Origin: Croceibacterium segetis
GTDB taxonomy: Bacteria > Pseudomonadota > Alphaproteobacteria > Sphingomonadales > Sphingomonadaceae
Direction: 5' to 3'
Assembly: GCF_011320115.1 (NCBI RefSeq)
Contig: NZ_JAANOZ010000003.1
Coordinates: forward strand, 248,001 to 312,000
DNA: 64,000 bases
Translations under genes and position numbers: made by a program
Shown here: one piece after another, positions 1 to 64,000 of the stretch
Position numbering within the stretch: position 1 is the first letter of the stretch
Layout of the letters: each line of letters opens with the position of its first letter
Notes under the pieces: generated by a model
Told to the model about the DNA's origin: nothing
Databases searched by the model: none
The model's input: only the letters and a program-made list of their open reading frames with translations

Positions 1-570
1 GTTGGCCCGGTCGCCCAGCGCATCGATAGTGCGCGAAATCTCGCTGGTCGCCGCCTTGGTGTTGTTGGCCAGCATCTTCACTTCGTGGGCGACGACCGCA
101 AAGGTCCGGCCCGCTTCACCGGCACGCATCGCCTCGATCGCGGCATTGAGCGCGAGGATGTCGGTGGTACCGGCGATGCTCTCGATGTCGGCCGAGCAGC
201 GCTTGACCTGTTCCATCGCCGCGGCGAATTCGGTGACGTGCTCGATCAGGGTGTCCACCAGCGACACGAGGCTGCCGATCTCGCCGAGCGACGACTGGAT
301 CATCGAGGTGCCTTCGCCGAGCCGGCCGATGGCCTGGGCCGAGAGCATGCGCGCTTCCTCGCTCGCCTCGCTGACCATTCGCTGATCGGCTTCCATCTCG
401 GCGACCGAGCCTTGCAGGGCGGCGTGCTCGGCGCGCAGCCTTGCTGAGGATTCGATGACCTTTTGCAGGATGCCGGTCACGTCGGAACAGCCGACGGCGA
501 CTTCGCCGCAGCTCTGCGGGATGATCTCCAGGGCCGAGCTTTCCGGCCGGCCGAACGCTTCGTGCTTCAT
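1..570 (-). CDS. Soluble methyl-accepting chemotaxis protein, C-terminus cut by window edge
   Basis: Reading from the ATG at 568-570, an open frame of exactly 190 codons runs off the left edge. The conserved MCP signalling tip region is recognisable at about residues 135-180 (motifs [29 protein letters not shown]), here in the variant IEAMRAGE instead of the usual IEAARAGE. No membrane segment or periplasmic sensor lies in the first 100 residues, which are helical, so this is a cytoplasmic receptor-like protein rather than a classical transmembrane receptor. The family signals to CheA/CheW or to a related chemosensory array. The sensory input is not visible. No che genes are in the window. 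The missing end could hold the rest of the signalling hairpin. Confidence 0.85.
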
Positions 571-620
571 TGCTCTTGCCGCTCCCCCACGGACACGTGG
601 CGGTCACAACTAAGAGACTT

Positions 621-627
621 TGGTTAA
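621..627 (-). promoter_or_regulatory. Possible CtrA half-site upstream of the MCP gene
   Basis: On the minus strand the bases read TTAACCA, about 50 bases upstream of the MCP start. This resembles the TTAACCAT half-site of the alphaproteobacterial cell-cycle regulator CtrA, which often controls chemotaxis and motility genes. The match is short and could be chance. Confidence 0.22.
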
Positions 628-663
628 CAGACGGATAAGGGTTTCACCGTAGCCGGTTCGGTA

Positions 664-1410
664 TCAATCCACGCGCGCCGGCTCGAAGCGTTCGCGCGGC
701 ACGTGGGCGAACATGTCCTTGACCGCCGGGCGCTCGTTGATCTGGCGGATCCAGCGCAGCAGGTGCGGCGTGTCGCTGTCGTTGACCATCTCGGCAAAGC
801 CCATTTCCATGCCGTTGGCGATGGCGAAGTTGCAGATGTCGGCCAGCGAAAAGATCCCGCCGGCAAGCCATTCGTTGCCAGCCAGGTGATCGTCCAGCTT
901 GCGCACCGAGACGGCGATCTTGCGCATTTCCTCGTCGAGCACATCCCTGGGGAAACCCTCGCGGGCTCGCCGCCATTTCACCTGCTGTTCGGGCACCGGG
1001 ACCTTGGCGACCATGTCCTCGAACTCGGCGTCATTGAGGTTCTTGACCATGCCGCCGACATAGCGGTGCCACCCCACCGTGGAGACGCACCAGCAGAAGT
1101 ATTCATCGACCCACTTGGTCCAGATTCGCATCTGCGCCCGGTCGAAGGAATTGTCAGGGCGTAGTCGCACTTCGGTCGGGTATTCGTCCTCGAGGTATTC
1201 GCAGATCACCGTGGATTCGGTGACGATCTTGCCGCCATCGTCGAGCGCTGGGACCTGTCCTCGCGGGTTGATGGCCTTGTACCAGTCCGAATGATGCTCG
1301 AACTCCGCGGGATTGAGTTGCTTGTGCTCGAACTGCAGGCCCTTCTCGTAAAGCGCGAGCAGTGGCTTCAGCGAGTTGGCCCCGGGGCCGAAACTGTAGA
1401 GCTTGAGCAT
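664..1410 (-). CDS. Glutathione S-transferase, LigF-like beta-etherase family
   Basis: A 248-residue cytosolic GST. The N-terminal thioredoxin-fold domain begins LKLYSFGPGANSLKP and carries the glutathione-site pattern NPRGQVPAL plus the ES of VTESTVICEYLED. The all-helical C-terminal domain follows, with WTKWVDEYFCWCVSTVGWHRY and LADICNFAIANG. These stretches strongly recall LigF of Sphingobium sp. SYK-6, the glutathione-dependent enzyme that cleaves beta-aryl ether bonds of lignin dimers. I chose the ATG at 1408-1410 because AGGAG sits at the right distance; an in-frame start seven codons upstream lacks this. No other lig genes (ligD, ligE, ligG) are next to it, so activity on lignin ethers is inference from sequence resemblance. 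A general detoxification GST is the alternative. Confidence 0.88.
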   Translation of the reverse strand: MLKLYSFGPGANSLKPLLALYEKGLQFEHKQLNPAEFEHHSDWYKAINPRGQVPALDDGGKIVTESTVICEYLEDEYPTEVRLRPDNSFDRAQMRIWTKWVDEYFCWCVSTVGWHRYVGGMVKNLNDAEFEDMVAKVPVPEQQVKWRRAREGFPRDVLDEEMRKIAVSVRKLDDHLAGNEWLAGGIFSLADICNFAIANGMEMGFAEMVNDSDTPHLLRWIRQINERPAVKDMFAHVPRERFEPARVD

Positions 1411-1554
1411 GGCATCTCTCCTGCGCGGCACACCTAACGAGAGTGCAATCGCGAGGGCAAGCGAAATCCGGACGAAGTCAACGACTGGGACGGCCTCGTA
1501 CGGATTGGCCTTCGCCCCCCGCGATGATATACGCGGCCGCCGAGGAGATAAGTC

Positions 1555-1911
1555 ATGCGCATCATGATCTTGCTGCCGGCCCTGCTCTTGAGTGTGAGCG
1601 CCTCCGCCGAAGCTCCCTCGAAGGATTCACCCATTCCTGCGCGGCCGGTTTTGCGCGACCGCGTTGAATTGGCCAATCCTGGGGCCACTCCCGTCTGCCA
1701 CGACCGCATCGAAGAGGTCCGCGATTCGCGGGGATTGCCCAAACTGCAGCGAGATACCGCCGCGCCCGACGAACCGCTTCTGCTTGCCGCGGTGGACAAG
1801 CGGATCGGCGGCTGCTCGGTGCTGGTCATGCGCAACAACCTGAGCGACATCCGGCCTTTGCCGGAATACCGCAACGGCCCGGCCCAGCTAAAGCCGCTCG
1901 CCGGTCAGTAA
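1555..1911 (+). CDS. Small secreted protein of unknown function
   Basis: A 118-residue protein with a clear signal peptide (MRIMILLPALLLSVSASA, cleavage likely near residue 18-20) and a GGAGATAAG ribosome site before the ATG. The mature part is short and polar, with two cysteines (in PVCHDR and IGGCSV) that could form a disulfide in the periplasm. I recognise no family. It stands alone on the plus strand between two minus-strand genes, and its stop overlaps the stop of the convergent namZ-like gene by seven bases. Codon use matches its neighbours, so I take it to be real. Confidence 0.72.
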   Translation: MRIMILLPALLLSVSASAEAPSKDSPIPARPVLRDRVELANPGATPVCHDRIEEVRDSRGLPKLQRDTAAPDEPLLLAAVDKRIGGCSVLVMRNNLSDIRPLPEYRNGPAQLKPLAGQ

Positions 1912-3104
1912 AGCAGCAAGTCGGCCACTTCCTCGCGCCAAGTGGCTTCATCGGTTGAAGCCAGGGCATCGAGATCGGCCGGCTCCGCCGCCGGATCGTC
2001 GACCCATTCGCGCAAGCCAGGCCCGCCGTTGATCACGTCGATCGCGAGGCGTTCGAACTCGTACTCGTAGGCGAAATCGCGCCAGATCGAGTATTCCGGA
2101 TGGAGCCGGCGGATGGCCTTGAAGGCGAGCGCCTGCAGCCGCCAGGGGCGAAAAGCTTCGTGGTTATAGAACGGGCCTTTCGCGTGAATCATCAGAGCGT
2201 TGCAGAGCATACCTGCATGCTTGTGGAAGGTCGGCGTGAACCATGATTCGCGCAGTGCGCAGCCCGCGAGCCAGTCCGGCGCGAGGCGATGCATCTCCGC
2301 CAGCACCGCTTTGGCGTCGAGATCGGGTGCGCCGAACAGGATCTCCAGCGGGCGGGTCGTGCCCCTGCCCTCGCTCAGCGTCGTGCCCTCGAGCATGACG
2401 GTGCCGGCATAGGCGCGCGCCATGTTGAGATTGGCGGCGTTGGGGCTCGGATTGATCCAGATGCGGCTCTCGGGCCAGCCGAAGCCCGGTCCGGCCTCGG
2501 GCAACCAATCGTGCATCTCGATCACCCGGTATTCGACGTCGAGGTTGAACCGGCGCACGAACCACGCACCCATCTCGCCCATCGTCAGCCCGTGGCGCAT
2601 CGGCATCGGCGCGGCGCCGACGAAGCTTTCCTGTCCGGGTTGCAGCAGCGTCCCTTCGACTGGGCGCCCGGCCGGGTTGGGCCGGTCGAGCACCCACACC
2701 GCCTTGCCGTGATTGACCGCCTCCTCGAGGAGGTAGAGCAGCGTCGTGCAGAAGGTATAGATGCGGCAGCCGAGGTCCTGCAGGTCGAACAGGAACACGT
2801 CGGCGGTGCTCATCATCTGCCCCGAGGGGCGCCGCACCTCGCCGTAGAGGCTGAAGATCGGAATGCCGTAGTGCGGATCGGTCTCGTCCGCGGTTTCGAC
2901 CATGTTGTCCTGCTTGTCGCCTTTGAGCCCGTGCTGCGGGCCGAAGGCGCTGGTGACCTTGATGCCCGCCGCGATCAGGGCGTCGAGCGAGTGCGTGAGG
3001 TCGGCGGTCACCGAGGCCGGATGGGCGACCAGCGCGACGCGCCTGCCGTCGAGTTGCCGCCTGAGTTCCGGCTCGGTGAGCAGCCGGTCGATGCCGAATT
3101 TCAT
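1905..3104 (-). CDS. namZ: Exo-beta-N-acetylmuramidase NamZ-like (DUF1343)
   Basis: A 399-residue protein of the DUF1343 family, whose characterised member NamZ releases terminal N-acetylmuramic acid from peptidoglycan fragments. Family landmarks are VALVAHPASVT near the N-terminus, FGPQHGLKGDKQDN, PIFSLYGEVRRP, FDLQDLGCRIYTF, VLDRPNPAGR and LSEGRGTTRP. I see no signal peptide from the chosen start, so the location is cytoplasmic or unresolved; some family members are exported. The start (ATG at 3102-3104) overlaps the stop of the upstream DOMON-like gene in an ATGA junction, which argues against a longer N-terminus. A GH25 muramidase gene lies close by in the opposite direction, fitting a wall-recycling neighbourhood. 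The symbol rests on family resemblance only. Confidence 0.88.
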   Translation of the reverse strand: MKFGIDRLLTEPELRRQLDGRRVALVAHPASVTADLTHSLDALIAAGIKVTSAFGPQHGLKGDKQDNMVETADETDPHYGIPIFSLYGEVRRPSGQMMSTADVFLFDLQDLGCRIYTFCTTLLYLLEEAVNHGKAVWVLDRPNPAGRPVEGTLLQPGQESFVGAAPMPMRHGLTMGEMGAWFVRRFNLDVEYRVIEMHDWLPEAGPGFGWPESRIWINPSPNAANLNMARAYAGTVMLEGTTLSEGRGTTRPLEILFGAPDLDAKAVLAEMHRLAPDWLAGCALRESWFTPTFHKHAGMLCNALMIHAKGPFYNHEAFRPWRLQALAFKAIRRLHPEYSIWRDFAYEYEFERLAIDVINGGPGLREWVDDPAAEPADLDALASTDEATWREEVADLLLY

Positions 3105-3673
3105 GGCCGCTTCGGTGCCGGAAGCGTCGCGGCGAAGCAAGCGGGGTCGTGGAAGTCGGGCTTTTCCGCCTGGTGGGCCAGCGCCCAGTAGCTCTTTACC
3201 CCGCCCTGTTCCTCGATCACCGCCGTCAGGTTCATGCGGCAGTCGTCCTCGGGCAGCGCCGATAGCGGGATCGCGGCGTCAAAGATCGCGAAGCTGCTGC
3301 CGAGCCGCATCGTCCCTTGCGGCTCGCGTTCGACCGGACGCTCGGCCATCCCCTCGCGATAGCCGGAAAAGTCGTAGGCGGCCCAGCGTTCGGACGGCGA
3401 GAGATTGAACTCGCAGTAGCCTGGGCCGCGATCGTGCATCAGGAACAGCTCGAAGCAGGTCGTCTGCCACAGCCCGTCCGCCCTGCCCTTGCCGGCGAAC
3501 GGCGGCACCACCAGCGCCTGGGCGCCGTCGATCCGCCAGCGCAGCCGCAGCCAGAAATCGTCCGCGCCGAGAACTCGTGCGGCCACCGCGGTAACCTTCA
3601 GCGGAGGATGGGCCGGATGAGGGAAGAGGCTTCGTTCGATTTCCATCAAAATATGGCCATCGTCATAAAGCAT
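3101..3673 (-). CDS. DOMON-like domain protein
   Basis: About 190 residues, soluble, without signal peptide or membrane segment. It reads as a beta-sandwich: alternating hydrophobic strands with LRLRWRIDG, LWQTTCFELFL, YCEFNLSPSERWAAYDF and the C-terminal GGVKSYWALAHQ. The pattern CFE-F plus EFN-SPS--W matches the DOMON-like / carbohydrate-binding-like family found beside DUF1343 genes in sphingomonads, as I remember it. Two starts are possible, ATG at 3671-3673 (preceded by TAGGAAA) and ATG at 3644-3646 (MEIERSLFPHP, closer to the conserved part). It overlaps namZ by four bases, so the two proteins probably work together. Biochemical role unknown. Confidence 0.78.
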   Translation of the reverse strand: MLYDDGHILMEIERSLFPHPAHPPLKVTAVAARVLGADDFWLRLRWRIDGAQALVVPPFAGKGRADGLWQTTCFELFLMHDRGPGYCEFNLSPSERWAAYDFSGYREGMAERPVEREPQGTMRLGSSFAIFDAAIPLSALPEDDCRMNLTAVIEEQGGVKSYWALAHQAEKPDFHDPACFAATLPAPKRP

Positions 3674-3738
3674 TTTCCTACATCGAATCGGCCAATTATC
3701 GGCTTCACAATCAGCTTCGCCACAACGGGGGAAAAGCC

Positions 3739-4359
3739 ATGCTGAACGCGGTCATCGACATTTCGCACCACAACGGCAAGTCGCTCAATTTCAAGTCGGC
3801 CAAGGCCGACGGCATCCTCGGCGTGATCCACAAGGCTTCGCAAGGCACGACCGGCCGCGATCCGATGTTCAAGGCCAACCGCAAGAAGGTTCACGACGCT
3901 GGCCTGCTGTGGGGCGCCTATCACTTCGCAACCGGTAGCGACGGAGTGAAGCAAGCGGTCAACTTTCTCGACGCCGTGGGCGACCCGCAGGACGTGCTGA
4001 TGGTGCTCGATCTCGAGCCCAACCCGACCGGACCGTCGATGAACCTGATCGAGGCGCATGCCTTCGTCACGCACATCCACGATCAGACCGGCCGCTGGCC
4101 GGGCCTCTACTCCGGGCACACGATCAAGGAGCTGCTCGGCAGCAACAAGGATGCGCTCCTCGCCAACTGCTGGCTCTGGCTCGCGCAATATGGGCCGACG
4201 GCGGTTGTGCCGGCAAACTGGCCGACCTGGACCATGTGGCAGTACACCGATGGTGCGATCGGCGGCGATCCCAAGTCGGTCAAGGGCATCGGCCATTGCG
4301 ACCGCGACCGCTTCAACGGGTCCGAAGCGAACTTGCGCAAGCTTTGGCACGGCGGCTGA
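3739..4359 (+). CDS. GH25 family lysozyme (N-acetylmuramidase)
   Basis: A 206-residue single-domain glycoside hydrolase family 25 protein. Seen: the N-terminal VIDISHHNG strand with Asp7, the catalytic DLE motif (Asp91, Glu93) in LMVLDLEPNP, and the late WTMWQYTDG strand. GH25 enzymes cut the beta-1,4 bond between MurNAc and GlcNAc. There is no signal peptide or wall-binding domain, so it may act inside the cell, leave by another route, or be a domesticated phage lysin; no other phage genes are nearby. The start has GGGGGA ten bases upstream. A weak CCCGC/GCGGG hairpin without a T-run follows at about 4366-4386. Confidence 0.9.
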   Translation: MLNAVIDISHHNGKSLNFKSAKADGILGVIHKASQGTTGRDPMFKANRKKVHDAGLLWGAYHFATGSDGVKQAVNFLDAVGDPQDVLMVLDLEPNPTGPSMNLIEAHAFVTHIHDQTGRWPGLYSGHTIKELLGSNKDALLANCWLWLAQYGPTAVVPANWPTWTMWQYTDGAIGGDPKSVKGIGHCDRDRFNGSEANLRKLWHGG

Positions 4360-4418
4360 ACGGGCCACCCGCGGGGCTTTGCGGGCCGGGCGGCGCATGC
4401 TAGCGCGCGCCGCGAACC

Positions 4419-5648
4419 ATGACCTACAGCTCCTCCCTCCTGCGCCTGCTCGACGAGCGCGGCTACATCCACCAGGTGACCGACGCCGCGGCGCTCGATG
4501 CGCTGGCGAGCAAGCAGGTCGTGCCGGGCTACATCGGCTTCGACGCGACGGCGTCTTCGCTGCACGTCGGCAGCATGGTGCAGATCATGTTGCTGCGCCG
4601 CCTGCAGCAGGCCGGGCACAAGCCGATCGTGGTAATGGGCGGCGGCACGACCAAGGTCGGCGATCCTTCGGGCAAGGACGAGAGTCGCAAGCTGCTCACC
4701 GGCGAGACGATCGCCGCCAACATCGCCTCGATCCGCGCGGTGTTCGAGCGCCTGCTGGTGTTCGGCGACGGCCCGACCGACGCGGTCATGGTCGACAACG
4801 CCGAATGGCTCGACCAGCTCGGCTACGTCGAGCTGCTGCGCGAGGTCGGCCCGCACTTCACGATCAACCGCATGCTGACCTTCGATTCGGTCAGGCTGCG
4901 GCTCGAACGCGAGCAGCCGCTGACCTTCCTCGAATTCAACTACATGATCCTCCAGGCGTATGACTTTCGTGAACTGGCCCTCCGCGTCGGCTGCCGGCTG
5001 CAACTCGGCGGCAGCGATCAGTGGGGCAACATCATCAACGGCATCGAGCTTGCCCGGCGGATGGACGGCACCGAGCTTTACGGCGTGACCACGCCGCTGT
5101 TGACGACCGCCGACGGCGCGAAGATGGGCAAGACCGCCGCCGGGGCGGTGTGGCTCAACGAGGACATGCTGCCGAGCTACGATTTCTGGCAGTATTGGCG
5201 CAACACCGACGACCGCGACGTCGGCAAGTTCCTGCGCCTGTTCACCGACTTGCCGCTCGAAGAGATTGTCCGGCTCGAAGCGCTCGCTGGCGCGGAGATC
5301 AACCAGGCCAAGATCGTCCTCGCCAGCGAGGTCACCAGGCTCGTCCGTGGGGATGAGGCGGCACGGGCCGCGGAAGCCACCGCCATGGCCACTTTTGCTG
5401 GCGGCGGTCTTGGCGAGGACCTGCCCGTGCTGGTCGTGCCCCCCGAGGGCATCCGTCTGGGTGCTGCCTGCACAGATCTGGGCTTCACCGCCTCGAACGG
5501 TGAAGCCAAGCGCAAGATTGCCGAAGGCGCGGTGCGTCTCGACGATCGACCCGTGACCGATCCCGGCTTTCTCGTCCAGGTTTCGCCGGGACAGGAACGC
5601 AAGCTCAGCCTCGGCCGCAAGCGCCACGGAATCCTCCGCTCCGCCTGA
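4419..5648 (+). CDS. tyrS: Tyrosyl-tRNA synthetase
   Basis: A 409-residue class I aminoacyl-tRNA synthetase that charges tRNA-Tyr. Rossmann-fold catalytic core: YIGFDATASSLHVGS (residues 38-52, with LHVG as the HIGH-equivalent), tyrosine-binding QLGGSDQWGN (195-204) and the KMSKS-equivalent GAKMGKT (233-239). The C-terminal 70 residues form an S4 RNA-binding domain (SNGEAKRKIAEGAVRLDD). The length fits the bacterial TyrRS family. The gene stands 59 bases after the GH25 gene and 81 bases before a PilZ gene. I see no T-box or other leader RNA. Confidence 0.97.
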   Translation: MTYSSSLLRLLDERGYIHQVTDAAALDALASKQVVPGYIGFDATASSLHVGSMVQIMLLRRLQQAGHKPIVVMGGGTTKVGDPSGKDESRKLLTGETIAANIASIRAVFERLLVFGDGPTDAVMVDNAEWLDQLGYVELLREVGPHFTINRMLTFDSVRLRLEREQPLTFLEFNYMILQAYDFRELALRVGCRLQLGGSDQWGNIINGIELARRMDGTELYGVTTPLLTTADGAKMGKTAAGAVWLNEDMLPSYDFWQYWRNTDDRDVGKFLRLFTDLPLEEIVRLEALAGAEINQAKIVLASEVTRLVRGDEAARAAEATAMATFAGGGLGEDLPVLVVPPEGIRLGAACTDLGFTASNGEAKRKIAEGAVRLDDRPVTDPGFLVQVSPGQERKLSLGRKRHGILRSA

Positions 5649-5706
5649 TCCTGAGGCCCTCCTTTACCCTTTTTCCAGCATTTGTTGCGAAAAGGAGGCT
5701 CAAGGG

Positions 5707-5733
5707 ATGGAACGAAGGAACTTTACCAGATGA
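5707..5733 (+). CDS. Possible 8-codon leader ORF overlapping the PilZ start
   Basis: ATG at 5707 follows a consensus AGGAGG by eight bases and encodes MERRNFTR, with a TGA at 5731-5733 that overlaps the ATG of the PilZ gene (ATGA). The ribosome site is better than the one of the PilZ gene itself. It could feed ribosomes to the PilZ start by coupling, or it could be chance. Not detectable by similarity because it is so short. Confidence 0.25.
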   Translation: MERRNFTR

Positions 5734-6065
5734 GCGGAGCACAGCTTTCGGTCACCGATCAGCGCCGGGCGACCCGGCATCCGGTCGACCATCCGGTCAT
5801 CGGAGAGCACCGCACGCGCGGTGACGTTCCGTTGCACATCAGCAACATCTCCGCCCATGGCTTCATGGTCAGCGGCGCGCCGGTTCTCGGCCGCGGCGAT
5901 CGTGTGATCGTCCGCCTGCCGTCGATCGGTCGCATCGAGGCCTACTGCATCTGGACCGCCGACGAACGCGCGGGCTTCCAGTTCGAGCGAATCATCCGCC
6001 TCGACGATTTCGAAGCGATGATCGAAGCACTCCAGCCCAATCCTCGCCTGCGCCGCCGCGGCTAA
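5730..6065 (+). CDS. PilZ domain protein, putative cyclic-di-GMP receptor
   Basis: A 111-residue single PilZ domain. Both ligand motifs are present: RxxxR (R12, R16 in RRATRHP) and NxSxxG (NISAHG), so cyclic-di-GMP binding is plausible. No output domain is attached; stand-alone PilZ proteins act by binding partner proteins in motility, polysaccharide or division pathways. I chose the ATG at 5730 over an in-frame TTG at 5682 because the former has AAGGAA nine bases upstream and directly precedes the conserved domain. A second stand-alone PilZ gene lies at 37485-37832. Confidence 0.86.
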   Translation: MSGAQLSVTDQRRATRHPVDHPVIGEHRTRGDVPLHISNISAHGFMVSGAPVLGRGDRVIVRLPSIGRIEAYCIWTADERAGFQFERIIRLDDFEAMIEALQPNPRLRRRG

Positions 6066-6134
6066 AGCGGGTCTCCACACCGGGATAGATTCTGAACGCT
6101 TGGCAGCGCAATCCGCGGCTGCCATTCCGCGCGG

Positions 6135-7430
6135 GTGATTGAACCGACCTCGCCGCTGCAGATCGCCGATTACCGGCGCTTCTGGCTGGCGCGCTTCCTT
6201 GCGGTGTTCTCGACCCTCTCGATGGTGGTCCTGATCGGCTACCAGACCTACGACGTCGCTCGCGCCGACTACGGCATGGACCGCTCGCAGGCGGCTTTCA
6301 TGCTCGGCCTGCTCGGCGCGGCCCAGTTCGTCCCGCTGATGCTGCTCACGCCGGTGGCGGGAGTGGCCGCCGACCGTTTCGACCGCCGGATCGTCGTGCT
6401 TTGCGCCAATGGAGTCGATGCGCTGATCGCAGTCGCCCTCGCCCTGGCGACCTGGCGCGACGCGCTCAGCTTGCCGTTGCTGTTCTCGCTCGCCGCGCTG
6501 CACGGTTCGGCGCGGGTGTTCAACGGGCCCGCGCTCTCGGCGATCGCCCCGAACCTCGTCTCACAACAATTGCTCCCCAAGGCGATCGCGCTGAGCTCGA
6601 TCGCCTGGCAGGTCGGCACGGTGATCGGCCCGGCGATCGGCGGCTTGTTGTTCGCCTGGAGCCCTTCGTCGCCCTATTTCCTGTCGGCCGCGCTGCTGCT
6701 CGCCTCGGGCCTGCTGATTCTCTCGATCAGGCCGGTTCGCGCGCAGCATGACGGACCGCGGGCTCATCCGCTGAGGCAGATGATCGAAGGCTTTCAGTTC
6801 GTCCGCCGCGAACGGTTCCTGCTCGGCTGCATCACGCTCGACTTGTTCGCCGTGCTGCTCGGCGGCGCCACGGCGATGCTCCCGGTCTATGCTCGCGACA
6901 TTCTCGCCGTCGGCCCCGAAGGCCTCGGGATAATGCGCGGGGCGCCCGCCGTCGGCGCCTCGCTCGTGGCCGCGCTCCTTTCGTGGCAGCCGCTCGAGCG
7001 CAACGTCGGCGTAAAGATGTTGTGGGCTGTCGTAGCCTTCGGCGCGGCCACGATCGTTTTCGCGCTTTCGCGCAGCTTCCTGCTTTCGCTGGGCGCGCTC
7101 GCGTGTCTCGGCGCCGCGGACATGATCTCGGTGTTCGTGCGCAATTCGCTGGTCCAGCTCAACACCCCCGACAACAAGAGGGGCCGCGTCTCGTCGATCT
7201 CGGGGCTGGCGATCTCCGCCTCGAACGAGCTCGGCGAGCTCGAATCGGGCTTGGTGGCCGGGTTGATCGGCGCCACCGGGGCGGTTGTCTTCGGCGGGGT
7301 CGGTGCGATAGTGGTCACCGCGATATGGGCGTGGATATTCCCCGAGCTTCGCCGGGCGAGGACCTTTGCCCCTACATTCCTGCACGAAGGTCAAGCGCAG
7401 CAAGAAACAACGAAGGAGCCAGCGTCATGA
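6135..7430 (+). CDS. MFS transporter, EntS/MFS_3-type exporter family
   Basis: A 431-residue inner-membrane protein with about twelve hydrophobic segments and the MFS motif-A-like loop [10 protein letters not shown] between helices 2 and 3. The start ([21 protein letters not shown]) and the long loop with [14 protein letters not shown] resemble the EntS-like group, which exports siderophores or drugs; the substrate here is unknown. GTG start at 6135. The last codons overlap the ATG of the cysteine synthase gene (ATGA at 7427-7430), so the two are translated as a unit. This suggests, without proving, that the exporter handles a cysteine-related or thiol compound. Confidence 0.87.
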
Positions 7431-8347
7431 AGGCAGACAGCGTCCTCGCCACCATCGGCAACACACCGCACATTCGCCTGTCGCGGATGTTCCCCGACCA
7501 TGAGGTGTGGGTGAAGAGCGAGCGCAGCAATCCCGGCGGCTCGATCAAGGACCGCATCGCGCTGGCCATGGTCGAGGATGCCGAGCGTCGCGGAGCGCTC
7601 AAGCCGGGCGGCACGATCATCGAGCCGACCAGCGGCAACACCGGCATCGGACTGGCGATGGTCGCCGCGGTCAAGGGCTACAAGCTAGTGCTGGTCATGC
7701 CCGAATCGATGAGCCTCGAGCGGCGACGGTTGATGCTGTCCTACGGCGCGAGCTTCGACCTGACGCCCAAGGAAGGCGGGATGAAAGGCGCAATCGCCCG
7801 CGCGACCGAACTGGTCGAGCAGACCCCCGGTTCGTGGATGCCGCAGCAGTTCGACAACCCCGCCAACGTGGCGATCCATGCCCAAACGACCGCGCAGGAA
7901 ATCCTCAGGGACTTCGCCGATGCGCCGTTCGACTATCTGATCACCGGCGTCGGCACCGGAGGCCACCTGACCGGCTGCGCCGAAGTGCTCAAGAAGTCCT
8001 GGCCGGGCCTCAAGGCTTATGCCGTCGAGCCAACGCTTTCGCCGGTGATCGGCGGCGGCCAGCCCGGCCCGCATCCGATCCAGGGCATCGGCGGCGGGTT
8101 CATCCCGACCAACCTGCACACCCAATCGATCGACGGCGCCATCGCAGTCGAGGCCGAGGACGCCAAGGAAATGGCCCGCCGGTGCGCCCGCGAGGAAGGC
8201 CTGCTCGTCGGCATTTCGAGCGGCGCCACGCTGGCGGCTATCTCGCAGAAACTGGCGGAAGTGGACACCGGCGCCCGTATTTTAGGCTTCAACTACGATA
8301 CCGGCGAACGTTATCTCTCGGTGCCGGATTTCCTGCCCACCGAATAG
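7427..8347 (+). CDS. cysK: Cysteine synthase A (O-acetylserine sulfhydrylase)
   Basis: A 306-residue fold-type II PLP enzyme that makes cysteine from O-acetylserine and sulfide. Lys41 in NPGGSIKDR is the expected PLP Schiff-base lysine; [12 protein letters not shown] is the substrate-binding loop; [10 protein letters not shown] binds the PLP phosphate; VGISSGA closes the active site. Start at ATG 7427 with AAGGAG ten bases upstream, overlapping the MFS stop by four bases. A much longer reading of the same frame back into the MFS gene is spurious. CysM or cystathionine beta-synthase-like enzymes are less likely because of length and the CysK-type asparagine loop. Confidence 0.93.
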
Positions 8348-8443
8348 CGCAGTAAGCCCTTGCGGAGATTGGCGGCTCGGGTAGATTTGCCACTGTCAAA
8401 CAGGTGCTCGCCACGGCGGGATGCCCGTTGGGGAGAGGAATCC

Positions 8444-8854
8444 ATGAATCTCAAATTCGGTGTCCGCGGCGCTGCGCTCCTGTTGGTCGGCGTTCCTGCC
8501 TTGCCGGCACTCGCGCACCATTCGTTCGCGATGTTCGACAACACACGCTCCGTCACGCTGCACGGCAAGGTCACCGCGTACCAGTGGACGAACCCGCATT
8601 CGTATCTCGATATCGATGCCGACGACGGCAAGGGTGGGACCAAGCACTACACGATGGAGATGACGAGCCCGAACATGCTCCATCGCGGCGGCTGGAGCTC
8701 GCGCACGGTGAAACCGGGCGACGTCGTCACAGCCGTCATGTCCCCGCTCCGCGACGGACAATCGGGCGGCCTGCTGCTCGAGCTGACGCTCCCGAACGGG
8801 ACCAAGATGCTGCCCGGCGTGCCCAACGCCCAGCGCTACAAGATCACGTCATGA
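8444..8854 (+). CDS. DUF6152 family secreted protein
   Basis: A 136-residue exported protein. A signal peptide ends at ALAHHSF, and the mature chain starts HHSFAMFDN, the hallmark of DUF6152 proteins. It is followed by VTAYQWTNPHSYLDI and a TMEMTSPNMLHRGGWS stretch. The His-rich mature N-terminus could bind metal; no function is established that I know of. GGAGAGGAATCC precedes the ATG. It is the first gene of a three-gene, fully coupled set (ATGA with the next gene), which also encodes another secreted protein and a dienelactone hydrolase-like enzyme. Confidence 0.85.
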   Translation: MNLKFGVRGAALLLVGVPALPALAHHSFAMFDNTRSVTLHGKVTAYQWTNPHSYLDIDADDGKGGTKHYTMEMTSPNMLHRGGWSSRTVKPGDVVTAVMSPLRDGQSGGLLLELTLPNGTKMLPGVPNAQRYKITS

Positions 8855-9570
8855 GAGAGGCCATCCTTCTCGCGGCGCTGAGCCTTGCCACCGCGGCGTC
8901 GGCCGCCGACCATCCCGATTTCAGCGGCACGTGGGAGCGCTATCCGCCCCCGAACGAGAAGGCCGATCCGCGCTATGCGCCGACGCCGATCCCCGATCCG
9001 CCGCTCAAGCCCGAGTTCAAGGTCAAGTGGGACAGTGACCAGAAGAAGCTGCAGCAGCGCATCGAGGAAGGCCAGCCTGCGGGCGACAACTACGTCCATT
9101 GCATCCCCGACGGCATGCCGGCGATGATGATGGGCATGTTCCCGATGGAAGTGTTCCAGCGGGCCGAGCAGATCAACATCACCCAGGAAGCCTTCAACCA
9201 GACCCGGCGCATCTACATGAACCAGCCGCTGCCGAAGTGGGATACCGTCGATCCCAGCTTCTACGGCCAGTCGGTCGGCCACTGGGAAGGCGACACGCTG
9301 GTGGTCGAGACGACCGGCGTGAAGGACTACGTTACCTTCCGCTGGGCGCCGCATTCGGAATCGATGAAGATCACCGAACGGATCAGCCTTCTGGCGCCCG
9401 ACTACCTCAAGGACGAAGTCACGGTCGAGGACGATCACCTCGCCAACCCGTGGACCTGGGCGTGGACCTTCCGCCGGATGAAGGACTACAAGCTGCAGGA
9501 ATACGTGTGCGAGGATAACCGCGAATATGTCAGCGAAGATGGCAGCCAGCACCTTCGCATCGACAAGTGA
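8851..9570 (+). CDS. Secreted protein of unknown function partnered with DUF6152
   Basis: A 239-residue protein with a signal peptide (MREAILLAALSLATAASAA). The mature protein begins DHPDFSGTWERYPP; a PDFSGTW opening is common in secreted proteins that accompany DUF6152. A methionine run (GMPAMMMGMFPMEVFQ) and several aromatic beta-strand motifs (SVGHWEGDTLVVETTGV, WTWAWTFRRM) follow; the GHWEGDTLVVET pattern recurs in this poorly characterised group. The gene starts within the stop of the DUF6152 gene (ATGA), and its own TGA overlaps the next start, so the three proteins are probably needed together. Likely periplasmic; ligand or enzymatic role unknown. Confidence 0.78.
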   Translation: MREAILLAALSLATAASAADHPDFSGTWERYPPPNEKADPRYAPTPIPDPPLKPEFKVKWDSDQKKLQQRIEEGQPAGDNYVHCIPDGMPAMMMGMFPMEVFQRAEQINITQEAFNQTRRIYMNQPLPKWDTVDPSFYGQSVGHWEGDTLVVETTGVKDYVTFRWAPHSESMKITERISLLAPDYLKDEVTVEDDHLANPWTWAWTFRRMKDYKLQEYVCEDNREYVSEDGSQHLRIDK

Positions 9571-10268
9571 TGGAAACCGAGCGCGTTAGTTACAACGACG
9601 GCGAAACCGTCCTTACCGGGCTGGTCTATCGGACCGCGAGCAGCCCGCGGGCCGCGGTGCTGGTCTACCCGACGATCATGAACCAGCAGGGCGTGGTGCT
9701 CGACAAGGCGCAGTCGCTGGCCGAGCATGGCTACCTCACGTTCGTGGCCGATTTCTACGGGCGGAACCCGGAAAACTTCGAACAATCGCGCGAATTTGCT
9801 GCCGAAATTCGCCCGCAGCCGGAGGATTTCCGCCGCCGCATCCGCCAGGCCATTCGTTCGCTGGCCTCGCTGCGCGGCGCCGACGCCCTGCCCTTCGCTG
9901 CCATCGGTTTCTGCATGGGCGGCGGTGCGGTCCTCGAGCTGGCTCGCGAGGGCGCACCGCTCGAGGCCGTGGTGAGCTTCCACGGCCTGCTCGGCACCGA
10001 CCTACCGGCCGAACCGGGCGAGGTCACCGCGCGCATCCTTGTCTGCCATGGCGACGCCGATCCGCTGGTGCCGCGCAGCCAGGTGGTCAGTTTCTGGGAG
10101 GAAATGGACGCGGCCGGCGCCAACTGGCATTTCCATTCGTACAGCGGCGTGATGCACGGCTTCACGAACCCAGGGCCAGCACTCAATCCGGCTGTCGGCT
10201 ATGACGCCAGCGCCGACAGGCAGAGCTGGGCGGCGATGTTCGAACTGTTCGACGAGGTGTTCGGCTAA
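9570..10268 (+). CDS. Dienelactone hydrolase family alpha/beta hydrolase
   Basis: A 232-residue cytoplasmic alpha/beta hydrolase. The nucleophile elbow is GFCMGG with Cys115 in place of serine, as in dienelactone hydrolases. The acid is in CHGDADPLVP and the histidine in MHGF. The classical enzyme opens dienelactone in chlorocatechol breakdown, but most family members have other, unknown substrates, and no ring-cleavage genes are nearby. ATG at 9570 shares one base with the preceding TGA. The stop overlaps the convergent M23 gene by four bases (CTAA). Confidence 0.9.
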   Translation: METERVSYNDGETVLTGLVYRTASSPRAAVLVYPTIMNQQGVVLDKAQSLAEHGYLTFVADFYGRNPENFEQSREFAAEIRPQPEDFRRRIRQAIRSLASLRGADALPFAAIGFCMGGGAVLELAREGAPLEAVVSFHGLLGTDLPAEPGEVTARILVCHGDADPLVPRSQVVSFWEEMDAAGANWHFHSYSGVMHGFTNPGPALNPAVGYDASADRQSWAAMFELFDEVFG

Positions 10269-10891
10269 CCTTGCTTGCCTGTCAGCAGCGGGTACGGGTT
10301 GATCGAGGTGGCTGACTCGTACCACTTCGCATTCGGCGTCGTTTGCATGATCTCGAAGTGCAGGTGTGGTGCATCCGGACTGGCGTCGCCCGTCGAGCCG
10401 ACCGCGCCGAGCGTCTGGCCCTGGGCAACTCTTTGTCCTTCGTGCAGGCCGTCGGCGTAGCGATCGAGGTGGGCGTAGTAGAAGATCGTCGCGCGGTCGG
10501 GCGAGCGGACGTAGAGGGTGTTGCCCCCGGCATCCGAGCGGAACAGCTTCTCCACCGTGCCCGCCGCTGCCGCGACCACCGGCGTCCCGCGCGGGGCCAC
10601 GATATCGAGCGCCTCGTGCAAGCGCGATCCTCCGCCCCGTACATCTTCGAACGTGTCGACCAATTGCTCGGGCTTGACCCCGGCAACCGGGATTTGCAGG
10701 CCTTTCGAATTGGCCGTCGGTGACCGCACCGCAACCGTCGGCTCGCCGCCCGCACCCGTTGCCGCCAGCTGCGCCGCGGGGGCTCCCGACGGCACGGTGC
10801 GGGTAACCCACGCGCTGCCGAACAGGATCCACGCCGCCGAAGTGATCGTGGCGGTCGCGGCGATCGTCGAGAGGCGGTCGGCGAAGCGCAT
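10265..10891 (-). CDS. M23 family peptidase, membrane-anchored (LytM-type)
   Basis: A 208-residue protein with an N-terminal membrane anchor or uncleaved signal (residues 10-30), a short Ala/Gly-rich linker and a C-terminal peptidase_M23 domain. Zinc ligands are visible: H92 and D96 in LHEALD and H178 in the PHLHF motif (H176/H178). The domain cuts peptide bridges in peptidoglycan. Its start lies one base after the stop of the L,D-transpeptidase gene upstream, so a wall-crosslinking and a wall-cutting enzyme are made together. Confidence 0.9.
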   Translation of the reverse strand: MRFADRLSTIAATATITSAAWILFGSAWVTRTVPSGAPAAQLAATGAGGEPTVAVRSPTANSKGLQIPVAGVKPEQLVDTFEDVRGGGSRLHEALDIVAPRGTPVVAAAAGTVEKLFRSDAGGNTLYVRSPDRATIFYYAHLDRYADGLHEGQRVAQGQTLGAVGSTGDASPDAPHLHFEIMQTTPNAKWYESATSINPYPLLTGKQG

Positions 10892-10892
10892 G

Positions 10893-12122
10893 TCAGGCCT
10901 GGAAGACGACCTTGGTCTTGGTATCGATCATCTGCGCCAGGCGCGCGGCGTCCCAGTTGGTCAGCCGCACACAGCCGTGACTTTGTGTCCGGCCGATGGT
11001 CTGCGGCTCGGGCGTGCCGTGGATGCCGTAATGTTCCTTGGTAAGATCGATCCATACCACGCCAACCGGCCCGTTCGGTCCAGGGGGCAAGCGCTGCTTG
11101 GTGTCGTTGGCGCCGGCATCCCAGAACAGGTCCGGATTGTAATTGAAGTGCGGATTGCGGCTGATAGTCGTGATGCCCCAGGTCCCGAGCGGCAGGGGAT
11201 CATGCTGCGAACCGGTGGTGACGGTGAACGTCGCCACCAGCTTGCCGGCCTCGTCGTAACCCTTGAGCCACCCGCCCGACTTGTCGACCACGATCTTGCT
11301 GACGTGCGGCTGATCTGTGCCGACGCCCAGCGAGGCGAGCGTCGCCTGCCAGGTCTTGTCCTCCACCACCGCCGGGTCGATCCGGTCGGCACCGACGTTG
11401 GGAACGCGAACCAACTGGCCGGCATGGAAGCCCGGCTGTGCCGGTCCGTTCGAGGAGGAGGCCGCTGGAGTGAGAGAGGCGGCAGCGGTTGCGGCCGCCT
11501 TGGCATTTCCTTGCGCCGTGTTCGCGCCGCCTTGGGCAAGCGTCGGGCTCGCCATGCCCGCCGGTTGCCCGTTCGGGTTAAGCTGGTCGAGCACTTCCGA
11601 GGTCGTGTGAAACCGCTCGGCGAGACGTTCGTCGAGGCTCTCGTAGCCGAGCTCCTGCAGCTTCGCCTGGTCCTCCGGCTCCTTGGGGACCTTCTGGTAC
11701 TGCCGAGTGCCCCAGTCGTCCGGGATCTTCACCACGCGCGTGGCGGGAATGTTGTTCCACTGCCCGAGCGCCTGCTGGGTCGCCGGATCGAGCTTGCCGG
11801 TCACTTGCAGACCGTGAGCCTCCTGGAAGCCCTGGAGCGCGTTCTCGGTCGAGATGCCCATCTTGCCGTCGATCACCCCGGGGCCGAAGCCCTGGCGGTC
11901 GAGCACCACTTGCGCCTGCATGATCGGCCGCGACTGGGAATCGGGGATGTCGATCCGGGCTTGTTCGCCAGCGGCCGGGTCTTGCGAGGCCATGCTGTCG
12001 GCACCGTTTTGCGCCACGGCCACCGTGGCGGCCGCCGTCGGTTGCTGCCTGGTCTTGTCATGGTCGTTGGAGCCGCATGCGGCCAGCGCCATCAGCGCGA
12101 CGGCGGCGAGAACGGTACGCAT
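10893..12122 (-). CDS. L,D-transpeptidase lipoprotein (YkuD domain)
   Basis: A 409-residue envelope protein. A lipobox LAAC (Cys16) follows a short hydrophobic signal, so it is probably a lipoprotein. A peptidoglycan-binding-like repeat follows at about 65-125 (QVVLDRQGFGPGVIDG, GLQVTGKLDPATQQAL). Next come a LysM-like stretch (LAERFHTTSEVLDQLNPN), an Ala-rich linker and the C-terminal YkuD catalytic domain with HGT...SHGCVRL (catalytic Cys384). L,D-transpeptidases form 3-3 crosslinks or anchor proteins to the wall. The start has GGAG upstream. It is transcribed ahead of the M23 peptidase. Confidence 0.92.
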   Translation of the reverse strand: MRTVLAAVALMALAACGSNDHDKTRQQPTAAATVAVAQNGADSMASQDPAAGEQARIDIPDSQSRPIMQAQVVLDRQGFGPGVIDGKMGISTENALQGFQEAHGLQVTGKLDPATQQALGQWNNIPATRVVKIPDDWGTRQYQKVPKEPEDQAKLQELGYESLDERLAERFHTTSEVLDQLNPNGQPAGMASPTLAQGGANTAQGNAKAAATAAASLTPAASSSNGPAQPGFHAGQLVRVPNVGADRIDPAVVEDKTWQATLASLGVGTDQPHVSKIVVDKSGGWLKGYDEAGKLVATFTVTTGSQHDPLPLGTWGITTISRNPHFNYNPDLFWDAGANDTKQRLPPGPNGPVGVVWIDLTKEHYGIHGTPEPQTIGRTQSHGCVRLTNWDAARLAQMIDTKTKVVFQA

Positions 12123-12203
12123 GGGTCTGAAATCTCCGGTGGCGGGGCGCGGAACCGCCCCCTGTTCACCGGATCAACGAGTTAGCGCGGCAAAATATCC
12201 GCC

Positions 12204-14171
12204 TCAGGCGACCTTCTCTGCCTCGATACGGGTCCAGCGATAGGCGTACCACGCGAACGCGACGAGAGCCACGAGCGCGATCAGTTGGGCGGCCGGCGCA
12301 AAATTCTCATTTACGAGGATAAGGGGATTTTCGCCGAAAATGCCTACCAGACCCGTGGTCGCGAGGCCGGCAAGGCTCTCGCCGACGATCAGACCCGTGG
12401 CCAGCAGCACTCCGCTGCGCTTCATGAACTCCGGCCGCGTGGTGCGGTCGGCGCGCTTGTCCCAGAAGTGCCCGACGAAGGCGCCGATCGCGGTAATCAG
12501 GATCAGCGAGATCGGCAGGTACATGCCCATCGCCACGCCGAGCGGCGGCAGGCGCAGGCCCTTGCCGTTCGTCCTCGCGCGCACGCCGAGCCATTCGTCG
12601 ATGACGATGACCACGCCGATGATCGCCGCCCCGTAACCGAGCAGGTCCCAGCGAAGCGTTCCGCCGAGCACGCCCTGCGCCAGCGAAGAGATCAGCGAAG
12701 CTTGCGGCGCCGGGAGCGAGCCAGGGCCGGCATTGGGCGCGCCGGCAAAGCCCATCGTCGTGTTGAGCAGGTTGAGCACCGGCGGGATAACCAGGCTGCC
12801 GCAAGCAATGCCGATCACTAGCGCCACCTGCTGCTTCCACGGCGTCGAGCCGACGAGATAGCCGGTCTTGAGGTCCTGCAGGTTGTCGTTGGCGACGAGG
12901 GCGATGCCGAACACGAAGGAGGTGGCGAACAGGGCGAAGGCGACCAGCGCCTTAGTGTCGGCGTCCGAATGGTGCCCGGGGAACAGCAGCATGACCATGA
13001 TCGAGGCGACGATGATCGACAGGATGCCGACGCCCGAAACCGGGCTGTTCGACGTGCCGACGAGCCCGGCCATATAGCCGGTTACCGCCGCCACCACCGC
13101 GCCGATCGCAAGCACGAAGACCAAAGTTGCGGTGATCGCCACGCCGAAGTTGGCCGCGACCGGTCCGCCCTGGACGAAGGTCCACAGCATCCAGGCGATC
13201 GGCAGCAGCGCAATGAGCAGGGTGCCGTAGACGATGGAGCCCGGAAGGTCGCGCTCGGTAATGTCTATGACCTCGCCGCCTTTGCGCGCGCGCGATGTGG
13301 CCGCGATGCCGGCGAGCCCTTCGGCGATCGGTTTGACGAGCTTGAGCATCGTCCAGATCGCCGCGACGGCAATCGCGCCGGCGCCGATGAAGCGCACCTG
13401 GGTTGAGAAGATCGTGCCGACGAAGTCCTCGACCGAGCCCGTGACGCCGGCCGCGGCGGTCATCCACGGCAGCAGGATGCCCCACGAGATCACCGTGCCG
13501 ACGAGGAGCGCGATGCCGGCGGAAAGCCCGATCAGGTGGCCGATTGCAAGCAGCCCGAGCGAGGTGGTGGAGGCAACTCCGGTCGCGCCCGCGCCGACGC
13601 GGAAGAAACGCGAAATCTCGGCCGCGGCCAACCCGAACGCGATGAGCACCGCCAGCACCACGCTGACAAGCCCGCCGAAGACCATCGTCCTGAGGCCAAA
13701 GCGGCTCTCCGCCGCGCCTTCTGCGGTCGCGCCGCCCACCCTGAGCACTTCGGCACCGGCGATCCCTTCGGGGTACGGCAGGGGCGAATTGACGACCAGC
13801 GCGCGGCGCAGCGGCACCGACATCATCACGCCCATCGTCCCGCCGATGAAGCACAGGGCAACGGTCGTCCAATAGGGGAAGCTCGTCCACCAGCCGACCA
13901 TGATCAGCCCGGGAATGATGAAGATGATCGTCGCTACCGCCCCGGCCGCGCTGCAGATCGTCTGCGTGATGTTGTTCTCGACCAGGCTGTTGTCGGAGAA
14001 GTTGCGCAGCAGCGCCATCGAGATCACCGCCGCGGGCAGTGCGGTCGAGAACGTCAGGCCGACGCGCAGCCCGAAATAGACGTTGGCCGCGGTGAACAGG
14101 AAGGTCAGCGATCCGCCCAGCAGAATCGCGCGCAGCGTAAGCTCGCGGACGGGCGTCGTGGCGGTGGTCAT
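12204..14171 (-). CDS. OPT family oligopeptide transporter
   Basis: A 655-residue inner-membrane protein with about sixteen hydrophobic helices, fitting the OPT superfamily. N-terminal features such as LTLRAILLGGSLTFLFTAANVYFGLRVGLTF and the conserved PYPEGIAGAEVL loop identify the bacterial OPT group. Members move small peptides or metal-chelates, driven by protons; the substrate here is not evident. GGAGAG lies upstream of the ATG. The flanking 81-base gap to the L,D-transpeptidase gene and the 72-base gap to thiE suggest separate transcription or a loose operon. Confidence 0.93.
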   Translation of the reverse strand: MTTATTPVRELTLRAILLGGSLTFLFTAANVYFGLRVGLTFSTALPAAVISMALLRNFSDNSLVENNITQTICSAAGAVATIIFIIPGLIMVGWWTSFPYWTTVALCFIGGTMGVMMSVPLRRALVVNSPLPYPEGIAGAEVLRVGGATAEGAAESRFGLRTMVFGGLVSVVLAVLIAFGLAAAEISRFFRVGAGATGVASTTSLGLLAIGHLIGLSAGIALLVGTVISWGILLPWMTAAAGVTGSVEDFVGTIFSTQVRFIGAGAIAVAAIWTMLKLVKPIAEGLAGIAATSRARKGGEVIDITERDLPGSIVYGTLLIALLPIAWMLWTFVQGGPVAANFGVAITATLVFVLAIGAVVAAVTGYMAGLVGTSNSPVSGVGILSIIVASIMVMLLFPGHHSDADTKALVAFALFATSFVFGIALVANDNLQDLKTGYLVGSTPWKQQVALVIGIACGSLVIPPVLNLLNTTMGFAGAPNAGPGSLPAPQASLISSLAQGVLGGTLRWDLLGYGAAIIGVVIVIDEWLGVRARTNGKGLRLPPLGVAMGMYLPISLILITAIGAFVGHFWDKRADRTTRPEFMKRSGVLLATGLIVGESLAGLATTGLVGIFGENPLILVNENFAPAAQLIALVALVAFAWYAYRWTRIEAEKVA

Positions 14172-14243
14172 CTCAGCGGCTCTCCCCAGCTCGGCTCAAC
14201 GAAGGTCTGCACGATTATTGCGCGCAGGGAAACGATCTTTGCG

Positions 14244-14879
14244 TCAACCCGGGGCTTTGGCAATCGCCTCATGGAATGCGCGCACGGCCTCGGCCTCATC
14301 GCCCTTCCACACCGCCCCGCAAACGGCGAGGAAATCGGCTCCCGCGGTCACCAGCGGTCCGCAGTTCTGCGGGGTAATCCCTCCTATGGCCACGCAGGGA
14401 ATCTCGAAGACTTCCTGCCACCGGCTAAGCAATTCGAGGTCAGGCCGATGCTCGCTGGCCTTGGTTTCGCTCGGAAAGAAGCTGCCGAAAGCGACGTAGT
14501 CGGCCCCCGCCTCGCCCGCCTCCATCGCCAGATGCACGCTCGCATGGCAAGTGACGCCGATCTGCGCGTCGCGGCCCAGTTCTTCACGCGCGTCGCGCAC
14601 GTCGCCGTCGTCCTGCCCAAGGTGGACGCCGTCAGCCTTGAGCCGCTTGGCCAGCGCGATCGAATCGTTGACGATGAAGGCGACGTCGTGGCGCGCGCAG
14701 ATCTCCTGCAGCGGCTCGGCGAGCCGCGCGGCCTCGTGCTGCTCTACGCCCTTCACGCGGAACTGGAACGCCGCTACCGGCCCCGCCGCCAGTGCGCGTT
14801 CGAGCCGCGCGGGGAAATCGCCGCCGACGTCGAGCGGCGAGATGAGGTACAGCTGGCAGCGGGGGTTATCGGCAGGCAT
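14244..14879 (-). CDS. thiE: Thiamine phosphate synthase
   Basis: A 211-residue TIM-barrel enzyme that joins the pyrimidine pyrophosphate (HMP-PP) and thiazole phosphate to make thiamine phosphate. Motifs: FQFRVKG for the pyrophosphate pocket, IVNDSIALAKRLKADGVHLGQDD (the ND...DGVHLGQ signature), TCHAS, DYVAFGSFFPSETK and VAIGGITPQN. The order and length match ThiE. No TPP riboswitch is visible in front of it. The TenI-like paralogue is an alternative, but the HMP-PP motifs favour ThiE. Confidence 0.87.
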   Translation of the reverse strand: MPADNPRCQLYLISPLDVGGDFPARLERALAAGPVAAFQFRVKGVEQHEAARLAEPLQEICARHDVAFIVNDSIALAKRLKADGVHLGQDDGDVRDAREELGRDAQIGVTCHASVHLAMEAGEAGADYVAFGSFFPSETKASEHRPDLELLSRWQEVFEIPCVAIGGITPQNCGPLVTAGADFLAVCGAVWKGDEAEAVRAFHEAIAKAPG

Positions 14880-14930
14880 CGCGCGGTTCCGTAGAGCGCC
14901 GTGCCCCGTCCGCCAAGCGTGCTCGCAATA

Positions 14931-14985
14931 GTGAAGGTGTGACTTGACTATTTGTTGCTCTTTTTTAGTGAAGCCATCACTTCAC
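14931..14985 (+). promoter_or_regulatory. Two operator-like palindromes upstream of the SRPBCC-ArsR operon
   Basis: Site 1 (14931-14948) reads GTGAAG-6-CTTGAC and site 2 (14968-14985) reads GTGAAG-6-CTTCAC, the same arms with the same six-base spacer. Site 1 overlaps a TTGACT that could be a -35 box (14944-14949) and site 2 sits about where a -10 box would be. Such an arrangement fits repression by the ArsR-type regulator encoded by the second gene. The promoter boxes are inferred. Confidence 0.45.
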
Positions 14986-14999
14986 CAATGGAGATTCGC

Positions 15000-15458
15000 A
15001 TGACCGTCCACGACACTTTCGTGATCGAACGACATTTCCCGCACAGCCGCGATCGCCTCTACCGCGCGCTGTCCGACCCCGAGCTCAAGGCGCGTTGGTA
15101 CTCGGCCGAGCGCACGGGCGTGATGAAGTTTGAAATGGACTTCCGTCCCGGTGGCCTCGAACGCCAGCATTACACGCTCGGCGAAGACACGCCGTTTCCC
15201 GGCGCCGTGATCGTCAACGAAGGCCGCATCGAAGATATTCGCGAAGGCGAACGCATCGTCGTCAGCAGCAGCACCGACTTCGCCGGCAACCGCATCTCGA
15301 CCGCGCTGATCACTTACGACCTGAGCGACAATGGCGACGGCTGCAAACTCACGTTGACGCACCAGGCGGCGTTCTACGAAAACGCCGACGGGCCACAAAT
15401 GCGCCGCGGCGGGTGGGAAACGCTGCTCGACGTGCTCGAACGGTCGCTGGCATCGTGA
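15000..15458 (+). CDS. SRPBCC / AHSA1 domain protein
   Basis: A 152-residue START-like (SRPBCC) protein of the activator-of-Hsp90-homologue type. Seen: IERHFPHSRDRLYRALSDPELKARWYS near the N-terminus and GGWETLLDVLERSL at the end, both typical. These proteins hold a hydrophobic pocket; ligands are mostly unknown. ATG 15000 was chosen because GGAG ends seven bases upstream, over an in-frame ATG four codons earlier. The last codon overlaps the GTG of the ArsR gene (GTGA). SRPBCC-ArsR pairs are common; the SRPBCC protein may sense the inducer or respond to it. Confidence 0.9.
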   Translation: MTVHDTFVIERHFPHSRDRLYRALSDPELKARWYSAERTGVMKFEMDFRPGGLERQHYTLGEDTPFPGAVIVNEGRIEDIREGERIVVSSSTDFAGNRISTALITYDLSDNGDGCKLTLTHQAAFYENADGPQMRRGGWETLLDVLERSLAS

Positions 15459-15787
15459 CTTCCGAGGCCGCCGCGCTGTTCGACGCGATGGGCGATCCCA
15501 CGCGACGGGCGATGGTGTCGCTGATGGCGCGAGGTCCGGCGAGCGTTTCCGCGCTCGCTGACCCGCTTGGGATCACCGTGACGGCAGTCGGCCAGCACTT
15601 GCGCGTGCTCGAACAGGCCGGGCTGGCCTGTTCGGAGAAGCGCGGCCGCACGCGCTATTGCCGGATTCGTCCTGAAGGACTCGACTCGATCGAAGCCTGG
15701 ACCCGGCAGGTCCGCCGCGAATGGGAAGCCCGGCTCGAACGCCTCGGCGACATGCTCGACGAGATGGGGCCCCAAGCGGGCCGTTGA
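15455..15787 (+). CDS. ArsR family transcriptional regulator
   Basis: A 110-residue winged-helix repressor with the ArsR layout: FDAMGDPTRRAMVSLMARGPASVSALADPLGITVTAVGQHLRVLEQAGL covers helices 1-4 including the recognition helix (TAVGQHLRVLE). The wing follows (CSEKRGRTRYCRI). No ELCVCDL metal site is present, so it is not an arsenic sensor; it belongs to the subgroup paired with SRPBCC proteins. GTG start at 15455, overlapping the SRPBCC stop. It probably binds the two palindromes at 14931-14985 and represses its own operon. Confidence 0.9.
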   Translation: MTSEAAALFDAMGDPTRRAMVSLMARGPASVSALADPLGITVTAVGQHLRVLEQAGLACSEKRGRTRYCRIRPEGLDSIEAWTRQVRREWEARLERLGDMLDEMGPQAGR

Positions 15788-15824
15788 TGCGTTGATGCAT
15801 AATCGACAGACCGGAGACATGCCG

Positions 15825-16214
15825 ATGATCAAGGCTTCCGCCGCCCTCGCCCTGGCCGCCCTGCCCCTTGCCGGTTGCGCGACACTTTTCGGCTCGGGCG
15901 CGAACTCGGTCCACACCCTGGCGCTTGGACAAACGGGCAATTTCGGACCGGTCAACCTGACTCCGATCAGCGTCGAGGAAGACAGCCGCTGCCCCACGGC
16001 CGTGCAATGCATCTGGGCCGGACAGGTGCGCCTGAAGGTGCTGGTCGAGCCCGCCGGTGCCGATCACGCGGTGTTCGCAACGCTTGGGCAACCCCTTGGA
16101 GTCGACGGAGGCACGCTGCTGCTCGAACAGGTCAGCCCACAACGCGGCTCGACGGCACAAATTCCGCCCAGCCATTACAGCTTCACCCTCCGCTACACGC
16201 CCCAGACTCGGTAG
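15825..16214 (+). CDS. Small lipoprotein of unknown function
   Basis: A 129-residue exported protein. The signal peptide ends in LPLAGC, a clear lipobox, so the mature protein should be lipid-anchored at its cysteine. The mature part contains VEEDSRCPTAVQCIWAGQ, a motif (DSRCP...C-WAG) that I recognise as recurrent in small bacterial secreted proteins without a known role, with two cysteines that could be bridged. The ATG at 15825 is favoured over ATGs at 15819 and upstream because GGAG stands eight bases away. Its 3' end overlaps the convergent EEP gene by 22 bases. Confidence 0.74.
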   Translation: MIKASAALALAALPLAGCATLFGSGANSVHTLALGQTGNFGPVNLTPISVEEDSRCPTAVQCIWAGQVRLKVLVEPAGADHAVFATLGQPLGVDGGTLLLEQVSPQRGSTAQIPPSHYSFTLRYTPQTR

Positions 16215-17254
16215 TGGGCCTCGTAGCCTAGGTGGTCCGACAGGCTTGAACCGTCGGCCCTCACACCGAAGGGCACTTCGAAGCCGGTCAGCGTGACCGA
16301 CAGACGCATATTGCCGCGATAGAAGAGCCAGTCCTTGGCGCGGCGCAGGATCGCCTCCATGTTGCGCCTGTCGTCTTGCGCAAGCGTATGCTCGCTGGCG
16401 AACGCGTCGAGCAGCGAGTTCCGCGACTGCGTCAGGGGGTTGGCCCCGAGATCATGCCAACGGACTTTCGCGCGGCCCGTATTGAAATCGCCGCCGAGGA
16501 ACGCGACCGCGTGAGCGGGCACCCTTTCCGCAATGAACTGTCGCAATGCGACGGTCTGGTACGCATAGGCGGTGTCGGCGCGATCTTGCGCCACGCCTGA
16601 AGCGGCCCGCGAATTGAGATGGGTATCGATGAACGCAACCGGCTGCGCGCTGCCGGGTATCCGCACCCAGGCGATAAGCGCGCCCTTGTTGGCCAGGCAA
16701 TCGTAACCCGCGCAGGCCCAGGTGGGAAAGGCGAGCCGGTCCACCTTGGTGATCGGGTAATCCGACAAGATGCGAAGGCCACTGTCGAGCCACTTGCCGT
16801 CGCCTTCGCCCTTGAGATGCGATGTCGCCGCGACGAAGCGGTTTGCAGCCGCCGGCGCCGGGGCCGTGTTGACGGCGTGCGCCGAAGGCCCCGCGACGAC
16901 ATAGCGATAGCCCGCTTCCTCGGCGATACGCGCGCCCGGCCCGGCGAACGCTTCCTGCAACATCACGACATCGGGCTCACGTCCTTGTTGGCGCAAATCG
17001 GCCAGATGCGCCGCGATCCGGTCGAGCGAGGCGGCGCGGCCAAAACGCGCCGGTGCCGGGAGCCCCTCGACATTGTACGACATCACCGTCAGCGAATTCG
17101 CCGCGCGGTGGCGACTGAGCGCCGTCGAGCCGTAATCGGAACCGCCACCAGGCGGCTGACCCGCGGCCGGGCCCGCGCTGAGGCCAGGCGTCAGCGCTAG
17201 CAGGAAAGCTGTCACGACGCGCGACGGGCGCACGTTTCCAAGCTTTCGATCCAC
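16193..17254 (-). CDS. Secreted endonuclease/exonuclease/phosphatase family protein
   Basis: About 353 residues from a GTG start at 17252-17254. A signal peptide (VVTAFLLALTPGLSAGP) is followed by an EEP fold with its usual landmarks: TVMSYNVEGLP, DVVMLQEAF (the metal-binding Glu), FIDTHLNS, AFLGGDFNTG and the C-terminal SLSDHLGYEAHYRVW with the Asp-His pair. The family includes DNases, sphingomyelinases and inositol phosphatases; export and the Cys-containing WACAGYDCLANKG loop lean toward a sphingomyelinase/phospholipase-like enzyme, but the substrate is open. The ribosome site before GTG is close (GGGAG), so the true start is slightly uncertain. Confidence 0.82.
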   Translation of the reverse strand: MDRKLGNVRPSRVVTAFLLALTPGLSAGPAAGQPPGGGSDYGSTALSRHRAANSLTVMSYNVEGLPAPARFGRAASLDRIAAHLADLRQQGREPDVVMLQEAFAGPGARIAEEAGYRYVVAGPSAHAVNTAPAPAAANRFVAATSHLKGEGDGKWLDSGLRILSDYPITKVDRLAFPTWACAGYDCLANKGALIAWVRIPGSAQPVAFIDTHLNSRAASGVAQDRADTAYAYQTVALRQFIAERVPAHAVAFLGGDFNTGRAKVRWHDLGANPLTQSRNSLLDAFASEHTLAQDDRRNMEAILRRAKDWLFYRGNMRLSVTLTGFEVPFGVRADGSSLSDHLGYEAHYRVWGV

Positions 17255-17328
17255 ACTCCCATCCCTTCGTCACCAGGTCTGTGAGAGTGACGCCGGGCGA
17301 ACGGCAATTCCTCAGTCGGATACGACCC

Positions 17329-18222
17329 CTAGCGAATGCTCGCCATGTGTATCTGGTCGATCGCCGCACCGAGCGTGCGATCGAATTCCCCGTCGCTCTG
17401 GTGCACCCGCAAGTCCTGCAGCAGCCCCCGGCTGAAGCTGGCGATCATGCCTTGGTTCTCGGCCAGCTTGGCGCAGGCCTCGTCGGTGCTGTAGCCGCCC
17501 GAAAGTGCGACGACGGCGAGCACTTTGGGATGCCCGATCAGCTCGCGGTAGAAGTTCGCCACGACCGGGATCGACAGCTTGAGCATGACTTGCTGCCCGT
17601 CGGCCAGCGCGTCGAGTTGCTTGAGGATTTCCGCCTTGAGAATTTCCTCGCCCGCGGCCCGGTCGGGGGCCTTGATCGAATACTCGGGCTCGAGGATCGG
17701 CATCATCCCGTGGGCCAGCACTTGCTTGCCGACTTCGAACTGCTGGGCAACCGCCGCGGCAATCCCCGTGGCGTTCGCGGCGTTGATCACCGAACGCTCC
17801 TTGGTGCCGAACACGCCGAGCGCCTTGGCCCGCTCGAGCAGCGCGTCGAGCCCGGGCATGGGCTTCATCAGCTGAACGCCGTCGGCTTCGGCCTCGAGGC
17901 CCTTGTCGATCTTGAGGAACGGCACCACGCCGAGGTCGATCAGCGCCTGCGGCACCGGCTTGCCGTCGACCGACCCGTCCATCGTCTTTTCGAACAGGAT
18001 CGCTCCGATCACCTTGCCGCTGGCGAAGCACGGGCTCTTGATGATCCGGCTGCGCATCTGGTGGATCAGCTCGAACATCTCGTCCTCGCTCGACCAGGCG
18101 CCTTCCTCGATGCCGTAGCCGGTCAACGCCTTGGGCGTCGAGCCGCCGCTCTGGTCGAGCGCGGCGATGAAGCCCTGCCCGGCAGCCATCTTGGCGGTCA
18201 TGTCTTCGGTATTCATCGGCAT
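17329..18222 (-). CDS. fda: Class I fructose-bisphosphate aldolase
   Basis: A 297-residue Schiff-base aldolase of the bacterial fda type. It splits fructose 1,6-bisphosphate to DHAP and glyceraldehyde 3-phosphate. Typical stretches: FIAALDQSGGSTPKAL at the start, VPFLKIDKGLE, PILEPEYSIKAPD and VVALSGGYSTDEAC for phosphate binding. The lysine of VMLKLSIPV is probably the Schiff-base residue by position (inference). AAGGAG stands ten bases before the ATG. It lies downstream of, and in the same direction as, tkt-gap-MOSC-pgk, but a plus-strand tlpA-like gene separates it from that operon. Confidence 0.93.
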   Translation of the reverse strand: MPMNTEDMTAKMAAGQGFIAALDQSGGSTPKALTGYGIEEGAWSSEDEMFELIHQMRSRIIKSPCFASGKVIGAILFEKTMDGSVDGKPVPQALIDLGVVPFLKIDKGLEAEADGVQLMKPMPGLDALLERAKALGVFGTKERSVINAANATGIAAAVAQQFEVGKQVLAHGMMPILEPEYSIKAPDRAAGEEILKAEILKQLDALADGQQVMLKLSIPVVANFYRELIGHPKVLAVVALSGGYSTDEACAKLAENQGMIASFSRGLLQDLRVHQSDGEFDRTLGAAIDQIHMASIR

Positions 18223-18350
18223 CGCGTACTCCTTGGCTCTCTCTGCCGCGGGACTTAGCCACCGCGCCGCGGCGCGGCAACGGGTCAGACGCGGAAACGA
18301 ATTGACCGGCGTCCCGGCGTTCGCCAGGTTTGATTCAAGGGGGGAATTCG

Positions 18351-18878
18351 ATGCCCAAATCGCGACGCCTGATCATGCTGCCGCTTGCCCTGTTGGCGAT
18401 GGGCGCTGGTGCGCAAGCCCGGACCCCCAAGGTCGGCGAAGTCGCTCCCAACTTCGAGCTGAGCCTGGTGAATGGTCAAAAGGTGACACTGGCCGATCTG
18501 CGCGGGGAGGTCGTCGTGATCAACTTCTGGGCGACCTGGTGCGTGCCGTGCCGCGCGGAGCTTCCGGCACTTGACGCCTACTACAAGCTGCAGAAGAGCC
18601 ACGGCTTGCGGGTCTTCGCGATTACGACCGAGGGTTCGGTTCCCGAAAAGAAGCTGCACGATTTGTTCAGCGCGATGACGATCGAGCCGATTCACAAGCT
18701 CAAGGGCCCCTACGCCTATATCGACCATGCCGTGCCGACCAACTTCGTGATCGATCGCGCCGGCAAGATTCGATACGCCAAGGCCGGGGCGTTCAATCTC
18801 GACCGGCTGAACGAGATTCTCATTCCGCTGCTCAAGGAGCCACCGCCGAAGGAACCGCAAGTCGCCTTGGCTAACTAG
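18351..18878 (+). CDS. TlpA-like thioredoxin-fold protein
   Basis: A 175-residue exported protein: signal peptide ([17 protein letters not shown]), then a TlpA/ResA-type thioredoxin domain with FWATWCVPC (active-site CVPC) and the cis-proline region AVPTNFVID. Such proteins reduce disulfides in the periplasm, for example during cytochrome c or oxidase maturation; no such genes are nearby. The ATG at 18351 is preceded by AAGGGGGG. Its stop overlaps pgk, convergent, by eight bases. It interrupts the otherwise minus-strand run of glycolytic genes. Confidence 0.9.
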
Positions 18879-20067
18879 TCAGTGCGGCCACGCCGGGCAA
18901 TTCCTTGCCTTCCATCCATTCCAGAAAAGCGCCGCCGGCGGTTGAAACGTAGCTGAAATCGGCGGCCACTCCCGCGTGGTGGAGCGCCGCCACGGTGTCG
19001 CCGCCGCCGGCGACAGAGACCAGCGAGCCTTCGCGTGTCAGCGCGGCCGCGGTCCTCGCCAGCGCCACCGTGGCGGTGTCGAACGGCGGCGTCTCGAACG
19101 CGCCGAGCGGTCCGTTCCAGACCAGTGTGCGGCAGGTCTTGAGGACATCGGCGAGCGCCTCGGTCGCTTGCGGGCCGATGTCGAGGATCATCTCGTCGGC
19201 GGCGACCTCGTGGACGTTGCAGGTGCGCAAGCTGGGCGGATTGGCGGCAAACTCCTTCGCCACCACGACGTCATAGGGCAAGTGCACCGTGCAGCCGGCC
19301 TGGTCGGCGGTGTCGAGGATTGCTTCGGCGGTCTTGGCGAGGTCGTGCTCGCACAGGCTCTTGCCGACATCGACCCCGCGCGCGGCAAGGAAGGTATTGG
19401 CCATGCCGCCGCCGATGATCAGGTGCTGGACTTTGCCGACGAGATGCTCGAGCACGGCGAGCTTGGTCGAGACCTTGGCCCCGCCGACCACGGCGGCGAC
19501 CGGCTTCTCGGGATTGCCGAGAGCGGCGTCGAGCGCCTTCAATTCCTTCTCCATCGCCCGCCCGGCATAGGCCGGCAGCAGGTGCGCGATGGCCTCAGTG
19601 CTGGCGTGGGCGCGGTGAGCCGCGGAGAAGGCGTCGTTGACGTAGAAGTCGCCGTTCGCGGCAATCGCCTTGGCGAGTTCCGGATCATTCTTCTCCTCGC
19701 CGGCCCAGAAGCGGGTGTTCTCGAGAATGCCGATATCGCCCGGCCGCATGATGCCGAGCGACTGCTGAACGATCGGGCCGGCGAGCTCGGAGATGTACAT
19801 CGTCTCGCGCCCGAGCACGGCCTCGACCGCGCCCTGGACCAGGCTGAGCGACAGCGTCGAGCTGCGCTCACCCTTGGGCCGGCCGAAATGGGCCAGCAAG
19901 AGGACCTTGGCGCCGGCATCGGCCAGCTCGAGGATCGTCGGCGCCACCGCTTCGATGCGCGTCAAGTCGGTCGCCCGTCCGTCCTGCATCGGCACGTTGA
20001 GGTCGACGCGCACGAGCGCGACCTTGCCGCGCACGTCGCCGAGATCGTCGAGGGTGCGGAACGCCAT
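18871..20067 (-). CDS. pgk: Phosphoglycerate kinase
   Basis: A 398-residue kinase that transfers phosphate from 1,3-bisphosphoglycerate to ADP. Signature [15 protein letters not shown] is at residues 16-30, the substrate loop at [10 protein letters not shown], and the nucleotide region at [15 protein letters not shown] and NGPLGAFE...GGGDT near the end. The start at 20065-20067 has AAGG upstream and shares one base with the stop of the MOSC gene (TGATG). Longer in-frame readings upstream are not supported. Third enzyme of the tkt-gap-MOSC-pgk operon. Confidence 0.97.
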
Positions 20068-20525
20068 CAGAGAATCCTTATCTCGTCGCCGACGGCGATC
20101 TCGCCGTCCTTGATCACCCGTCCGAGGAAGCCGCCGCGCCAGTCGGGCGTCAGCGCCGCGCGCAGGCCCGGGTGGAGCGCTTCCATCCGTTCGCACGGAT
20201 CGCACTCATCGGTGATCTCGATCACCAGGGTGGCGCCGATCTGGACCTTCGTGCCAGCTTCGCGAGGAAAGCGCAGGCCTTCGACCAGCAGGTTGCGGCG
20301 TGAATTCCACCACTCGTGAGGGCAATGCGATTCAGCGGCCGCGGCCTCCCAGCCATCGCGTTCGAGCAAAGAGACCTGACGGGTCCGACCCGGCTTCGTC
20401 GACGCCATCCCGCCGCGGAAATCGCCGTGCACGCCCTCGGCCGCCGTTACGGAAACGGCGTCGACCGTCTCCATCGGGCCCTTGGGCTCGTGATGTCGCG
20501 CGATTCCTGCCAGTCTGCCGGTCAT
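20067..20525 (-). CDS. MOSC domain protein inside the glycolytic operon
   Basis: A 152-residue single MOSC domain (the C-terminal domain of molybdenum cofactor sulfurases). Landmarks: [38 protein letters not shown] and the family cysteine in [11 protein letters not shown]. Close relatives such as YiiM-like proteins carry sulfur or reduce N-hydroxylated compounds with molybdenum cofactor. No cofactor-biosynthesis genes are near. It sits ten bases after gap and shares one base with pgk, so it is cotranslated with glycolysis, which is odd for a MOSC protein and not explained. Confidence 0.85.
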
Positions 20526-20535
20526 CTGCCCTCGC

Positions 20536-21543
20536 TCAGAGGAACTTCGCCATCACCCCGGCGGTGTCGATCATCCGGTTCGAGAAGCCCCACTCGTTAT
20601 CGTACCAGCTGACCACGCGGCCGAGCTTGCCTTCGAGCACGGCGGTTTCGAGGCTGTCGACCGTCGAGCTCGGCGGCTGGTGGTTGAAGTCGGTGCTGAC
20701 GAGCGGCTGGTCGGTGTAGGCGAGCACGCCCTTCATCGGCCCGTCCGCCGCGGCCTTGAGCGCGGCGTTGATTTCTTCCTTGGTGGTGTCGCGCGAAGGC
20801 GTGAACACGAGGTCGATCAGCGATACGTTGGGCGTCGGCACGCGCACCGAGGAGCCGTCGAGCTTGCCCTTCAGCTCGGGCAGCACGAGCCCGACCGCGC
20901 GGGCGGCGCCGGTGGTGGTCGGGATCATGTTCATCGCTCCCGCGCGCGCGCGGCGCAGGTCTAGGTGGATCTGGTCGAGCATCCGCTGGTCGTTGGTGTA
21001 GCTGTGGATCGTGGTCATGAACCCGCGCTCGATGCCGATCGCGTCATTGAGCACCTTGGCGACCGGCGCGAGGCAGTTGGTGGTGCAGCTGGCGTTGGAG
21101 ACGATGTCGTCCTCGGCGGTCAGCGTATCCTGGTTCACGCCGAAGACGATGGTCTTGGAAACGCCGGTAGCCGGCGCCGAGATCAGCACCTTCTTCGCCC
21201 CCGCGGCGATGTGCGGCCGGCTCGCTTCGTCCGACTGGAAGAAACCAGTGCATTCGAGCACCAGCTCAACGCCCATCGCCTTGTGCGGCAGGTTGGCGGG
21301 GTCGCGTTCCTTGGTCACGGCGATGCGATGGCCGTTGACCGTGATCGAGTCGCCGTCGCAGATCACCTCGCCGGGGAAGCGGCCGTGGGTGCTGTCGTAC
21401 TGGAAGAGCAGCGCGTTGGAGCGGGCATCGGCGAGGTCGTTGATCGCGACGAGCTCGAAATCGTGATCCTTGCGCTCGAGAATCACCCGGGCGACGAGCC
21501 GCCCGATGCGTCCGAACCCATTGATCGCTACCTTCGTCGTCAT
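20536..21543 (-). CDS. gap: Glyceraldehyde-3-phosphate dehydrogenase, type I
   Basis: A 335-residue NAD-dependent dehydrogenase. The N-terminal Rossmann motif is [21 protein letters not shown] carries Asp36, expected for NAD preference; the active-site [12 protein letters not shown] has Cys153; and the C-terminal [13 protein letters not shown] is present. Length is normal. AGGAG lies nine bases upstream of the ATG. It follows tkt by 14 bases, placing pentose phosphate and lower glycolytic steps in one transcript. Confidence 0.97.
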
Positions 21544-21557
21544 CTCAACAACTCCTG

Positions 21558-23534
21558 TTAATTACCTAGTTTTGCGAGGATTTTTGGAACGATCGCCTCG
21601 ACGCTGAAGCCGAACTCGGCGAACAATTCCTCCGCCGGGGCGGAAGCGCCGAAGTGGTCGAGACCGATGCGGAGGCCATCCAGGCCGGTGTAGCGTTCCC
21701 ATCCGAAGGTGGTTCCGGCTTCGATCGAGACCCGCAGGACATCAGCCGGCAGCACGTCGGCGCGATAGCCTTCGGGCTGCTCGTCGAACAGTTCGGTGCA
21801 CGGCATCGAGACGACATCGGCGCCGATCCCCTGCCCTTCGAGCGCGGCGGCGACGTTGAGCGCCAATTCCACTTCGGAACCGGTCGCGATGAGCACGACC
21901 CGGCGGTCCGCCGTAGCCGCCCGCAGCCGATAGGCGCCCTTGGCGCACAAATTCTCGCTGGCGTCGTGGCGCACCGCCGGCAGGTTCTGTCGGGTCAGCG
22001 CGAGCACCGAAGGCCGCGCCGTCTCGTTCAGCGCCAGCTCCCAGCACTCGGCCGTCTCGAGCGTGTCTGAGGGGCGCATCACCAGCAGGTTCGGGATCGC
22101 CCGCAGGCTCTGCACATGCTCGACCGGCTGGTGGGTCGGGCCGTCTTCCCCGAGTCCGATCGAATCGTGCGTCATCACATAGACCACGCGGACGTGCTGC
22201 AGCGCCGAGAGGCGGATCGCAGGGCGGCAGTAATCGGTGAACACCAGGAAGGTGCCGCCGTAGGGGATCACCCCGCCGTGCAGCGCCATCCCGTTCATCG
22301 CCGCGGCCATGCCGAACTCGCGAATGCCGTAATAGATATAGCGACCGCCGTAGTTCTCGGCGGTGAGCGGACCGGTCGAGGGCGTCTTGGTGTTGTTCGA
22401 TCCGGTGAGGTCGGCCGAGCCGCCGATCAGCGCCGGCAGGTCCTGCGTCAGCACGCCGAGCGCGGCCTCGCTCGACTTGCGGGTGGCCATCTTCGGGCCT
22501 TCGGCGGCGACCTTGGCCTTGTAGGCCGCCCAGTCGTGGAGACCCGGCAGGTCGCCGTTCATGCGCGCGGTGAACTCCGCGGCGCGGGAGCTGGCCTTGA
22601 GGCGCCCTTCCCAATCCGCGCGCGCAGCCTTGCCGCGCTCGCCGGTTGCGTTCCAGTCGGCGTAGATGTCGGCCGGAATCTCGAACGGTTCCGAAGTCCA
22701 GCCCAAGGTCTCGCGCGCGGCGGCAACCTCCGCCTCGCCGAGCGCCGCGCCGTGAGTGGCGCTGGTGCCCTGCTTGTTCGGCGCACCCTTGCCGATGACG
22801 GTCTTGCACGCGACCAGCGAGGGGCGCTGATCGGCCAAAGCCTCGTCGATCGCCCGGGCGACGTCGTTCACGTCATGCCCGTTGCAGCTGACCACGTGCC
22901 AACCGGTCGCGGCATAGCGCGCGCGGATGTCCTCGCTGGTCGAAAGGTCGGTCGAGCCGTCGATCGTGATGTGGTTATCGTCCCACAGCACGATCATCCG
23001 TCCGAGCTTCAGGTGCCCGGCAAGCCCGATCGCCTCGTGGTTGACGCCTTCCATCAGGCAGCCGTCGCCGGCGATCACCCAGGTGCGGTGATCGACCAGC
23101 TCGTCGCCGAACTCGGCGTTGAGGTGGCGTTCGGCGATCGCCATGCCGACCGCCATGGCCAGGCCCTGGCCCAGTGGCCCGGTCGTCGCCTCGACGCCTT
23201 CGAGCAGGAAGTTCTCGGGATGCCCAGCGCACGGACTGGCCAGCTGGCGGAAGTTGCGGATGTCGTCGATCGTCGGGCGCGCGTAGCCGGTCAGGTGCAG
23301 CACCGAATAGAGCAGCATCGAGCCATGTCCGGCGCTGAGCACGAAGCGGTCGCGGTCGGGCCACTTCGGATCGGCCGGGTCGAACTTGAGGTACTTCGAC
23401 CACAGCACCGTGGCGACGTCGGCCATGCCCATCGGCATACCGGGATGGCCCGAATTGGCGGCCTGCACCGCGTCCATCGCCAACGCGCGAATGGCATTGG
23501 CCATGGGCGCAAGGCGGGCGGGATCGAGGCTCAT
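21558..23534 (-). CDS. tkt: Transketolase
   Basis: A 658-residue thiamine-diphosphate enzyme exchanging two-carbon units between sugar phosphates. N-terminal region [21 protein letters not shown], the TPP-binding [13 protein letters not shown]...[10 protein letters not shown], and the middle domain with [20 protein letters not shown] and [17 protein letters not shown] are all intact. AGGAG precedes the start. It is the first gene of the operon; 179 bases separate it from the divergent zapA-side genes, so both promoters must lie there. Confidence 0.97.
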
Positions 23535-23713
23535 TCGGGCAGGCTCCTGCGAGTGGGAAAGCAGCGCTGATTCGATGCGCCGCCTCTCTTGCGGACCACC
23601 CTTCCCCCGTCAAGCGCGGCGCCCGAGAGGGTGCCCATCGCAGCGCGAGAACTGTTCACAGCTTTCTCGGCCAAGGCTTTGCCCTTGCGGAGGCATTTTC
23701 GTAAGCTGCCGCG

Positions 23714-23914
23714 ATGGACGGGGAACGCACTCAGCGGGCGCTGGCCCGGATCGAGGCTGCCGCGGCGCGGATCGAGCGCGCGGCCTCGCAGCGTCCGCTG
23801 ACGTCGTCGCCCGGCGGGGACCCTGATCTCGAACGGAAATATCAGGCGCTGCGCGGCGAAGCAGGTGCCGCGCTGGCCGAACTCGACCGACTGCTGGGAG
23901 CGCTCGAGCCATGA
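23714..23914 (+). CDS. Small coiled-coil protein upstream of zapA
   Basis: A 66-residue, Ala/Glu/Arg-rich, entirely helical protein (ERTQRALARIEAAAARIERA, then LERKYQALRGEAGAALAELDRLL), likely a coiled coil. Its stop overlaps the zapA start in an ATGA junction. Small coiled-coil proteins beside zapA are usual in alphaproteobacteria, and a role like ZapB or as a ZapA partner at the division ring is a reasonable guess, but it rests on position and composition only. Confidence 0.7.
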   Translation: MDGERTQRALARIEAAAARIERAASQRPLTSSPGGDPDLERKYQALRGEAGAALAELDRLLGALEP

Positions 23915-24216
23915 GCAACGTCACGCTCGACATCGCCGGCCGCAAGTTCACCGTCGCGTGCGCCGAGGGCGAGGAAGCGCACATCACGATGCTCGGGCGG
24001 ACGATCGACGCCAAGCTCGCCGACATGCCGCACATCTCCAGCCAGTCCGAGGCGCGCGCGCTGCTGTTTGCAGCCCTCCTCCTCGCCGACGAGAACCACG
24101 AGATGAAGAACGGCGGCGCGACGCCGGCCGAGGCCAGACCTGAGGTTGCCGAAGGGCTGGAAGCGCTGGCCGAGCGGCTCGAAGGCCTGGCGTCGCAGCT
24201 GGAAAGTGCCGGCTGA
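23911..24216 (+). CDS. zapA: Cell division protein ZapA
   Basis: A 101-residue ZapA. The N-terminal domain has VTLDIAGRKFTVACAEGEEAHITMLGRTIDAKL, typical of the FtsZ-bundling ZapA globular part, and ARALLFAALLLADE begins the helix leading to a C-terminal coiled coil (LEALAERLEGLASQLES). It promotes FtsZ filament association at mid-cell. It is coupled to the small coiled-coil gene before it. In many bacteria zapA is followed by 6S RNA and the 5-formyl-THF ligase gene; here lemA and a DUF2207 gene come between. Confidence 0.9.
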   Translation: MSNVTLDIAGRKFTVACAEGEEAHITMLGRTIDAKLADMPHISSQSEARALLFAALLLADENHEMKNGGATPAEARPEVAEGLEALAERLEGLASQLESAG

Positions 24217-24240
24217 CCGCAAGCGCGAGGGGGACATCGC

Positions 24241-24810
24241 ATGTTGCCGACCATTATCGTGATCGCGATCGTCGCGATTCTCATCTTCTGGGGAGTCGCC
24301 ATCTACAACCGCCTGGTGCGCCTGCGCGCGCTGGTGAAGGAGGGCTTCAGCGGCATCACGGTCCAACTCCGCCGCCGCGCCGACCTTGTGCCCAACCTCG
24401 TGAGCACGGTCGAAGGTTATGCCGCCCACGAGAAGAGCGTGCTCAACGAGGTCACCGCGCACCGCGCCGAGGCCGCCAATGCCGGCAGCGTGGCCGCCAC
24501 GGCGCAGGCGGACAATGCCTTTACCGGAATGCTCGGCCGGCTGATGGCCGTCGCCGAGGCCTATCCCGACCTCAAGGCCGACGACAACTTCCGCCAGTTG
24601 CAGAGCGAACTCAGCGAGATCGAGGAGCAGCTCCAGGGCGCACGGCGCTATTACAACGCCACCGTCCGCGACCTCAACAGCAGCATCCAGTCGTTCCCGA
24701 ACGTGCTGTTCGCGCGCCCGCTCGGCTTCAGCGAGGCTGAGTTCTACGCCGATGCCGATGCCTCGATCCAGCAGGCGCCGAAAGTCTCGTTCGACGCGGC
24801 CCAGGCCTGA
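24241..24810 (+). CDS. LemA family protein
   Basis: A 189-residue protein with one N-terminal membrane helix (residues 1-21) and the LemA core: YNRLVRLRALVKEGFSGI, RRRADLVPNLVSTVEGYAAHE, YPDLKADDNFRQLQSELSEIEEQ and RRYYNATVRDLNSSIQSFPN. The soluble part is a long helical bundle facing the periplasm or cytoplasm. Function is poorly known. It is followed after four bases by a DUF2207 gene, a very common partner, so the two are likely one functional unit at the membrane. Confidence 0.92.
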   Translation: MLPTIIVIAIVAILIFWGVAIYNRLVRLRALVKEGFSGITVQLRRRADLVPNLVSTVEGYAAHEKSVLNEVTAHRAEAANAGSVAATAQADNAFTGMLGRLMAVAEAYPDLKADDNFRQLQSELSEIEEQLQGARRYYNATVRDLNSSIQSFPNVLFARPLGFSEAEFYADADASIQQAPKVSFDAAQA

Positions 24811-24814
24811 TTGC

Positions 24815-26737
24815 ATGATCCGCGCGACGCGGCTGCTGGCGCTGCTCGCCGCGGCGCTGGCGTTCCTCCTGCCGGGAGCGGCTCTCGCCGACGAACGCAT
24901 CCTTTCCTGGCGCAGCGACATCGCCGTGCGCGCCGACGGGGCGCTCGATGTGAGCGAGACCATCCGCGTCAACGTCGAAGGCAACCGGATCCAGCACGGC
25001 ATCTTCCGCGATTTCCCGACCACTTACGGCAAGGACGGACGGCGCGTTCGCGTCGGCTTCGACGTCGCCAGCGTCGAGCGCGACGGCCAGCCCGAGCCAT
25101 ACGACACACAGCGCGGCGGCAACGGCGTGCGCGTCCAGATCGGCTCGGGCGACAAATACCTCGACTATGGCGAGCACTCCTACACCATCCATTACACGAC
25201 GACGCGCCAGCTCGGCTTCTTCGAGGGCTACGACGAGCTCTACTGGAACGTCACCGGCAACGGCTGGGCCTTCCCGATCGACATGGCCGAAGCGCATATC
25301 CGCCTGCCGCAACCTGTGCCGTTCGGTCCCGAGCGCGCAGTCTATACCGGTCCGCAAGGCGCGACCGGATACGCCGCCAAGGTCGTTTCCGAGGGGCCTG
25401 GCGAGATCGTTTTCCGCACCACCGAGCCGCTCGGGCCTTACGAGGGCCTGACGGTGGCGGTGCGCTGGCCCAAGGGCGTGGTCGCCGAACCGCCCAAGCC
25501 GTCGGGCGCACGACTGACGTTGCAGGAACAGGCGCCGCGCGCCGGGGCGCTGGCGGCCTTGCTCGGCCTGCTGGTTTATTACTTCTTCGCCTGGAAGCGC
25601 GCCGGCCGTGGTCCGCGCGCGGGCACGGTGGTGCCGCTGTTCACCCCGCCCGACGCCATGTCCGCCGCGGCGGTCCGCTACGTCAAGCGCATGGGCTTCG
25701 ACGACCGCTGCTTCGCCGCCGCGATCGTCGAGAGCGGCGTGCACCGCGAGCTGAAGCTGGTGGAAAGCGACGAGGGATTCTTCCACAGCAAGAAGACCAC
25801 CCTGGAGAAGACTACCGGACAGGGCGGCCTTCCACCGCCCGAACACGCCATGCTCAGCTCGCTGTTCGCCGGCAGCCACACAATCGAGATGGACAACAAG
25901 AACCACGCCCGCTTCGCCCTCGCGCGCAAGGCCCTGAGCGACGGGCTGGAGGAGATCTACAAGGATAGGACCTTCGTCAGGAACCAGGGCTGGGCGTGGA
26001 TGGGCGTGGCTTTGGTGTTCACCGCGATGTTGCTGATCGCCGCCGCCATCGCCTTCTCGGACTTCTACAGCACCTCGGCGGAGCGTTTCGTGCCGGCGCT
26101 GGGGCTGGCGCTGATGCTCGCCGCCGCGTGGCTCGTCTCCCGTCATCGCAAGGGCTGGGTGAATGGCTTGTCGATTGCCGCGTTGATGCTTGGCGGAATT
26201 GTCCTGTTCGGCATCGCCTTCGTCCGGCTGACCCAGATCGAGCCCGCCGGGACCTGGGCCTGCATGCTGGCCCCGCTGGCGATGCTGCCCCTGGTCCTGT
26301 CGGCTTTCGCCTGGATGAGCGCGCCGACGAAGGAGGGCCGCGCGCTGATGGACCGCATCGCCGGGTTCGAGCAGTACCTCTCGATCACCGAGGAGGACCG
26401 GCTCGAGGCAATGCATCCGCCGGAGAAGACGCCCGAACTGTTCGAACGCTACCTTCCCCATGCCATCGCGCTGGGAGTCGAGAACCGCTGGGCCGACAAG
26501 TTCGCCGCCGTGCTCGCCGCGGCCGAGACGGATCCCACCCGGCAGGGGAGCACGTTCGGCTGGTATTCGGGGCACGGCAACGTCTGGTCCGATCCGGGCC
26601 GGTTCGCCGGCACCGTCGGTTCGTCACTCGCCAGCAGCATCTCCTCGGCATCGACCGCGCCCGGCTCCAGCAGCGGGTCGGGCGGCGGTGGCTCCTCGGG
26701 CGGCGGCGGCGGCGGCGGGGGTGGCGGTGGCTGGTAA
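24815..26737 (+). CDS. DUF2207 membrane protein with Gly/Ser-rich tail
   Basis: A 640-residue protein: signal peptide (ending near GAALADER), a long extracytoplasmic domain of about 220 residues (ILSWRSDIAVRADGALDVSE, IQHGIFRDFPTTY), a membrane helix (AGALAALLGLLVYYFFAWKR), a cytoplasmic segment, then two or three more hydrophobic helices (about 420-530). It ends in a low-complexity tail with a run of eleven glycines before the final Trp. This matches the DUF2207 family, which is usually paired with LemA as here. Function unknown. An in-frame start further upstream lies inside lemA and is not supported. Confidence 0.88.
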   Translation: MIRATRLLALLAAALAFLLPGAALADERILSWRSDIAVRADGALDVSETIRVNVEGNRIQHGIFRDFPTTYGKDGRRVRVGFDVASVERDGQPEPYDTQRGGNGVRVQIGSGDKYLDYGEHSYTIHYTTTRQLGFFEGYDELYWNVTGNGWAFPIDMAEAHIRLPQPVPFGPERAVYTGPQGATGYAAKVVSEGPGEIVFRTTEPLGPYEGLTVAVRWPKGVVAEPPKPSGARLTLQEQAPRAGALAALLGLLVYYFFAWKRAGRGPRAGTVVPLFTPPDAMSAAAVRYVKRMGFDDRCFAAAIVESGVHRELKLVESDEGFFHSKKTTLEKTTGQGGLPPPEHAMLSSLFAGSHTIEMDNKNHARFALARKALSDGLEEIYKDRTFVRNQGWAWMGVALVFTAMLLIAAAIAFSDFYSTSAERFVPALGLALMLAAAWLVSRHRKGWVNGLSIAALMLGGIVLFGIAFVRLTQIEPAGTWACMLAPLAMLPLVLSAFAWMSAPTKEGRALMDRIAGFEQYLSITEEDRLEAMHPPEKTPELFERYLPHAIALGVENRWADKFAAVLAAAETDPTRQGSTFGWYSGHGNVWSDPGRFAGTVGSSLASSISSASTAPGSSSGSGGGGSSGGGGGGGGGGGW

Positions 26738-26794
26738 CCTTGCCGAGGGCCGTCGAAGCGCCTAAATAGGGGACGGCGGGACTGCCCGGCACGC

Positions 26795-26921
26795 GCCGAT
26801 CGAATATCCCTGAGGCTATAAGCAATCCTTGGGAGCTGTCCCTGCCCGGTCCACGGGTTCGTCCTGAGGGCCGGTGCATATGGTTCCCACCTGACGTTAG
26901 GCGTCAGAGGATTTCTCCGGC
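26795..26921 (+). ncRNA. ssrS: Probable 6S RNA
   Basis: This 266-base gap carries no credible protein gene but folds as a 6S-like rod. The closing stem pairs 26795-26814 with 26905-26921 (GCCG/CGGC, GAA/TTC, ATCC/GGAT and CTGA/TCAG, with small bulges). A middle stem pairs TGGGA (26830-26834) with TCCCA. An apical stem pairs CCGGTCC with GGGCCGG and closes on GGG-UUCG-UCC. Unpaired central strands lie between them, and an alternative hairpin CTGACG-ttag-gCGTCAG sits in the 3' half, as described for alphaproteobacterial 6S RNA. The position between zapA and the 5-formyl-THF ligase gene is the classic one. Ends are approximate; a further TGGTGG/CCACCA hairpin follows at about 26930-26953. Confidence 0.6.
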
Positions 26922-27012
26922 TCCGACCCATGGTGGTTCCGCCACTTCCACCAGCTAGAAAATTGACGCTCCGCGCGCCTTCGCCCTACAAGTGGGGCCT
27001 TGAGTGGGGCGG

Positions 27013-27846
27013 ATGGACGTGCAGCGGTTCGGGGTAGTCGAATTCGACCCGGCGCAGCGCCGGTTGACGGTCAAGGGCCGTCCAGTCGAGCTTGACCGTT
27101 CTTCGGCCGCCATTCTCTCGATTCTCGTCGGCGAGGCTCCCGGGGAAGTCGGCAAGGACCGACTTCTCGAAGCCGGTTGGCCGGGCCGCCTGGTGCATGA
27201 AAATTCGCTCGCCAAGGCGATAAGTCGCCTGCGCCAGGCCTTGGGCGCGGATGGCGAAGCGCTCGAGACGGTCCACGGCTACGGCTATCGCTTGGCCGCA
27301 AACGTCGAAACGGGCGCGGCCACCACCCCGCAGCATGCGGCGCACTTGCGCAAGCCGGCCCGCAGCCTGACGGTCCTCGTGCTGACCGCGATCATCGCCG
27401 TGGCGGCATGGGGCGCGATCGAATTCCAGGGCAGCCGCGCGCGCCACGTGGTCAACGGCGAATCGGCCGAATCCGTCGGCCGCGTCCTGTGGGTGGACGA
27501 TCATCCCGACAACAATCTCGACGAACGGCGCTACCTCGAACAGCACAAGATCGCGTTCTACCGCGTCGCCAATACCGAGGAAGCGCTCTCGCTCCTGCAG
27601 ATGTACGCCTATGGCGCGGTGATCTCGGACATGGGCCGCGGCGACCGGCCGCTTGCAGGAATCGACTTGCTCAAAGGAATGCGCGCGCGGGGCGATGGGC
27701 GGCCGTTCATTCTCTACACCGTCTATCCCTCGGACGCGCAGCGCAAGCTGCTCGCCGACTACGGCGGCCAGGGCGTCGCGGCAACGCCCGGCGAGCTCTA
27801 CGCCGCGCTGCTGCCGCTGTTCGGCCAAGCGCCTGTCGCGGACTAG
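27013..27846 (+). CDS. Membrane-anchored winged-helix regulator with degenerate receiver domain
   Basis: About 277 residues. Residues 1-97 form an OmpR/CadC-type winged helix (FDPAQRRLTVKGRPVEL, ENSLAKAISRLRQAL, ETVHGYGYRLAA). A basic stretch HLRKPARS and one hydrophobic helix (119-138) follow. Residues 157-270 resemble a response-regulator receiver: acidic pair D162/D163 (WVDDHPD), candidate phospho-acceptor D206 (VISDMGRG) and T236 (ILYTVYP), but the conserved lysine position reads ATPG, with T258. A winged helix in the cytoplasm plus one membrane span would place the receiver in the periplasm, where no phosphodonor is known. ATG 27013 or GTG 27004 could be the start. Target genes are unknown. 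Confidence 0.78.
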   Translation: MDVQRFGVVEFDPAQRRLTVKGRPVELDRSSAAILSILVGEAPGEVGKDRLLEAGWPGRLVHENSLAKAISRLRQALGADGEALETVHGYGYRLAANVETGAATTPQHAAHLRKPARSLTVLVLTAIIAVAAWGAIEFQGSRARHVVNGESAESVGRVLWVDDHPDNNLDERRYLEQHKIAFYRVANTEEALSLLQMYAYGAVISDMGRGDRPLAGIDLLKGMRARGDGRPFILYTVYPSDAQRKLLADYGGQGVAATPGELYAALLPLFGQAPVAD

Positions 27847-27922
27847 GCCTGGCGGCAAATTCATAACTTTTCAGAACTCGGCAAAGACTCGCCTTCCGTC
27901 GCCGGCCTAGGCCGCTCGCGAC

Positions 27923-28528
27923 ATGAACGCCTCGCCCGATCTCGACGGCCTGCTGCCTTCCGCCCCAATGCTGGCGGCTGCGCTCGACCTGATAGCGGAT
28001 GCGGTGGCGATCGTTCGCGCCGACGGCCGGGTGGTGTTCGCCAACCGCGCGATGCACCGCGCGCTCGACGAACGGCGGCTGCTGGGGATGTACGGAGGGC
28101 GCCTGGCGCCCTGCGATCCGGAGGCGGCGCCATGCTTCGGTCGCATGCTGTGTGCCGCTAGCCGCGGAAAGCCGGTCTCGCCGCTGGCGCTACCCTCCCC
28201 TGGACGACCCGCCACGATCAAGGCCGAGCCGCTCGAGGGGGGAGCGAGGTGGCCGGCCGGCAAAGCCTTGCTGCTCGTCGCGCTCGACGACCCGCAGCGG
28301 CCGCTCCGCGACGGAGTCGACCGCATTGCGCGACAATTCGGACTGACCCCGCGCGAAGCGACCATCGGCGCGCATCTCGCGGCCGGCTGGCGGATCGGCG
28401 AGATTGCTTCGACGATTGGCGTTTCGCGCAACACCGTCCGCTCGCATGCCGCTCTGCTGCGCGAAAAGCTCGGCGAGCACAGCGCGCTGGCGGTGGCGGC
28501 GCGCTTCCGCTCAGCCACCGCAATCTAG
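27923..28528 (+). CDS. LuxR-type transcriptional regulator with PAS-like N-terminus
   Basis: A 201-residue soluble protein. The N-terminal half resembles a truncated PAS domain (LDLIADAVAIVRADGRVVFANRAMHRAL). The C-terminal 65 residues form a LuxR/FixJ-type helix-turn-helix (FGLTPREATIGAHLAAGWRIGEIASTIGVSRNTVRSH in overlapping parts). The sensor ligand is unknown; two cysteines (PCDPEAAPCFGRM) lie in the PAS-like part. It follows the membrane-anchored regulator by 76 bases in the same direction. Only the HTH part is firm. Confidence 0.76.
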   Translation: MNASPDLDGLLPSAPMLAAALDLIADAVAIVRADGRVVFANRAMHRALDERRLLGMYGGRLAPCDPEAAPCFGRMLCAASRGKPVSPLALPSPGRPATIKAEPLEGGARWPAGKALLLVALDDPQRPLRDGVDRIARQFGLTPREATIGAHLAAGWRIGEIASTIGVSRNTVRSHAALLREKLGEHSALAVAARFRSATAI

Positions 28529-28574
28529 TTCGTCAACTCTCGACTCCGTTCCGCCGCGACGGCATGGGGACGCC

Positions 28575-29165
28575 ATGTCCGAACCCGATATCGCCGCGCA
28601 AAAGAAAGAGATCCGCAACCGCTTGCGCAAGGCACGCGTCGAATATGCCGCCGGCTTGCCGCCGGAAATCAGCTCGCTCGTGTTCCACCGTCCGCCGGCG
28701 GCCGTGCTCGAACTAATTCCTGACGACGCGGTGATCGGCCTCTATCGCGCCGATCCGGGCGAGGCTCCGGCCAATTCCTACGCGAAGTTCTTCTTCGAGC
28801 GCGGCCACACCATCGCCCTGCCCTGGCTGGTCGATCTGCAGACGCCGATGATCTTCCGCCAGCACACCGATCCTTACGCCGAAAGCGACCTCGCCAAGGG
28901 TTACTTCGACCTGATGCAGGGCAGCGACGAGGCGCCCGAGGTGGTGCCCGACGTGTTGTTCATGCCCCTCGTCGCCTTCACCGCCGACGGCCACCGGCTC
29001 GGCCAGGGCGGCGGGTTCTACGACAAGTGGCTTGGCGCCCATCCGCAGACGATCCGCTTCGGCCTCGCCTGGGACATGCAGGAGGTGCCCGAATTGCCCA
29101 ACGAGTGGCACGACATGCCGCTGACCGGTGTAATCACCCCTACCCGGCTGCTCGGTCCGTTCTGA
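28575..29165 (+). CDS. 5-formyltetrahydrofolate cyclo-ligase
   Basis: A 196-residue enzyme that converts 5-formyl-THF to 5,10-methenyl-THF using ATP (MTHFS, ygfA/fau family). Landmarks: AAQKKEIRNRLRKAR at the start, DVLFMPLVAFTADGHRLGQGGGFYDKWL for the phosphate-binding loop, and the closing PLTGVITPTRLLGP. A longer upstream reading inside the LuxR-type gene is not supported; the chosen ATG lies after GGGGA. It shares one base with the DUF2842 gene (TGATG). Together with zapA and 6S RNA this is the classic folate-ligase neighbourhood. Confidence 0.92.
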   Translation: MSEPDIAAQKKEIRNRLRKARVEYAAGLPPEISSLVFHRPPAAVLELIPDDAVIGLYRADPGEAPANSYAKFFFERGHTIALPWLVDLQTPMIFRQHTDPYAESDLAKGYFDLMQGSDEAPEVVPDVLFMPLVAFTADGHRLGQGGGFYDKWLGAHPQTIRFGLAWDMQEVPELPNEWHDMPLTGVITPTRLLGPF

Positions 29166-29404
29166 TGCGGACTGAGCCGACACTACGGATCCCGCTCGGC
29201 ATACTGGCGCTGCTGGCTGGACTCGGGGTATATGCGGGCGCGGTGATGTGGGCTTCGCAGTGGATCGGGCAACTGCCGATCTGGGCGCAGACGATCGTCT
29301 ACGTTGTGCTCGGCGTCGCCTGGCTGCTGCCGCTCAGGCGCTTCCTGATCTGGATGGAAACAGGGTCCTGGAAGGTCCCAAGTGGCGCGAGTGACGGGAC
29401 TTGA
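29165..29404 (+). CDS. DUF2842 small membrane protein
   Basis: A 79-residue protein with two membrane helices (LGILALLAGLGVYAGAVMWASQW and IWAQTIVYVVLGVAWLLPL in part) and the conserved ending RRFLIWMETGSW, diagnostic for DUF2842 of alphaproteobacteria. Function unknown. It starts within the stop of the cyclo-ligase gene. Its last codons run into the antisense strand of the tRNA-Asp gene and the stop codon (29402-29404) lies inside that tRNA; the family normally ends near METG, so the extra 11 residues are probably a passive extension. Confidence 0.8.
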   Translation: MRTEPTLRIPLGILALLAGLGVYAGAVMWASQWIGQLPIWAQTIVYVVLGVAWLLPLRRFLIWMETGSWKVPSGASDGT

Positions 29405-29459
29405 ACCCGCGACCTCCGGCGTGACAGGCCGGCACTCTAACCAACTGAGCTACACCCGC
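29383..29459 (-). tRNA. tRNA-Asp (anticodon GTC)
   Basis: On the minus strand: acceptor GCGGGTG (29459-29453) pairs with CACTCGC, followed by discriminator G and an encoded CCA (29385-29383). D-arm AGCTCAGTTGGTTAGAGT, anticodon arm CCGGCCTGTCACGCCGG with anticodon GTC, and T-arm GCGGGTTCAAGTCCCGT are all intact. 77 bases with CCA. It overlaps the 3' end of the plus-strand DUF2842 gene by 22 bases. Confidence 0.97.
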
Positions 29460-29538
29460 GTATTCGCGTTGCACCGCTTGGGAGCCGCGCCACTAAGGCA
29501 GGGGCCGCAGGGTGTCAACGCCCGTGCGGCGGTGTTTT

Positions 29539-30126
29539 TCAGCGCTCGTATTTCCAGTTGCGGCGCTTGCCTTCGGCGAGCCATTCGATCGACGTTGCGA
29601 GGCGCTTGGCCCGGGTCGCGTCCTGCTTGGCCTCGCTGACCCATTCGACGTATTCGCGGCGCTGCGAAGGCGGAAATCCCTCGAACGTCGCGCCAGCCTT
29701 CAGGTTCTCGCGCAGCGCCGCCTCGAAATCCTGCGGCACGGGCAGCTCGGCCTTGGGCTGCGGCTTCCGGACCCGCTTCACCGCGCTGCCCTCGGTATCG
29801 ATCCGCTCGCGCGCCTCGACCAGCTTGGCCGCCAGCTCGGAATCGTTGGGCAGGGCCTTCATCGAATTGAGCTTGCCGTAGCTGCCCATGCCGTCGCGCT
29901 GATCCTGCCGCCCGTCGCCATGGACCATCACCGCGCAATGCGCCTTGAACGCTGCCATCCCGGCGATGTTCTTCCCCTTGTGGGTGAAGTGCGGCATGCC
30001 CCATTTGACCGCCTCGCCGGCGCCGGGAATGGTCTGGTGAACCAGCTCGCGAATATGCCGCAGGATCGGCTTGGCGAAGTCGCCCGCCTTGTCGATGTAG
30101 GCGTCGATGCGCGGATCGCGGCTCAT
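29539..30126 (-). CDS. YdeI / OmdA-like protein with DUF1801 fold
   Basis: A 195-residue cytoplasmic protein. Residues 1-120 show the DUF1801/YdhG-like pattern (DPRIDAYIDKAGDFAKPILRHIRELV, AVKWGMPHFTHKGKNIAGMAAFKAHC). The C-terminal part is the OmdA motif (PQDFEAALRENLKAGATFEGFPPSQRREYVEWVSEAKQ in parts, ending AEGKRRNWKYE). YdeI-type proteins bear on antimicrobial-peptide resistance in enterics, but their molecular role is not established. No operon partner: the E2 gene downstream is 17 bases upstream on the same strand and may be cotranscribed. Confidence 0.87.
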   Translation of the reverse strand: MSRDPRIDAYIDKAGDFAKPILRHIRELVHQTIPGAGEAVKWGMPHFTHKGKNIAGMAAFKAHCAVMVHGDGRQDQRDGMGSYGKLNSMKALPNDSELAAKLVEARERIDTEGSAVKRVRKPQPKAELPVPQDFEAALRENLKAGATFEGFPPSQRREYVEWVSEAKQDATRAKRLATSIEWLAEGKRRNWKYER

Positions 30127-30143
30127 CGGGCGACTATACCACG

Positions 30144-31472
30144 TCAGCCGGCGAGCAAAAGTACCGGTGTCTCGAGCAGCTTCTTGACCGCCTGAACGAA
30201 GGCAGCGGCATCGTAGCCGTCGACCACGCGATGGTCGCAGCTGATCGACAGGTTCATCAGCTTGCGTTTCTCGATCCGCTCGCCGCCCATACCGTCGGGG
30301 ACGAACATCGGCCGCTCCACGATCCGATTGGGTCCGATGATCGCCACTTCGGGGCGGTTGATTACCGGCGTCGAGGCAATGCCGCCGAGCGGGCCGAGCG
30401 AGGTAACCGTGAGCGTCGAGCCGGAGAGTTCGTCCGACTTCGCGGTGCCGGCCCGAGCGGCTTCGGCAAGCCGGGCGATCTCGCTAGCCAGTTGCCACAG
30501 GTTCTTGCCTTGCGCGTCGCGGATCACCGGGACCATCAGGCCGGCATCGGTCATCGTCGCCACGCCGAGGTGGACCGAGCCGGAACGACTGACGACATTC
30601 GCCTCGTCGTCGTAGCGCGCGTTGATCATCGGGAACTCGGGCAGCGCGCGGCAGATCGCGGTGATCAGCAGCGGCAGCAAGGTGAGCTTCGGTTTTTCGC
30701 CCCGGTTGGCGTTGAGATCGGCGCGCAGCTTATCGAGATCGGTCACGTCGCATTCCTCGACATACGAGAAGTGCGGGATGTGGCGCTTGGACGCGGCCAT
30801 GTTCTCGGCGATGCGCCGGCGCAGGCCGATGACCTTGACCTGCTCGTCGCGCATCGCCTTGCCGGCCGGAGCGTAGCCCTTGGCACCGCTGTAGGAGAGG
30901 AACGCGTCGAGATCCGCGTGGCGCACGCGGCCGTCCTCCGCCGCGCGGACCTCGGCGAGATCGATGCCGAGTTCCTTCGCGCGGGCGCGGACTGCGGGAC
31001 TGGCGAGGACTTTGCCGCTGGATTGGCTGGCAACAGGCGGCGCCGATTTGGCGACGGGCGCAGGTTTCGGGGCGGGCGCAGGTTTCGGGGCGGGTGCAGG
31101 CGCGGGCGCCGGCTCAAGCTCTCCGGCTTCCTCGATCGCCTTCTCGACATGCTCGGCCTCGGGAGTCTCGGCGTCGATCTGCTCCCGGACCACCTCGGCC
31201 TTCGGCGCCGGCGCCTCGTCGGGCAATTCACCCTCGGTCTCGATCACCACCAGCGGGCTGCCGATGGCGATCACGTCGCCCGCCTCGCCGGCGACTTCGA
31301 CGATCGTCCCGGCCACCGGGCTTTCCATCTCAACCGTCGCCTTGTCGGTCATCATGTCGGCTAGGCGGCCGTCTTCCTCGACCCTGTCGCCGACCTTGAC
31401 GTGCCAGGCGACGATTTCGGCCTCGGCGATGCCTTCGCCGATGTCGGGCAATTTGAAGGTAAAGCGAGCCAT
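30144..31472 (-). CDS. bkdB: Branched-chain 2-oxoacid dehydrogenase E2 (dihydrolipoyl acyltransferase)
   Basis: A 442-residue E2. N-terminal lipoyl domain (1-80) with lipoylated Lys44 in MTDKATVEM; an Ala-Pro linker, coded partly by an imperfect tandem DNA repeat at about 31062-31110; an E1/E3-binding domain (about 140-175, SPAVRARAKELGIDLAEV); and the acyltransferase core ending in the catalytic SCDHRVVDGYDAA. It carries acyl groups from branched-chain keto acids to CoA. The ATG shares one base with the E1 beta stop (TAATG). No lipoamide dehydrogenase (E3) gene is in this cluster. Confidence 0.95.
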   Translation of the reverse strand: MARFTFKLPDIGEGIAEAEIVAWHVKVGDRVEEDGRLADMMTDKATVEMESPVAGTIVEVAGEAGDVIAIGSPLVVIETEGELPDEAPAPKAEVVREQIDAETPEAEHVEKAIEEAGELEPAPAPAPAPKPAPAPKPAPVAKSAPPVASQSSGKVLASPAVRARAKELGIDLAEVRAAEDGRVRHADLDAFLSYSGAKGYAPAGKAMRDEQVKVIGLRRRIAENMAASKRHIPHFSYVEECDVTDLDKLRADLNANRGEKPKLTLLPLLITAICRALPEFPMINARYDDEANVVSRSGSVHLGVATMTDAGLMVPVIRDAQGKNLWQLASEIARLAEAARAGTAKSDELSGSTLTVTSLGPLGGIASTPVINRPEVAIIGPNRIVERPMFVPDGMGGERIEKRKLMNLSISCDHRVVDGYDAAAFVQAVKKLLETPVLLLAG

Positions 31473-32533
31473 TATGCCCCCAGCAGCTTGTCGAGCGCTT
31501 CGCCAATGCGAACCGGTCCGGGGAAGTAAGCCCATTCGAGGCTGTGCGGATAGGGAGTGTCGAACCCGGTGACGCGCTCGACCGGCGCTTCGAGGTGGTA
31601 GAAGCAGCGTTCCTGCACCAGCGCCGCCAGTTCGGCGCCGAAGCCGCTGGTCCGCGTCGCCTCGTGCACCACCATGCACCGCCCGGTCTTTTCGACCGAC
31701 TTTTCAATCGCTTCGATGTCGAGTGGGACAAGCGTTCTCAGGTCGAGGATTTCGGCATCGACGCCCTTCTCCCGGCATACCGCCTCGGCGACATGGACCA
31801 TCGTGCCGTAGGCGAGCACGGTCAGCGCTTGTCCTTCCCGCACCATGCGCGCCTTGCCGAGCGGGATCGAATAGTAACCCTCGGGCACCTTGGCATCGGG
31901 GTGATCCTTCCACGGCTTGGTCGGGTGGTCGTAATAGCCGTCGAACGGGCCGTTGTAGATCCGCTTGGGCTCGAAGAAGATCACCGGGTCGTTGTCCTCG
32001 ATCGCCGCGATCAGCAGCCCCTTGGCGTCGTGCGGGGTGCTGGGGACGACAGTCTTGAGGCCGGAGACGTGAGTGAAGATTGCCTCGGGGCTCTGGCTAT
32101 GCGTCTGCCCGCCGAAAATGCCGCCGCCGAATGGGCTGCGCACGGTCATCGGCGCGATAAACTCGCCCGCCGAACGATAGCGCAGCCGTGCCGCTTCGCT
32201 GATCAGCTGGTCGAGCCCCGGATAAATGTAGTCGGCGAACTGGATTTCAGGAACCGGGCGCAGGCCATAGGCACCCATCCCGACCGCCACGCCAATGATC
32301 CCGCACTCGCTGATCGGCGTGTCGAACACCCGCGTCTTGCCGTATTTCTCCTGCAGGCCGGCCGTGCAGCGAAAGACGCCGCCGAAATAGCCGACATCCT
32401 CGCCCATCACGATCACGTCGGGATCGCGCTCGAGCATGATGTCGAGCGCGTCGTTGATCGCCTCGATCATGTTGAGGCTACGGGTCGGCGCCTCCGCCAG
32501 GCTGACGGCGTCGGAATCTACGACTGAGGCCAC
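31472..32533 (-). CDS. bkdA2: Branched-chain 2-oxoacid dehydrogenase E1 beta subunit
   Basis: A 353-residue transketolase-like subunit from a GTG start at 32531-32533, preceded by AAAGG and overlapping the E1 alpha stop by 16 bases. Landmarks: VIVMGEDVGYFGGVFRCTAGL, RVFDTPISECGIIGVAVG, MTVRSPFGGGIFGGQTHSQSPEA and ILDLRTLVPLDIEAI. The FRCT...YGGG-like signature favours the branched-chain enzyme over pyruvate dehydrogenase. It forms the alpha2-beta2 E1 with the upstream gene product and uses thiamine diphosphate. Confidence 0.95.
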   Translation of the reverse strand: MASVVDSDAVSLAEAPTRSLNMIEAINDALDIMLERDPDVIVMGEDVGYFGGVFRCTAGLQEKYGKTRVFDTPISECGIIGVAVGMGAYGLRPVPEIQFADYIYPGLDQLISEAARLRYRSAGEFIAPMTVRSPFGGGIFGGQTHSQSPEAIFTHVSGLKTVVPSTPHDAKGLLIAAIEDNDPVIFFEPKRIYNGPFDGYYDHPTKPWKDHPDAKVPEGYYSIPLGKARMVREGQALTVLAYGTMVHVAEAVCREKGVDAEILDLRTLVPLDIEAIEKSVEKTGRCMVVHEATRTSGFGAELAALVQERCFYHLEAPVERVTGFDTPYPHSLEWAYFPGPVRIGEALDKLLGA

Positions 32534-33801
32534 TTGATCTGCCTTTCACGGATCGCCTGGTCGGCTTGCTCCTCGAGGTGCCACGGCAGCTCCTCGAAGA
32601 CATCCTCGAACATGGTGTGGAACGGGTGGTGCATGCCGTGACCGAGGATGCCGTTCTTCTCGGCTTCCTTGGTCGCCGCCTTGACCTGCTCGGCTAGTGC
32701 CAGGTCCATATCCGTGTGCTGCTCTTCCGACCACTCGCCGAGCGCAATCAGGTGCTGCTTGAGCCGGTTGATCGGATCGCCGAGCGGCCATTCCTCCCGC
32801 TCCTGCGCCGAGCGGTATTGCGAAGGATCGTCGGAGGTCGAATGCCCCTCGGCGCGATAAGTAAAGTGCTCGATGAGCGTAGGCCCGTTGTTCGAGCGCG
32901 CGCGGTCGGCCGCCCAGCGGGTGGCGGCATAGACCGCCAGCGGATCGTTGCCATCGATGCGCAGCCCGGCGATCCCGTAACCGATCGCCCTGGCGGCGAA
33001 GCTGGTCCGCTCCGAGCCGGCGAATCCCGAGAAGCTCGAAATCGCCCACTGGTTGTTGACCACATTGAAAATCACCGGCGCGTTGTAGACGGCGGCGAAA
33101 GTCATACCCGAGTGGAAGTCGCCCTCCGCCGTGCTGCCCTCGCCCAGCCAGGTCGCGGCGATGCGGCTGTCATGCCGGATCGCGCTGGCCATCGCCCAGC
33201 CGACGGCCTGCGGCACCTGCGTCGCGAGGTTGCCGCTGATGGTGAAGAAGCTGTGCGCCCGGCTCGAATACATGATCGGCAGCTGGCGGCCCTTCAGCTT
33301 GTCGCCGCGGTTCGAGTAGATCTGGTTGATCATCTCGACCAGCGGATATCCGCGGGAGATGAGGATGCCCTGCTGGCGATAGCTCGGGAAGACCATGTCG
33401 TCGCTGGCGAGCGCGTGGGCGGCGGCGATGCTGGTCGCCTCCTCGCCGGTGCATTTCATGTAGAAACTGGTCTTGCCTTGCCGCTGGCCGCGATACATCC
33501 GCTCGTCGAACGCGCGGGTCAGCGCCATGTCGCGAAGCATCGCGCGCAGCTGTTCCGGCGCGAGGCGCGGGTCCCACGGGCCGTGCGCCTGGTGATCCTC
33601 GCCCAGCACACGGACGAGATCGGTGCACAGCGGGCTCGTTTCGCTCGCCGGACCGGTCTCGTCGGGACGCGGCTGGGCACCGGCCTCGGGCACCGCAATG
33701 TGCGAGAAGTCCACTTGGTCACCGGGCCGGTATTTCGGTTCGGGCACGTGCAGCGCGAGCCGCGGGCGGTTGTAGCCGACCCCCTCGCTCTGTCTCGCCA
33801 T
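32518..33801 (-). CDS. bkdA1: Branched-chain 2-oxoacid dehydrogenase E1 alpha subunit
   Basis: A 427-residue thiamine-diphosphate subunit. About 85 N-terminal residues precede the conserved core (MALTRAFDERMYRGQRQGKTSFYMKCTGEEA in parts). The TPP motif GEGSTAEGDFHSGM...NNQWAIS and the phosphorylatable-loop-like RAEGHSTSDDPSQYRS are clear, and the latter is typical of branched-chain E1 alpha. First gene of the E1a-E1b-E2 operon; the promoter must lie in 33802-33878 or within thyA upstream. It feeds valine, leucine and isoleucine breakdown. Confidence 0.95.
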   Translation of the reverse strand: MARQSEGVGYNRPRLALHVPEPKYRPGDQVDFSHIAVPEAGAQPRPDETGPASETSPLCTDLVRVLGEDHQAHGPWDPRLAPEQLRAMLRDMALTRAFDERMYRGQRQGKTSFYMKCTGEEATSIAAAHALASDDMVFPSYRQQGILISRGYPLVEMINQIYSNRGDKLKGRQLPIMYSSRAHSFFTISGNLATQVPQAVGWAMASAIRHDSRIAATWLGEGSTAEGDFHSGMTFAAVYNAPVIFNVVNNQWAISSFSGFAGSERTSFAARAIGYGIAGLRIDGNDPLAVYAATRWAADRARSNNGPTLIEHFTYRAEGHSTSDDPSQYRSAQEREEWPLGDPINRLKQHLIALGEWSEEQHTDMDLALAEQVKAATKEAEKNGILGHGMHHPFHTMFEDVFEELPWHLEEQADQAIRERQIKWPQS

Positions 33802-33878
33802 GATGGTCTCCCGTGAGTAACGATATTCTAACGGAGCGACATTTTATTAGCCAAAGGCCGCGCCGTCAACTTCGCTCG

Positions 33879-34835
33879 TCAAACGGCGACGGGAGCCTTC
33901 AGCGCGCCCTGCGGCGCGTAACCGGTGACCTCGAAATCCTCGAAGCGATAGTCGAAGATCGACGGCGGATGCCGCGTGAGCTCAAGCCGGGGTTCGCCCG
34001 AGGGTTCCCGCGCCAGCTGCGCCTCGATCAGTTCGGAGTGATTGAGATAAAGGTGGGTATCGCCGCCCATCCACACGAGTTCGCCGGGCTCGAGCCCGGC
34101 CTGCTGCGCGAGCATTCGGGTGAGCAGCGCGGCGCCGAACAGGTTGAACGGCAGTCCCAGCGCGACGTCGCAACTGCGCTGGTAGAGCGCGCAGGAGAGG
34201 CGATCGCCGGCGACGTGAAACTGGTAGGTCTTGTGGCACGGCGGGAGTGCCATCCTGTCGAGCTCGGCGACGTTCCAGCCTTCGATGATGTGGCGCCGGC
34301 TGCCGGGATTCCGGCGCAGCGACTCGACCACTTGCGCGACCTGGTTGATCCCCGGCCCGCGTTTGAATTGCCCGTCGCCCGCCGGTTCGTACGTCGGCCA
34401 GTCGACCCATTGCTGGCCGTAGACCGGTCCGAGATCGCCCCAACGCGCGGCGAACTCGACGTCCTCGACGATCCGCTTCTCGAATTCGGACTGCGTGATC
34501 TCGTCGCCGGTCTCGCGGCGATACTTCGCCAGCGGCCAGTCGCTCCAGATCGTCACGCCTTGGGCAAGCAACGAGCGGATGTTGGTGTCGCCGGTAAGGA
34601 ACCACAGCATCTCGCGCGCTGCGGCTTTCCAGAATACCCGCTTGGTCGTGAGCAAGGGCATGCGCCCGTCCGAAAGGGTGCAGCGAAGCGTGGTGCCGAA
34701 CAGCGCGCGGGTGCCGATGCCGGTGCGGTCGAGCCGCTCGTCGCCGTCGGTCCAGATGCGCCGCATCAGGTCGAGGTATTGCCATTCCCAGTGCTCGGGA
34801 GAGGAAGAATCGCTCGGGCGCGCGGCGCTGGCCAT
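33879..34835 (-). CDS. thyA: Thymidylate synthase (ThyA, long form)
   Basis: A 318-residue folate-dependent methylase converting dUMP to dTMP. Substrate motifs: DRTGIGTRALFG, LLTTKRVFWKA, GDLGPVYGQQW, the catalytic Cys200 in ALPPCHKTYQF, RSCDVALGLPFN and HLYLNH. It is about 50 residues longer than the E. coli enzyme because of an insert at about 85-135, as in the Lactobacillus casei form. It is read away from tRNA-Pro. The start's Shine-Dalgarno is weak. No dihydrofolate reductase gene follows; the branched-chain E1 alpha gene is downstream. Confidence 0.97.
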   Translation of the reverse strand: MASAARPSDSSSPEHWEWQYLDLMRRIWTDGDERLDRTGIGTRALFGTTLRCTLSDGRMPLLTTKRVFWKAAAREMLWFLTGDTNIRSLLAQGVTIWSDWPLAKYRRETGDEITQSEFEKRIVEDVEFAARWGDLGPVYGQQWVDWPTYEPAGDGQFKRGPGINQVAQVVESLRRNPGSRRHIIEGWNVAELDRMALPPCHKTYQFHVAGDRLSCALYQRSCDVALGLPFNLFGAALLTRMLAQQAGLEPGELVWMGGDTHLYLNHSELIEAQLAREPSGEPRLELTRHPPSIFDYRFEDFEVTGYAPQGALKAPVAV

Positions 34836-34913
34836 AGCGCGGCGCTACCACCGCAATTGCCCGCTTGCCACCCCGGACACCCCCAGCTATTGGGCCGCCT
34901 CTGCCTCGCCCCT

Positions 34914-34935
34914 GGGCCAAGATTCTGTTTGGCCC
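34914..34935. repeat. Inverted repeat just upstream of tRNA-Pro
   Basis: GGGCCAA (34914-34920) and TTGGCCC (34929-34935) form perfect seven-base arms around an eight-base spacer, ending 13 bases before the tRNA. It could be a 5' leader hairpin of the precursor or a protein-binding site. Confidence 0.5.
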
Positions 34936-34948
34936 GGTTGGCATCGGT

Positions 34949-35025
34949 CGGGGAGTAGCTCAGCCTGGTAGAGCACTGTCTTCGGGAGGCAGGGGCCGGA
35001 GGTTCGAATCCTCTCTCCCCGACCA
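34949..35025 (+). tRNA. tRNA-Pro (anticodon CGG)
   Basis: Acceptor CGGGGAG (34949-34955) pairs perfectly with CTCCCCG; the 3' end has discriminator A and encoded CCA (35023-35025). D-arm AGCTCAGCCTGGTAGAGC; anticodon stem CTGTC/GGCAG with loop TTCGGGA, hence anticodon CGG; T-arm GGAGGTTCGAATCCTCT. 77 bases. It lies between divergent thyA and purF. Confidence 0.97.
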
Positions 35026-35074
35026 GTTTTCCGTGGCCCAAGACCGTCCGGGGGACGGTTTTGGCCGGAAAACT
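35025..35074 (+). terminator. Long hairpin directly after tRNA-Pro
   Basis: AGTTTTCC (35025-35032) pairs with GGAAAACT (35067-35074), and inside it GACCGTC pairs with GACGGTT around a GGGG loop, with an intermediate GGCC/GGCC step. It begins at the last base of the tRNA's CCA. There is no T-run after it, so it may be a processing or stability hairpin rather than a standard intrinsic terminator. Confidence 0.5.
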
Positions 35075-35195
35075 CCCAAGCGCAAGCGCGGGAGGACTTT
35101 AGCCGATGCCCCACAGGTTTCGACCGCAACATACTTGTAATACGCCGCCTCAGACGCCATTGGAGCCTCGCGGCTGGCGATCCCTCAAGGGACTC

Positions 35196-36671
35196 ATGAA
35201 CATCACCCATCCTTTCGTTGATGCGGACGGCGACAAGCTGCGCGAGGAGTGCGGGATTTTCGGCGTGATCGGCGCGCACGAGGCGGCCGCGGTCTGCGCG
35301 CTCGGCCTCCACGCACTGCAGCACCGCGGGCAGGAAGCGGTCGGTATCACCAGCTTCGACGGCGCCGAGTTCTTCACCCGCCGCGGGCTCGGCCATGTCG
35401 CCGACAACTTCTCGAGCGGGGATTCGATCGCCGAGCTGCCCGGTACCACGGCCGCCGGTCATGTACGCTATTCGACCACCGGCGGCGCCGGCTTGCGCAA
35501 CGTCCAGCCGCTCTACGCCGAGCTCGCCAGCGGCGGGTTCGCGGTGGCGCATAACGGCAATATCTCCAACGCGGGGCACCTACGCGGCGACCTCGTCCGC
35601 CGCGGGGCGATCTTCCAGTCGACCAGCGACACCGAGGTGATCATCCACCTCGTCGCCACCAGCCGCTATCCCAACCTGCGCGACAAGATCGTCGACGCGC
35701 TGCGGCTGGTCGAGGGCGCCTACTCGCTGATCCTGATGACGCCGCAGGGAATGATCGCCTGCCGCGATCCGCTCGGCATTCGCCCGCTGGTAATGGGCGC
35801 GCTCGGCGATGCGACGGTGTTCGCCAGCGAGACCGTTGCGCTCGACGTGGTTGGCGCGAGCTTCACCCGGCAGATCGATCCCGGCGAGATGGTCGAGGTC
35901 GATTTCGACGGCAAGATCACCAGTCACCGCCCGTTCGCCCAGGTGGCGGCGCGGCCGTGCATCTTCGAACACGTCTATTTCAGCCGCCCGGATTCGATCT
36001 TCAACCAGCGCTCGGTTTACGAATCGCGCAAGATGATCGGGGTCGAGCTGGCCAAGGAAGCCCCCTGCGAGGCCGACCTAGTCGTGCCGGTGCCAGACAG
36101 CGGCGTACCGGCGGCGATCGGCTACTCGCAACAGTCGGGCATCCCCTTCGAGCTCGGCATCATCCGCTCCCACTATGTCGGGCGCACGTTCATCCAGCCG
36201 TCGGACAGCGCGCGAAATTCCGGGGTCAAGCGCAAGCACAACGCCAACCGCGCACTCGTCGAAGGCAAAAAGATCGTGCTGATCGACGATTCCATCGTCC
36301 GCGGCACCACGAGCCTGAAGATCGTGCAGATGATGCGCGACGCCGGCGCCAGAGAAGTCCACTTCCGCGTCGCCAGCCCGCCGACCGGGCACGGTTGCTA
36401 TTACGGCGTCGACACCCCGGAGCGCTCGAAGCTGCTTGCCGGAAGGATGGACGTCGACGCCATGCGCGAGTTCATCCAGGCCGACAGTCTGGCGTTCGTC
36501 TCGATTGACGGGCTTTATCGCGCGGTCGGCCTGGCCGGGCGCAACGACGCCTGTCCGCAGTACTGCGATGCCTGCTTCACCGGCGATTACCCGACGTCGT
36601 TAACCGACCTGGGCGAGCGCCATAATCGCGAGGCGCAACTCACCCTGCCGGTCAATTCCAAGGTCGCCTGA
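35196..36671 (+). CDS. purF: Amidophosphoribosyltransferase
   Basis: A 491-residue first enzyme of purine synthesis, making phosphoribosylamine from PRPP and glutamine. Cys19 in EECGIFGV is the N-terminal nucleophile exposed after removal of an 18-residue propeptide, as in the Bacillus-type enzyme. The glutaminase domain has HRGQEAVGI and GHVRYSTTG; the transferase domain has the PRPP motif VLIDDSIVRGTTS; and NDACPQYCDACF near the end could hold iron-sulfur ligands. AAGGGA precedes the ATG. 170 bases separate it from tRNA-Pro. The downstream SDR shares one base with its stop. Confidence 0.97.
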   Translation: MNITHPFVDADGDKLREECGIFGVIGAHEAAAVCALGLHALQHRGQEAVGITSFDGAEFFTRRGLGHVADNFSSGDSIAELPGTTAAGHVRYSTTGGAGLRNVQPLYAELASGGFAVAHNGNISNAGHLRGDLVRRGAIFQSTSDTEVIIHLVATSRYPNLRDKIVDALRLVEGAYSLILMTPQGMIACRDPLGIRPLVMGALGDATVFASETVALDVVGASFTRQIDPGEMVEVDFDGKITSHRPFAQVAARPCIFEHVYFSRPDSIFNQRSVYESRKMIGVELAKEAPCEADLVVPVPDSGVPAAIGYSQQSGIPFELGIIRSHYVGRTFIQPSDSARNSGVKRKHNANRALVEGKKIVLIDDSIVRGTTSLKIVQMMRDAGAREVHFRVASPPTGHGCYYGVDTPERSKLLAGRMDVDAMREFIQADSLAFVSIDGLYRAVGLAGRNDACPQYCDACFTGDYPTSLTDLGERHNREAQLTLPVNSKVA

Positions 36672-37390
36672 TGGCAGACGGACCGTTGGCGGACAAAGTG
36701 GCCCTGGTCACCGGCGCGAGCCGCGGCATCGGCGCGGCGACCGCGAAGGCGCTCGCCGCTGCCGGGGCGCACGTCGTGCTCACCGCTCGCACCGCTCGCG
36801 ATCTCGAAGGCGTCGAGGAAGAGATCCACGCCGCCGGCGGCACGGCCACGATCGCGCCGATGGACCTGACCGAAAGCGACTCGATTGCCCGTCTCGCCAA
36901 CGCGATCTCCGAACGCTGGGGCAAGCTCGACATCCTGGTGATCAACGCCGCCATCCTGCCGCAGCTCACCCCGGTCACCCAGATCGAGCAACAGTTCTTC
37001 AACCGCGCGCTCACGCTCAACGTGCTGGCGACCCAGGCGCTGCTGGCCAACTTCGATGCGCTGCTCAAGCGTTCCGAGGCAGGCCGGGTGATCGGGGTTA
37101 CCAGCTGGATCGGCCAGAACCCGCGCGCCTACTGGGGCGCCTACGGGGCGACCAAGGCGGCGTTCGACAACCTGCTCGGGGCATACTCGCAAGAAGTCGA
37201 GAACATCTCGAGCGTCCGCGTCGCGATCGTCGACCCCGGCGCCACCCGGACGCAGATGCGCGCCCGCGCCTATCCGGGCGAAGACCCGGCAACCGTCAAG
37301 GCTCCCGAGGCCGTCGGCGAACGGATCGCCGCGCTCGCCGCCGAGGATTTCGCGAGCGGAACACGTATCCGGCTGGAAAATCTCGCTTAA
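36671..37390 (+). CDS. Short-chain dehydrogenase/reductase
   Basis: A 239-residue SDR with the nucleotide motif TGASRGIG and the catalytic YGATK (Tyr-x3-Lys). ALVTGAS... and NAAILPQ follow the classical SDR layout; the substrate is not apparent. It shares a base with the purF stop (TGATG), so it is cotranslated with purF, although no purine-related reaction suggests itself. Such purF-SDR coupling in sphingomonads, if conserved, may simply be positional. Confidence 0.9.
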   Translation: MADGPLADKVALVTGASRGIGAATAKALAAAGAHVVLTARTARDLEGVEEEIHAAGGTATIAPMDLTESDSIARLANAISERWGKLDILVINAAILPQLTPVTQIEQQFFNRALTLNVLATQALLANFDALLKRSEAGRVIGVTSWIGQNPRAYWGAYGATKAAFDNLLGAYSQEVENISSVRVAIVDPGATRTQMRARAYPGEDPATVKAPEAVGERIAALAAEDFASGTRIRLENLA

Positions 37391-37484
37391 CCATTTCCGC
37401 TAAGGACCTGGTAAGCAACGCGGCGCAGTCTCCTCCGTGCATGGCCCCCGAACCGTGCGTTCAACGGTGTACCGAGAGACGCGT

Positions 37485-37832
37485 ATGAGCTTGCAGAATG
37501 TCATGGGTCGCTACGAAATCGCGGCACAAGAGGACCGGAGCGCACCGCGCACCCGCCTCTCCATCCCGGCGCAGCTGCGCCAGTCGGGCGGACGCCCCTT
37601 CCAGACCGTCGTCAACGATCTTTCGCTGTCGGGCTTCTCGGCGACCGCGGTCAGCCGTCTGCACGTCGGCACGGTGTGCTGGCTGACACTGCCGGGCCTC
37701 GAAGCCCAGCAGGCCGAGGTGATCTGGTGGGAGGACAGCATGTGCGGTTGCGCTTTCGCGCAGCTGCTCAGTCCTATCGTTCACGACAATATCCTCACCC
37801 GCTACCGCGGTGACGGAGTCTACAAGGGCTAA
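37485..37832 (+). CDS. PilZ domain protein, putative cyclic-di-GMP receptor
   Basis: A 115-residue single PilZ domain. RxxxR-type residues occur in RSAPRTRLS and the DLSLSG motif (DxSxxG) is intact, so ligand binding is plausible. I chose the ATG at 37485; a GTG 16 codons upstream is in frame but unsupported. Upstream, a 15-codon ORF at 37441 ends in a TGA that overlaps this start, like the arrangement at the first PilZ gene. Its stop overlaps the cfa stop by four bases. Partner unknown. Confidence 0.85.
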   Translation: MSLQNVMGRYEIAAQEDRSAPRTRLSIPAQLRQSGGRPFQTVVNDLSLSGFSATAVSRLHVGTVCWLTLPGLEAQQAEVIWWEDSMCGCAFAQLLSPIVHDNILTRYRGDGVYKG

Positions 37833-39061
37833 CCCTTCACCAGGGTCACCTGGCTGACGGTGATCCCGCCGCCGCGGAAGCCACCTTCGCAGTACATCAG
37901 GTAAAACCGCCAGAGGTTGCGGAAGCGCTCGTCGAAGCCGTCGGGCAGGCGGCCTTCGCGCGCGGCGGCATCGAAATTCTCCCGCCACGCCTTGAGAGTC
38001 TCGGCATAGTCGAGGCCGAAGTCCTCCTGGTCCTGCCATGACAGGCCGCGTGCCTCGGCCAGCGCGCGGAACTCGCTCGCCTTGATCAGCAGGCCGCCGG
38101 GGAAGACGTAGGCCTGGATGAAGTCGGCGTTGCGGGCGTAGCTTTCGAACAGCGTCTCGCGCATGGCGATGAACTGGATCGCCGCCCGGCCGCCGGGCTT
38201 GAGGTTGCGCGCCAGGCAATCCATGAACGTCGGCCAGTATTCGCGCCCGAGCGCCTCGACCATCTCGACGCTGACCACCGCGTCGTACTGCCCGGCGCAG
38301 TCGCGATAGTCCTGCTTGCGGAACTCGACACCCCCGTGGTGCTCGGCGCACCACGCCAGTTGCTCGTCCGACAGGCTGATCCCGGTGACGCGGCTGCCCC
38401 GCTCGGCGAGGAACGCGCTCAGCCCGCCCCAGCCGCAGCCGATCTCGAGCAGCGTTTCGGGTTTGCCGAAGCGATCCGCCAGGCGCGCCCACTTGCGCCG
38501 CTGCGCTGCCTCGAGCCCATCGTCGCCGCAGCGATAGGCGCTCGAATAGCTCATGCTCGGGTCGAGCCAGGCGCGGTAGAAGTCGTTGCCGAGATCGTAA
38601 TGCAAATGGATGTTTCGCGCGGCGCCGGCGCGGGTGTTGCGGTTGAGCCAATGCGCGAAGCGAGACGCCACCCGCCAGGGCCCTTTGGCGCGGCCGATTT
38701 CGCCGAGTTCCTCGCCGTTGGCCATGAACAGCGCGAACAGCGGCACCGGGTCGGGGCTCACCCACTCGCCCGCTTCCCAGGCCTGGTACCAGCCCGACGA
38801 TCCGCCGGTCGCCAGGCGGAGGAGAGCGCGCCAGTCCTTGAGATCGATCTCGGCGACAAATCCTTCAGCCCGCCCACCGAGCAGGCGGATCGTGCCGTCG
38901 GGGAGCCGAGCGAGGATCGAGCCGCGCGCTAGCCCCTTGTCGACTCGGTCGAGCATCTTGTGGAAGCCGCCGGCGAACAGGCGCGAGAACAGGCCCGGCG
39001 TAGCGCCGAACCGACGCCCGCCCGCGAGCAGCGCCCCTCCCCTCGCAGCCTCCCTGTTCAT
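37829..39061 (-). CDS. cfa: Cyclopropane-fatty-acyl-phospholipid synthase
   Basis: A 410-residue SAM-dependent enzyme that methylates unsaturated membrane lipid chains to cyclopropane rings. Seen: HYDLGNDFYRAWLDPSMSYSSAY, the SAM motif LLEIGCGWGGLS (about residue 195), SVEMVEALGREYW, and the C-terminal NFDAAAREG with YLMYCEGGFR. The N-terminal 100 residues are a SAM-synthase-like regulatory part typical of the family. A longer upstream frame (to 39748) lies antisense to the PAP2 gene and is spurious. Start ATG at 39059-39061 has GGAG at twelve bases. Confidence 0.92.
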   Translation of the reverse strand: MNREAARGGALLAGGRRFGATPGLFSRLFAGGFHKMLDRVDKGLARGSILARLPDGTIRLLGGRAEGFVAEIDLKDWRALLRLATGGSSGWYQAWEAGEWVSPDPVPLFALFMANGEELGEIGRAKGPWRVASRFAHWLNRNTRAGAARNIHLHYDLGNDFYRAWLDPSMSYSSAYRCGDDGLEAAQRRKWARLADRFGKPETLLEIGCGWGGLSAFLAERGSRVTGISLSDEQLAWCAEHHGGVEFRKQDYRDCAGQYDAVVSVEMVEALGREYWPTFMDCLARNLKPGGRAAIQFIAMRETLFESYARNADFIQAYVFPGGLLIKASEFRALAEARGLSWQDQEDFGLDYAETLKAWRENFDAAAREGRLPDGFDERFRNLWRFYLMYCEGGFRGGGITVSQVTLVKG

Positions 39062-39151
39062 CGCTGCCGATATGACTCCGCTGGCGGCTGACGGCAAGAG
39101 ATAGGAATTCGCGCGTGCGGAACCGACGCGCGCGTGGCAGGTAGCCCCACC

Positions 39152-39883
39152 ATGCCGCTTCCGCCGCGAACCGTCACTCTTCCTGTCCGCGGCTGGCGGA
39201 TTGACCGGCGCAAGGCGCTGGCAGTGGCGATGCTTTCGTGGGCCGGGTTCGCGTTTTTCGTCTGGCTGGTGACCACGGGCCGCGCCGTGGCGTTCGACAA
39301 GCCGGGGCTGCTGTTCTGGCGCACCGGCGCGGGGTTGGTGCCCAAAGGCCCGAAATACCTCCTCGAAGGAGTACGCGACCTGACCTCGCTCGGCGGCGTG
39401 CTGCTGCGCAACCTGGTCGCGCTCGGCGCGGTCGCGGGGCTGCTCTTCCTGCGTCTCAGGCGCGAGGCCATCCTGCTGGCGCTTACGGTAGTCGGCGCGT
39501 GGCTGGTCGAAGGCGTCATAAAGGGACTGGTCGGTCGCCCGCGCCCGGAGATCGTCCCGCACCTGACCGAGGCCGGCGGAGCGAGCTTTCCGAGCGGGCA
39601 CGCGTTCAACTCGGCGGTGGTCTACATCGCCATCGCGCTTGCTTTCGCCACGCTCAGCGCGCGGGAATCGGTGCGGTTGACGGTGATCGGCACGGCGATC
39701 GTGCTGAGCCTGGTGATCGCCTGGAGCCGGGTCTGGCTCGGGGTGCATTTCCCCAGCGACGTCCTCGCCGGCTGGCTGGGCGGCGCCGGCTGGGCGTTCC
39801 TCGCCGCCGCGCTGCTACAGCGCCCGGCCGATGCCGCGGCCGACAGCGACGCCGCCGACAAGCTCGACCCGACGGTCCGTTGA
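39152..39883 (+). CDS. PAP2 family phosphatase, membrane protein
   Basis: A 243-residue inner-membrane phosphatase. The three PAP2 motifs are present: KGLVGRPRP (KxxxxxxRP), FPSGHA (PSGH) and SRVWLGVHFPSDV (SRxxxxxHxxxD). Five or six hydrophobic helices surround them. Such enzymes dephosphorylate phosphatidic acid, undecaprenyl pyrophosphate or lipid A; which one is not evident. The stop abuts the stop of the convergent ydjM-like gene (TGATCA) with no gap. It faces the divergent cfa gene. Confidence 0.9.
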   Translation: MPLPPRTVTLPVRGWRIDRRKALAVAMLSWAGFAFFVWLVTTGRAVAFDKPGLLFWRTGAGLVPKGPKYLLEGVRDLTSLGGVLLRNLVALGAVAGLLFLRLRREAILLALTVVGAWLVEGVIKGLVGRPRPEIVPHLTEAGGASFPSGHAFNSAVVYIAIALAFATLSARESVRLTVIGTAIVLSLVIAWSRVWLGVHFPSDVLAGWLGGAGWAFLAAALLQRPADAAADSDAADKLDPTVR

Positions 39884-40852
39884 TCAGCAGCCCGGCGCGC
39901 CGGTCGCCACGGCGGCGGATTGGCCCAGGCGGCCAGTCCCGGGGCGGCCGCCAAAGCGCGCGTCCTGGTAGGTTACCCGCACGTAGCAGCGGTGGCGCTC
40001 GACCGCGGCCATCGGCACGATCGACCAGCGCCGGAAGCGGGCGAGATCGGGCCTGGTCCGCAACACCCGCCGGGCCAGCGGGTCGGTCATTCCGTCGGCG
40101 AGCGGGTCGGAGTAGTCGGTCAGGCTACTGAACGAAACCAGCGGGTCGTAATCGCCGCGCCAGATCGCGTGCTGCTGGCGCCAGATGAGGTTGCGCCGCC
40201 AGAACGCCAACGGTGGCGGCGAAGCAATCATCACCTCGGGCCGGGCGCGCGGCGCGGACTCGAGCGGCACCTCGTAGGAATGCGCGGTGAGCGCGCCGTT
40301 TGCCGTGATGTAGAACAACAGCGCGGCCGAGGCAGCGACGGCCGGGCGTCCCCAATCGCCCCTCCCGCGAGCCTCGCGGCGCCGCGAAAGCCAGATGGCG
40401 AGCCCGAGCCCGAGCCAGATCCACACGTCGAGGATGAACAGCGAATCGTTGTGGTACCAGCGCTTGTCGAAGGGCGCGAACAGCTGGATCGCATAGCTCG
40501 TCTGCCAGTCCAGCAGGGGGTGCGTGAGGCAGCCGATATAGCTCAGGGCGACGAGCCAGCCGAAGTGCATCGCCAGCCCGCTCTTGAACGTCTGCCCGCG
40601 CTTCTGCTGCCATCGGTCAAGCAGCCACAGGAGGCCCGCCAGGCCAAGCGGCAGCACCAGCACGCCGCCGAAGAAGCTGTGCGTCCACCCTCTGTGCGTC
40701 GCCAGCGACGGCCATGGCGCCCAGCCTAGAAACACGTCGATATCGGGCGCATTGGCGCCGAGGATCAGCGCCGCGAGCCCCTTGCGGCTCTTGCGCTTGA
40801 GCCCGGTCTGGGCAAGCGTCCAACCGACCAGGCTGTGGGTGATGTTATCCAT
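39884..40852 (-). CDS. YdjM-like metal-dependent membrane hydrolase
   Basis: A 322-residue protein of the YdjM/DUF457 family. Metal ligands are seen early: MDNITHSLVG (His6), GANAPDIDVF (Asp pair) and THRGWTHSFF (His residues). About four hydrophobic helices follow (VLPLGLAGLLWLL, MHFGWLVALSYIGCL, IWLGLGLAIWLS). The C-terminal third is extracytoplasmic. The family is called inner-membrane metal-dependent hydrolase; its substrate is not known to me. Upstream is a 230-base gap with a tandem repeat. Confidence 0.87.
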   Translation of the reverse strand: MDNITHSLVGWTLAQTGLKRKSRKGLAALILGANAPDIDVFLGWAPWPSLATHRGWTHSFFGGVLVLPLGLAGLLWLLDRWQQKRGQTFKSGLAMHFGWLVALSYIGCLTHPLLDWQTSYAIQLFAPFDKRWYHNDSLFILDVWIWLGLGLAIWLSRRREARGRGDWGRPAVAASAALLFYITANGALTAHSYEVPLESAPRARPEVMIASPPPLAFWRRNLIWRQQHAIWRGDYDPLVSFSSLTDYSDPLADGMTDPLARRVLRTRPDLARFRRWSIVPMAAVERHRCYVRVTYQDARFGGRPGTGRLGQSAAVATGAPGC

Positions 40853-40922
40853 CGCTAGCGCGTCCTGGACCGAGGTCGCGCCGAACCGATTCGTTCAGCT
40901 TCAAACCTGCTGAGCCGACGAA

Positions 40923-40957
40923 GTTGACACAGTTGACACAGTTGACACAGTTGACAG
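40923..40957. repeat. 9-bp tandem repeat (GTTGACACA)
   Basis: Three full copies of GTTGACACA (40923-40931, 40932-40940, 40941-40949) and one partial copy (40950-40957) lie in the 230-base gap between ydjM and korB. The rest of the gap (40853-40922 and 40958-41082) shows only a small GCGC-GAAAAA-GCGC hairpin just after korB; no gene is evident. Each unit resembles a TTGACA -35 box. Confidence 0.9.
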
Positions 40958-41082
40958 GGTCCAGGTTGAAAACCCGGAGATCTCAACGGCGCTGTAAGAG
41001 GCGTTCCCGTCCGTGCTCGCCCGATCTTCATGCCGGGACAGCTTGCACACTTCGGCTCTTGTAGGACAGCGCTTTTTCGCGC

Positions 41083-42117
41083 TCAGACCGGATCGGCAGC
41101 CGTCCCGCTCACCGTCCAGGTCTGCCCCTTGCCGAGCAGCTTGGCGAGGTTGGCTTCCTTGCCCTCGCTCGCCCTCGCCCGCTCCTCGATCACCGCGGCT
41201 TCGAAAGTCGGACGCGGGTCGTCGTAGAGGACGCCGAGGGCCATCGGGAAGGCGCCGAACGGCAGCTCGACCAGCATGTGCGCGATCGAGCGGTTCTTGA
41301 CGTTGTGGACGATCACGCCGGCGGCCTGCCAGTCGCCGTCGACGACATCGACCACCCGCAGTTCGAGCGCCTCGCGGTCGAGGCAGATGCCTTTGGTGCC
41401 GCCGTCGAACAGCATCGGCTGGCCGTCCTCGAGCCATAGCTGGTGCGCCTCGGCGCCCTTGGGGGCGGCGAAATCGTCGAACACGTCCTTGTTGTAGACG
41501 ATGCAGTTCTGGAAAATCTCGATGAACGCCGCGCCCTGGTGGGCGTGCGCGGCCTTGAGGACGTCGGGCAGGTTCTTCGACACATCGAAACCGCGCGCGA
41601 CGAAGCGCGCGCCGCTGCCGAGCGCGAAGGCGCACGGCTGCGCCGGGCGGTCGAACGAGCCGAGCGGAGTCGAGGGCGACTTGGTGCCGAGGCGGCTGGT
41701 GGGCGAGAACTGGCCCTTGGTGAGGCCGTAGATCTCGTTGTTGAACAGCATGATCTGCAGGTTCACGTTGCGCCGGAGCACGTGCATCAGGTGGTTGCCG
41801 CCGATCGACAGCCCGTCGCCGTCACCGGTGACCAGCCACACGTCGAGGTCCGGGTTGGCAAGCTTGATGCCGGTGGCGAAAGCCGGGGCGCGGCCGTGGA
41901 TGGTGTGGAAGCCGTAGCTCTCGACGTAATACGGGAAGCGGCTCGAGCAGCCGATCCCGCTCACGAACACCGTATTCGCCGGGTCACTGCCGAGCTGCGG
42001 CAGCGTGCGCTGCACCGCCTTGAGGATCGCATAGTCGCCGCAGCCGGGGCACCAGCGGACTTCCTGGTCGGTTTCCCAGTCCTTGAGCGTGGTCTCGATG
42101 GGGGTCATGTCGTTCAT
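41083..42117 (-). CDS. korB: 2-oxoacid:ferredoxin oxidoreductase beta subunit
   Basis: A 344-residue thiamine-diphosphate and iron-sulfur subunit. WCPGCGD (Cys23, Cys26) starts the cluster-binding part; GIGCSSRFPYY, HGRAPAFATGIK and the TPP motif GDGDGLSIGGNHL follow. The enzyme reduces ferredoxin while oxidising 2-oxoglutarate (Kor) or pyruvate (Por); the two-subunit layout with this beta length favours Kor. Its start overlaps the korA stop (ATGA). The ferredoxin gene is not nearby. Confidence 0.93.
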   Translation of the reverse strand: MNDMTPIETTLKDWETDQEVRWCPGCGDYAILKAVQRTLPQLGSDPANTVFVSGIGCSSRFPYYVESYGFHTIHGRAPAFATGIKLANPDLDVWLVTGDGDGLSIGGNHLMHVLRRNVNLQIMLFNNEIYGLTKGQFSPTSRLGTKSPSTPLGSFDRPAQPCAFALGSGARFVARGFDVSKNLPDVLKAAHAHQGAAFIEIFQNCIVYNKDVFDDFAAPKGAEAHQLWLEDGQPMLFDGGTKGICLDREALELRVVDVVDGDWQAAGVIVHNVKNRSIAHMLVELPFGAFPMALGVLYDDPRPTFEAAVIEERARASEGKEANLAKLLGKGQTWTVSGTAADPV

Positions 42118-44090
42118 GGGTGATGCCCCTTCAAAGTACCATCGTCGTAGCCGGACTGCGGCTCGGGCAGTTGCGCCTTATTGGCCGGCACTTCCCCGCC
42201 TTCGTCGCCTTCGATGCCGTCGAAGTACTTGCCGATTGCGGCTTCGAGCTCGGCGATCTGGAAGGGCTGGCCGCTGGTCTTGGTCAGGCTCTGGGCATCG
42301 ACGAGATACTGATCGCGCAGCACGGTCTTGAACTGGCCGGTGTTCATCTCGGGGACGAGCACGTGGTCGAAGCCGGCAAGCAACTCCCCAAGGTTCTTCG
42401 GCAGCGGCCAGATGTGGCGCACGTGGATGTGGCTGACCTTGCGGCCCTTCTCGCGCCAGCGGCGCACCGCCTGGCGGATCGGGCCGTAAGTGCTGCCCCA
42501 GCCGACCACCGCCAGCTCGCCGGTCTCGTCGCCGAGCGCGACCTCCTGGTCGGGCACGGCGACGCCGAGGACCTTGTCGCGGCGCAAGTCGGTCATTTTC
42601 TGGTGGTTGGCGGGCGAATAGTCGATGTTGCCGGTTTCGACATGCTTCTCGATCCCGCCGACGCGGTGCATCAACCCGGGGGTGCCGGGCTTGATCCACG
42701 GCCGCGCGCCCTTGGCGTCACGGCGGTACGGTAGCAGCTCGTCGTTCCCGTCGGCGTCCTTGGCGTTCTTTTCTTCAAGGAATTTCGCAGGAAACGGTTC
42801 GAAGCTCTTGGGATCGGGTACTTTCCACGGCTCGGCGGCGTTGGCGATATAGCCGTCGGTGAGCAGTATCACCGGGGTCATGTACTGGGTGGCGATGCGC
42901 ACCGCCTCGATGGCGACTTCGAACGCATCGCTGGGCGAGCTGGCGGCAATCACCGGCAGCGGGGCGTCGCCGTTGCGCCCGTAGACCGCCTGGTAAAGGT
43001 CGCTCTGCTCGGTCTTGGTCGGCAGGCCGGTCGAAGGCCCCCCGCGCTGCGAATTGACGATCACCAGCGGCAGCTCGACCATGATCGCCAGGCCCATCGC
43101 CTCGGTCTTGAGCGCGATGCCCGGGCCCGATGACGAGGTGACGCCAAGCTGGCCGGCGTAGCTCGCGCCGATGGCGGCGCAGATGGCGGCGATCTCGTCC
43201 TCCGCCTGGAAGGTGGTGACGCCGAATTCCTTCATCCGCACGAGGTGATGCAGGATCGCGCTGGCGGGAGTGATCGGATAGCCGCCGAAGAACATCGGCA
43301 GCTCGGCCAGCTGCGCGCCAGCGACGAGGCCGAGCGAAACGGCCTCGGCGCCGGTGACGGTGCGGTAAAGCCCCGGCTCGTGTTCGACCGCCGGAATATG
43401 CGTCTGGTGCAGGTGTCCGCCGAGCTCCGCCGTCTCGCCATAGGCATGCCCGGCGTTGAGCGCGGCCACGTTCGCCCCGGCGATCTCGGGCTTGTTCTTG
43501 AACTTGGCCTCGAGCCAGTCGATCAGCGGTTGGCGGTCGCGGTCGAACATCCACAGCGCCAGGCCGAGCGTCCACATGTTCTTGGAGCGCAGCGCATCCT
43601 TGTTGCCGAGGCCGAACGGCTTGACCGCCTCGATCGTCAGCGCGCTGATGTCGAACGCCAGCACTTGCCAGCGTGCGAGGCTGCCGTCCTCGAGCGGGTT
43701 GCTCTCGTACTTCGCCTTCTCGAGGTTGCGCTTGGTGAACTCGCCGGTGTCGGCGATGATCAGGCCGCCGGGCTTGAGCGCCTCGACGTTGGTCTTCAGC
43801 GCCGCGGGGTTCATCGCCACCAGCACGTCGGGCGCGTCGCCGGCGGTATTGATCTGGCGGCTGCCGAAGTTGATCTGAAACGCGCTCACGCCGAACAGCG
43901 TGCCCTGCGGGGCGCGGATCTCGGCCGGGAAGTCCGGGAACGTGGCGAGATCGTTGCCGGCCAGCGCGGTCGACAGGGTGAATTGCCCGCCGGTGAGCTG
44001 CATGCCGTCGCCGCTGTCGCCGGCGAAACGCACCACGACAGCTTCGGGAGTGTGGGTATCGGCCGGTCGTTCGGCCGTTTGGGTTGCCAT
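42114..44090 (-). CDS. korA: 2-oxoacid:ferredoxin oxidoreductase alpha subunit (gamma-alpha fusion)
   Basis: A 658-residue fusion: an N-terminal gamma domain (about 1-190, VVVRFAGDSGDGMQLTGGQF...FPDFPAEIRAPQG), then the pyrimidine-binding alpha domain (FFGGYPITPASAILHH, TFQAEDEIAAI, TSSSGPGIALKTEAMG) and a C-terminal transketolase-like part (WGSTYGPIRQAVRRWR). A longer frame upstream is not supported; AGGA lies upstream of the ATG at 44088-44090. An oxygen-tolerant Kor can replace or support 2-oxoglutarate dehydrogenase in the citric acid cycle. It diverges from an esterase gene. Confidence 0.94.
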   Translation of the reverse strand: MATQTAERPADTHTPEAVVVRFAGDSGDGMQLTGGQFTLSTALAGNDLATFPDFPAEIRAPQGTLFGVSAFQINFGSRQINTAGDAPDVLVAMNPAALKTNVEALKPGGLIIADTGEFTKRNLEKAKYESNPLEDGSLARWQVLAFDISALTIEAVKPFGLGNKDALRSKNMWTLGLALWMFDRDRQPLIDWLEAKFKNKPEIAGANVAALNAGHAYGETAELGGHLHQTHIPAVEHEPGLYRTVTGAEAVSLGLVAGAQLAELPMFFGGYPITPASAILHHLVRMKEFGVTTFQAEDEIAAICAAIGASYAGQLGVTSSSGPGIALKTEAMGLAIMVELPLVIVNSQRGGPSTGLPTKTEQSDLYQAVYGRNGDAPLPVIAASSPSDAFEVAIEAVRIATQYMTPVILLTDGYIANAAEPWKVPDPKSFEPFPAKFLEEKNAKDADGNDELLPYRRDAKGARPWIKPGTPGLMHRVGGIEKHVETGNIDYSPANHQKMTDLRRDKVLGVAVPDQEVALGDETGELAVVGWGSTYGPIRQAVRRWREKGRKVSHIHVRHIWPLPKNLGELLAGFDHVLVPEMNTGQFKTVLRDQYLVDAQSLTKTSGQPFQIAELEAAIGKYFDGIEGDEGGEVPANKAQLPEPQSGYDDGTLKGHHP

Positions 44091-44260
44091 GGGCTGGTCC
44101 TGCACGCGCCTTGCCGGCGCTTTGTCTCCAATATGGCGCGGGACGTAGGTCCCACTCCTTCGCCCCGCAATCAAGTTTTTCTGTCGCGGCACTAAATTGC
44201 CGAGTGGAAAACGTCCGGAGGGCTGCCTAGGGTCCGGCCGTCCAGCCAAGGAGAGCGAGC

Positions 44261-45214
44261 TTGAACGACAACGGCCATTTCGTGCGCGACGATGTTCGCG
44301 CGTTTCTCGATTTCGTCGCCTCGCTGAACCGGCCCGAGCTCAGCGAGCAGCCGCTCGAGGAAGCGCGCGCCGGAATGCTGGCGATGGCGCCGATGATCGA
44401 TCTGCCGCCGCTCGACCTGCCCGTGATCCGCGACGTCACTTGCCCCGGCCCGGCGGGCGACATCCCGCTGCGGTTCTACGATACCCGCGAAAGCCGCGAT
44501 GCCGCGTGCCCGCTGATGATGTTCTTCCACGGCGGCGGCTTCGTCGTCGGCAACCTCGATTCGCACCACGCGCTGTGCACCGAGCTTGCCGCCGGAATGG
44601 ACCTGCCGGTGCTGGCCGTCGATTATCGCCTGGCGCCGGAGCACCCCTTCCCCGCGGCGCCGGACGACTGCGAAGCCGCCGCGCGCTGGGCCGCGAAGAG
44701 CCCGCACGAGCTGGGCATCAAGGTCAGCGGGCTGATCCCGATCGGCGACAGCGCCGGCGGCAACCTGGCGATCGTCACCACCCAGTCGCTGGCCGAGAAG
44801 GAAGCGATGGTGCCGGTGGTGCTGCAAGTGCCGCTCTACCCCCTGGCCGATCCGGTCAAGCCGCACCGCTCGTACGAGGAGTTCGGCGAGGGGTACTTCC
44901 TTTCGGCGGCAGGCATCGAGTTTTTCGACCAGGCCTATCGCGCCGATCCCAAGGACCGGCGGACCTACCCGATCCTGGGGCGCCACGAGGGTACGCCGCC
45001 GACGGTGGTGATGACCGCCGGGCTCGACCCGCTGCGCGATTCGGGGCGCCGCTATGCCGCGCACCTGATCGAAGCGGGGACCGACGTCGCCTATCTCGAG
45101 ATGCGCGGCTCGGTCCACGGCTGGGTCAATATGCGCAAGGCGCTTCCCAGCACCGGGAAAGACCTCGAGGACGTAATCGCGGCGATGAAGCTGATGCTGC
45201 GGCGGCACGGATGA
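44261..45214 (+). CDS. HSL-type alpha/beta hydrolase (esterase)
   Basis: A 317-residue hydrolase of the hormone-sensitive lipase / family IV type. The oxyanion-hole motif FFHGGGFVVG, the GDSAGGN nucleophile elbow with the serine, and the Asp and His near the end (DPLRDSGRRYAA, GSVHGW) make a complete triad. Typical substrates are short-chain esters. TTG is the start codon, with AAGGAGAG at the proper distance. The stop overlaps the rppH start (ATGA). The ester substrate and the reason for linkage to an RNA enzyme are unclear. Confidence 0.9.
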   Translation: MNDNGHFVRDDVRAFLDFVASLNRPELSEQPLEEARAGMLAMAPMIDLPPLDLPVIRDVTCPGPAGDIPLRFYDTRESRDAACPLMMFFHGGGFVVGNLDSHHALCTELAAGMDLPVLAVDYRLAPEHPFPAAPDDCEAAARWAAKSPHELGIKVSGLIPIGDSAGGNLAIVTTQSLAEKEAMVPVVLQVPLYPLADPVKPHRSYEEFGEGYFLSAAGIEFFDQAYRADPKDRRTYPILGRHEGTPPTVVMTAGLDPLRDSGRRYAAHLIEAGTDVAYLEMRGSVHGWVNMRKALPSTGKDLEDVIAAMKLMLRRHG

Positions 45215-45693
45215 GCGAAATCGACTATTCCCTCTACCGCCCGTGCGTAGGCGTGATGCTGGTCAACGCCGAGCGCCGCGCCTTCGTCGGCAAGCGGATC
45301 GACAACAAGGAAGGCGATTTTTGGCAGATGCCGCAAGGCGGCGTCGATCCGGATGAAGACCCTGACGATGCGGTGCTGCGCGAGCTGTGGGAGGAGACCG
45401 GCGCGCGGGCCGAGTACATCGAAGTCGTCGCCCGGCTTCCGCAGGAGCTGTTCTACGAGCTGCCCGCCGAGCTCAAAGGCAAGCTGTGGGGCGGCAAATA
45501 CGTCGGCCAGCGGCAGACCTGGTACCTCGCCCGGTTCACCGGCAGCGACGCCGACATCAACCTCGAGGCGCACGACCCGCCCGAGTTCTGCGAATGGAAG
45601 TGGATCGAGCCGGCACTGCTGCCGGAGCTGATCGTGCCGTTCAAACGCGAGGTCTATGCGGCGATCGTCGCGGGGTTTCGCGAGCTGATCTAG
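45211..45693 (+). CDS. rppH: RNA pyrophosphohydrolase
   Basis: A 160-residue Nudix enzyme that removes pyrophosphate from 5' ends of mRNA, starting decay by RNase E. The Nudix box is complete: G43-x5-E49-x7-REL-x-EE-x-G (RELWEETG). YRPCVGVMLVN at the start and FWQMPQGGVD, YVGQRQTWYL and the C-terminal FKREVYAAIVAGF match the RppH family. ATGA overlap with the esterase gene. The stop overlaps that of the TPR gene (CTAG). Confidence 0.93.
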   Translation: MSEIDYSLYRPCVGVMLVNAERRAFVGKRIDNKEGDFWQMPQGGVDPDEDPDDAVLRELWEETGARAEYIEVVARLPQELFYELPAELKGKLWGGKYVGQRQTWYLARFTGSDADINLEAHDPPEFCEWKWIEPALLPELIVPFKREVYAAIVAGFRELI

Positions 45694-46193
45694 TTCTGCG
45701 TCACCACCGGGCTGGGCGAAACTGCTTCTGCGGTGAGGACAGCCTGGCGCGGATGGGACTGGATCGCCAGCGCGAGTTGCTGGGACTCGCTGCACGAGGC
45801 GCCGCATAGCGACTGCAGCTGGGCGAGGTTGCGCTTGGCTTTCTCGACCGCGCCTTTCTCCAGCATTGCCTCGCCCTCACCCGACAGTGCGGCGAGATTC
45901 TTCGGGTCGCGCTCGAGCGCTTCGCGGTAATATCGGATCGCCTTGCCTTGCAGGCCTTGCGCGCGGGCCGCTTCGCCAAGCTGGAGATAGATCGCCGTGT
46001 AGCCCGGGTCGATCGCCAGCGCGGCCTCGAAGCTGTCGACAGCCGCGGCCGGCTCGCCGGCGGCGAGCTGGCTCTTGCCCTGCGCGACGAGCGCCGCGGC
46101 GCGCGGGTCCGGTTGCGCCTCGGCGCCCATGCCCGCGCTGGCGGTGACTGCCACGACGAGCGAGAGAGCGAGGGCAGCGGGCGCGTAACGCAT
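45690..46193 (-). CDS. Secreted TPR protein
   Basis: A 167-residue exported protein: signal peptide (YAPAALALSLVVAVTASAG, cleavage near MGAEA), then about two to three TPR repeats (LVAQGKSQLAAGEPAAAVDSF, YTAIYLQLGEAARAQGLQGKAIRYYREAL, LAALSGEGEAMLEKG), and a tail with a pair of cysteines (SLCGASC). Likely periplasmic, mediating protein contacts. AAGGAG before the ATG. Last gene of the guaB-rsmB-TPR run, 71 bases after rsmB. Confidence 0.83.
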   Translation of the reverse strand: MRYAPAALALSLVVAVTASAGMGAEAQPDPRAAALVAQGKSQLAAGEPAAAVDSFEAALAIDPGYTAIYLQLGEAARAQGLQGKAIRYYREALERDPKNLAALSGEGEAMLEKGAVEKAKRNLAQLQSLCGASCSESQQLALAIQSHPRQAVLTAEAVSPSPVVTQN

Positions 46194-46264
46194 GAGAAAC
46201 TCCTTGAGAGCGGGTCCTTTCGCTCCTGTGGGTTGCGATCCGGGACCGGTCATGGACGGCGAAG

Positions 46265-47446
46265 CTAACACGGCTTTTCTAGACGTGCGATGAAAAATCC
46301 GTCCGTGCCGTCGTGGAACGGCGTAAGTCGCACGCCGGTTCCGCGAGCGGTGCCGAGCGGCAATTCCGGCGGTTCGGCACGCCAGCCCGGATGGGCGGCC
46401 TCGAAGCCCGTGATCTGGTCGGGCCCTTCGGCGTCGAGCAGCGAGCAGACAACGTAGACCACGCGTCCGCCGGGCCGGACAAGTTCGCTAGAGATTTCAA
46501 GCAATAGGGCCTGTATCTTGGCAAACCGTAGGAGGTCTTCCGGCGCCAGTCGCCAGCGCGCCTCGGGGTTGCGCCGCCAGGTGCCGGTGCCCGAGCACGG
46601 CGCGTCGACCAGCACCGCGTCGGCCTTGCCACGCCACGACGTCAATGCGTCCAGCTCGCGGCCGGGATCGAGCAGCACCGTCTCGGCGACCAGCGCCCCC
46701 GCCCGCTCCGCGCGCGGACCCAACCGCGATAGCCGCCCGCGGTCGGTATCGGCGGCAACCAGCGTCCCGGCGTTGCCCATCGCCGCCGCCAACGCGAGGG
46801 TCTTTCCCCCCGCCCCCGCGCACAGGTCGATCACGGTCTCCCCCGATTTTGCCCCTACCGCCTCGCAAGCGAGCTGGCTGCCGCAGTCCTGCACCTCGAC
46901 CAGCCCGTCGCGGTAGGCGTCCCATTGCTCGACCGGCGTACCGAACGGCAGGCGCAGCCCCTGCGCCGTGGGCAGGACTTCGCCCGCGACCGGGAGCACG
47001 AGCGCCGCGCGATCCGCCTTGAGCGCGTTGACGCGGAGGTCGAGTGGCGCGCGGCCCTGCAGCGCCTGCGCTTCCTCGCCTGTGATTTCGGAGGCGGATA
47101 GGCGCTCGACCAGCCACTGCGGCGCCACTCCTGTCTCGGCCACCCGCTCGCCTGGCTCGACCGGAGCGGGGCCGTACCCCGAGCCGTCGAACAAGGCTTC
47201 CAACGCCTCGTCCTGCTCCGCCAGCGCCAGCATCGCCGCCCGCCCGCTCGGCGGAACGGGCCCGCAAGCGCGGATCGCGCGATAGACCAGCTCGCGGATC
47301 GCCCGCCGGTCCTTCGACCCGGCGAAACGATTGCCGCGAAACCATTCGGCAAGGATGCGGTCGGCCGGCGCGCCCCTGGTGCGCGTGGCATCGATGACCT
47401 TATCGAGCAGCTCGATGGCCGACTGGACGCGCGCGGCCGGGGTCAC
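46265..47446 (-). CDS. rsmB: 16S rRNA C5-methyltransferase, RsmB-type
   Basis: A 393-residue SAM-dependent RNA methyltransferase. The N-terminal NusB-like helical part (about 1-120) is followed by the Rossmann domain: VIDLCAGAGGKTLALAA (motif I), DAPCSGTGTWRRNPEARW (motif IV with the catalytic-type cysteine) and VVYVVCSLLDAEG (motif VI cysteine). It methylates cytosine 967 of 16S rRNA in E. coli; here the exact site is inferred. GTG start at 47444-47446, only three bases after the guaB stop, with a weak ribosome site, so translation may depend on coupling to guaB. Confidence 0.88.
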   Translation of the reverse strand: MTPAARVQSAIELLDKVIDATRTRGAPADRILAEWFRGNRFAGSKDRRAIRELVYRAIRACGPVPPSGRAAMLALAEQDEALEALFDGSGYGPAPVEPGERVAETGVAPQWLVERLSASEITGEEAQALQGRAPLDLRVNALKADRAALVLPVAGEVLPTAQGLRLPFGTPVEQWDAYRDGLVEVQDCGSQLACEAVGAKSGETVIDLCAGAGGKTLALAAAMGNAGTLVAADTDRGRLSRLGPRAERAGALVAETVLLDPGRELDALTSWRGKADAVLVDAPCSGTGTWRRNPEARWRLAPEDLLRFAKIQALLLEISSELVRPGGRVVYVVCSLLDAEGPDQITGFEAAHPGWRAEPPELPLGTARGTGVRLTPFHDGTDGFFIARLEKPC

Positions 47447-47449
47447 GGC

Positions 47450-49381
<1,932 letters not shown>

Positions 49382-49762
49382 CTAGCCGTCGTCCTCGTCA
49401 GCAGGGGGCAGTGACCTTAAGTTCTCGATCTCGCGTGCGGTGCGCTCGGCCGGATCGGTCGCGATGGTTTCCAGCGTTGCCACCCGGTCCTGCAACCTGG
49501 TCACCAGACTCCGCAGCAGCTCGTTCTCCTCGTCGATCGAGCGCAGGGTCTTGACCGGCTTGGCCTGGGTATCGGCGTAGAACTCCACAAACCCACACTC
49601 GGTGCAGCGGCGGGAGAGCAGATCGGCTGCTTTCCCTCCCCCCAACCCCAAGACCGCCTTCCAGCCCGGCTCACCATCGCGCCACTTCACCCGCCCGCCG
49701 GTGTCCGGAAGGTAGATGTAGCCCTGACTCATCCGCCCGCGGCATTTGGGACAATCCGCCAT
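49382..49762 (-). CDS. Zinc-ribbon protein with C-terminal coiled coil
   Basis: A 126-residue protein. CPKC (near residue 4) and CTEC (about residue 52) could form a four-cysteine zinc ribbon; the YIYLPDTGGRVKW and FVEFYADT strands fit such a fold. Residues 65-110 form a probable coiled coil (TLRSIDEENELLRSLVTRLQDRVATLE). It resembles the small DUF6487-like zinc-ribbon proteins, which I recognise only loosely. GGGAG before the ATG. Role unknown; could bind nucleic acid or a protein partner. Confidence 0.74.
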   Translation of the reverse strand: MADCPKCRGRMSQGYIYLPDTGGRVKWRDGEPGWKAVLGLGGGKAADLLSRRCTECGFVEFYADTQAKPVKTLRSIDEENELLRSLVTRLQDRVATLETIATDPAERTAREIENLRSLPPADEDDG

Positions 49763-49829
49763 GTCTCGGTCTCCCACGCTTCTGTATCAGTCACCTAATA
49801 CACTTGATGGCAAGGCGCGCCGTCGTCAA

Positions 49830-50585
49830 CTACCCCGCCGTCCACCCGCCATCGATGGTGTAGTTTGCGCCGTTGATGTTCTGTGCCTCGTCGCGGCAGA
49901 GGAAGACTGCGAGCGCGGCGACTTCCTCCGGCTGGACGAACTTCTTGGTCGGCTGCTTGGCGAGGAGGACGTCGTTCACCACCTGCTCGCGGCTCATTCC
50001 GCGTGCGGCCATCGTGTCGGGTATCTGGTTCTCGACCAGCGGCGTCCACACGTAGCCGGGGCTGATGCAGTTGGCGGTAACGCCGTGCTCGGCGAGCTCG
50101 AGCGCGAGGACCTTGGTCAGCCCGGCGATGCCGTGCTTGGCGGCCACGTACGCCGCCTTGAACGGGCTCGCGGCAAGCGAGTGGGCGCTGGCGGTGGCGA
50201 TGATCCGGCCCCACCCCCGGGCCTTCATGTGCGGCACGGCCAGGCGCGCGGTGTGGAACGCGGCCGAGAGGTTGAGGGCGATCACCGCGTCCCACTTCTC
50301 GGGCGGAAAATCCTCGACCGGGGCGACGTGCTGCATGCCGGCATTGTTGACCAGGATGTCGATCGGGCTGGCCTTGTCCATCAGTTCCTCGACGCCTTGC
50401 GTGGTCGTCAGGTCGGCGCCGACATGGATGGCGCTGCATTCTTCGCACAGCCGGGCGATCTCTGCCGGGTCGCCGAAGCCGTTGAGCACCACGTCCGCGC
50501 CCTGCGCGGCCAGCGCGCGAGCGATGGCGAGGCCGATGCCCGATGTCGAACCGGTGACCAGCGCGCGTTTGCCCGACAGGAACAT
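49830..50585 (-). CDS. 3-hydroxybutyrate dehydrogenase (SDR family)
   Basis: A 251-residue SDR with TGSTSGIG and the catalytic YVAAKHG. The stretches NAGMQHVAPVEDFP, SAHSLAASPFKAAYVAAKHG, SPGYVWTPLVENQIPD and GANYTIDGGWTAG are those of bacterial D-3-hydroxybutyrate dehydrogenases, which link polyhydroxybutyrate breakdown to acetoacetate. AAGGAGGG stands at the ideal distance from ATG 50583-50585, ruling out the longer frame upstream. No phb genes are adjacent. The next plus-strand gene diverges from it. Confidence 0.9.
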   Translation of the reverse strand: MFLSGKRALVTGSTSGIGLAIARALAAQGADVVLNGFGDPAEIARLCEECSAIHVGADLTTTQGVEELMDKASPIDILVNNAGMQHVAPVEDFPPEKWDAVIALNLSAAFHTARLAVPHMKARGWGRIIATASAHSLAASPFKAAYVAAKHGIAGLTKVLALELAEHGVTANCISPGYVWTPLVENQIPDTMAARGMSREQVVNDVLLAKQPTKKFVQPEEVAALAVFLCRDEAQNINGANYTIDGGWTAG

Positions 50586-50677
50586 TCGACCCTCCTTGGC
50601 GATTGAGCGGGAAGCCTTACGAAACCGCGAGCGGAGGTCCAGCCCTCTTTTCGCAAGCGCACAATGAGGGGCAGACC

Positions 50678-51532
50678 ATGCGGCTTGGACCATTCGATCC
50701 CAACAACATCCGCGTGCGGCGGGGTGGAGGCGGCGGGCTGCCGATCGGCGGCGCCGGAGGCGTTGGCTGCGGCACCATCGTGATCGCGCTGATTGCCTAC
50801 TTCGTGTTCGGCGCCGACCCGTCGCAATTCCTCGGCGGGACGCAGGTCACGGACCAGGGCGGCTATTCCAGCCAGCAAGGTGGCGAAACCGGCGCGCAAA
50901 TCTGCAACGACAATCAATACGCGACCGAAGCATGCAACGCGCTCTCGTCGCTCAACAGCACCTGGCAACCTGTCTTCGAGAAGGCCGGCATCCGGTTCAC
51001 TCAACCGACGCTGGTCTTTTATCAGGGTGGCACACGATCGGGTTGCGGCAACGCGTCGAGTTCGATGGGCCCGTTCTACTGCCCGGGCGACCAGAGCATC
51101 TACATCGACACGAGCTTCTACGACGAGATGAACCACCAGCTCGGCGCCGGGCCCGGCGATTTCGCGCGCTACTACGTGATCGCCCATGAATACGGGCACC
51201 ATGTCCAGAACCTCACCGGGGTGGCGCAGCAGGTCGGCAGCGCGATGCAGCAGAATCCGCGGCAGGCCAACCAGCTCTCGGTGCTGATGGAGCTCCAGGC
51301 CGACTGCTACGCCGGAGTGTGGGCGGGCAAGAACCGCAACCTCATCGAACCGGGCGACTTCGAGGAAGGGATGCAGGCCGCCAACGCGATCGGCGACGAC
51401 ACCCTCACCCACGGCGCGGTGGCTCCCGACAACTTCACCCACGGCACCAGCCAGCAGCGGATGGCGGCGCTCAGGGCGGGCATGCAGAGCGCCGACGATA
51501 CCGCGTGCGACAAGATCGTGCAGGCGGGATAA
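50678..51532 (+). CDS. Neutral zinc metallopeptidase, YpfJ family
   Basis: A 284-residue protein with a short cytoplasmic Arg/Gly-rich start, one membrane helix (about 29-44) and an extracytoplasmic peptidase domain. The zinc-binding HEYGHH (170-175) is followed by LQADCYAGVWA, typical of the YpfJ/YfcB-type family, and cysteines that may be bridged (QICN, EACN, SGCGN, FYCPGD). Its targets are unknown. GAGGGG precedes the ATG. The shadow upstream frame would extend antisense to the dehydrogenase promoter and is not supported. It is followed after 65 bases by the convergent M56 gene. Confidence 0.92.
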   Translation: MRLGPFDPNNIRVRRGGGGGLPIGGAGGVGCGTIVIALIAYFVFGADPSQFLGGTQVTDQGGYSSQQGGETGAQICNDNQYATEACNALSSLNSTWQPVFEKAGIRFTQPTLVFYQGGTRSGCGNASSSMGPFYCPGDQSIYIDTSFYDEMNHQLGAGPGDFARYYVIAHEYGHHVQNLTGVAQQVGSAMQQNPRQANQLSVLMELQADCYAGVWAGKNRNLIEPGDFEEGMQAANAIGDDTLTHGAVAPDNFTHGTSQQRMAALRAGMQSADDTACDKIVQAG

Positions 51533-51597
51533 CAAGAAAGGCGGCGGAGGATCCGTGTCTCCCCCCGCCGGCTTAGCTCGAAGTTGGGCGATAGCCC

Positions 51598-53142
51598 CTA
51601 TTTCTGAGCTTCGAGTCGGACGATTTCCTGGTCGAGTTCGGCGAGGACCTGGTCGCGAACCGAAGCGCTGATCTCGGCGTTATGCGCGATCGCCTCGCGC
51701 GCCATGCGCAGGCCCATCGAAGCCTGGCCCTCGGCCATGCGCGCCTGCTGGCGAATGATGCGTTCGCAAATGACCACGTGCTGGCGGCCGCTGTCGTCGG
51801 TCCACGAGCGTGAGCCGCTGCCCCCGGCCTTGTCGCAGTCGGTCGAAACGTCGGGCATGTGTTCGGCCATCGCCAGCGCCATTTTCCGGTGGTCCTTGGC
51901 CATCTTCTCCCATTCGCCGGACTTTTCCTTCCATTCGGCGCCCTTCTTCTCCCATTCGCGGCGCATTTCCTCGAAGTGCTTCTTCTGTGCCTCGCTCAGC
52001 GGGCCGTCGCTGCGCATGACGAACATGCGCCGCTCGCCCTTGTCGGCCTTCCCGCCGTCGCGATGCATCTCGATGACGTGCCGCTCGATCCTCGGTGCGT
52101 CGGGCGCTTGCGGGGCCTCGGGCGCCTCCGGAGCGCGCGGCGGGGCCGGCGGCAGGGGCGGAGCCGGCGGCACCGCGGACGGATCGACCTGGACGCTCTC
52201 GACGACGCTGTCTTGCGCCGCGGCGGCATAGCTGATCGACGCGGTCAGCGGCAGCGCCAGCGCTCCGCCGGCGAGAAGCCAGCGGCCCACGCGGCGGCGT
52301 GAAGGCGAAACGTCGGACATGGATAGGCTCCTCAGACGGTGGATGATCGATTTCTCGCCGATGATCGGACAGGCCATCGGCGCGGCCAGCGCGAGCCGCG
52401 GGCCGGCCGCGAACTCGGCAATGAGCCCGGCATAGAGCGCTCGTTCGCGGCGATCGCGGCCCGCCAGCACGCGCGCGTCGCAGGCGGCTTCCTGGTCGCG
52501 GCGCATGGCACGCCAGCCCATCCAGGCGAGCGGGTTGAACCAGTGCAGCGCGAGCAGCGGCTGCGCGGCGAAATTGGCGAGAATGTCGTGGCCGCGGTGG
52601 TGCGCCAGCTCGTGAGCGATGGCGAGATCGCGCGCGGCGCGGTCTTCCATCGCCATGAACAGCGGCGGCAGGGCGACAACCTTGTCGCGCACGCCGAACG
52701 CCACCGGCGAGCTCACCGCCGGCGTTTCGACCAGGCGGATGCGGTCGACTTCGCCGACCGGCCGCGCTTCGGCGAGGAGGTCGCGGCGCATCCGGCGATA
52801 GGAGAGCACGCGCCAGGCGAGGAACAGTGCCGCGCTGCCGAGCCACAGCGCCAGCCACAAGTCGGCCCGCTCCCACAGCGGCACCGGCGCGGGCGCGGCG
52901 CCGGGCGAGTCCTGCGCGGCCATCGCCAGCGCGAGCAGGGCCTGGTCGCTCAGCTGGGCCTGTTGCGGGGCCATGTCGGCGGGCAGTTCGACCGGCGGCA
53001 GCATCAGCCTGAGCGCCGGCAGCGCCCACAGGGCGTAGGCGAACTGCGGCCCGAACCAGCGCGAGAACGGGCGCCGCACAAGCAGCACGAGCGCGATCAG
53101 CAACCCGGTGTAGAGCAGCGTGTCGGTGAGCCAGGCGGTCAT
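51598..53142 (-). CDS. M56 family metallopeptidase (BlaR1/MecR1-like) without a PBP sensor
   Basis: A 514-residue integral membrane protein: helices at about 8-24, 35-50, 96-115 and 287-310, with the cytoplasmic zinc motif AHELAHH (H177, E178, H181) and the glutamate of RDQEAACD (E218). After the last helix comes a Pro/Ala-rich linker (about 322-350), then a charged, helical extracytoplasmic tail (355-514). A penicillin-binding sensor domain like that of BlaR1 is absent. In the family the protease inactivates its BlaI repressor upon a signal; here the signal is unknown. The start overlaps the stop of blaI (ATGA). Confidence 0.9.
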   Translation of the reverse strand: MTAWLTDTLLYTGLLIALVLLVRRPFSRWFGPQFAYALWALPALRLMLPPVELPADMAPQQAQLSDQALLALAMAAQDSPGAAPAPVPLWERADLWLALWLGSAALFLAWRVLSYRRMRRDLLAEARPVGEVDRIRLVETPAVSSPVAFGVRDKVVALPPLFMAMEDRAARDLAIAHELAHHRGHDILANFAAQPLLALHWFNPLAWMGWRAMRRDQEAACDARVLAGRDRRERALYAGLIAEFAAGPRLALAAPMACPIIGEKSIIHRLRSLSMSDVSPSRRRVGRWLLAGGALALPLTASISYAAAAQDSVVESVQVDPSAVPPAPPLPPAPPRAPEAPEAPQAPDAPRIERHVIEMHRDGGKADKGERRMFVMRSDGPLSEAQKKHFEEMRREWEKKGAEWKEKSGEWEKMAKDHRKMALAMAEHMPDVSTDCDKAGGSGSRSWTDDSGRQHVVICERIIRQQARMAEGQASMGLRMAREAIAHNAEISASVRDQVLAELDQEIVRLEAQK

Positions 53143-53528
53143 TGCTTGAGCTCCCGGATCAGGCGTTCGATCTCGTCGATGTCCTCGTCGCTGAGCGCTT
53201 CGGCCTCGACCAGATGAACCAGCAGCGGCGCGGCGCGGCCACCGAACAGGCGGTCGACCAGGCGGCGGGACTCGCTGCCGACATAGTCGGTGCGTTCGAT
53301 GGTCGGGCTATAGAGGAAACGGCGTCCGTCGGGCTCGGTCGAGACCGCCTTCTTGGCGACGAGCCGCGAAAGCAGCGTCTTGACCGTCGCCAGGCTCCAG
53401 CCGCGCTCCTCGGCGACCTTGTCGCTGACTTCGGTGGCGGTGAGCGGGCTCTGCTCCCACAGCGCCTCCATCACCGCGTGCTCGGCTTCGCTGATGCGTT
53501 CCCCAGGATCGTCTGCCGGCTCGGTCAT
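53139..53528 (-). CDS. BlaI/MecI/CopY family repressor
   Basis: A 129-residue winged-helix repressor. Residues 10-70 show the family HTH (ISEAEHAVMEALWEQSPLTATEV, SLATVKTLLSRLVAKKAV), followed by a dimerisation tail (LVDRLFGGRAAPLLVHLVEAEALSDEDIDEIERLI). It is the cognate repressor of the downstream M56 protease gene, with which it overlaps. Two TAC/GTA-type palindromes at 53550-53583 lie just upstream of its start, placed to repress this operon. The protease site of other BlaI proteins (near an NF motif) is not evident. Confidence 0.92.
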   Translation of the reverse strand: MTEPADDPGERISEAEHAVMEALWEQSPLTATEVSDKVAEERGWSLATVKTLLSRLVAKKAVSTEPDGRRFLYSPTIERTDYVGSESRRLVDRLFGGRAAPLLVHLVEAEALSDEDIDEIERLIRELKQ

Positions 53529-53549
53529 GGCGTTCCTCCCTTTGTTACG

Positions 53550-53583
53550 TCTACGCGTGTAGATGCAACGACTACACTCGTAA
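53550..53583 (-). promoter_or_regulatory. Two BlaI-type operators in tandem
   Basis: Site 1 (53550-53563) is TCTAC-gcgt-GTAGA, perfect arms. Site 2 (53572-53583) is CTAC-actc-GTAA, with one arm imperfect. Centre-to-centre distance is 21 bases, or two helical turns. They resemble the TACA/TGTA operators of BlaI/MecI and lie 22-55 bases upstream of the blaI start. Confidence 0.55.
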
Positions 53584-53647
53584 ACTGAATTGCCGATGAA
53601 CGGCCCGCGAGCTTGGCAAATCCGCTTTGCCCGCTATCACCGCCGCG

Positions 53648-54814
53648 ATGGATATCGGACGGGTCAGGTCGCTGGCGGACTGCCACAAGATCGCGGATTT
53701 CCGCGAACTGGCGCGGCGGCGCCTGCCGTTCCCGGTGTTTCACTACATCGACGGCGGCGGCGATGACGAGTCGACCAAGGCACGCAACACCGCCGCATTC
53801 GACGAGGTCGATCTGGTGCCGGACGTGCTGGTCGACGTCGAGTCGATCGACACTTCGGTGACGGTGCTCGGCAAGTCGTCACGGCTACCGCTGATGCTCA
53901 GCCCGACCGCGCTGCAGCGGCTGTTCCACTGGCAAGGCGAGCGTGCGGTCGCCGCAGCGGCGGAGAAGTTCGGCCTGTGGTTCGGCATCTCCAGCCTCGC
54001 CAGCGTGAGCATGGAGGAGATCGGGGCCAATTTCGCCGGGCCCAAGATGCTGCAGTACTATTACCACAAGGACCGGGGGCTCAACGCGGCGCTGCTCGAG
54101 ATGGCCCGGGCGGCGAAGTTCGATGCCGTGGCGCTAACGGTGGACACGATCGTCGGCGGCAACCGCGAACGGTGCCTGCGCACCGGTTTCACCAGCCCTC
54201 CCCGCATTACCCCCGCGAGCGCCTTCAGCTACGCCAGCAAGCCGCGCTGGGCGCTCGACTACCTGTTTCGCGAGAAGTTCTCGTTGCCCAATCTCGAGAA
54301 GCACGTCGCCGCCGGCAGCGACGTCTCGGCCTCGATCCAGTCGTACTTCAGCGAGATGCTCGACCAGACCCTGGACTGGAAAGCGGCCGAGAAGCTGCGC
54401 GACGACTGGGGCGGCAAGTTCGCGCTCAAGGGGGTGATGTCGGTCGGCGACGCACGGCGGGCGGCGGACATGGGTGTCGATGCGATCTTCATTTCGAACC
54501 ATGGCGGCCGCCAGCTCGACGGGGCTCGCGCGCCGTTCGATCAATTGGCCGAGATCGTCGATGCGGTCGGCGACCGGGTCGAGGTGATCCTCGACGGCGG
54601 TGTCCGGCGCGGGACCCATGTTCTGAAGGCTCTGAGCCTCGGCGCGAAAGCGGTCTCGGGCGGGCGAATGTACCTCTATGCCCTCGCCGCCGCCGGCCAG
54701 GCAGGGGTCGAGCGCGCGCTCGGCTTGCTCGAAGCCGAAATCGTTCGCGACATGAAGCTGATGGGCAAGACCAGCGTCGACCAGCTCACCCGGGACAACT
54801 TGCGCCTGCGTTAA
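53648..54814 (+). CDS. FMN-dependent alpha-hydroxy-acid dehydrogenase/oxidase
   Basis: A 388-residue TIM-barrel flavoenzyme. Landmarks: DFRELARRRLPFPVFHYIDGGGDDE at the start, PLMLSPTALQRLFH, DAVALTVDTIVGG, FALKGVMSVGDARRAADMG (the FMN lysine) and FISNHGGRQLDG, where the histidine is the general base. It oxidises a 2-hydroxy acid such as lactate or glycolate; the acceptor (oxygen or quinone) is not determinable, so it could be L-lactate dehydrogenase LldD. An in-frame TTG at 53627 is possible, but the family begins near MDIG. Its stop shares four bases (TTAA) with the convergent DUF1971 gene. Confidence 0.88.
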   Translation: MDIGRVRSLADCHKIADFRELARRRLPFPVFHYIDGGGDDESTKARNTAAFDEVDLVPDVLVDVESIDTSVTVLGKSSRLPLMLSPTALQRLFHWQGERAVAAAAEKFGLWFGISSLASVSMEEIGANFAGPKMLQYYYHKDRGLNAALLEMARAAKFDAVALTVDTIVGGNRERCLRTGFTSPPRITPASAFSYASKPRWALDYLFREKFSLPNLEKHVAAGSDVSASIQSYFSEMLDQTLDWKAAEKLRDDWGGKFALKGVMSVGDARRAADMGVDAIFISNHGGRQLDGARAPFDQLAEIVDAVGDRVEVILDGGVRRGTHVLKALSLGAKAVSGGRMYLYALAAAGQAGVERALGLLEAEIVRDMKLMGKTSVDQLTRDNLRLR

Positions 54815-55125
54815 CGGTGGAACGCGATCGTCAATTCGAAAGGCCCTTCGCCCTCGACGTGGTGCGGGACCTGCGGCGGCACGATGAACTGGCTGGGCGC
54901 GCTCAGCTCATCGACGCCGCCCTGCTCGTCGTCCCACACGAAACGCAGCGATCCTTCGGTCAGTGCGATCACGCCCCAGGTGCCTTCCTTGAGCCGATGC
55001 TCGGCGCGCAGCCCAGCGGGCAGGCTCGCGGCGTCGAATGGCCCGATCGTCCGGTAGGCGCCGCTCTCCAGGGGGAGATCGCCGCGCGGAGCGATCGGGC
55101 CTCCGCCCGTCGATGTGCGACCCAC
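54811..55125 (-). CDS. DUF1971 cupin-like protein
   Basis: A 104-residue protein reading GTG GGT... from 55123-55125. The stretch EHRLKEGTWGVIALTEGSLRFVWDD followed by FIVPPQVPHHVEGEG is the DUF1971 / TehB N-terminal-like beta-barrel, a cupin-type fold with histidines (EH, PHHVE) that could bind metal. It lies eight bases from the truncated haemoglobin gene in the same direction, which suggests a linked role in oxidative or nitrosative stress. The ribosome site is poor, so translation may be coupled. Start somewhat uncertain. Confidence 0.75.
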   Translation of the reverse strand: MGRTSTGGGPIAPRGDLPLESGAYRTIGPFDAASLPAGLRAEHRLKEGTWGVIALTEGSLRFVWDDEQGGVDELSAPSQFIVPPQVPHHVEGEGPFELTIAFHR

Positions 55126-55132
55126 AGGCGGA

Positions 55133-55633
55133 TTAGGGATGGGGAAGGTCCTTTCCTGCGCGACCGCCCGAGAGCCCGTCGCGCTGCATGGTGATTCCGG
55201 TGAGCAGGCTGTCGGCGATCATGCGCGCCCTGCCGGCCACGAGCGCGGTCGCCTCCGACGTCGGCTCGGCTTCGCGCAACGTCGCGTAGAACAGCTCGAG
55301 CCACTGCGAGAAGTGGCGCTGCTCGAGGCCGGGTATGGCGAGGTGCTTGAGCATAGGATTGCCGGCGAACTCGCCGCTATTGTGCAGCACCGAGCGCCAG
55401 AACGCCTTCATTCGCGCGAGGTGCTTCGGCCAATCGGCGATCCGCTCGGCAAAGATCGGCCCGAGCAAGCCGTCGTCGCGGATCTTGCCGTAGAAGGTCT
55501 CGACGAAGTGATCGATGTAATCGGCATCGACGCCGATCTCCTCGGCGGCGGCACGCTTCTCGGCGCGCTTCAGCGCTGCGTAATCGCGGGCTTCGAGGTT
55601 GGGGGAGCGGGATTCGGCGGCTGCGGTGGACAT
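55133..55633 (-). CDS. Group III truncated haemoglobin
   Basis: A 166-residue 2-on-2 globin. Helical pattern with IDHFVETFYGKIRDDGLLGPIF, MKAFWRSVLHNSGEFAGNPMLKHLAIPGLEQRHFSQWLELFYATL in parts; the H of PGLEQRHFSQW is probably the proximal histidine. Group III truncated globins scavenge nitric oxide or sense oxygen. It is transcribed divergently from the NsrR-like gene with a candidate operator between them, supporting a nitric-oxide response role. Encoded just before the DUF1971 gene. Confidence 0.9.
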   Translation of the reverse strand: MSTAAAESRSPNLEARDYAALKRAEKRAAAEEIGVDADYIDHFVETFYGKIRDDGLLGPIFAERIADWPKHLARMKAFWRSVLHNSGEFAGNPMLKHLAIPGLEQRHFSQWLELFYATLREAEPTSEATALVAGRARMIADSLLTGITMQRDGLSGGRAGKDLPHP

Positions 55634-55659
55634 GGCGACTCACTTAATCCGCTTGTCGA

Positions 55660-55688
55660 TTAAATCAATATCTCATATACCTATTTAA
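55660..55688. promoter_or_regulatory. Candidate NsrR-type operator between globin and nsrR
   Basis: TTAAAT (55660-55665) and ATTTAA (55683-55688) form a perfect inverted repeat around a 17-base spacer that itself contains ATAT-ctc-ATAT (55668-55678), nearly concentric. The right arm touches the ATG of the Rrf2 gene at 55688, so binding would block its translation start or transcription. This AT-rich stretch contrasts with the GC-rich surroundings. Binding by the encoded NsrR is inferred. Confidence 0.5.
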
Positions 55689-56125
55689 TGCAGCTGAGCC
55701 TCCACAGCGATTATGCCCTGCGCGTGCTGATGGCCCTTGCCGCAAGCGAGCGGCAATTGTCGGTCGAGGAGATCGCCCGGCGCTACGGCATCTCGCGCAA
55801 TCACCTCGCCAAGGTCGCTCAAGGGCTGCAGGCCGAGGGCTTCGTGCAGACCTTCCGCGGCCGTGCCGGCGGCATGCGGCTCGCGCGGCCGGCGGACGAG
55901 ATCGTCGTCGGCGACGTCGTCCGCCGCTTCGAAAACCTCGAGGCCTTCGTCGGATGCTTCGCTGCCGGCCACGGCTGCGCGGTGAACGGCGTGTGCGCGC
56001 TCAAGCCGGCGCTGAACGGCGCCGTGGAGGCGTTTCTCGGCCACCTCGACGGGTTTCGCCTGAGCGATCTCGTCCCCGACCGCCCGGCTTTCGTCGAGCG
56101 GCTGGAGCGGATGGCCGCGGCCTAG
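55688..56125 (+). CDS. nsrR: Rrf2 family regulator, NsrR-like
   Basis: A 145-residue Rrf2 winged-helix protein. MQLSLHSDYALRVLMALA and ISRNHLAKVAQGLQAEGFVQTFRGRAGGMRLARP in parts are typical. Cysteines C90, C97 and C103 (FVGCFAAGHGC...VC) match the iron-sulfur ligands of NsrR, which senses nitric oxide by destruction of its cluster. The ATG is inside the AT-rich operator. It diverges from the truncated globin gene, and its stop overlaps that of the convergent membrane-protein gene. Symbol by family resemblance. Confidence 0.88.
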   Translation: MQLSLHSDYALRVLMALAASERQLSVEEIARRYGISRNHLAKVAQGLQAEGFVQTFRGRAGGMRLARPADEIVVGDVVRRFENLEAFVGCFAAGHGCAVNGVCALKPALNGAVEAFLGHLDGFRLSDLVPDRPAFVERLERMAAA

Positions 56126-56517
56126 CCCGGCGACCGCGCGCTGTTGCGCCATGAGATGAGCACGGCAGCCAGGAACGCCACCATGCTGAAGATCGCGCTG
56201 GCGCTGCCGACGATCGCGACAGGCACGAACCGCCGGTCGACGAAGGCCATCAGATAGACCATCGCGATCGTCAGGCAGACCGCCGCGAGCGCCTGAAGCG
56301 CGAAGTTGGTCCACGCCAGCCACCGCGGGTACGTGCCGGCGGCAAGGGCATAGAAGCCGCCCATCACGGCCATGCTGACCCAGCCGACGAGGTTGAGGTG
56401 CGCGTGGGCGATGAAGGTCGAATGGTTGTCGGTTCGGCCCATGTGCTCGCCCCAGATCGTGCCGATGAGGCCGCACAGCGCGGCAAGGCCGAAAAAGGCA
56501 TACGAAACGCGAGGCAT
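56122..56517 (-). CDS. Small haem-copper-oxidase-like membrane protein
   Basis: A 131-residue protein with four hydrophobic helices: FFGLAALCGLIGTIWGEHMG, then HAHLNLVGWVSMAVMGGFYALAAG, ALQALAAVCLTIAMVYLM, and IFSMVAFLAAVLIS. The HAHLNLVGW motif recalls the haem-binding helix of haem-copper oxidase subunit I and of nitric-oxide-related NnrS/NorB-like proteins, which often stand near NsrR; some databases call such short proteins cytochrome-c oxidase. Its stop overlaps nsrR (CTAG), and it is read convergently. A haem or nitric-oxide role is inference; it may be a membrane factor of unknown role. Confidence 0.75.
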   Translation of the reverse strand: MPRVSYAFFGLAALCGLIGTIWGEHMGRTDNHSTFIAHAHLNLVGWVSMAVMGGFYALAAGTYPRWLAWTNFALQALAAVCLTIAMVYLMAFVDRRFVPVAIVGSASAIFSMVAFLAAVLISWRNSARSPG

Positions 56518-56622
56518 CGTCTCTCTCCCCCAAAGAGCCGTGAGGTCTCAGGGCTAACGCAGCCGGGCTCATGCGGCAAGCTCACGCTCGACCTGCGGCC
56601 GACCGGCCTGCCATGATGGGTA

Positions 56623-57246
56623 ATGCTCAAGCGATTCGCCGCCGCCCTCACGCTCGCCCTCGCCGCCCCCGTCGCCGCGCAGGACGCACCGGCCCAACCG
56701 CGCACCGATCTGGTCGTGCTCGAAACCGCGCTCGGCGACATCACCCTGGCGATCGAGAGCGAGCGCGCACCGGTCACTGCCGCCAACTTCCTGCGCTACG
56801 TCGACGAACGCCGCCTCGATGGGACGGTGTTCTACCGGGCGATGCGGCTCGCCTGGGGCGAGCAGCCGAACGGGCTCATTCAAGGTGGCACGCAATACGA
56901 TCCCAAGCGCGTGCTGCCGCCGATTGCGCACGAGCCGACCACCCAGACGGGACTGAGCCACACCGCCGGGGCGATCTCGATGGCGCGCTACGCGCCGGGC
57001 ACCGCCACCGGCGACTTTTCGATCATGGTTTCCGACCAGCCTTCGCTCGATGCCGACCCCAAGGGCGAGACCGACGACGCCCGCGCGGGGTTTGCGGTCT
57101 TCGGCCACGTCGTCTCCGGAATGGTCGTCGTGCGGCAGATCTTCGCCGCGCCCACCGATCCGGACAAGGGCGAAGGCTTCATGAAAGGGCAAATGCTCGC
57201 CCAGCCGGTGACGATCCTCCACGCGCACCGCGTGAAGGCCTCCTAG
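56623..57246 (+). CDS. Exported cyclophilin-type peptidyl-prolyl isomerase
   Basis: A 207-residue protein with signal peptide (MLKRFAAALTLALAAPVAAQ) and one cyclophilin domain. LVVLETALGDITLAIESERAPVTAANFLRYV, DGTVFYRAM, LIQGGTQYDP, GAISMARYAP and FGHVVSGMVVVRQI mark the fold; the conserved catalytic Arg (FYRA) is there. It assists folding of periplasmic proteins. The start lies about 105 bases downstream of the divergent membrane-protein gene. The stop overlaps the convergent SLC13 gene by CTAG. Confidence 0.92.
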   Translation: MLKRFAAALTLALAAPVAAQDAPAQPRTDLVVLETALGDITLAIESERAPVTAANFLRYVDERRLDGTVFYRAMRLAWGEQPNGLIQGGTQYDPKRVLPPIAHEPTTQTGLSHTAGAISMARYAPGTATGDFSIMVSDQPSLDADPKGETDDARAGFAVFGHVVSGMVVVRQIFAAPTDPDKGEGFMKGQMLAQPVTILHAHRVKAS

Positions 57247-59024
57247 CCGGGGCGCAGGCCCCAGACCCACGCGACCAGCGGGGTTCCGAGCAGGATGACG
57301 ATGAACGATAGAGGCAGGCCCAGCCGGGCATAATCGCCGAACCTGTACCCCCCGGGGCCGCGAACGAGCGTATTGCACTGGTGTCCGATCGGAGTGAGGA
57401 AATCGCACCCGGCCCCGGTCGCGACCGCCATCAGCATCGCATCGGCGCCAAGCCCGAGCTTTTCAGCCAAGCCGACGCCGATCGGCGCCAGGATCAGCAC
57501 CGTCGGCGCGTTGTGCAGAAAGGGCGCGCAAACCATGGCTGCAAGCATCATCCCGCCGAGCACGATTATCGGGCTCGCGCCCGAGAGCGCCGAGGCGAGC
57601 CCGTGAGCGATAAGCGCCGTGCCGCCGTTGTCATGGATCGCTTCGCTTAGCGGTGTAAGCGCGCCGATCAGCACGAGCACTTCGGGCTCGAGGGCGCGGT
57701 ACGCCTCGCGCATCGACAAGGATCCTATCGCGATCACGGCAACCGCCGCGGCGAAAAATCCCACCGCGACGGGAAGCACATGGAGCGCAACGAGCGCTAT
57801 GGCAGCGCTCAGCAACAGGATCGGTCCATAGCGCGCGCGTCGCGTGCCGATGGTCACCGAGCGCTCCGCCAGCGGCAGCAGCCCGAGCTCCTGCAGCACG
57901 CGCGCCAGCGCACCCTCTCCCGCCTGAATCACCACGAGGTCGCCGGGCTCGAAGCGCACTTCCGAAAGCCTTTCGCGCAGCGGCTGGCCGTGGCGGCTGA
58001 CCGCCAGCAGCTTGGTGCCGAAAGTGCGCTGCAGCGCCACTATGCCGGCTGACAGCCCGACGAGGATCGAACGCGGTTCCACGACCGCCTCTATCGAGCG
58101 GAGCTCCTCGTTTGCCTCCTCGGTTTCGACCGGAATCTCTTCTCGCGCGTGCTCCAGCGGCAGCCGCTGGAACAGTGTGGCGAGCGATTCCTCCTCGCCC
58201 CTGATCTGCAACACCATGCCGGGCACTAGCTTGGTACCGGGGTCGACCGGCCGGCGCTCCCCCTGCGCATCGATCAGCCCGGTCAACTGGACGTTGAAGT
58301 CCCCCAGCTTGAGGTCGGCGACGGTGGCGAGACTCTCGGGCCAGCCATCCCCGATACCTGCTTCGGTCGCATACTGCACGCCGGCGTGAGCGTCCTCCAT
58401 TGCTGCCCTCGGCGCCCGGTCGCGCGGCAACAGGCGCCAGCCGAAGCTGAGGAAGACAAACCCCGCCAAAGTCAGGCCCAGGCCCACCGGTGCAAAGTCG
58501 AACATCGCGAACGGCTTGCCGAAGGTATCCTCGCGGACCTGGCTGACGATGATGTTGGTCGAGGTGCCGACCAGCGTCACCAGCCCGCCGAGCAGGGCCA
58601 TGAACGACATCGGCATCAGCAGCAGCGAGGGCGAGCTCTGTTCCGACCGGCCAAGCCGGATGGCGACCGGCATCAGCGCCGCCAGCGCGCCGACGTTCTT
58701 GTTGATCATCGCGAACAGCCCCGTCGCCGCGGCCATGGCCGGAACCTGGGTCTGCGGCGTGCGCAGGTGCCGGATCAGCGGAGCGACCAGCGGCTCGATC
58801 ACGCCGGAGCGGGTAATCGCCGCCGAAAGGATCAATGCCCCGGCGATGACGATGACCACGTCGCTGGTGAAGCCGGTGAAAGCGTGCTTCCCGTCGACCA
58901 CCCCGGTGAGGACCGCCACCAGCAGCGCCCCGAGCGAAATCGCGTCGTACCGGAAACGCCCCGAAGCGAATAGCGCCACCGCCGTCCCGACGATCGCGAA
59001 GGACAGCCCCTGTTCGAATGTCAT
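57243..59024 (-). CDS. SLC13-type permease with two RCK_C domains
   Basis: A 593-residue membrane protein of the SLC13/CitMHS family: N-terminal block of helices (from GLSFAIVGTAVALFASGRF), the signature NKNVGALAALMPVAIRLG and TLVGTSTNIIVS, then two soluble TrkA-C (RCK_C) domains (about 220-385: LKLGDFNVQLTGLI, LVVIQAGEGALARVLQEL) and a second block of helices with FLHNAPTVLILAPIG and TPIGHQCNTLVRGP. It likely carries anions such as sulfate or dicarboxylates. The start overlaps the upstream DUF202 stop (ATGA). The long upstream frame is spurious. Confidence 0.9.
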   Translation of the reverse strand: MTFEQGLSFAIVGTAVALFASGRFRYDAISLGALLVAVLTGVVDGKHAFTGFTSDVVIVIAGALILSAAITRSGVIEPLVAPLIRHLRTPQTQVPAMAAATGLFAMINKNVGALAALMPVAIRLGRSEQSSPSLLLMPMSFMALLGGLVTLVGTSTNIIVSQVREDTFGKPFAMFDFAPVGLGLTLAGFVFLSFGWRLLPRDRAPRAAMEDAHAGVQYATEAGIGDGWPESLATVADLKLGDFNVQLTGLIDAQGERRPVDPGTKLVPGMVLQIRGEEESLATLFQRLPLEHAREEIPVETEEANEELRSIEAVVEPRSILVGLSAGIVALQRTFGTKLLAVSRHGQPLRERLSEVRFEPGDLVVIQAGEGALARVLQELGLLPLAERSVTIGTRRARYGPILLLSAAIALVALHVLPVAVGFFAAAVAVIAIGSLSMREAYRALEPEVLVLIGALTPLSEAIHDNGGTALIAHGLASALSGASPIIVLGGMMLAAMVCAPFLHNAPTVLILAPIGVGLAEKLGLGADAMLMAVATGAGCDFLTPIGHQCNTLVRGPGGYRFGDYARLGLPLSFIVILLGTPLVAWVWGLRPG

Positions 59025-59500
59025 CGCGTGACGATGCCGACCAGCACGGCGAGACCGAGCAGAACGAGGAAGCCGTTGAAGAACAGCAGCAGCCAGGCGG
59101 GCAGTTGCGGGGCGTCCGGCTCCGGCCGCTCCTTGCCCGCCAGCTCGCGCCAGACGCCGGCGACGAAACAGAATTCGGCGAAGATCAGCAGCACGATCGA
59201 GGCGACCAGCACAATCCACGGCTCGACCAGCTTCTCGAGTAGCGCCTTGGCGCCGATCCCCGCGGCGAGCGCGGCAAGCCCGGTGCGCATCCACGCGGCG
59301 TAAGTCCGCTCGCCGGCGAGCAGGGTGCGGTCGGCCGCCAGCTTCGTGCGACGCTCGGCGCTGGTTTCCTGGGCGACGGCGCTGTCGACCATCGTCTCGG
59401 CGCTGTCGGCCACGGTATCGGCGCTGCCGGCGAGCGTTTGCGCGCTGTCGACCAGCTTCTCCTGCGCCTTGGCGGCTCTGCTTTCGACTTTGGTCGCCAC
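59021..59500 (-). CDS. DUF202 (YidH-like) membrane protein
   Basis: A 159-residue protein from a GTG at 59498-59500. An N-terminal helical region of about 60 residues rich in Ser/Ala (GSADTVADSAETMVDSA) precedes RTKLAADRTLLAGERTYAAWMRTGLAAL, the diagnostic DUF202/YidH motif with the RT-LA-ERT-A--RT pattern, and two more hydrophobic helices (VASIVLLIFAEFCFVAGVW, LLLFFNGFLVLLGLAVLV). Function unknown. It overlaps and precedes the SLC13 permease gene, so the pair probably forms one transcription unit. The ribosome site is weak. Confidence 0.8.
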   Translation of the reverse strand: MATKVESRAAKAQEKLVDSAQTLAGSADTVADSAETMVDSAVAQETSAERRTKLAADRTLLAGERTYAAWMRTGLAALAAGIGAKALLEKLVEPWIVLVASIVLLIFAEFCFVAGVWRELAGKERPEPDAPQLPAWLLLFFNGFLVLLGLAVLVGIVTR

Positions 59501-59538
59501 GATGGACTTAACGCGCGGCGAGGCGCGCGGTGCCGCGG

Positions 59539-60225
59539 CTATTTTGCTTCGGTTTCCTGCGGATCGCCCTCGACCTCGTCGCCTGGCTGTTCCTTGCGGA
59601 ACCGCAGCGTCCGGTCGAAGCGCTCCAGCACGAAACTGTCGCCGTCGCGCCGCAAGATCTGGTGATCGAAAGCGACGGTGCCGAGATCGTTGGGAACGAA
59701 GCGGAAATGCATCGCCCTGGTGCCGGCGGGAACGGGCACGGGGTCCGAGGCGATCTGGTACAGCGGAAAGGCCAGCATCACCTCTACCGGTTGGCCACCG
59801 CGCTTGATCTTGAAGCTCACCCGGTCCTTGTCGAACATGGCGGGCATCCCGCTGCCGTCCGTGAGCCGGACGCCGGCCTCGAACAGCTGCAGGGGAATGT
59901 CCTCCGCCACCTCGAGCGTGATGTCGAGCGCGCCGCCGGCGGCCGCATCGATCCCGACAAGCTCGAACCTGGGCGCATTGACCGGATCGCTGGTCAGCGC
60001 GATCCCGCTGTCCGTCGCCTCCCAGGTGCCCCTGGCCGCCTCGTCCATCGCGCCGTAACTCAGGAAATATTCGAAACGGCCGTCCGCTTCGAGCCGCAAG
60101 CCCGTGCCGACTTCCATCTGGCTGCCGTTGTATGTGCCGACGAGATCGGCCGGCTGGACCTGGGCAAATGCCGAGCCCGGCCATGCAAGGCCCAGCATGA
60201 CAACAAGTCGCGAACACAGTCGCAT
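59539..60225 (-). CDS. Secreted protein of unknown function
   Basis: A 228-residue exported protein: signal peptide (RLVVMLGLAWPGSAFAQ), then a beta-rich mature domain (ADLVGTYNGSQMEVGTGLRLEADGRFEYFLSYGA, WEATDSGIALTSDP), with SFVLERFDRTLRFRKE near the end. The early GTY...GRFEY...G-W--TDSGI pattern is seen in small lipocalin-like or META-like secreted proteins, but I do not recognise a firm family. It follows sdhA by 36 bases on the same strand, in the position where sdhB often stands. Likely periplasmic. Confidence 0.7.
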   Translation of the reverse strand: MRLCSRLVVMLGLAWPGSAFAQVQPADLVGTYNGSQMEVGTGLRLEADGRFEYFLSYGAMDEAARGTWEATDSGIALTSDPVNAPRFELVGIDAAAGGALDITLEVAEDIPLQLFEAGVRLTDGSGMPAMFDKDRVSFKIKRGGQPVEVMLAFPLYQIASDPVPVPAGTRAMHFRFVPNDLGTVAFDHQILRRDGDSFVLERFDRTLRFRKEQPGDEVEGDPQETEAK

Positions 60226-60261
60226 GGGAGCACTCCGGTCCGACGCGCGACCCCGTGAGTC

Positions 60262-62121
60262 TTAGTACACCCGCTTCTTCGGCTCGATGTACGCCACGTC
60301 GTCGGTCAGGGTGTATTCGTGGACCGGGCGGTAATCGATCTTCACCTCGCCGCCGGTGCCGCCCCAGCCGGTGAACCAGCTGGCGGTGTGCTTCATCCAG
60401 TTCGCGTCATCGCGCTCGGGGAAGTCCTCGTGGGCGTGGGCGCCGCGCGATTCCTTGCGGTTGTGGGCGGAGTGCATCGTCACGATCGCCTGGCCGATCA
60501 GGTTGTCGAGCTCGAGCGTCTCGACGAGGTCGCTGTTCCAGATCAGCGAGCGGTCGGTGACCGCAATGTCGTGCATCGAGCCGTAGATTTCGGCGAGCTT
60601 CGCCTTGCCTTCGGCCATCAGCTCGTCGGTGCGGAACACCGCCGCGTGCGCGCTCATCGCGCGCTGCATCGAGGTGCGGATCGCCGCGGTCGGCGTGCCG
60701 CCCTTGGCATTGCGGAAGTGGTCGAGGCGGCCGAGCGCGAAGTCGGCGCTGTCCTTGGGCAGCTCCTCGTGCGGGCTGTTCGGCTTGAGCAGCTCCTTGA
60801 GCCGGTGCCCGGTCGCGCGGCCGAACACCACGAGGTCGATCAGCGAGTTGGAACCGAGGCGATTGGCGCCGTGGACCGAAACGCACGCCGCCTCGCCGAC
60901 CGCGAACAGGCCCGGCACGACGGTCTCGGGATCGCCGTCGGCGCCGATGGTGACGACCTCGCCGTGATAGTTCGTCGGGATGCCGCCCATGTTGTAGTGC
61001 ACGGTCGGCACCACCGGCAGCGGCTGGCGGGTGAGGTCGACCCCGGCGAAGATCTTGCCGCTCTCGGTGATGCCCGGCAGCCGCTCCGCCAGCACCTTGG
61101 GATCGATGTGGTCGAGGTGCAGGTAGATGTGGTCCTTGTGCGGGCCGACGCCCCGCCCCTCGCGGATCTCCAGCGCCATCGAGCGGCTGACGACGTCGCG
61201 GCTGGCGAGGTCCTTGGCGCTCGGGGCGTAGCGTTCCATGAAGCGCTCGCCCTCGGAGTTGGTCAGGTACCCGCCCTCGCCGCGCGCGCCTTCGGTGATC
61301 AGCACGCCGGCGCCGTAGATGCCGGTCGGGTGGAACTGGACGAACTCCATGTCCTGCAGCGGCAGCCCCGCGCGCAGGACCATCCCGCCGCCGTCGCCGG
61401 TGCAGGTGTGGGCGCTGGTGCACGTGAAATACGTCCGGCCATAGCCGCCGGTCGCCAGCACCACCGCGTGCGCGCGGAAGCGGTGGATCGAACCGTCGTC
61501 GAGGCACAGCGCGATCACGCCGACGCACTTGCCGCCCTGCATGATCAGGTCGATCGCGAAGTATTCGATGAAGAAGTCGGCGTCGTACTTCAGGCTCTGC
61601 TGGTAGAGCGCGTGGAGCATCGCGTGGCCGGTGCGGTCCGCCGCGGCGCAGGTGCGCTGGACGGGCGGCCCCGCGCCCATGTTCTGCATGTGGCCGCCGA
61701 ACGGGCGCTGGTAGATCGTGCCATCGTCGTTGCGGCTGAACGGCACGCCGGCGTGCTCGAGCTCGTAGACCGCGTTCGGCGCCTCGCGCACCATGTACTC
61801 GATCGCGTCCTGGTCGCCGAGCCAGTCCGAGCCCTTGACGGTGTCGTACATGTGCCACTGCCAGTGGTCGGGCGTGTTGTTGCCGAGGCTCGCGGCGATG
61901 CCGCCTTGCGCGGCGACGGTGTGCGAACGCGTGGGGAAGACCTTGGTGATGCAGGCGGTCTTGAGGCCGCTTTCGGCGCTGCCCATCGTCGCGCGCAGGC
62001 CGGAGCCGCCGGCGCCGACGACCACGACGTCATAGGTATGATCGACAATCTTGTAGGCGGGTGCGGCGCGGCTGTTGCTGCCGGGTGTCGTTGGCGGCGT
62101 GATCGGCGAGGGGTTGTCCAT
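60262..62121 (-). CDS. sdhA: Succinate dehydrogenase flavoprotein subunit
   Basis: A 619-residue catalytic subunit. FAD-binding [15 protein letters not shown] near residues 34-48; the flavinylated histidine in [12 protein letters not shown]; active-site region [36 protein letters not shown]; and the C-terminal NWMKHTASW...YRPVHEYTL. It oxidises succinate to fumarate for the citric acid cycle and the quinone pool. The start shares one base with sdhD (TGATG). The usual iron-sulfur subunit gene sdhB is not found after it in this window. Confidence 0.98.
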
Positions 62122-62510
62122 CAGGCGGCGACTCCTCCGAGCGCCGCCTTGAGGATGAAGAACAGCCCGAAGGCGATTCCGGCGGCGGCGCCGAAGTTGA
62201 CCAGCAGCAGCGCGGCGAACTTGTTGCCGGCCTCGTGCACGTAATCGCCGATGAGCTCGCTGAGGCCCAGCCGGGCGTGCCAGAACACGTTGACCACCAG
62301 CGCTGCCATCGCGACGGCGGGCACCGGGTGCCTGAGCCAGCCGATCACGCTGCCGTAGCTGAGGTCGGGGAGGAGGACGAGCGAGATCGCCAGGAAGCTG
62401 ACCAGCAGCAGGTTGCCGACGGCGGTCATGCGCTGCTGCAGCCAGGCTTCCTCGCCTTCATGCGCGGGGCCGAGCCCGCGGACCCGGCCGAGTTCGGTGC
62501 CGTCACCCAT
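62121..62510 (-). CDS. sdhD: Succinate dehydrogenase membrane anchor subunit SdhD
   Basis: A 129-residue inner-membrane subunit with three helices ([59 protein letters not shown]). The FWHARLG stretch carries the conserved histidine near the haem/quinone site. It starts [23 protein letters not shown], with the early acidic and Gly-rich part typical of alphaproteobacterial SdhD. Eleven bases after sdhC; one-base overlap with sdhA. A far longer frame upstream runs through sdhC and the SDR and is not supported. Confidence 0.93.
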
Positions 62511-62521
62511 GCGAGTGTCTC

Positions 62522-62902
62522 CTAGAGATAGATCACCGCGGCCCAGAAGGCGGCGGTGAGCAGGATGCCGATGATCGTCGTGGCGACCGACCAGCGCTTG
62601 TTTTCGTGGATTTCGTATCCCGCGCCGGCGTCCATCACGAAGTGGCGGACGCCCGAGCTCATGTGATTGAAGAACGCCCAGCTGATGCCGACAAGCACGA
62701 CCATGCCGTACCAGGTGGAGGCCTGCTGGGCGAATGTGGCGTAGCTTTCCGGCCCGCCGGCGATCGCCGCGAGCCACCAGATCAGCACCGGCAACGCGAC
62801 GAACGCCATGCCGTCGCCGGTGATGCGGTGCAGGATCGAGACGAGCATATGCGGGCCCCACTTCCAGATCGACAAGTGCGGCGAGAGCGGGCGGGAGGCC
62901 AT
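62522..62902 (-). CDS. sdhC: Succinate dehydrogenase cytochrome b556 subunit SdhC
   Basis: A 126-residue inner-membrane subunit. The signature RPLSPHLSIWKWGPHMLVSILHRITG has the quinone-site Ser/Arg and is followed by three helices; HMSSGVRHFVMDAG carries the haem-axial histidine. ATG at 62900-62902 fits the family start; the frame continues upstream without support. First gene of sdhC-sdhD-sdhA; its promoter is in the 79-base gap shared with the divergent SDR gene. Confidence 0.93.
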   Translation of the reverse strand: MASRPLSPHLSIWKWGPHMLVSILHRITGDGMAFVALPVLIWWLAAIAGGPESYATFAQQASTWYGMVVLVGISWAFFNHMSSGVRHFVMDAGAGYEIHENKRWSVATTIIGILLTAAFWAAVIYL

Positions 62903-62981
62903 CGGCAGGATCCGTTCGTTCGAGTGTGGCGACGCTCTTAGCGGAATGGTCAAGCGAGGCAACACCGGCTAGATCGCGGCC

Positions 62982-63695
62982 ATGCCAACCGTCCTCATTA
63001 CCGGATCCTCGCGCGGGATCGGCCAGGCGACCGCGGAAGCGCTGCGGGCGCGCGGCGCCAGGGTGATCGGCCATTCGTCGCGACCCACCGACGATCCCGA
63101 TGCGATCCCCGCCGACTTCTCCGACCCGCCGGCGCCGCAAGTCCTGTGGGAGGAGGCACTCGAGCGATCGGGCGGCGAGATCGACGTGCTGGTCAACAAC
63201 GCCGGCCTGTTTGCCGCCGCGCCGATCGACGCTTCCGACATCGCCTGGCTCGACGCGTGGGAGGATACGCTGCGGATCAACCTCACCGCCGCCGCCCAGC
63301 TCTCGCGCTTCGCGGTGCGGCACTGGCTCGGCAGCGGGCGAACGGGGCGCATCGTCCACATCGCCAGCCGCGCCGGGCATCGCGGCGATTCGCCCGATCA
63401 CTGGCACTATGCGGCCTCGAAGGGCGGGATGCTCGCGCTGCACAAGACCATCGCCCGCGCCTACGCCTTCGAAGGCATCCTCAGCTTCGCCATCACGCCG
63501 GGGTTCACCAACACCGGGATGGCCGAAGACTATCTCGCCACACGCGGCGGCGCGGGGCTGCTGGCCGACATCCCGCTCGGCCGCGTCGCCACGCCCGAGG
63601 AGATCGCCAGGATCGCGGTGTTCTGCGCGCTCGACGCCCCGCCGAGCCTGACCGGCGCGACGCTCGACGCCAATGGGGCCAGCTATGTTCGCTAG
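62982..63695 (+). CDS. Short-chain dehydrogenase/reductase
   Basis: A 237-residue SDR. LITGSSRGIGQATAEAL binds the dinucleotide, VNNAGLFAA is the NNAG motif, and the active-site HYAASKGG holds Tyr-x3-Lys. The end GATLDANGASYVR is usual for SDRs. The substrate is not apparent; FabG-like. It diverges from sdhC by 79 bases and overlaps the start of the beta-lactamase-like gene by eleven bases. Confidence 0.9.
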   Translation: MPTVLITGSSRGIGQATAEALRARGARVIGHSSRPTDDPDAIPADFSDPPAPQVLWEEALERSGGEIDVLVNNAGLFAAAPIDASDIAWLDAWEDTLRINLTAAAQLSRFAVRHWLGSGRTGRIVHIASRAGHRGDSPDHWHYAASKGGMLALHKTIARAYAFEGILSFAITPGFTNTGMAEDYLATRGGAGLLADIPLGRVATPEEIARIAVFCALDAPPSLTGATLDANGASYVR

Positions 63696-64000
63696 AATCG
63701 CATCCGCAGCGCTGCTGCTTACCGCCACCGCGTCCGCCCCGCCCCCACAAGGGGCCGCCGCCGACGGGCAGGTGCGCTGGGCGAAGCAATGCAAGGATTG
63801 GGACGAGTGGGACAAGCCCGGCCCGCCCTACCTGATCCACGGCCAGACCTACTATGTCGGCACCTGCGGGATCAGCGCGATCCTCATCGTCAGTCCCGAA
63901 GGCCACACGCTGATCGACAGCGGCACCGATGCCGGGGCGAAAGTGGTGGCGGCGAACATTCGCAAGCTCGGCTTCAGGCTGGCAGACGTGAACACCTTGC
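63685..64000 (+). CDS. Subclass B3 metallo-beta-lactamase-like protein, cut by window edge
   Basis: The first 105 codons lie here. A signal peptide (ARIASAALLLTATASA) is followed by CKDWDEWDKPGPPYLIHGQTYYVGTCGISA, SPEGHTLIDSGTDAGAKVVAANIRKLGF and DVNTL. These are the typical N-terminal strands of subclass B3 metallo-beta-lactamases (PPY-IHG-TYYVGTCGISAILI, LIDSGT). The zinc motif (HxHxDH or its B3 variant) would come just past the edge, so activity cannot be judged. It is cotranslated with the SDR (start inside the SDR's last codons). Confidence 0.85.
   Translation, partial: MFARIASAALLLTATASAPPPQGAAADGQVRWAKQCKDWDEWDKPGPPYLIHGQTYYVGTCGISAILIVSPEGHTLIDSGTDAGAKVVAANIRKLGFRLADVNTL

Follow-up and report, generated by a model that had tools for sequence, protein, structure and literature searches.

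Receiver domains are among the commonest signalling domains of bacteria; descriptions place them in the cytoplasm and generally under the control of kinases. Regulators of the ToxR/CadC type (TTRs) share an N-terminal cytoplasmic OmpR-type winged helix, one transmembrane (TM) helix and a periplasmic C-terminal sensor (PMC10269533, PMC9214523). Response_reg domains occur in 9.2% of TTRs, and the proteins with such domains have been treated as hybrid two-component proteins (PMC10269533). In a recent review of pseudo-receivers, about 80% lacked an acidic second residue in the DD pair, the periplasm was not mentioned (PMC12632262), and what the fold senses without phosphorylation was called a mystery (PMC12632262, 2025). 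Receivers in conflict systems function without histidine kinases (PMC8195603, PMC7824862).

The regulator described here is encoded in a 64,000-nucleotide stretch of Croceibacterium segetis DNA (the window) and shares the TTR layout; its predicted periplasmic domain differs in having a receiver fold instead of the sensor folds of CadC, ToxR or VtrA. It most likely works like ToxR or CadC, as a new sensor variant within that group. The explanation that we favour, with reasonable but far from complete confidence, is a ToxR/CadC-type one-component regulator with a periplasmic receiver as sensor, a cation-binding pocket in that receiver and neighbouring surface proteins as targets. If true, this would add a new sensor type to the ToxR-like regulators, and an extracytoplasmic receiver with an intact metal pocket would show what the fold senses without phosphorylation. 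The features are listed in Table 1.

Table 1. Features of the window and of compared loci (L numbers); numerical positions without a locus are those of the window.
Feature	Position or locus	Strand	Basis
Membrane-spanning one-component regulator of 277 aa (winged helix, one TM, receiver)	27013..27846	+	Pfam, AlphaFold2, 43 same-architecture loci
Winged-helix DNA-binding domain, residues 1-101, predicted cytoplasmic	27013..27315	+	PF00486, ToxR DBD match
Transmembrane helix, residues 118-140	27364..27432	+	Hydrophobicity, flank charges, AlphaFold2 helix
Receiver-fold domain, residues 156-270, predicted periplasmic	27478..27822	+	PF00072, PorX REC, homologue Cys count
D162-D163 codons, acidic metal-binding pair	27496..27501	+	40/40 homologues
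D206 codon, phospho-acceptor position	27628..27630	+	40/40 homologues
T236 codon	27718..27720	+	40/40 homologues
T258 codon, conserved-Lys position	27784..27786	+	Homologue alignment
PAS-LuxR regulator, 201 aa	27923..28528	+	PF13188, PF00196
6S RNA, left border of insert	26776..26943	+	RF00013, 38.1 bits (cut-off 46.4), E 1.6e-5
5-formyltetrahydrofolate cyclo-ligase (5-FCL), right border	28575..29165	+	PF01812, E 3e-21
Promoter-like TTGACG-18-TACAAG ahead of regulator	26963..26992	+	By eye, alignment; weak
Loci with downstream lipoprotein	L007/L086, L085, L087, L088/L093, L089, L091/L148/L153		
Lipoproteins downstream of regulator	L092:636-3803, L134:1913-5179		Assigned by eye
TIR protein with related receiver	L042		
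KAP NTPases with related receiver	L012, L022		
Caspase-like protein, TM ahead of related receiver	L010		
Short proteins, N-terminal TM segments and related receiver	L009, L043, L044, L058, E. coli L160		
1815-aa protein, two related receivers	L157		

The open reading frame starts with ATG at 27013, and an in-frame GTG is also present at 27004. Pfam recognised both domains above the gathering cut-offs (Trans_reg_C, PF00486, residues 22-94, E 1.1e-10; Response_reg, PF00072, residues 158-253, E 1.2e-7). The AlphaFold2 model, built from a 40-sequence alignment (pLDDT 89.5 overall), comprised a winged helix (3-101), a helix (118-140) and a β-α-β-α-β-α-β-α-β-α domain (156-270), that is, a (βα)5 receiver fold modelled at pLDDT 93-98; the domains are probably free to orient independently, which would account for the pTM of 0.53. 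In comparisons with Foldseek and VIA-align, the best receiver matches were PorX (Z 18.1, rmsd 1.8, 117 residues) and PmrA, and DivK and CheY4 were also among the receivers matched. The N-terminal domain resembled the ToxR DNA-binding domain on toxT DNA (8b4d; Z 16.1, 100 residues, 30% identity), as expected of the OmpR-type winged helix of a TTR, and was also near those of CadC (5ju7) and PhoB. Pfam, hydrophobicity and AlphaFold2 thus agreed on the architecture proposed in the initial annotation (a winged helix, one span and a receiver-like domain), and the C-terminal domain proved to be a true receiver fold. The genome contained one full-length copy, and three other matches covered the winged helix only. 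The regulator reached no equivalog cut-off in NCBIfam and matched none of the PADLOC models. A 'hya' RNA match that fell within the gene but well short of the cut-off (E 0.54) was attributed to chance, and phmmer matches of the receiver to pentatricopeptide designs were considered spurious.

Homologues were collected by tblastn in genomes and by profile searches, which yielded 43 loci with the same architecture. The window protein has a lone hydrophobic segment (residues 118-136; Kyte-Doolittle 19-residue mean 2.26, runner-up 0.96), and one strong segment was likewise present in 43/43 loci (19-residue means 1.5-2.9), with the second-best segment at 1.74 or below throughout. Within 15 residues of the helix, Lys and Arg numbered 122 on the N-terminal side and 51 on the C-terminal side, and 36 of the 41 distinct sequences had more of them on the N-terminal side. 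Unpaired Cys is generally avoided in domains that fold outside the cytoplasm, and the Cys count therefore provides an independent test of topology. Across 40 proteins, Cys accounted for 75 of 4106 residues in the winged helix and for only 1 of 5536 beyond the TM helix (Fisher p = 4.7e-27). The latter count was also lower than in the cytoplasmic receivers that eight of these genomes encode (18/3237; p = 1.9e-7) and in same-family receivers from other architectures (4/1312; p = 0.006), although the sequences are related to one another and the p-values overstate their independence. One of the 30 control receiver sequences, which was in the wrong reading frame, was excluded from the test. The single span, the positive-inside bias and the near-total Cys avoidance, together with the exported neighbours described below, strongly argue for a cytoplasmic winged helix and a periplasmic receiver. 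This is the N-in/C-out orientation of TTRs, and it upholds the placement originally derived from the positive-inside rule.

A cytoplasmic histidine kinase cannot act across the membrane to phosphorylate a receiver, and the topology therefore strongly suggests that this receiver works without phosphotransfer. To our knowledge, histidine-kinase phosphotransfer is not known from the periplasm, and our search of the open-access literature found no paper on a periplasmic receiver domain. Since no kinase is known to reach the receiver, the regulator probably senses something other than kinase-derived phosphate; the ligand, protein or divalent cation sensing proposed in its place remains plausible. 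OmpR/PhoB-family response regulators contain both of its domain types, but here their order is reversed, a TM helix separates them, the Lys is lost and the receiver is predicted to lie outside the cytoplasm, beyond the reach of a cytoplasmic kinase. Provided that the topology holds, the protein does not qualify as a conventional two-component response regulator.

The active site was largely retained. The window protein has D162/D163, D206 and T236, with T258 in place of the conserved Lys, as first read. Of the five receiver residues tested (DD, D, T and K), only the Lys failed, and the other four were invariant in 40 homologues, as were P165, N167, N168, E171, R209, G216, R224 and Y235. The Lys position was occupied by D in 21 homologues, E in 7, T in 6, K in 3, N in 2 and S in 1; an acidic residue thus stood there in 28/40, compared with Thr in the window protein. 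The term 'degenerate' previously applied to the domain therefore overstates the change. The loss of Lys makes it a pseudo-receiver by the published definition (PMC12632262). A decayed, functionless receiver was ruled out, as the active-site residues were the most conserved positions of the regulator. By comparison with the pseudo-receivers of that review, the domain fully keeps the metal-binding pair, is predicted to be extracytoplasmic and stands in the opposite order to OmpR/PhoB proteins. The invariant acceptor Asp and Thr are also what phosphotransfer would need; however, retention of the metal site combined with a change from Lys to an acid suggests that the pocket binds a cation rather than a phosphoryl group.

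Members of the family were found in sphingomonads, Shewanella, Ferrimonas, Rheinheimera and others. The other sphingomonad copies, with five further intact loci, were 44-56% identical to the window regulator, and those of Shewanella, Ferrimonas, Rheinheimera and relatives were 31-44% identical. One additional sphingomonad copy (L084, 5702-6730) has its receiver C-terminus out of frame and is either a broken gene or a sequencing error. The full-length regulator was present in a handful of the 299 genomes of the host's family, where the remaining matches covered the winged helix only, and the full architecture occurred in 29 of 96 genomes of the Shewanella-containing family. This patchy distribution may point to horizontal transfer. 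A phage or plasmid source of the receiver was rejected: no phage match was found, and the single match in the plasmid collection was an E. coli record filed as a 4.9-Mb plasmid. In that match (L160, 3568-6357), from a gull isolate, an ATPase gene and a gene for a two-TM receiver protein lie beside guaA, possibly as a defence island.

The genes beside the regulator point to likely targets. In 6-7 of about 12 gammaproteobacterial syntenic contexts, the regulator gene was immediately followed by a same-strand lipoprotein gene, whereas a lipobox was found by the same rule in 7 of 302 other flanking genes (binomial p = 6e-8 for 6/11 and 4e-7 for 6/14). These lipoproteins belonged to differing families, several with PKD, Big_9, cadherin-like or Ig-like domains in Pfam. 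In one of them (L092), caspase/legumain-like motifs (DHGSG, SCFSGG) were seen by eye; Pfam recognised PKD/Ig-type domains alone. L085 and L095 share the same flanks, and the lipoprotein gene of L085 is missing from L095, which suggests a variable cassette. Two sphingomonad copies precede genes for passenger-type surface proteins, one with an autotransporter domain (L082) and one with passenger repeats (L083, in which the C-terminus extends beyond the fetched stretch). In two others (L005, L081), the regulator is divergent from a gene for a signal-peptide-bearing and probably outer-membrane protein. No exported neighbour was found downstream of the Shewanella copies beside pepB or the Ferrimonas copies beside clcA, nor was an exported surface-protein gene directly downstream in the window. 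Because lipoprotein and autotransporter-type genes adjoin copies of the regulator, we infer that members of the family tend to regulate neighbouring genes for exported surface proteins. None of the loci read closely had a histidine kinase gene directly beside the regulator.

Under the favoured explanation, the pocket (DD, D and T, often with a fourth acid at the Lys position) would bind a divalent cation, alone or together with an anionic ligand. Binding would alter receiver dimerisation or membrane contact, and the altered state would change DNA binding by the winged helix, which would control the exported surface proteins encoded beside the regulator. A broader proposal, which we advance only tentatively, is that the loci represent a kinase-free, metal- or ligand-gated periplasmic receiver family in which the Lys is mostly replaced by an acid and which controls adjacent variable surface-protein cassettes. 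Spread of this family between sphingomonads and mostly marine gammaproteobacteria is suggested.

The periplasmic receiver might instead be a protein-interaction module for an adjacent lipoprotein or envelope protein, with an acid pocket that serves folding only. VtrA/VtrC and ToxR/ToxS use a periplasmic partner encoded next door (PMC9214523), and exported proteins are frequent neighbours of the present family. However, no conserved adjacent gene for a periplasmic partner emerged; the neighbours come from unrelated families and are at times missing, as would be expected of regulated targets more than of a fixed partner, and the strongest conservation lies in the active site. This alternative is unlikely, yet it is the one that we take most seriously. 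We consider it improbable that the helix is a hairpin or peripheral segment and not a true span, so that both domains would be cytoplasmic and the receiver a conventional or auxiliary phosphorylation target. The retained D/D/D/T set is consistent with such a role, and the receiver has cousins in TIR, KAP NTPase and two-TM proteins that are probably cytoplasmic, but the single straight 23-residue helix, the charge bias, the one Cys in 5536 residues past the helix and the lack of an adjacent kinase gene at the loci read closely all argue against it.

An enzymatic receiver, that is, a periplasmic relative of cRec signalling by phosphate-ester turnover, appears very improbable. The regulator family does keep the catalytic Asp, as do cRec domains, which occur without histidine kinases (PMC7824862); nevertheless, the regulator loci have no enzymatic context, and an acid at the Lys position would be unfavourable for phosphoryl binding. 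The notion that the winged-helix and PAS-LuxR proteins form a dedicated two-regulator system is harder still to credit. Their genes lie on the same strand, 76 bp apart, as insertions flanked by one and the same pair of conserved features. The PAS-LuxR gene, which does follow in the same direction as first described, is nevertheless missing from the corresponding site of the closest same-synteny relative (G192, with a regulator about 56% identical). No relative at E 1e-15 was found among the 298 other genomes of the family, and no PAS-LuxR gene stood beside other regulator loci in the neighbour comparison. The small signalling system originally envisaged was accordingly rejected, the adjacency not being conserved.

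For the receiver of the favoured one-component regulator, the nearest relatives outside this architecture were 27-33% identical (E 4e-35 to 1e-21) and occurred in the diverse proteins listed in Table 1, of which the TIR and KAP proteins matched PADLOC defence models. The TIR, KAP and TM fusions agree with the literature on conflict-system receivers (PMC8195603, PMC7824862). Together with the window receiver, these cousins make up one Lys-poor 'WVDDxPxNN' family, which is likely a conflict-system receiver family. Compared with conflict-system receivers, including cRec, the regulator receiver is joined to a transcription factor and predicted to lie across the membrane from them; its gene context also differs from the NAD/ADPr context of cRec. 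The Thr that is invariant in the regulators was, by eye, mostly Ala in the cousins.

In the window, the regulator appears to be part of an insert. In sister genomes, 5-FCL directly follows 6S RNA, whose orthologues there scored 56.2 and 46.5 bits; LemA, DUF2207, 6S RNA and 5-FCL are contiguous in two genomes of the same genus (G137, G233), and 6S RNA and 5-FCL in G067. The regulator sits between 6S RNA and 5-FCL in the window and in G192, and the PAS-LuxR protein (PAS_8, PF13188, at 17-69; GerE, PF00196, at 141-190) was added in the window only. The promoter-like block ahead of the regulator has a counterpart in G192 (TTGACG-18-TACTAT); a private promoter is no more than suggested, because a consensus promoter scan did not report the block. 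Upstream of the 6S RNA, genes for LemA and DUF2207 membrane proteins (24241-26737) were observed, and the same arrangement beside 6S RNA recurs in three of four further genomes from this genus.
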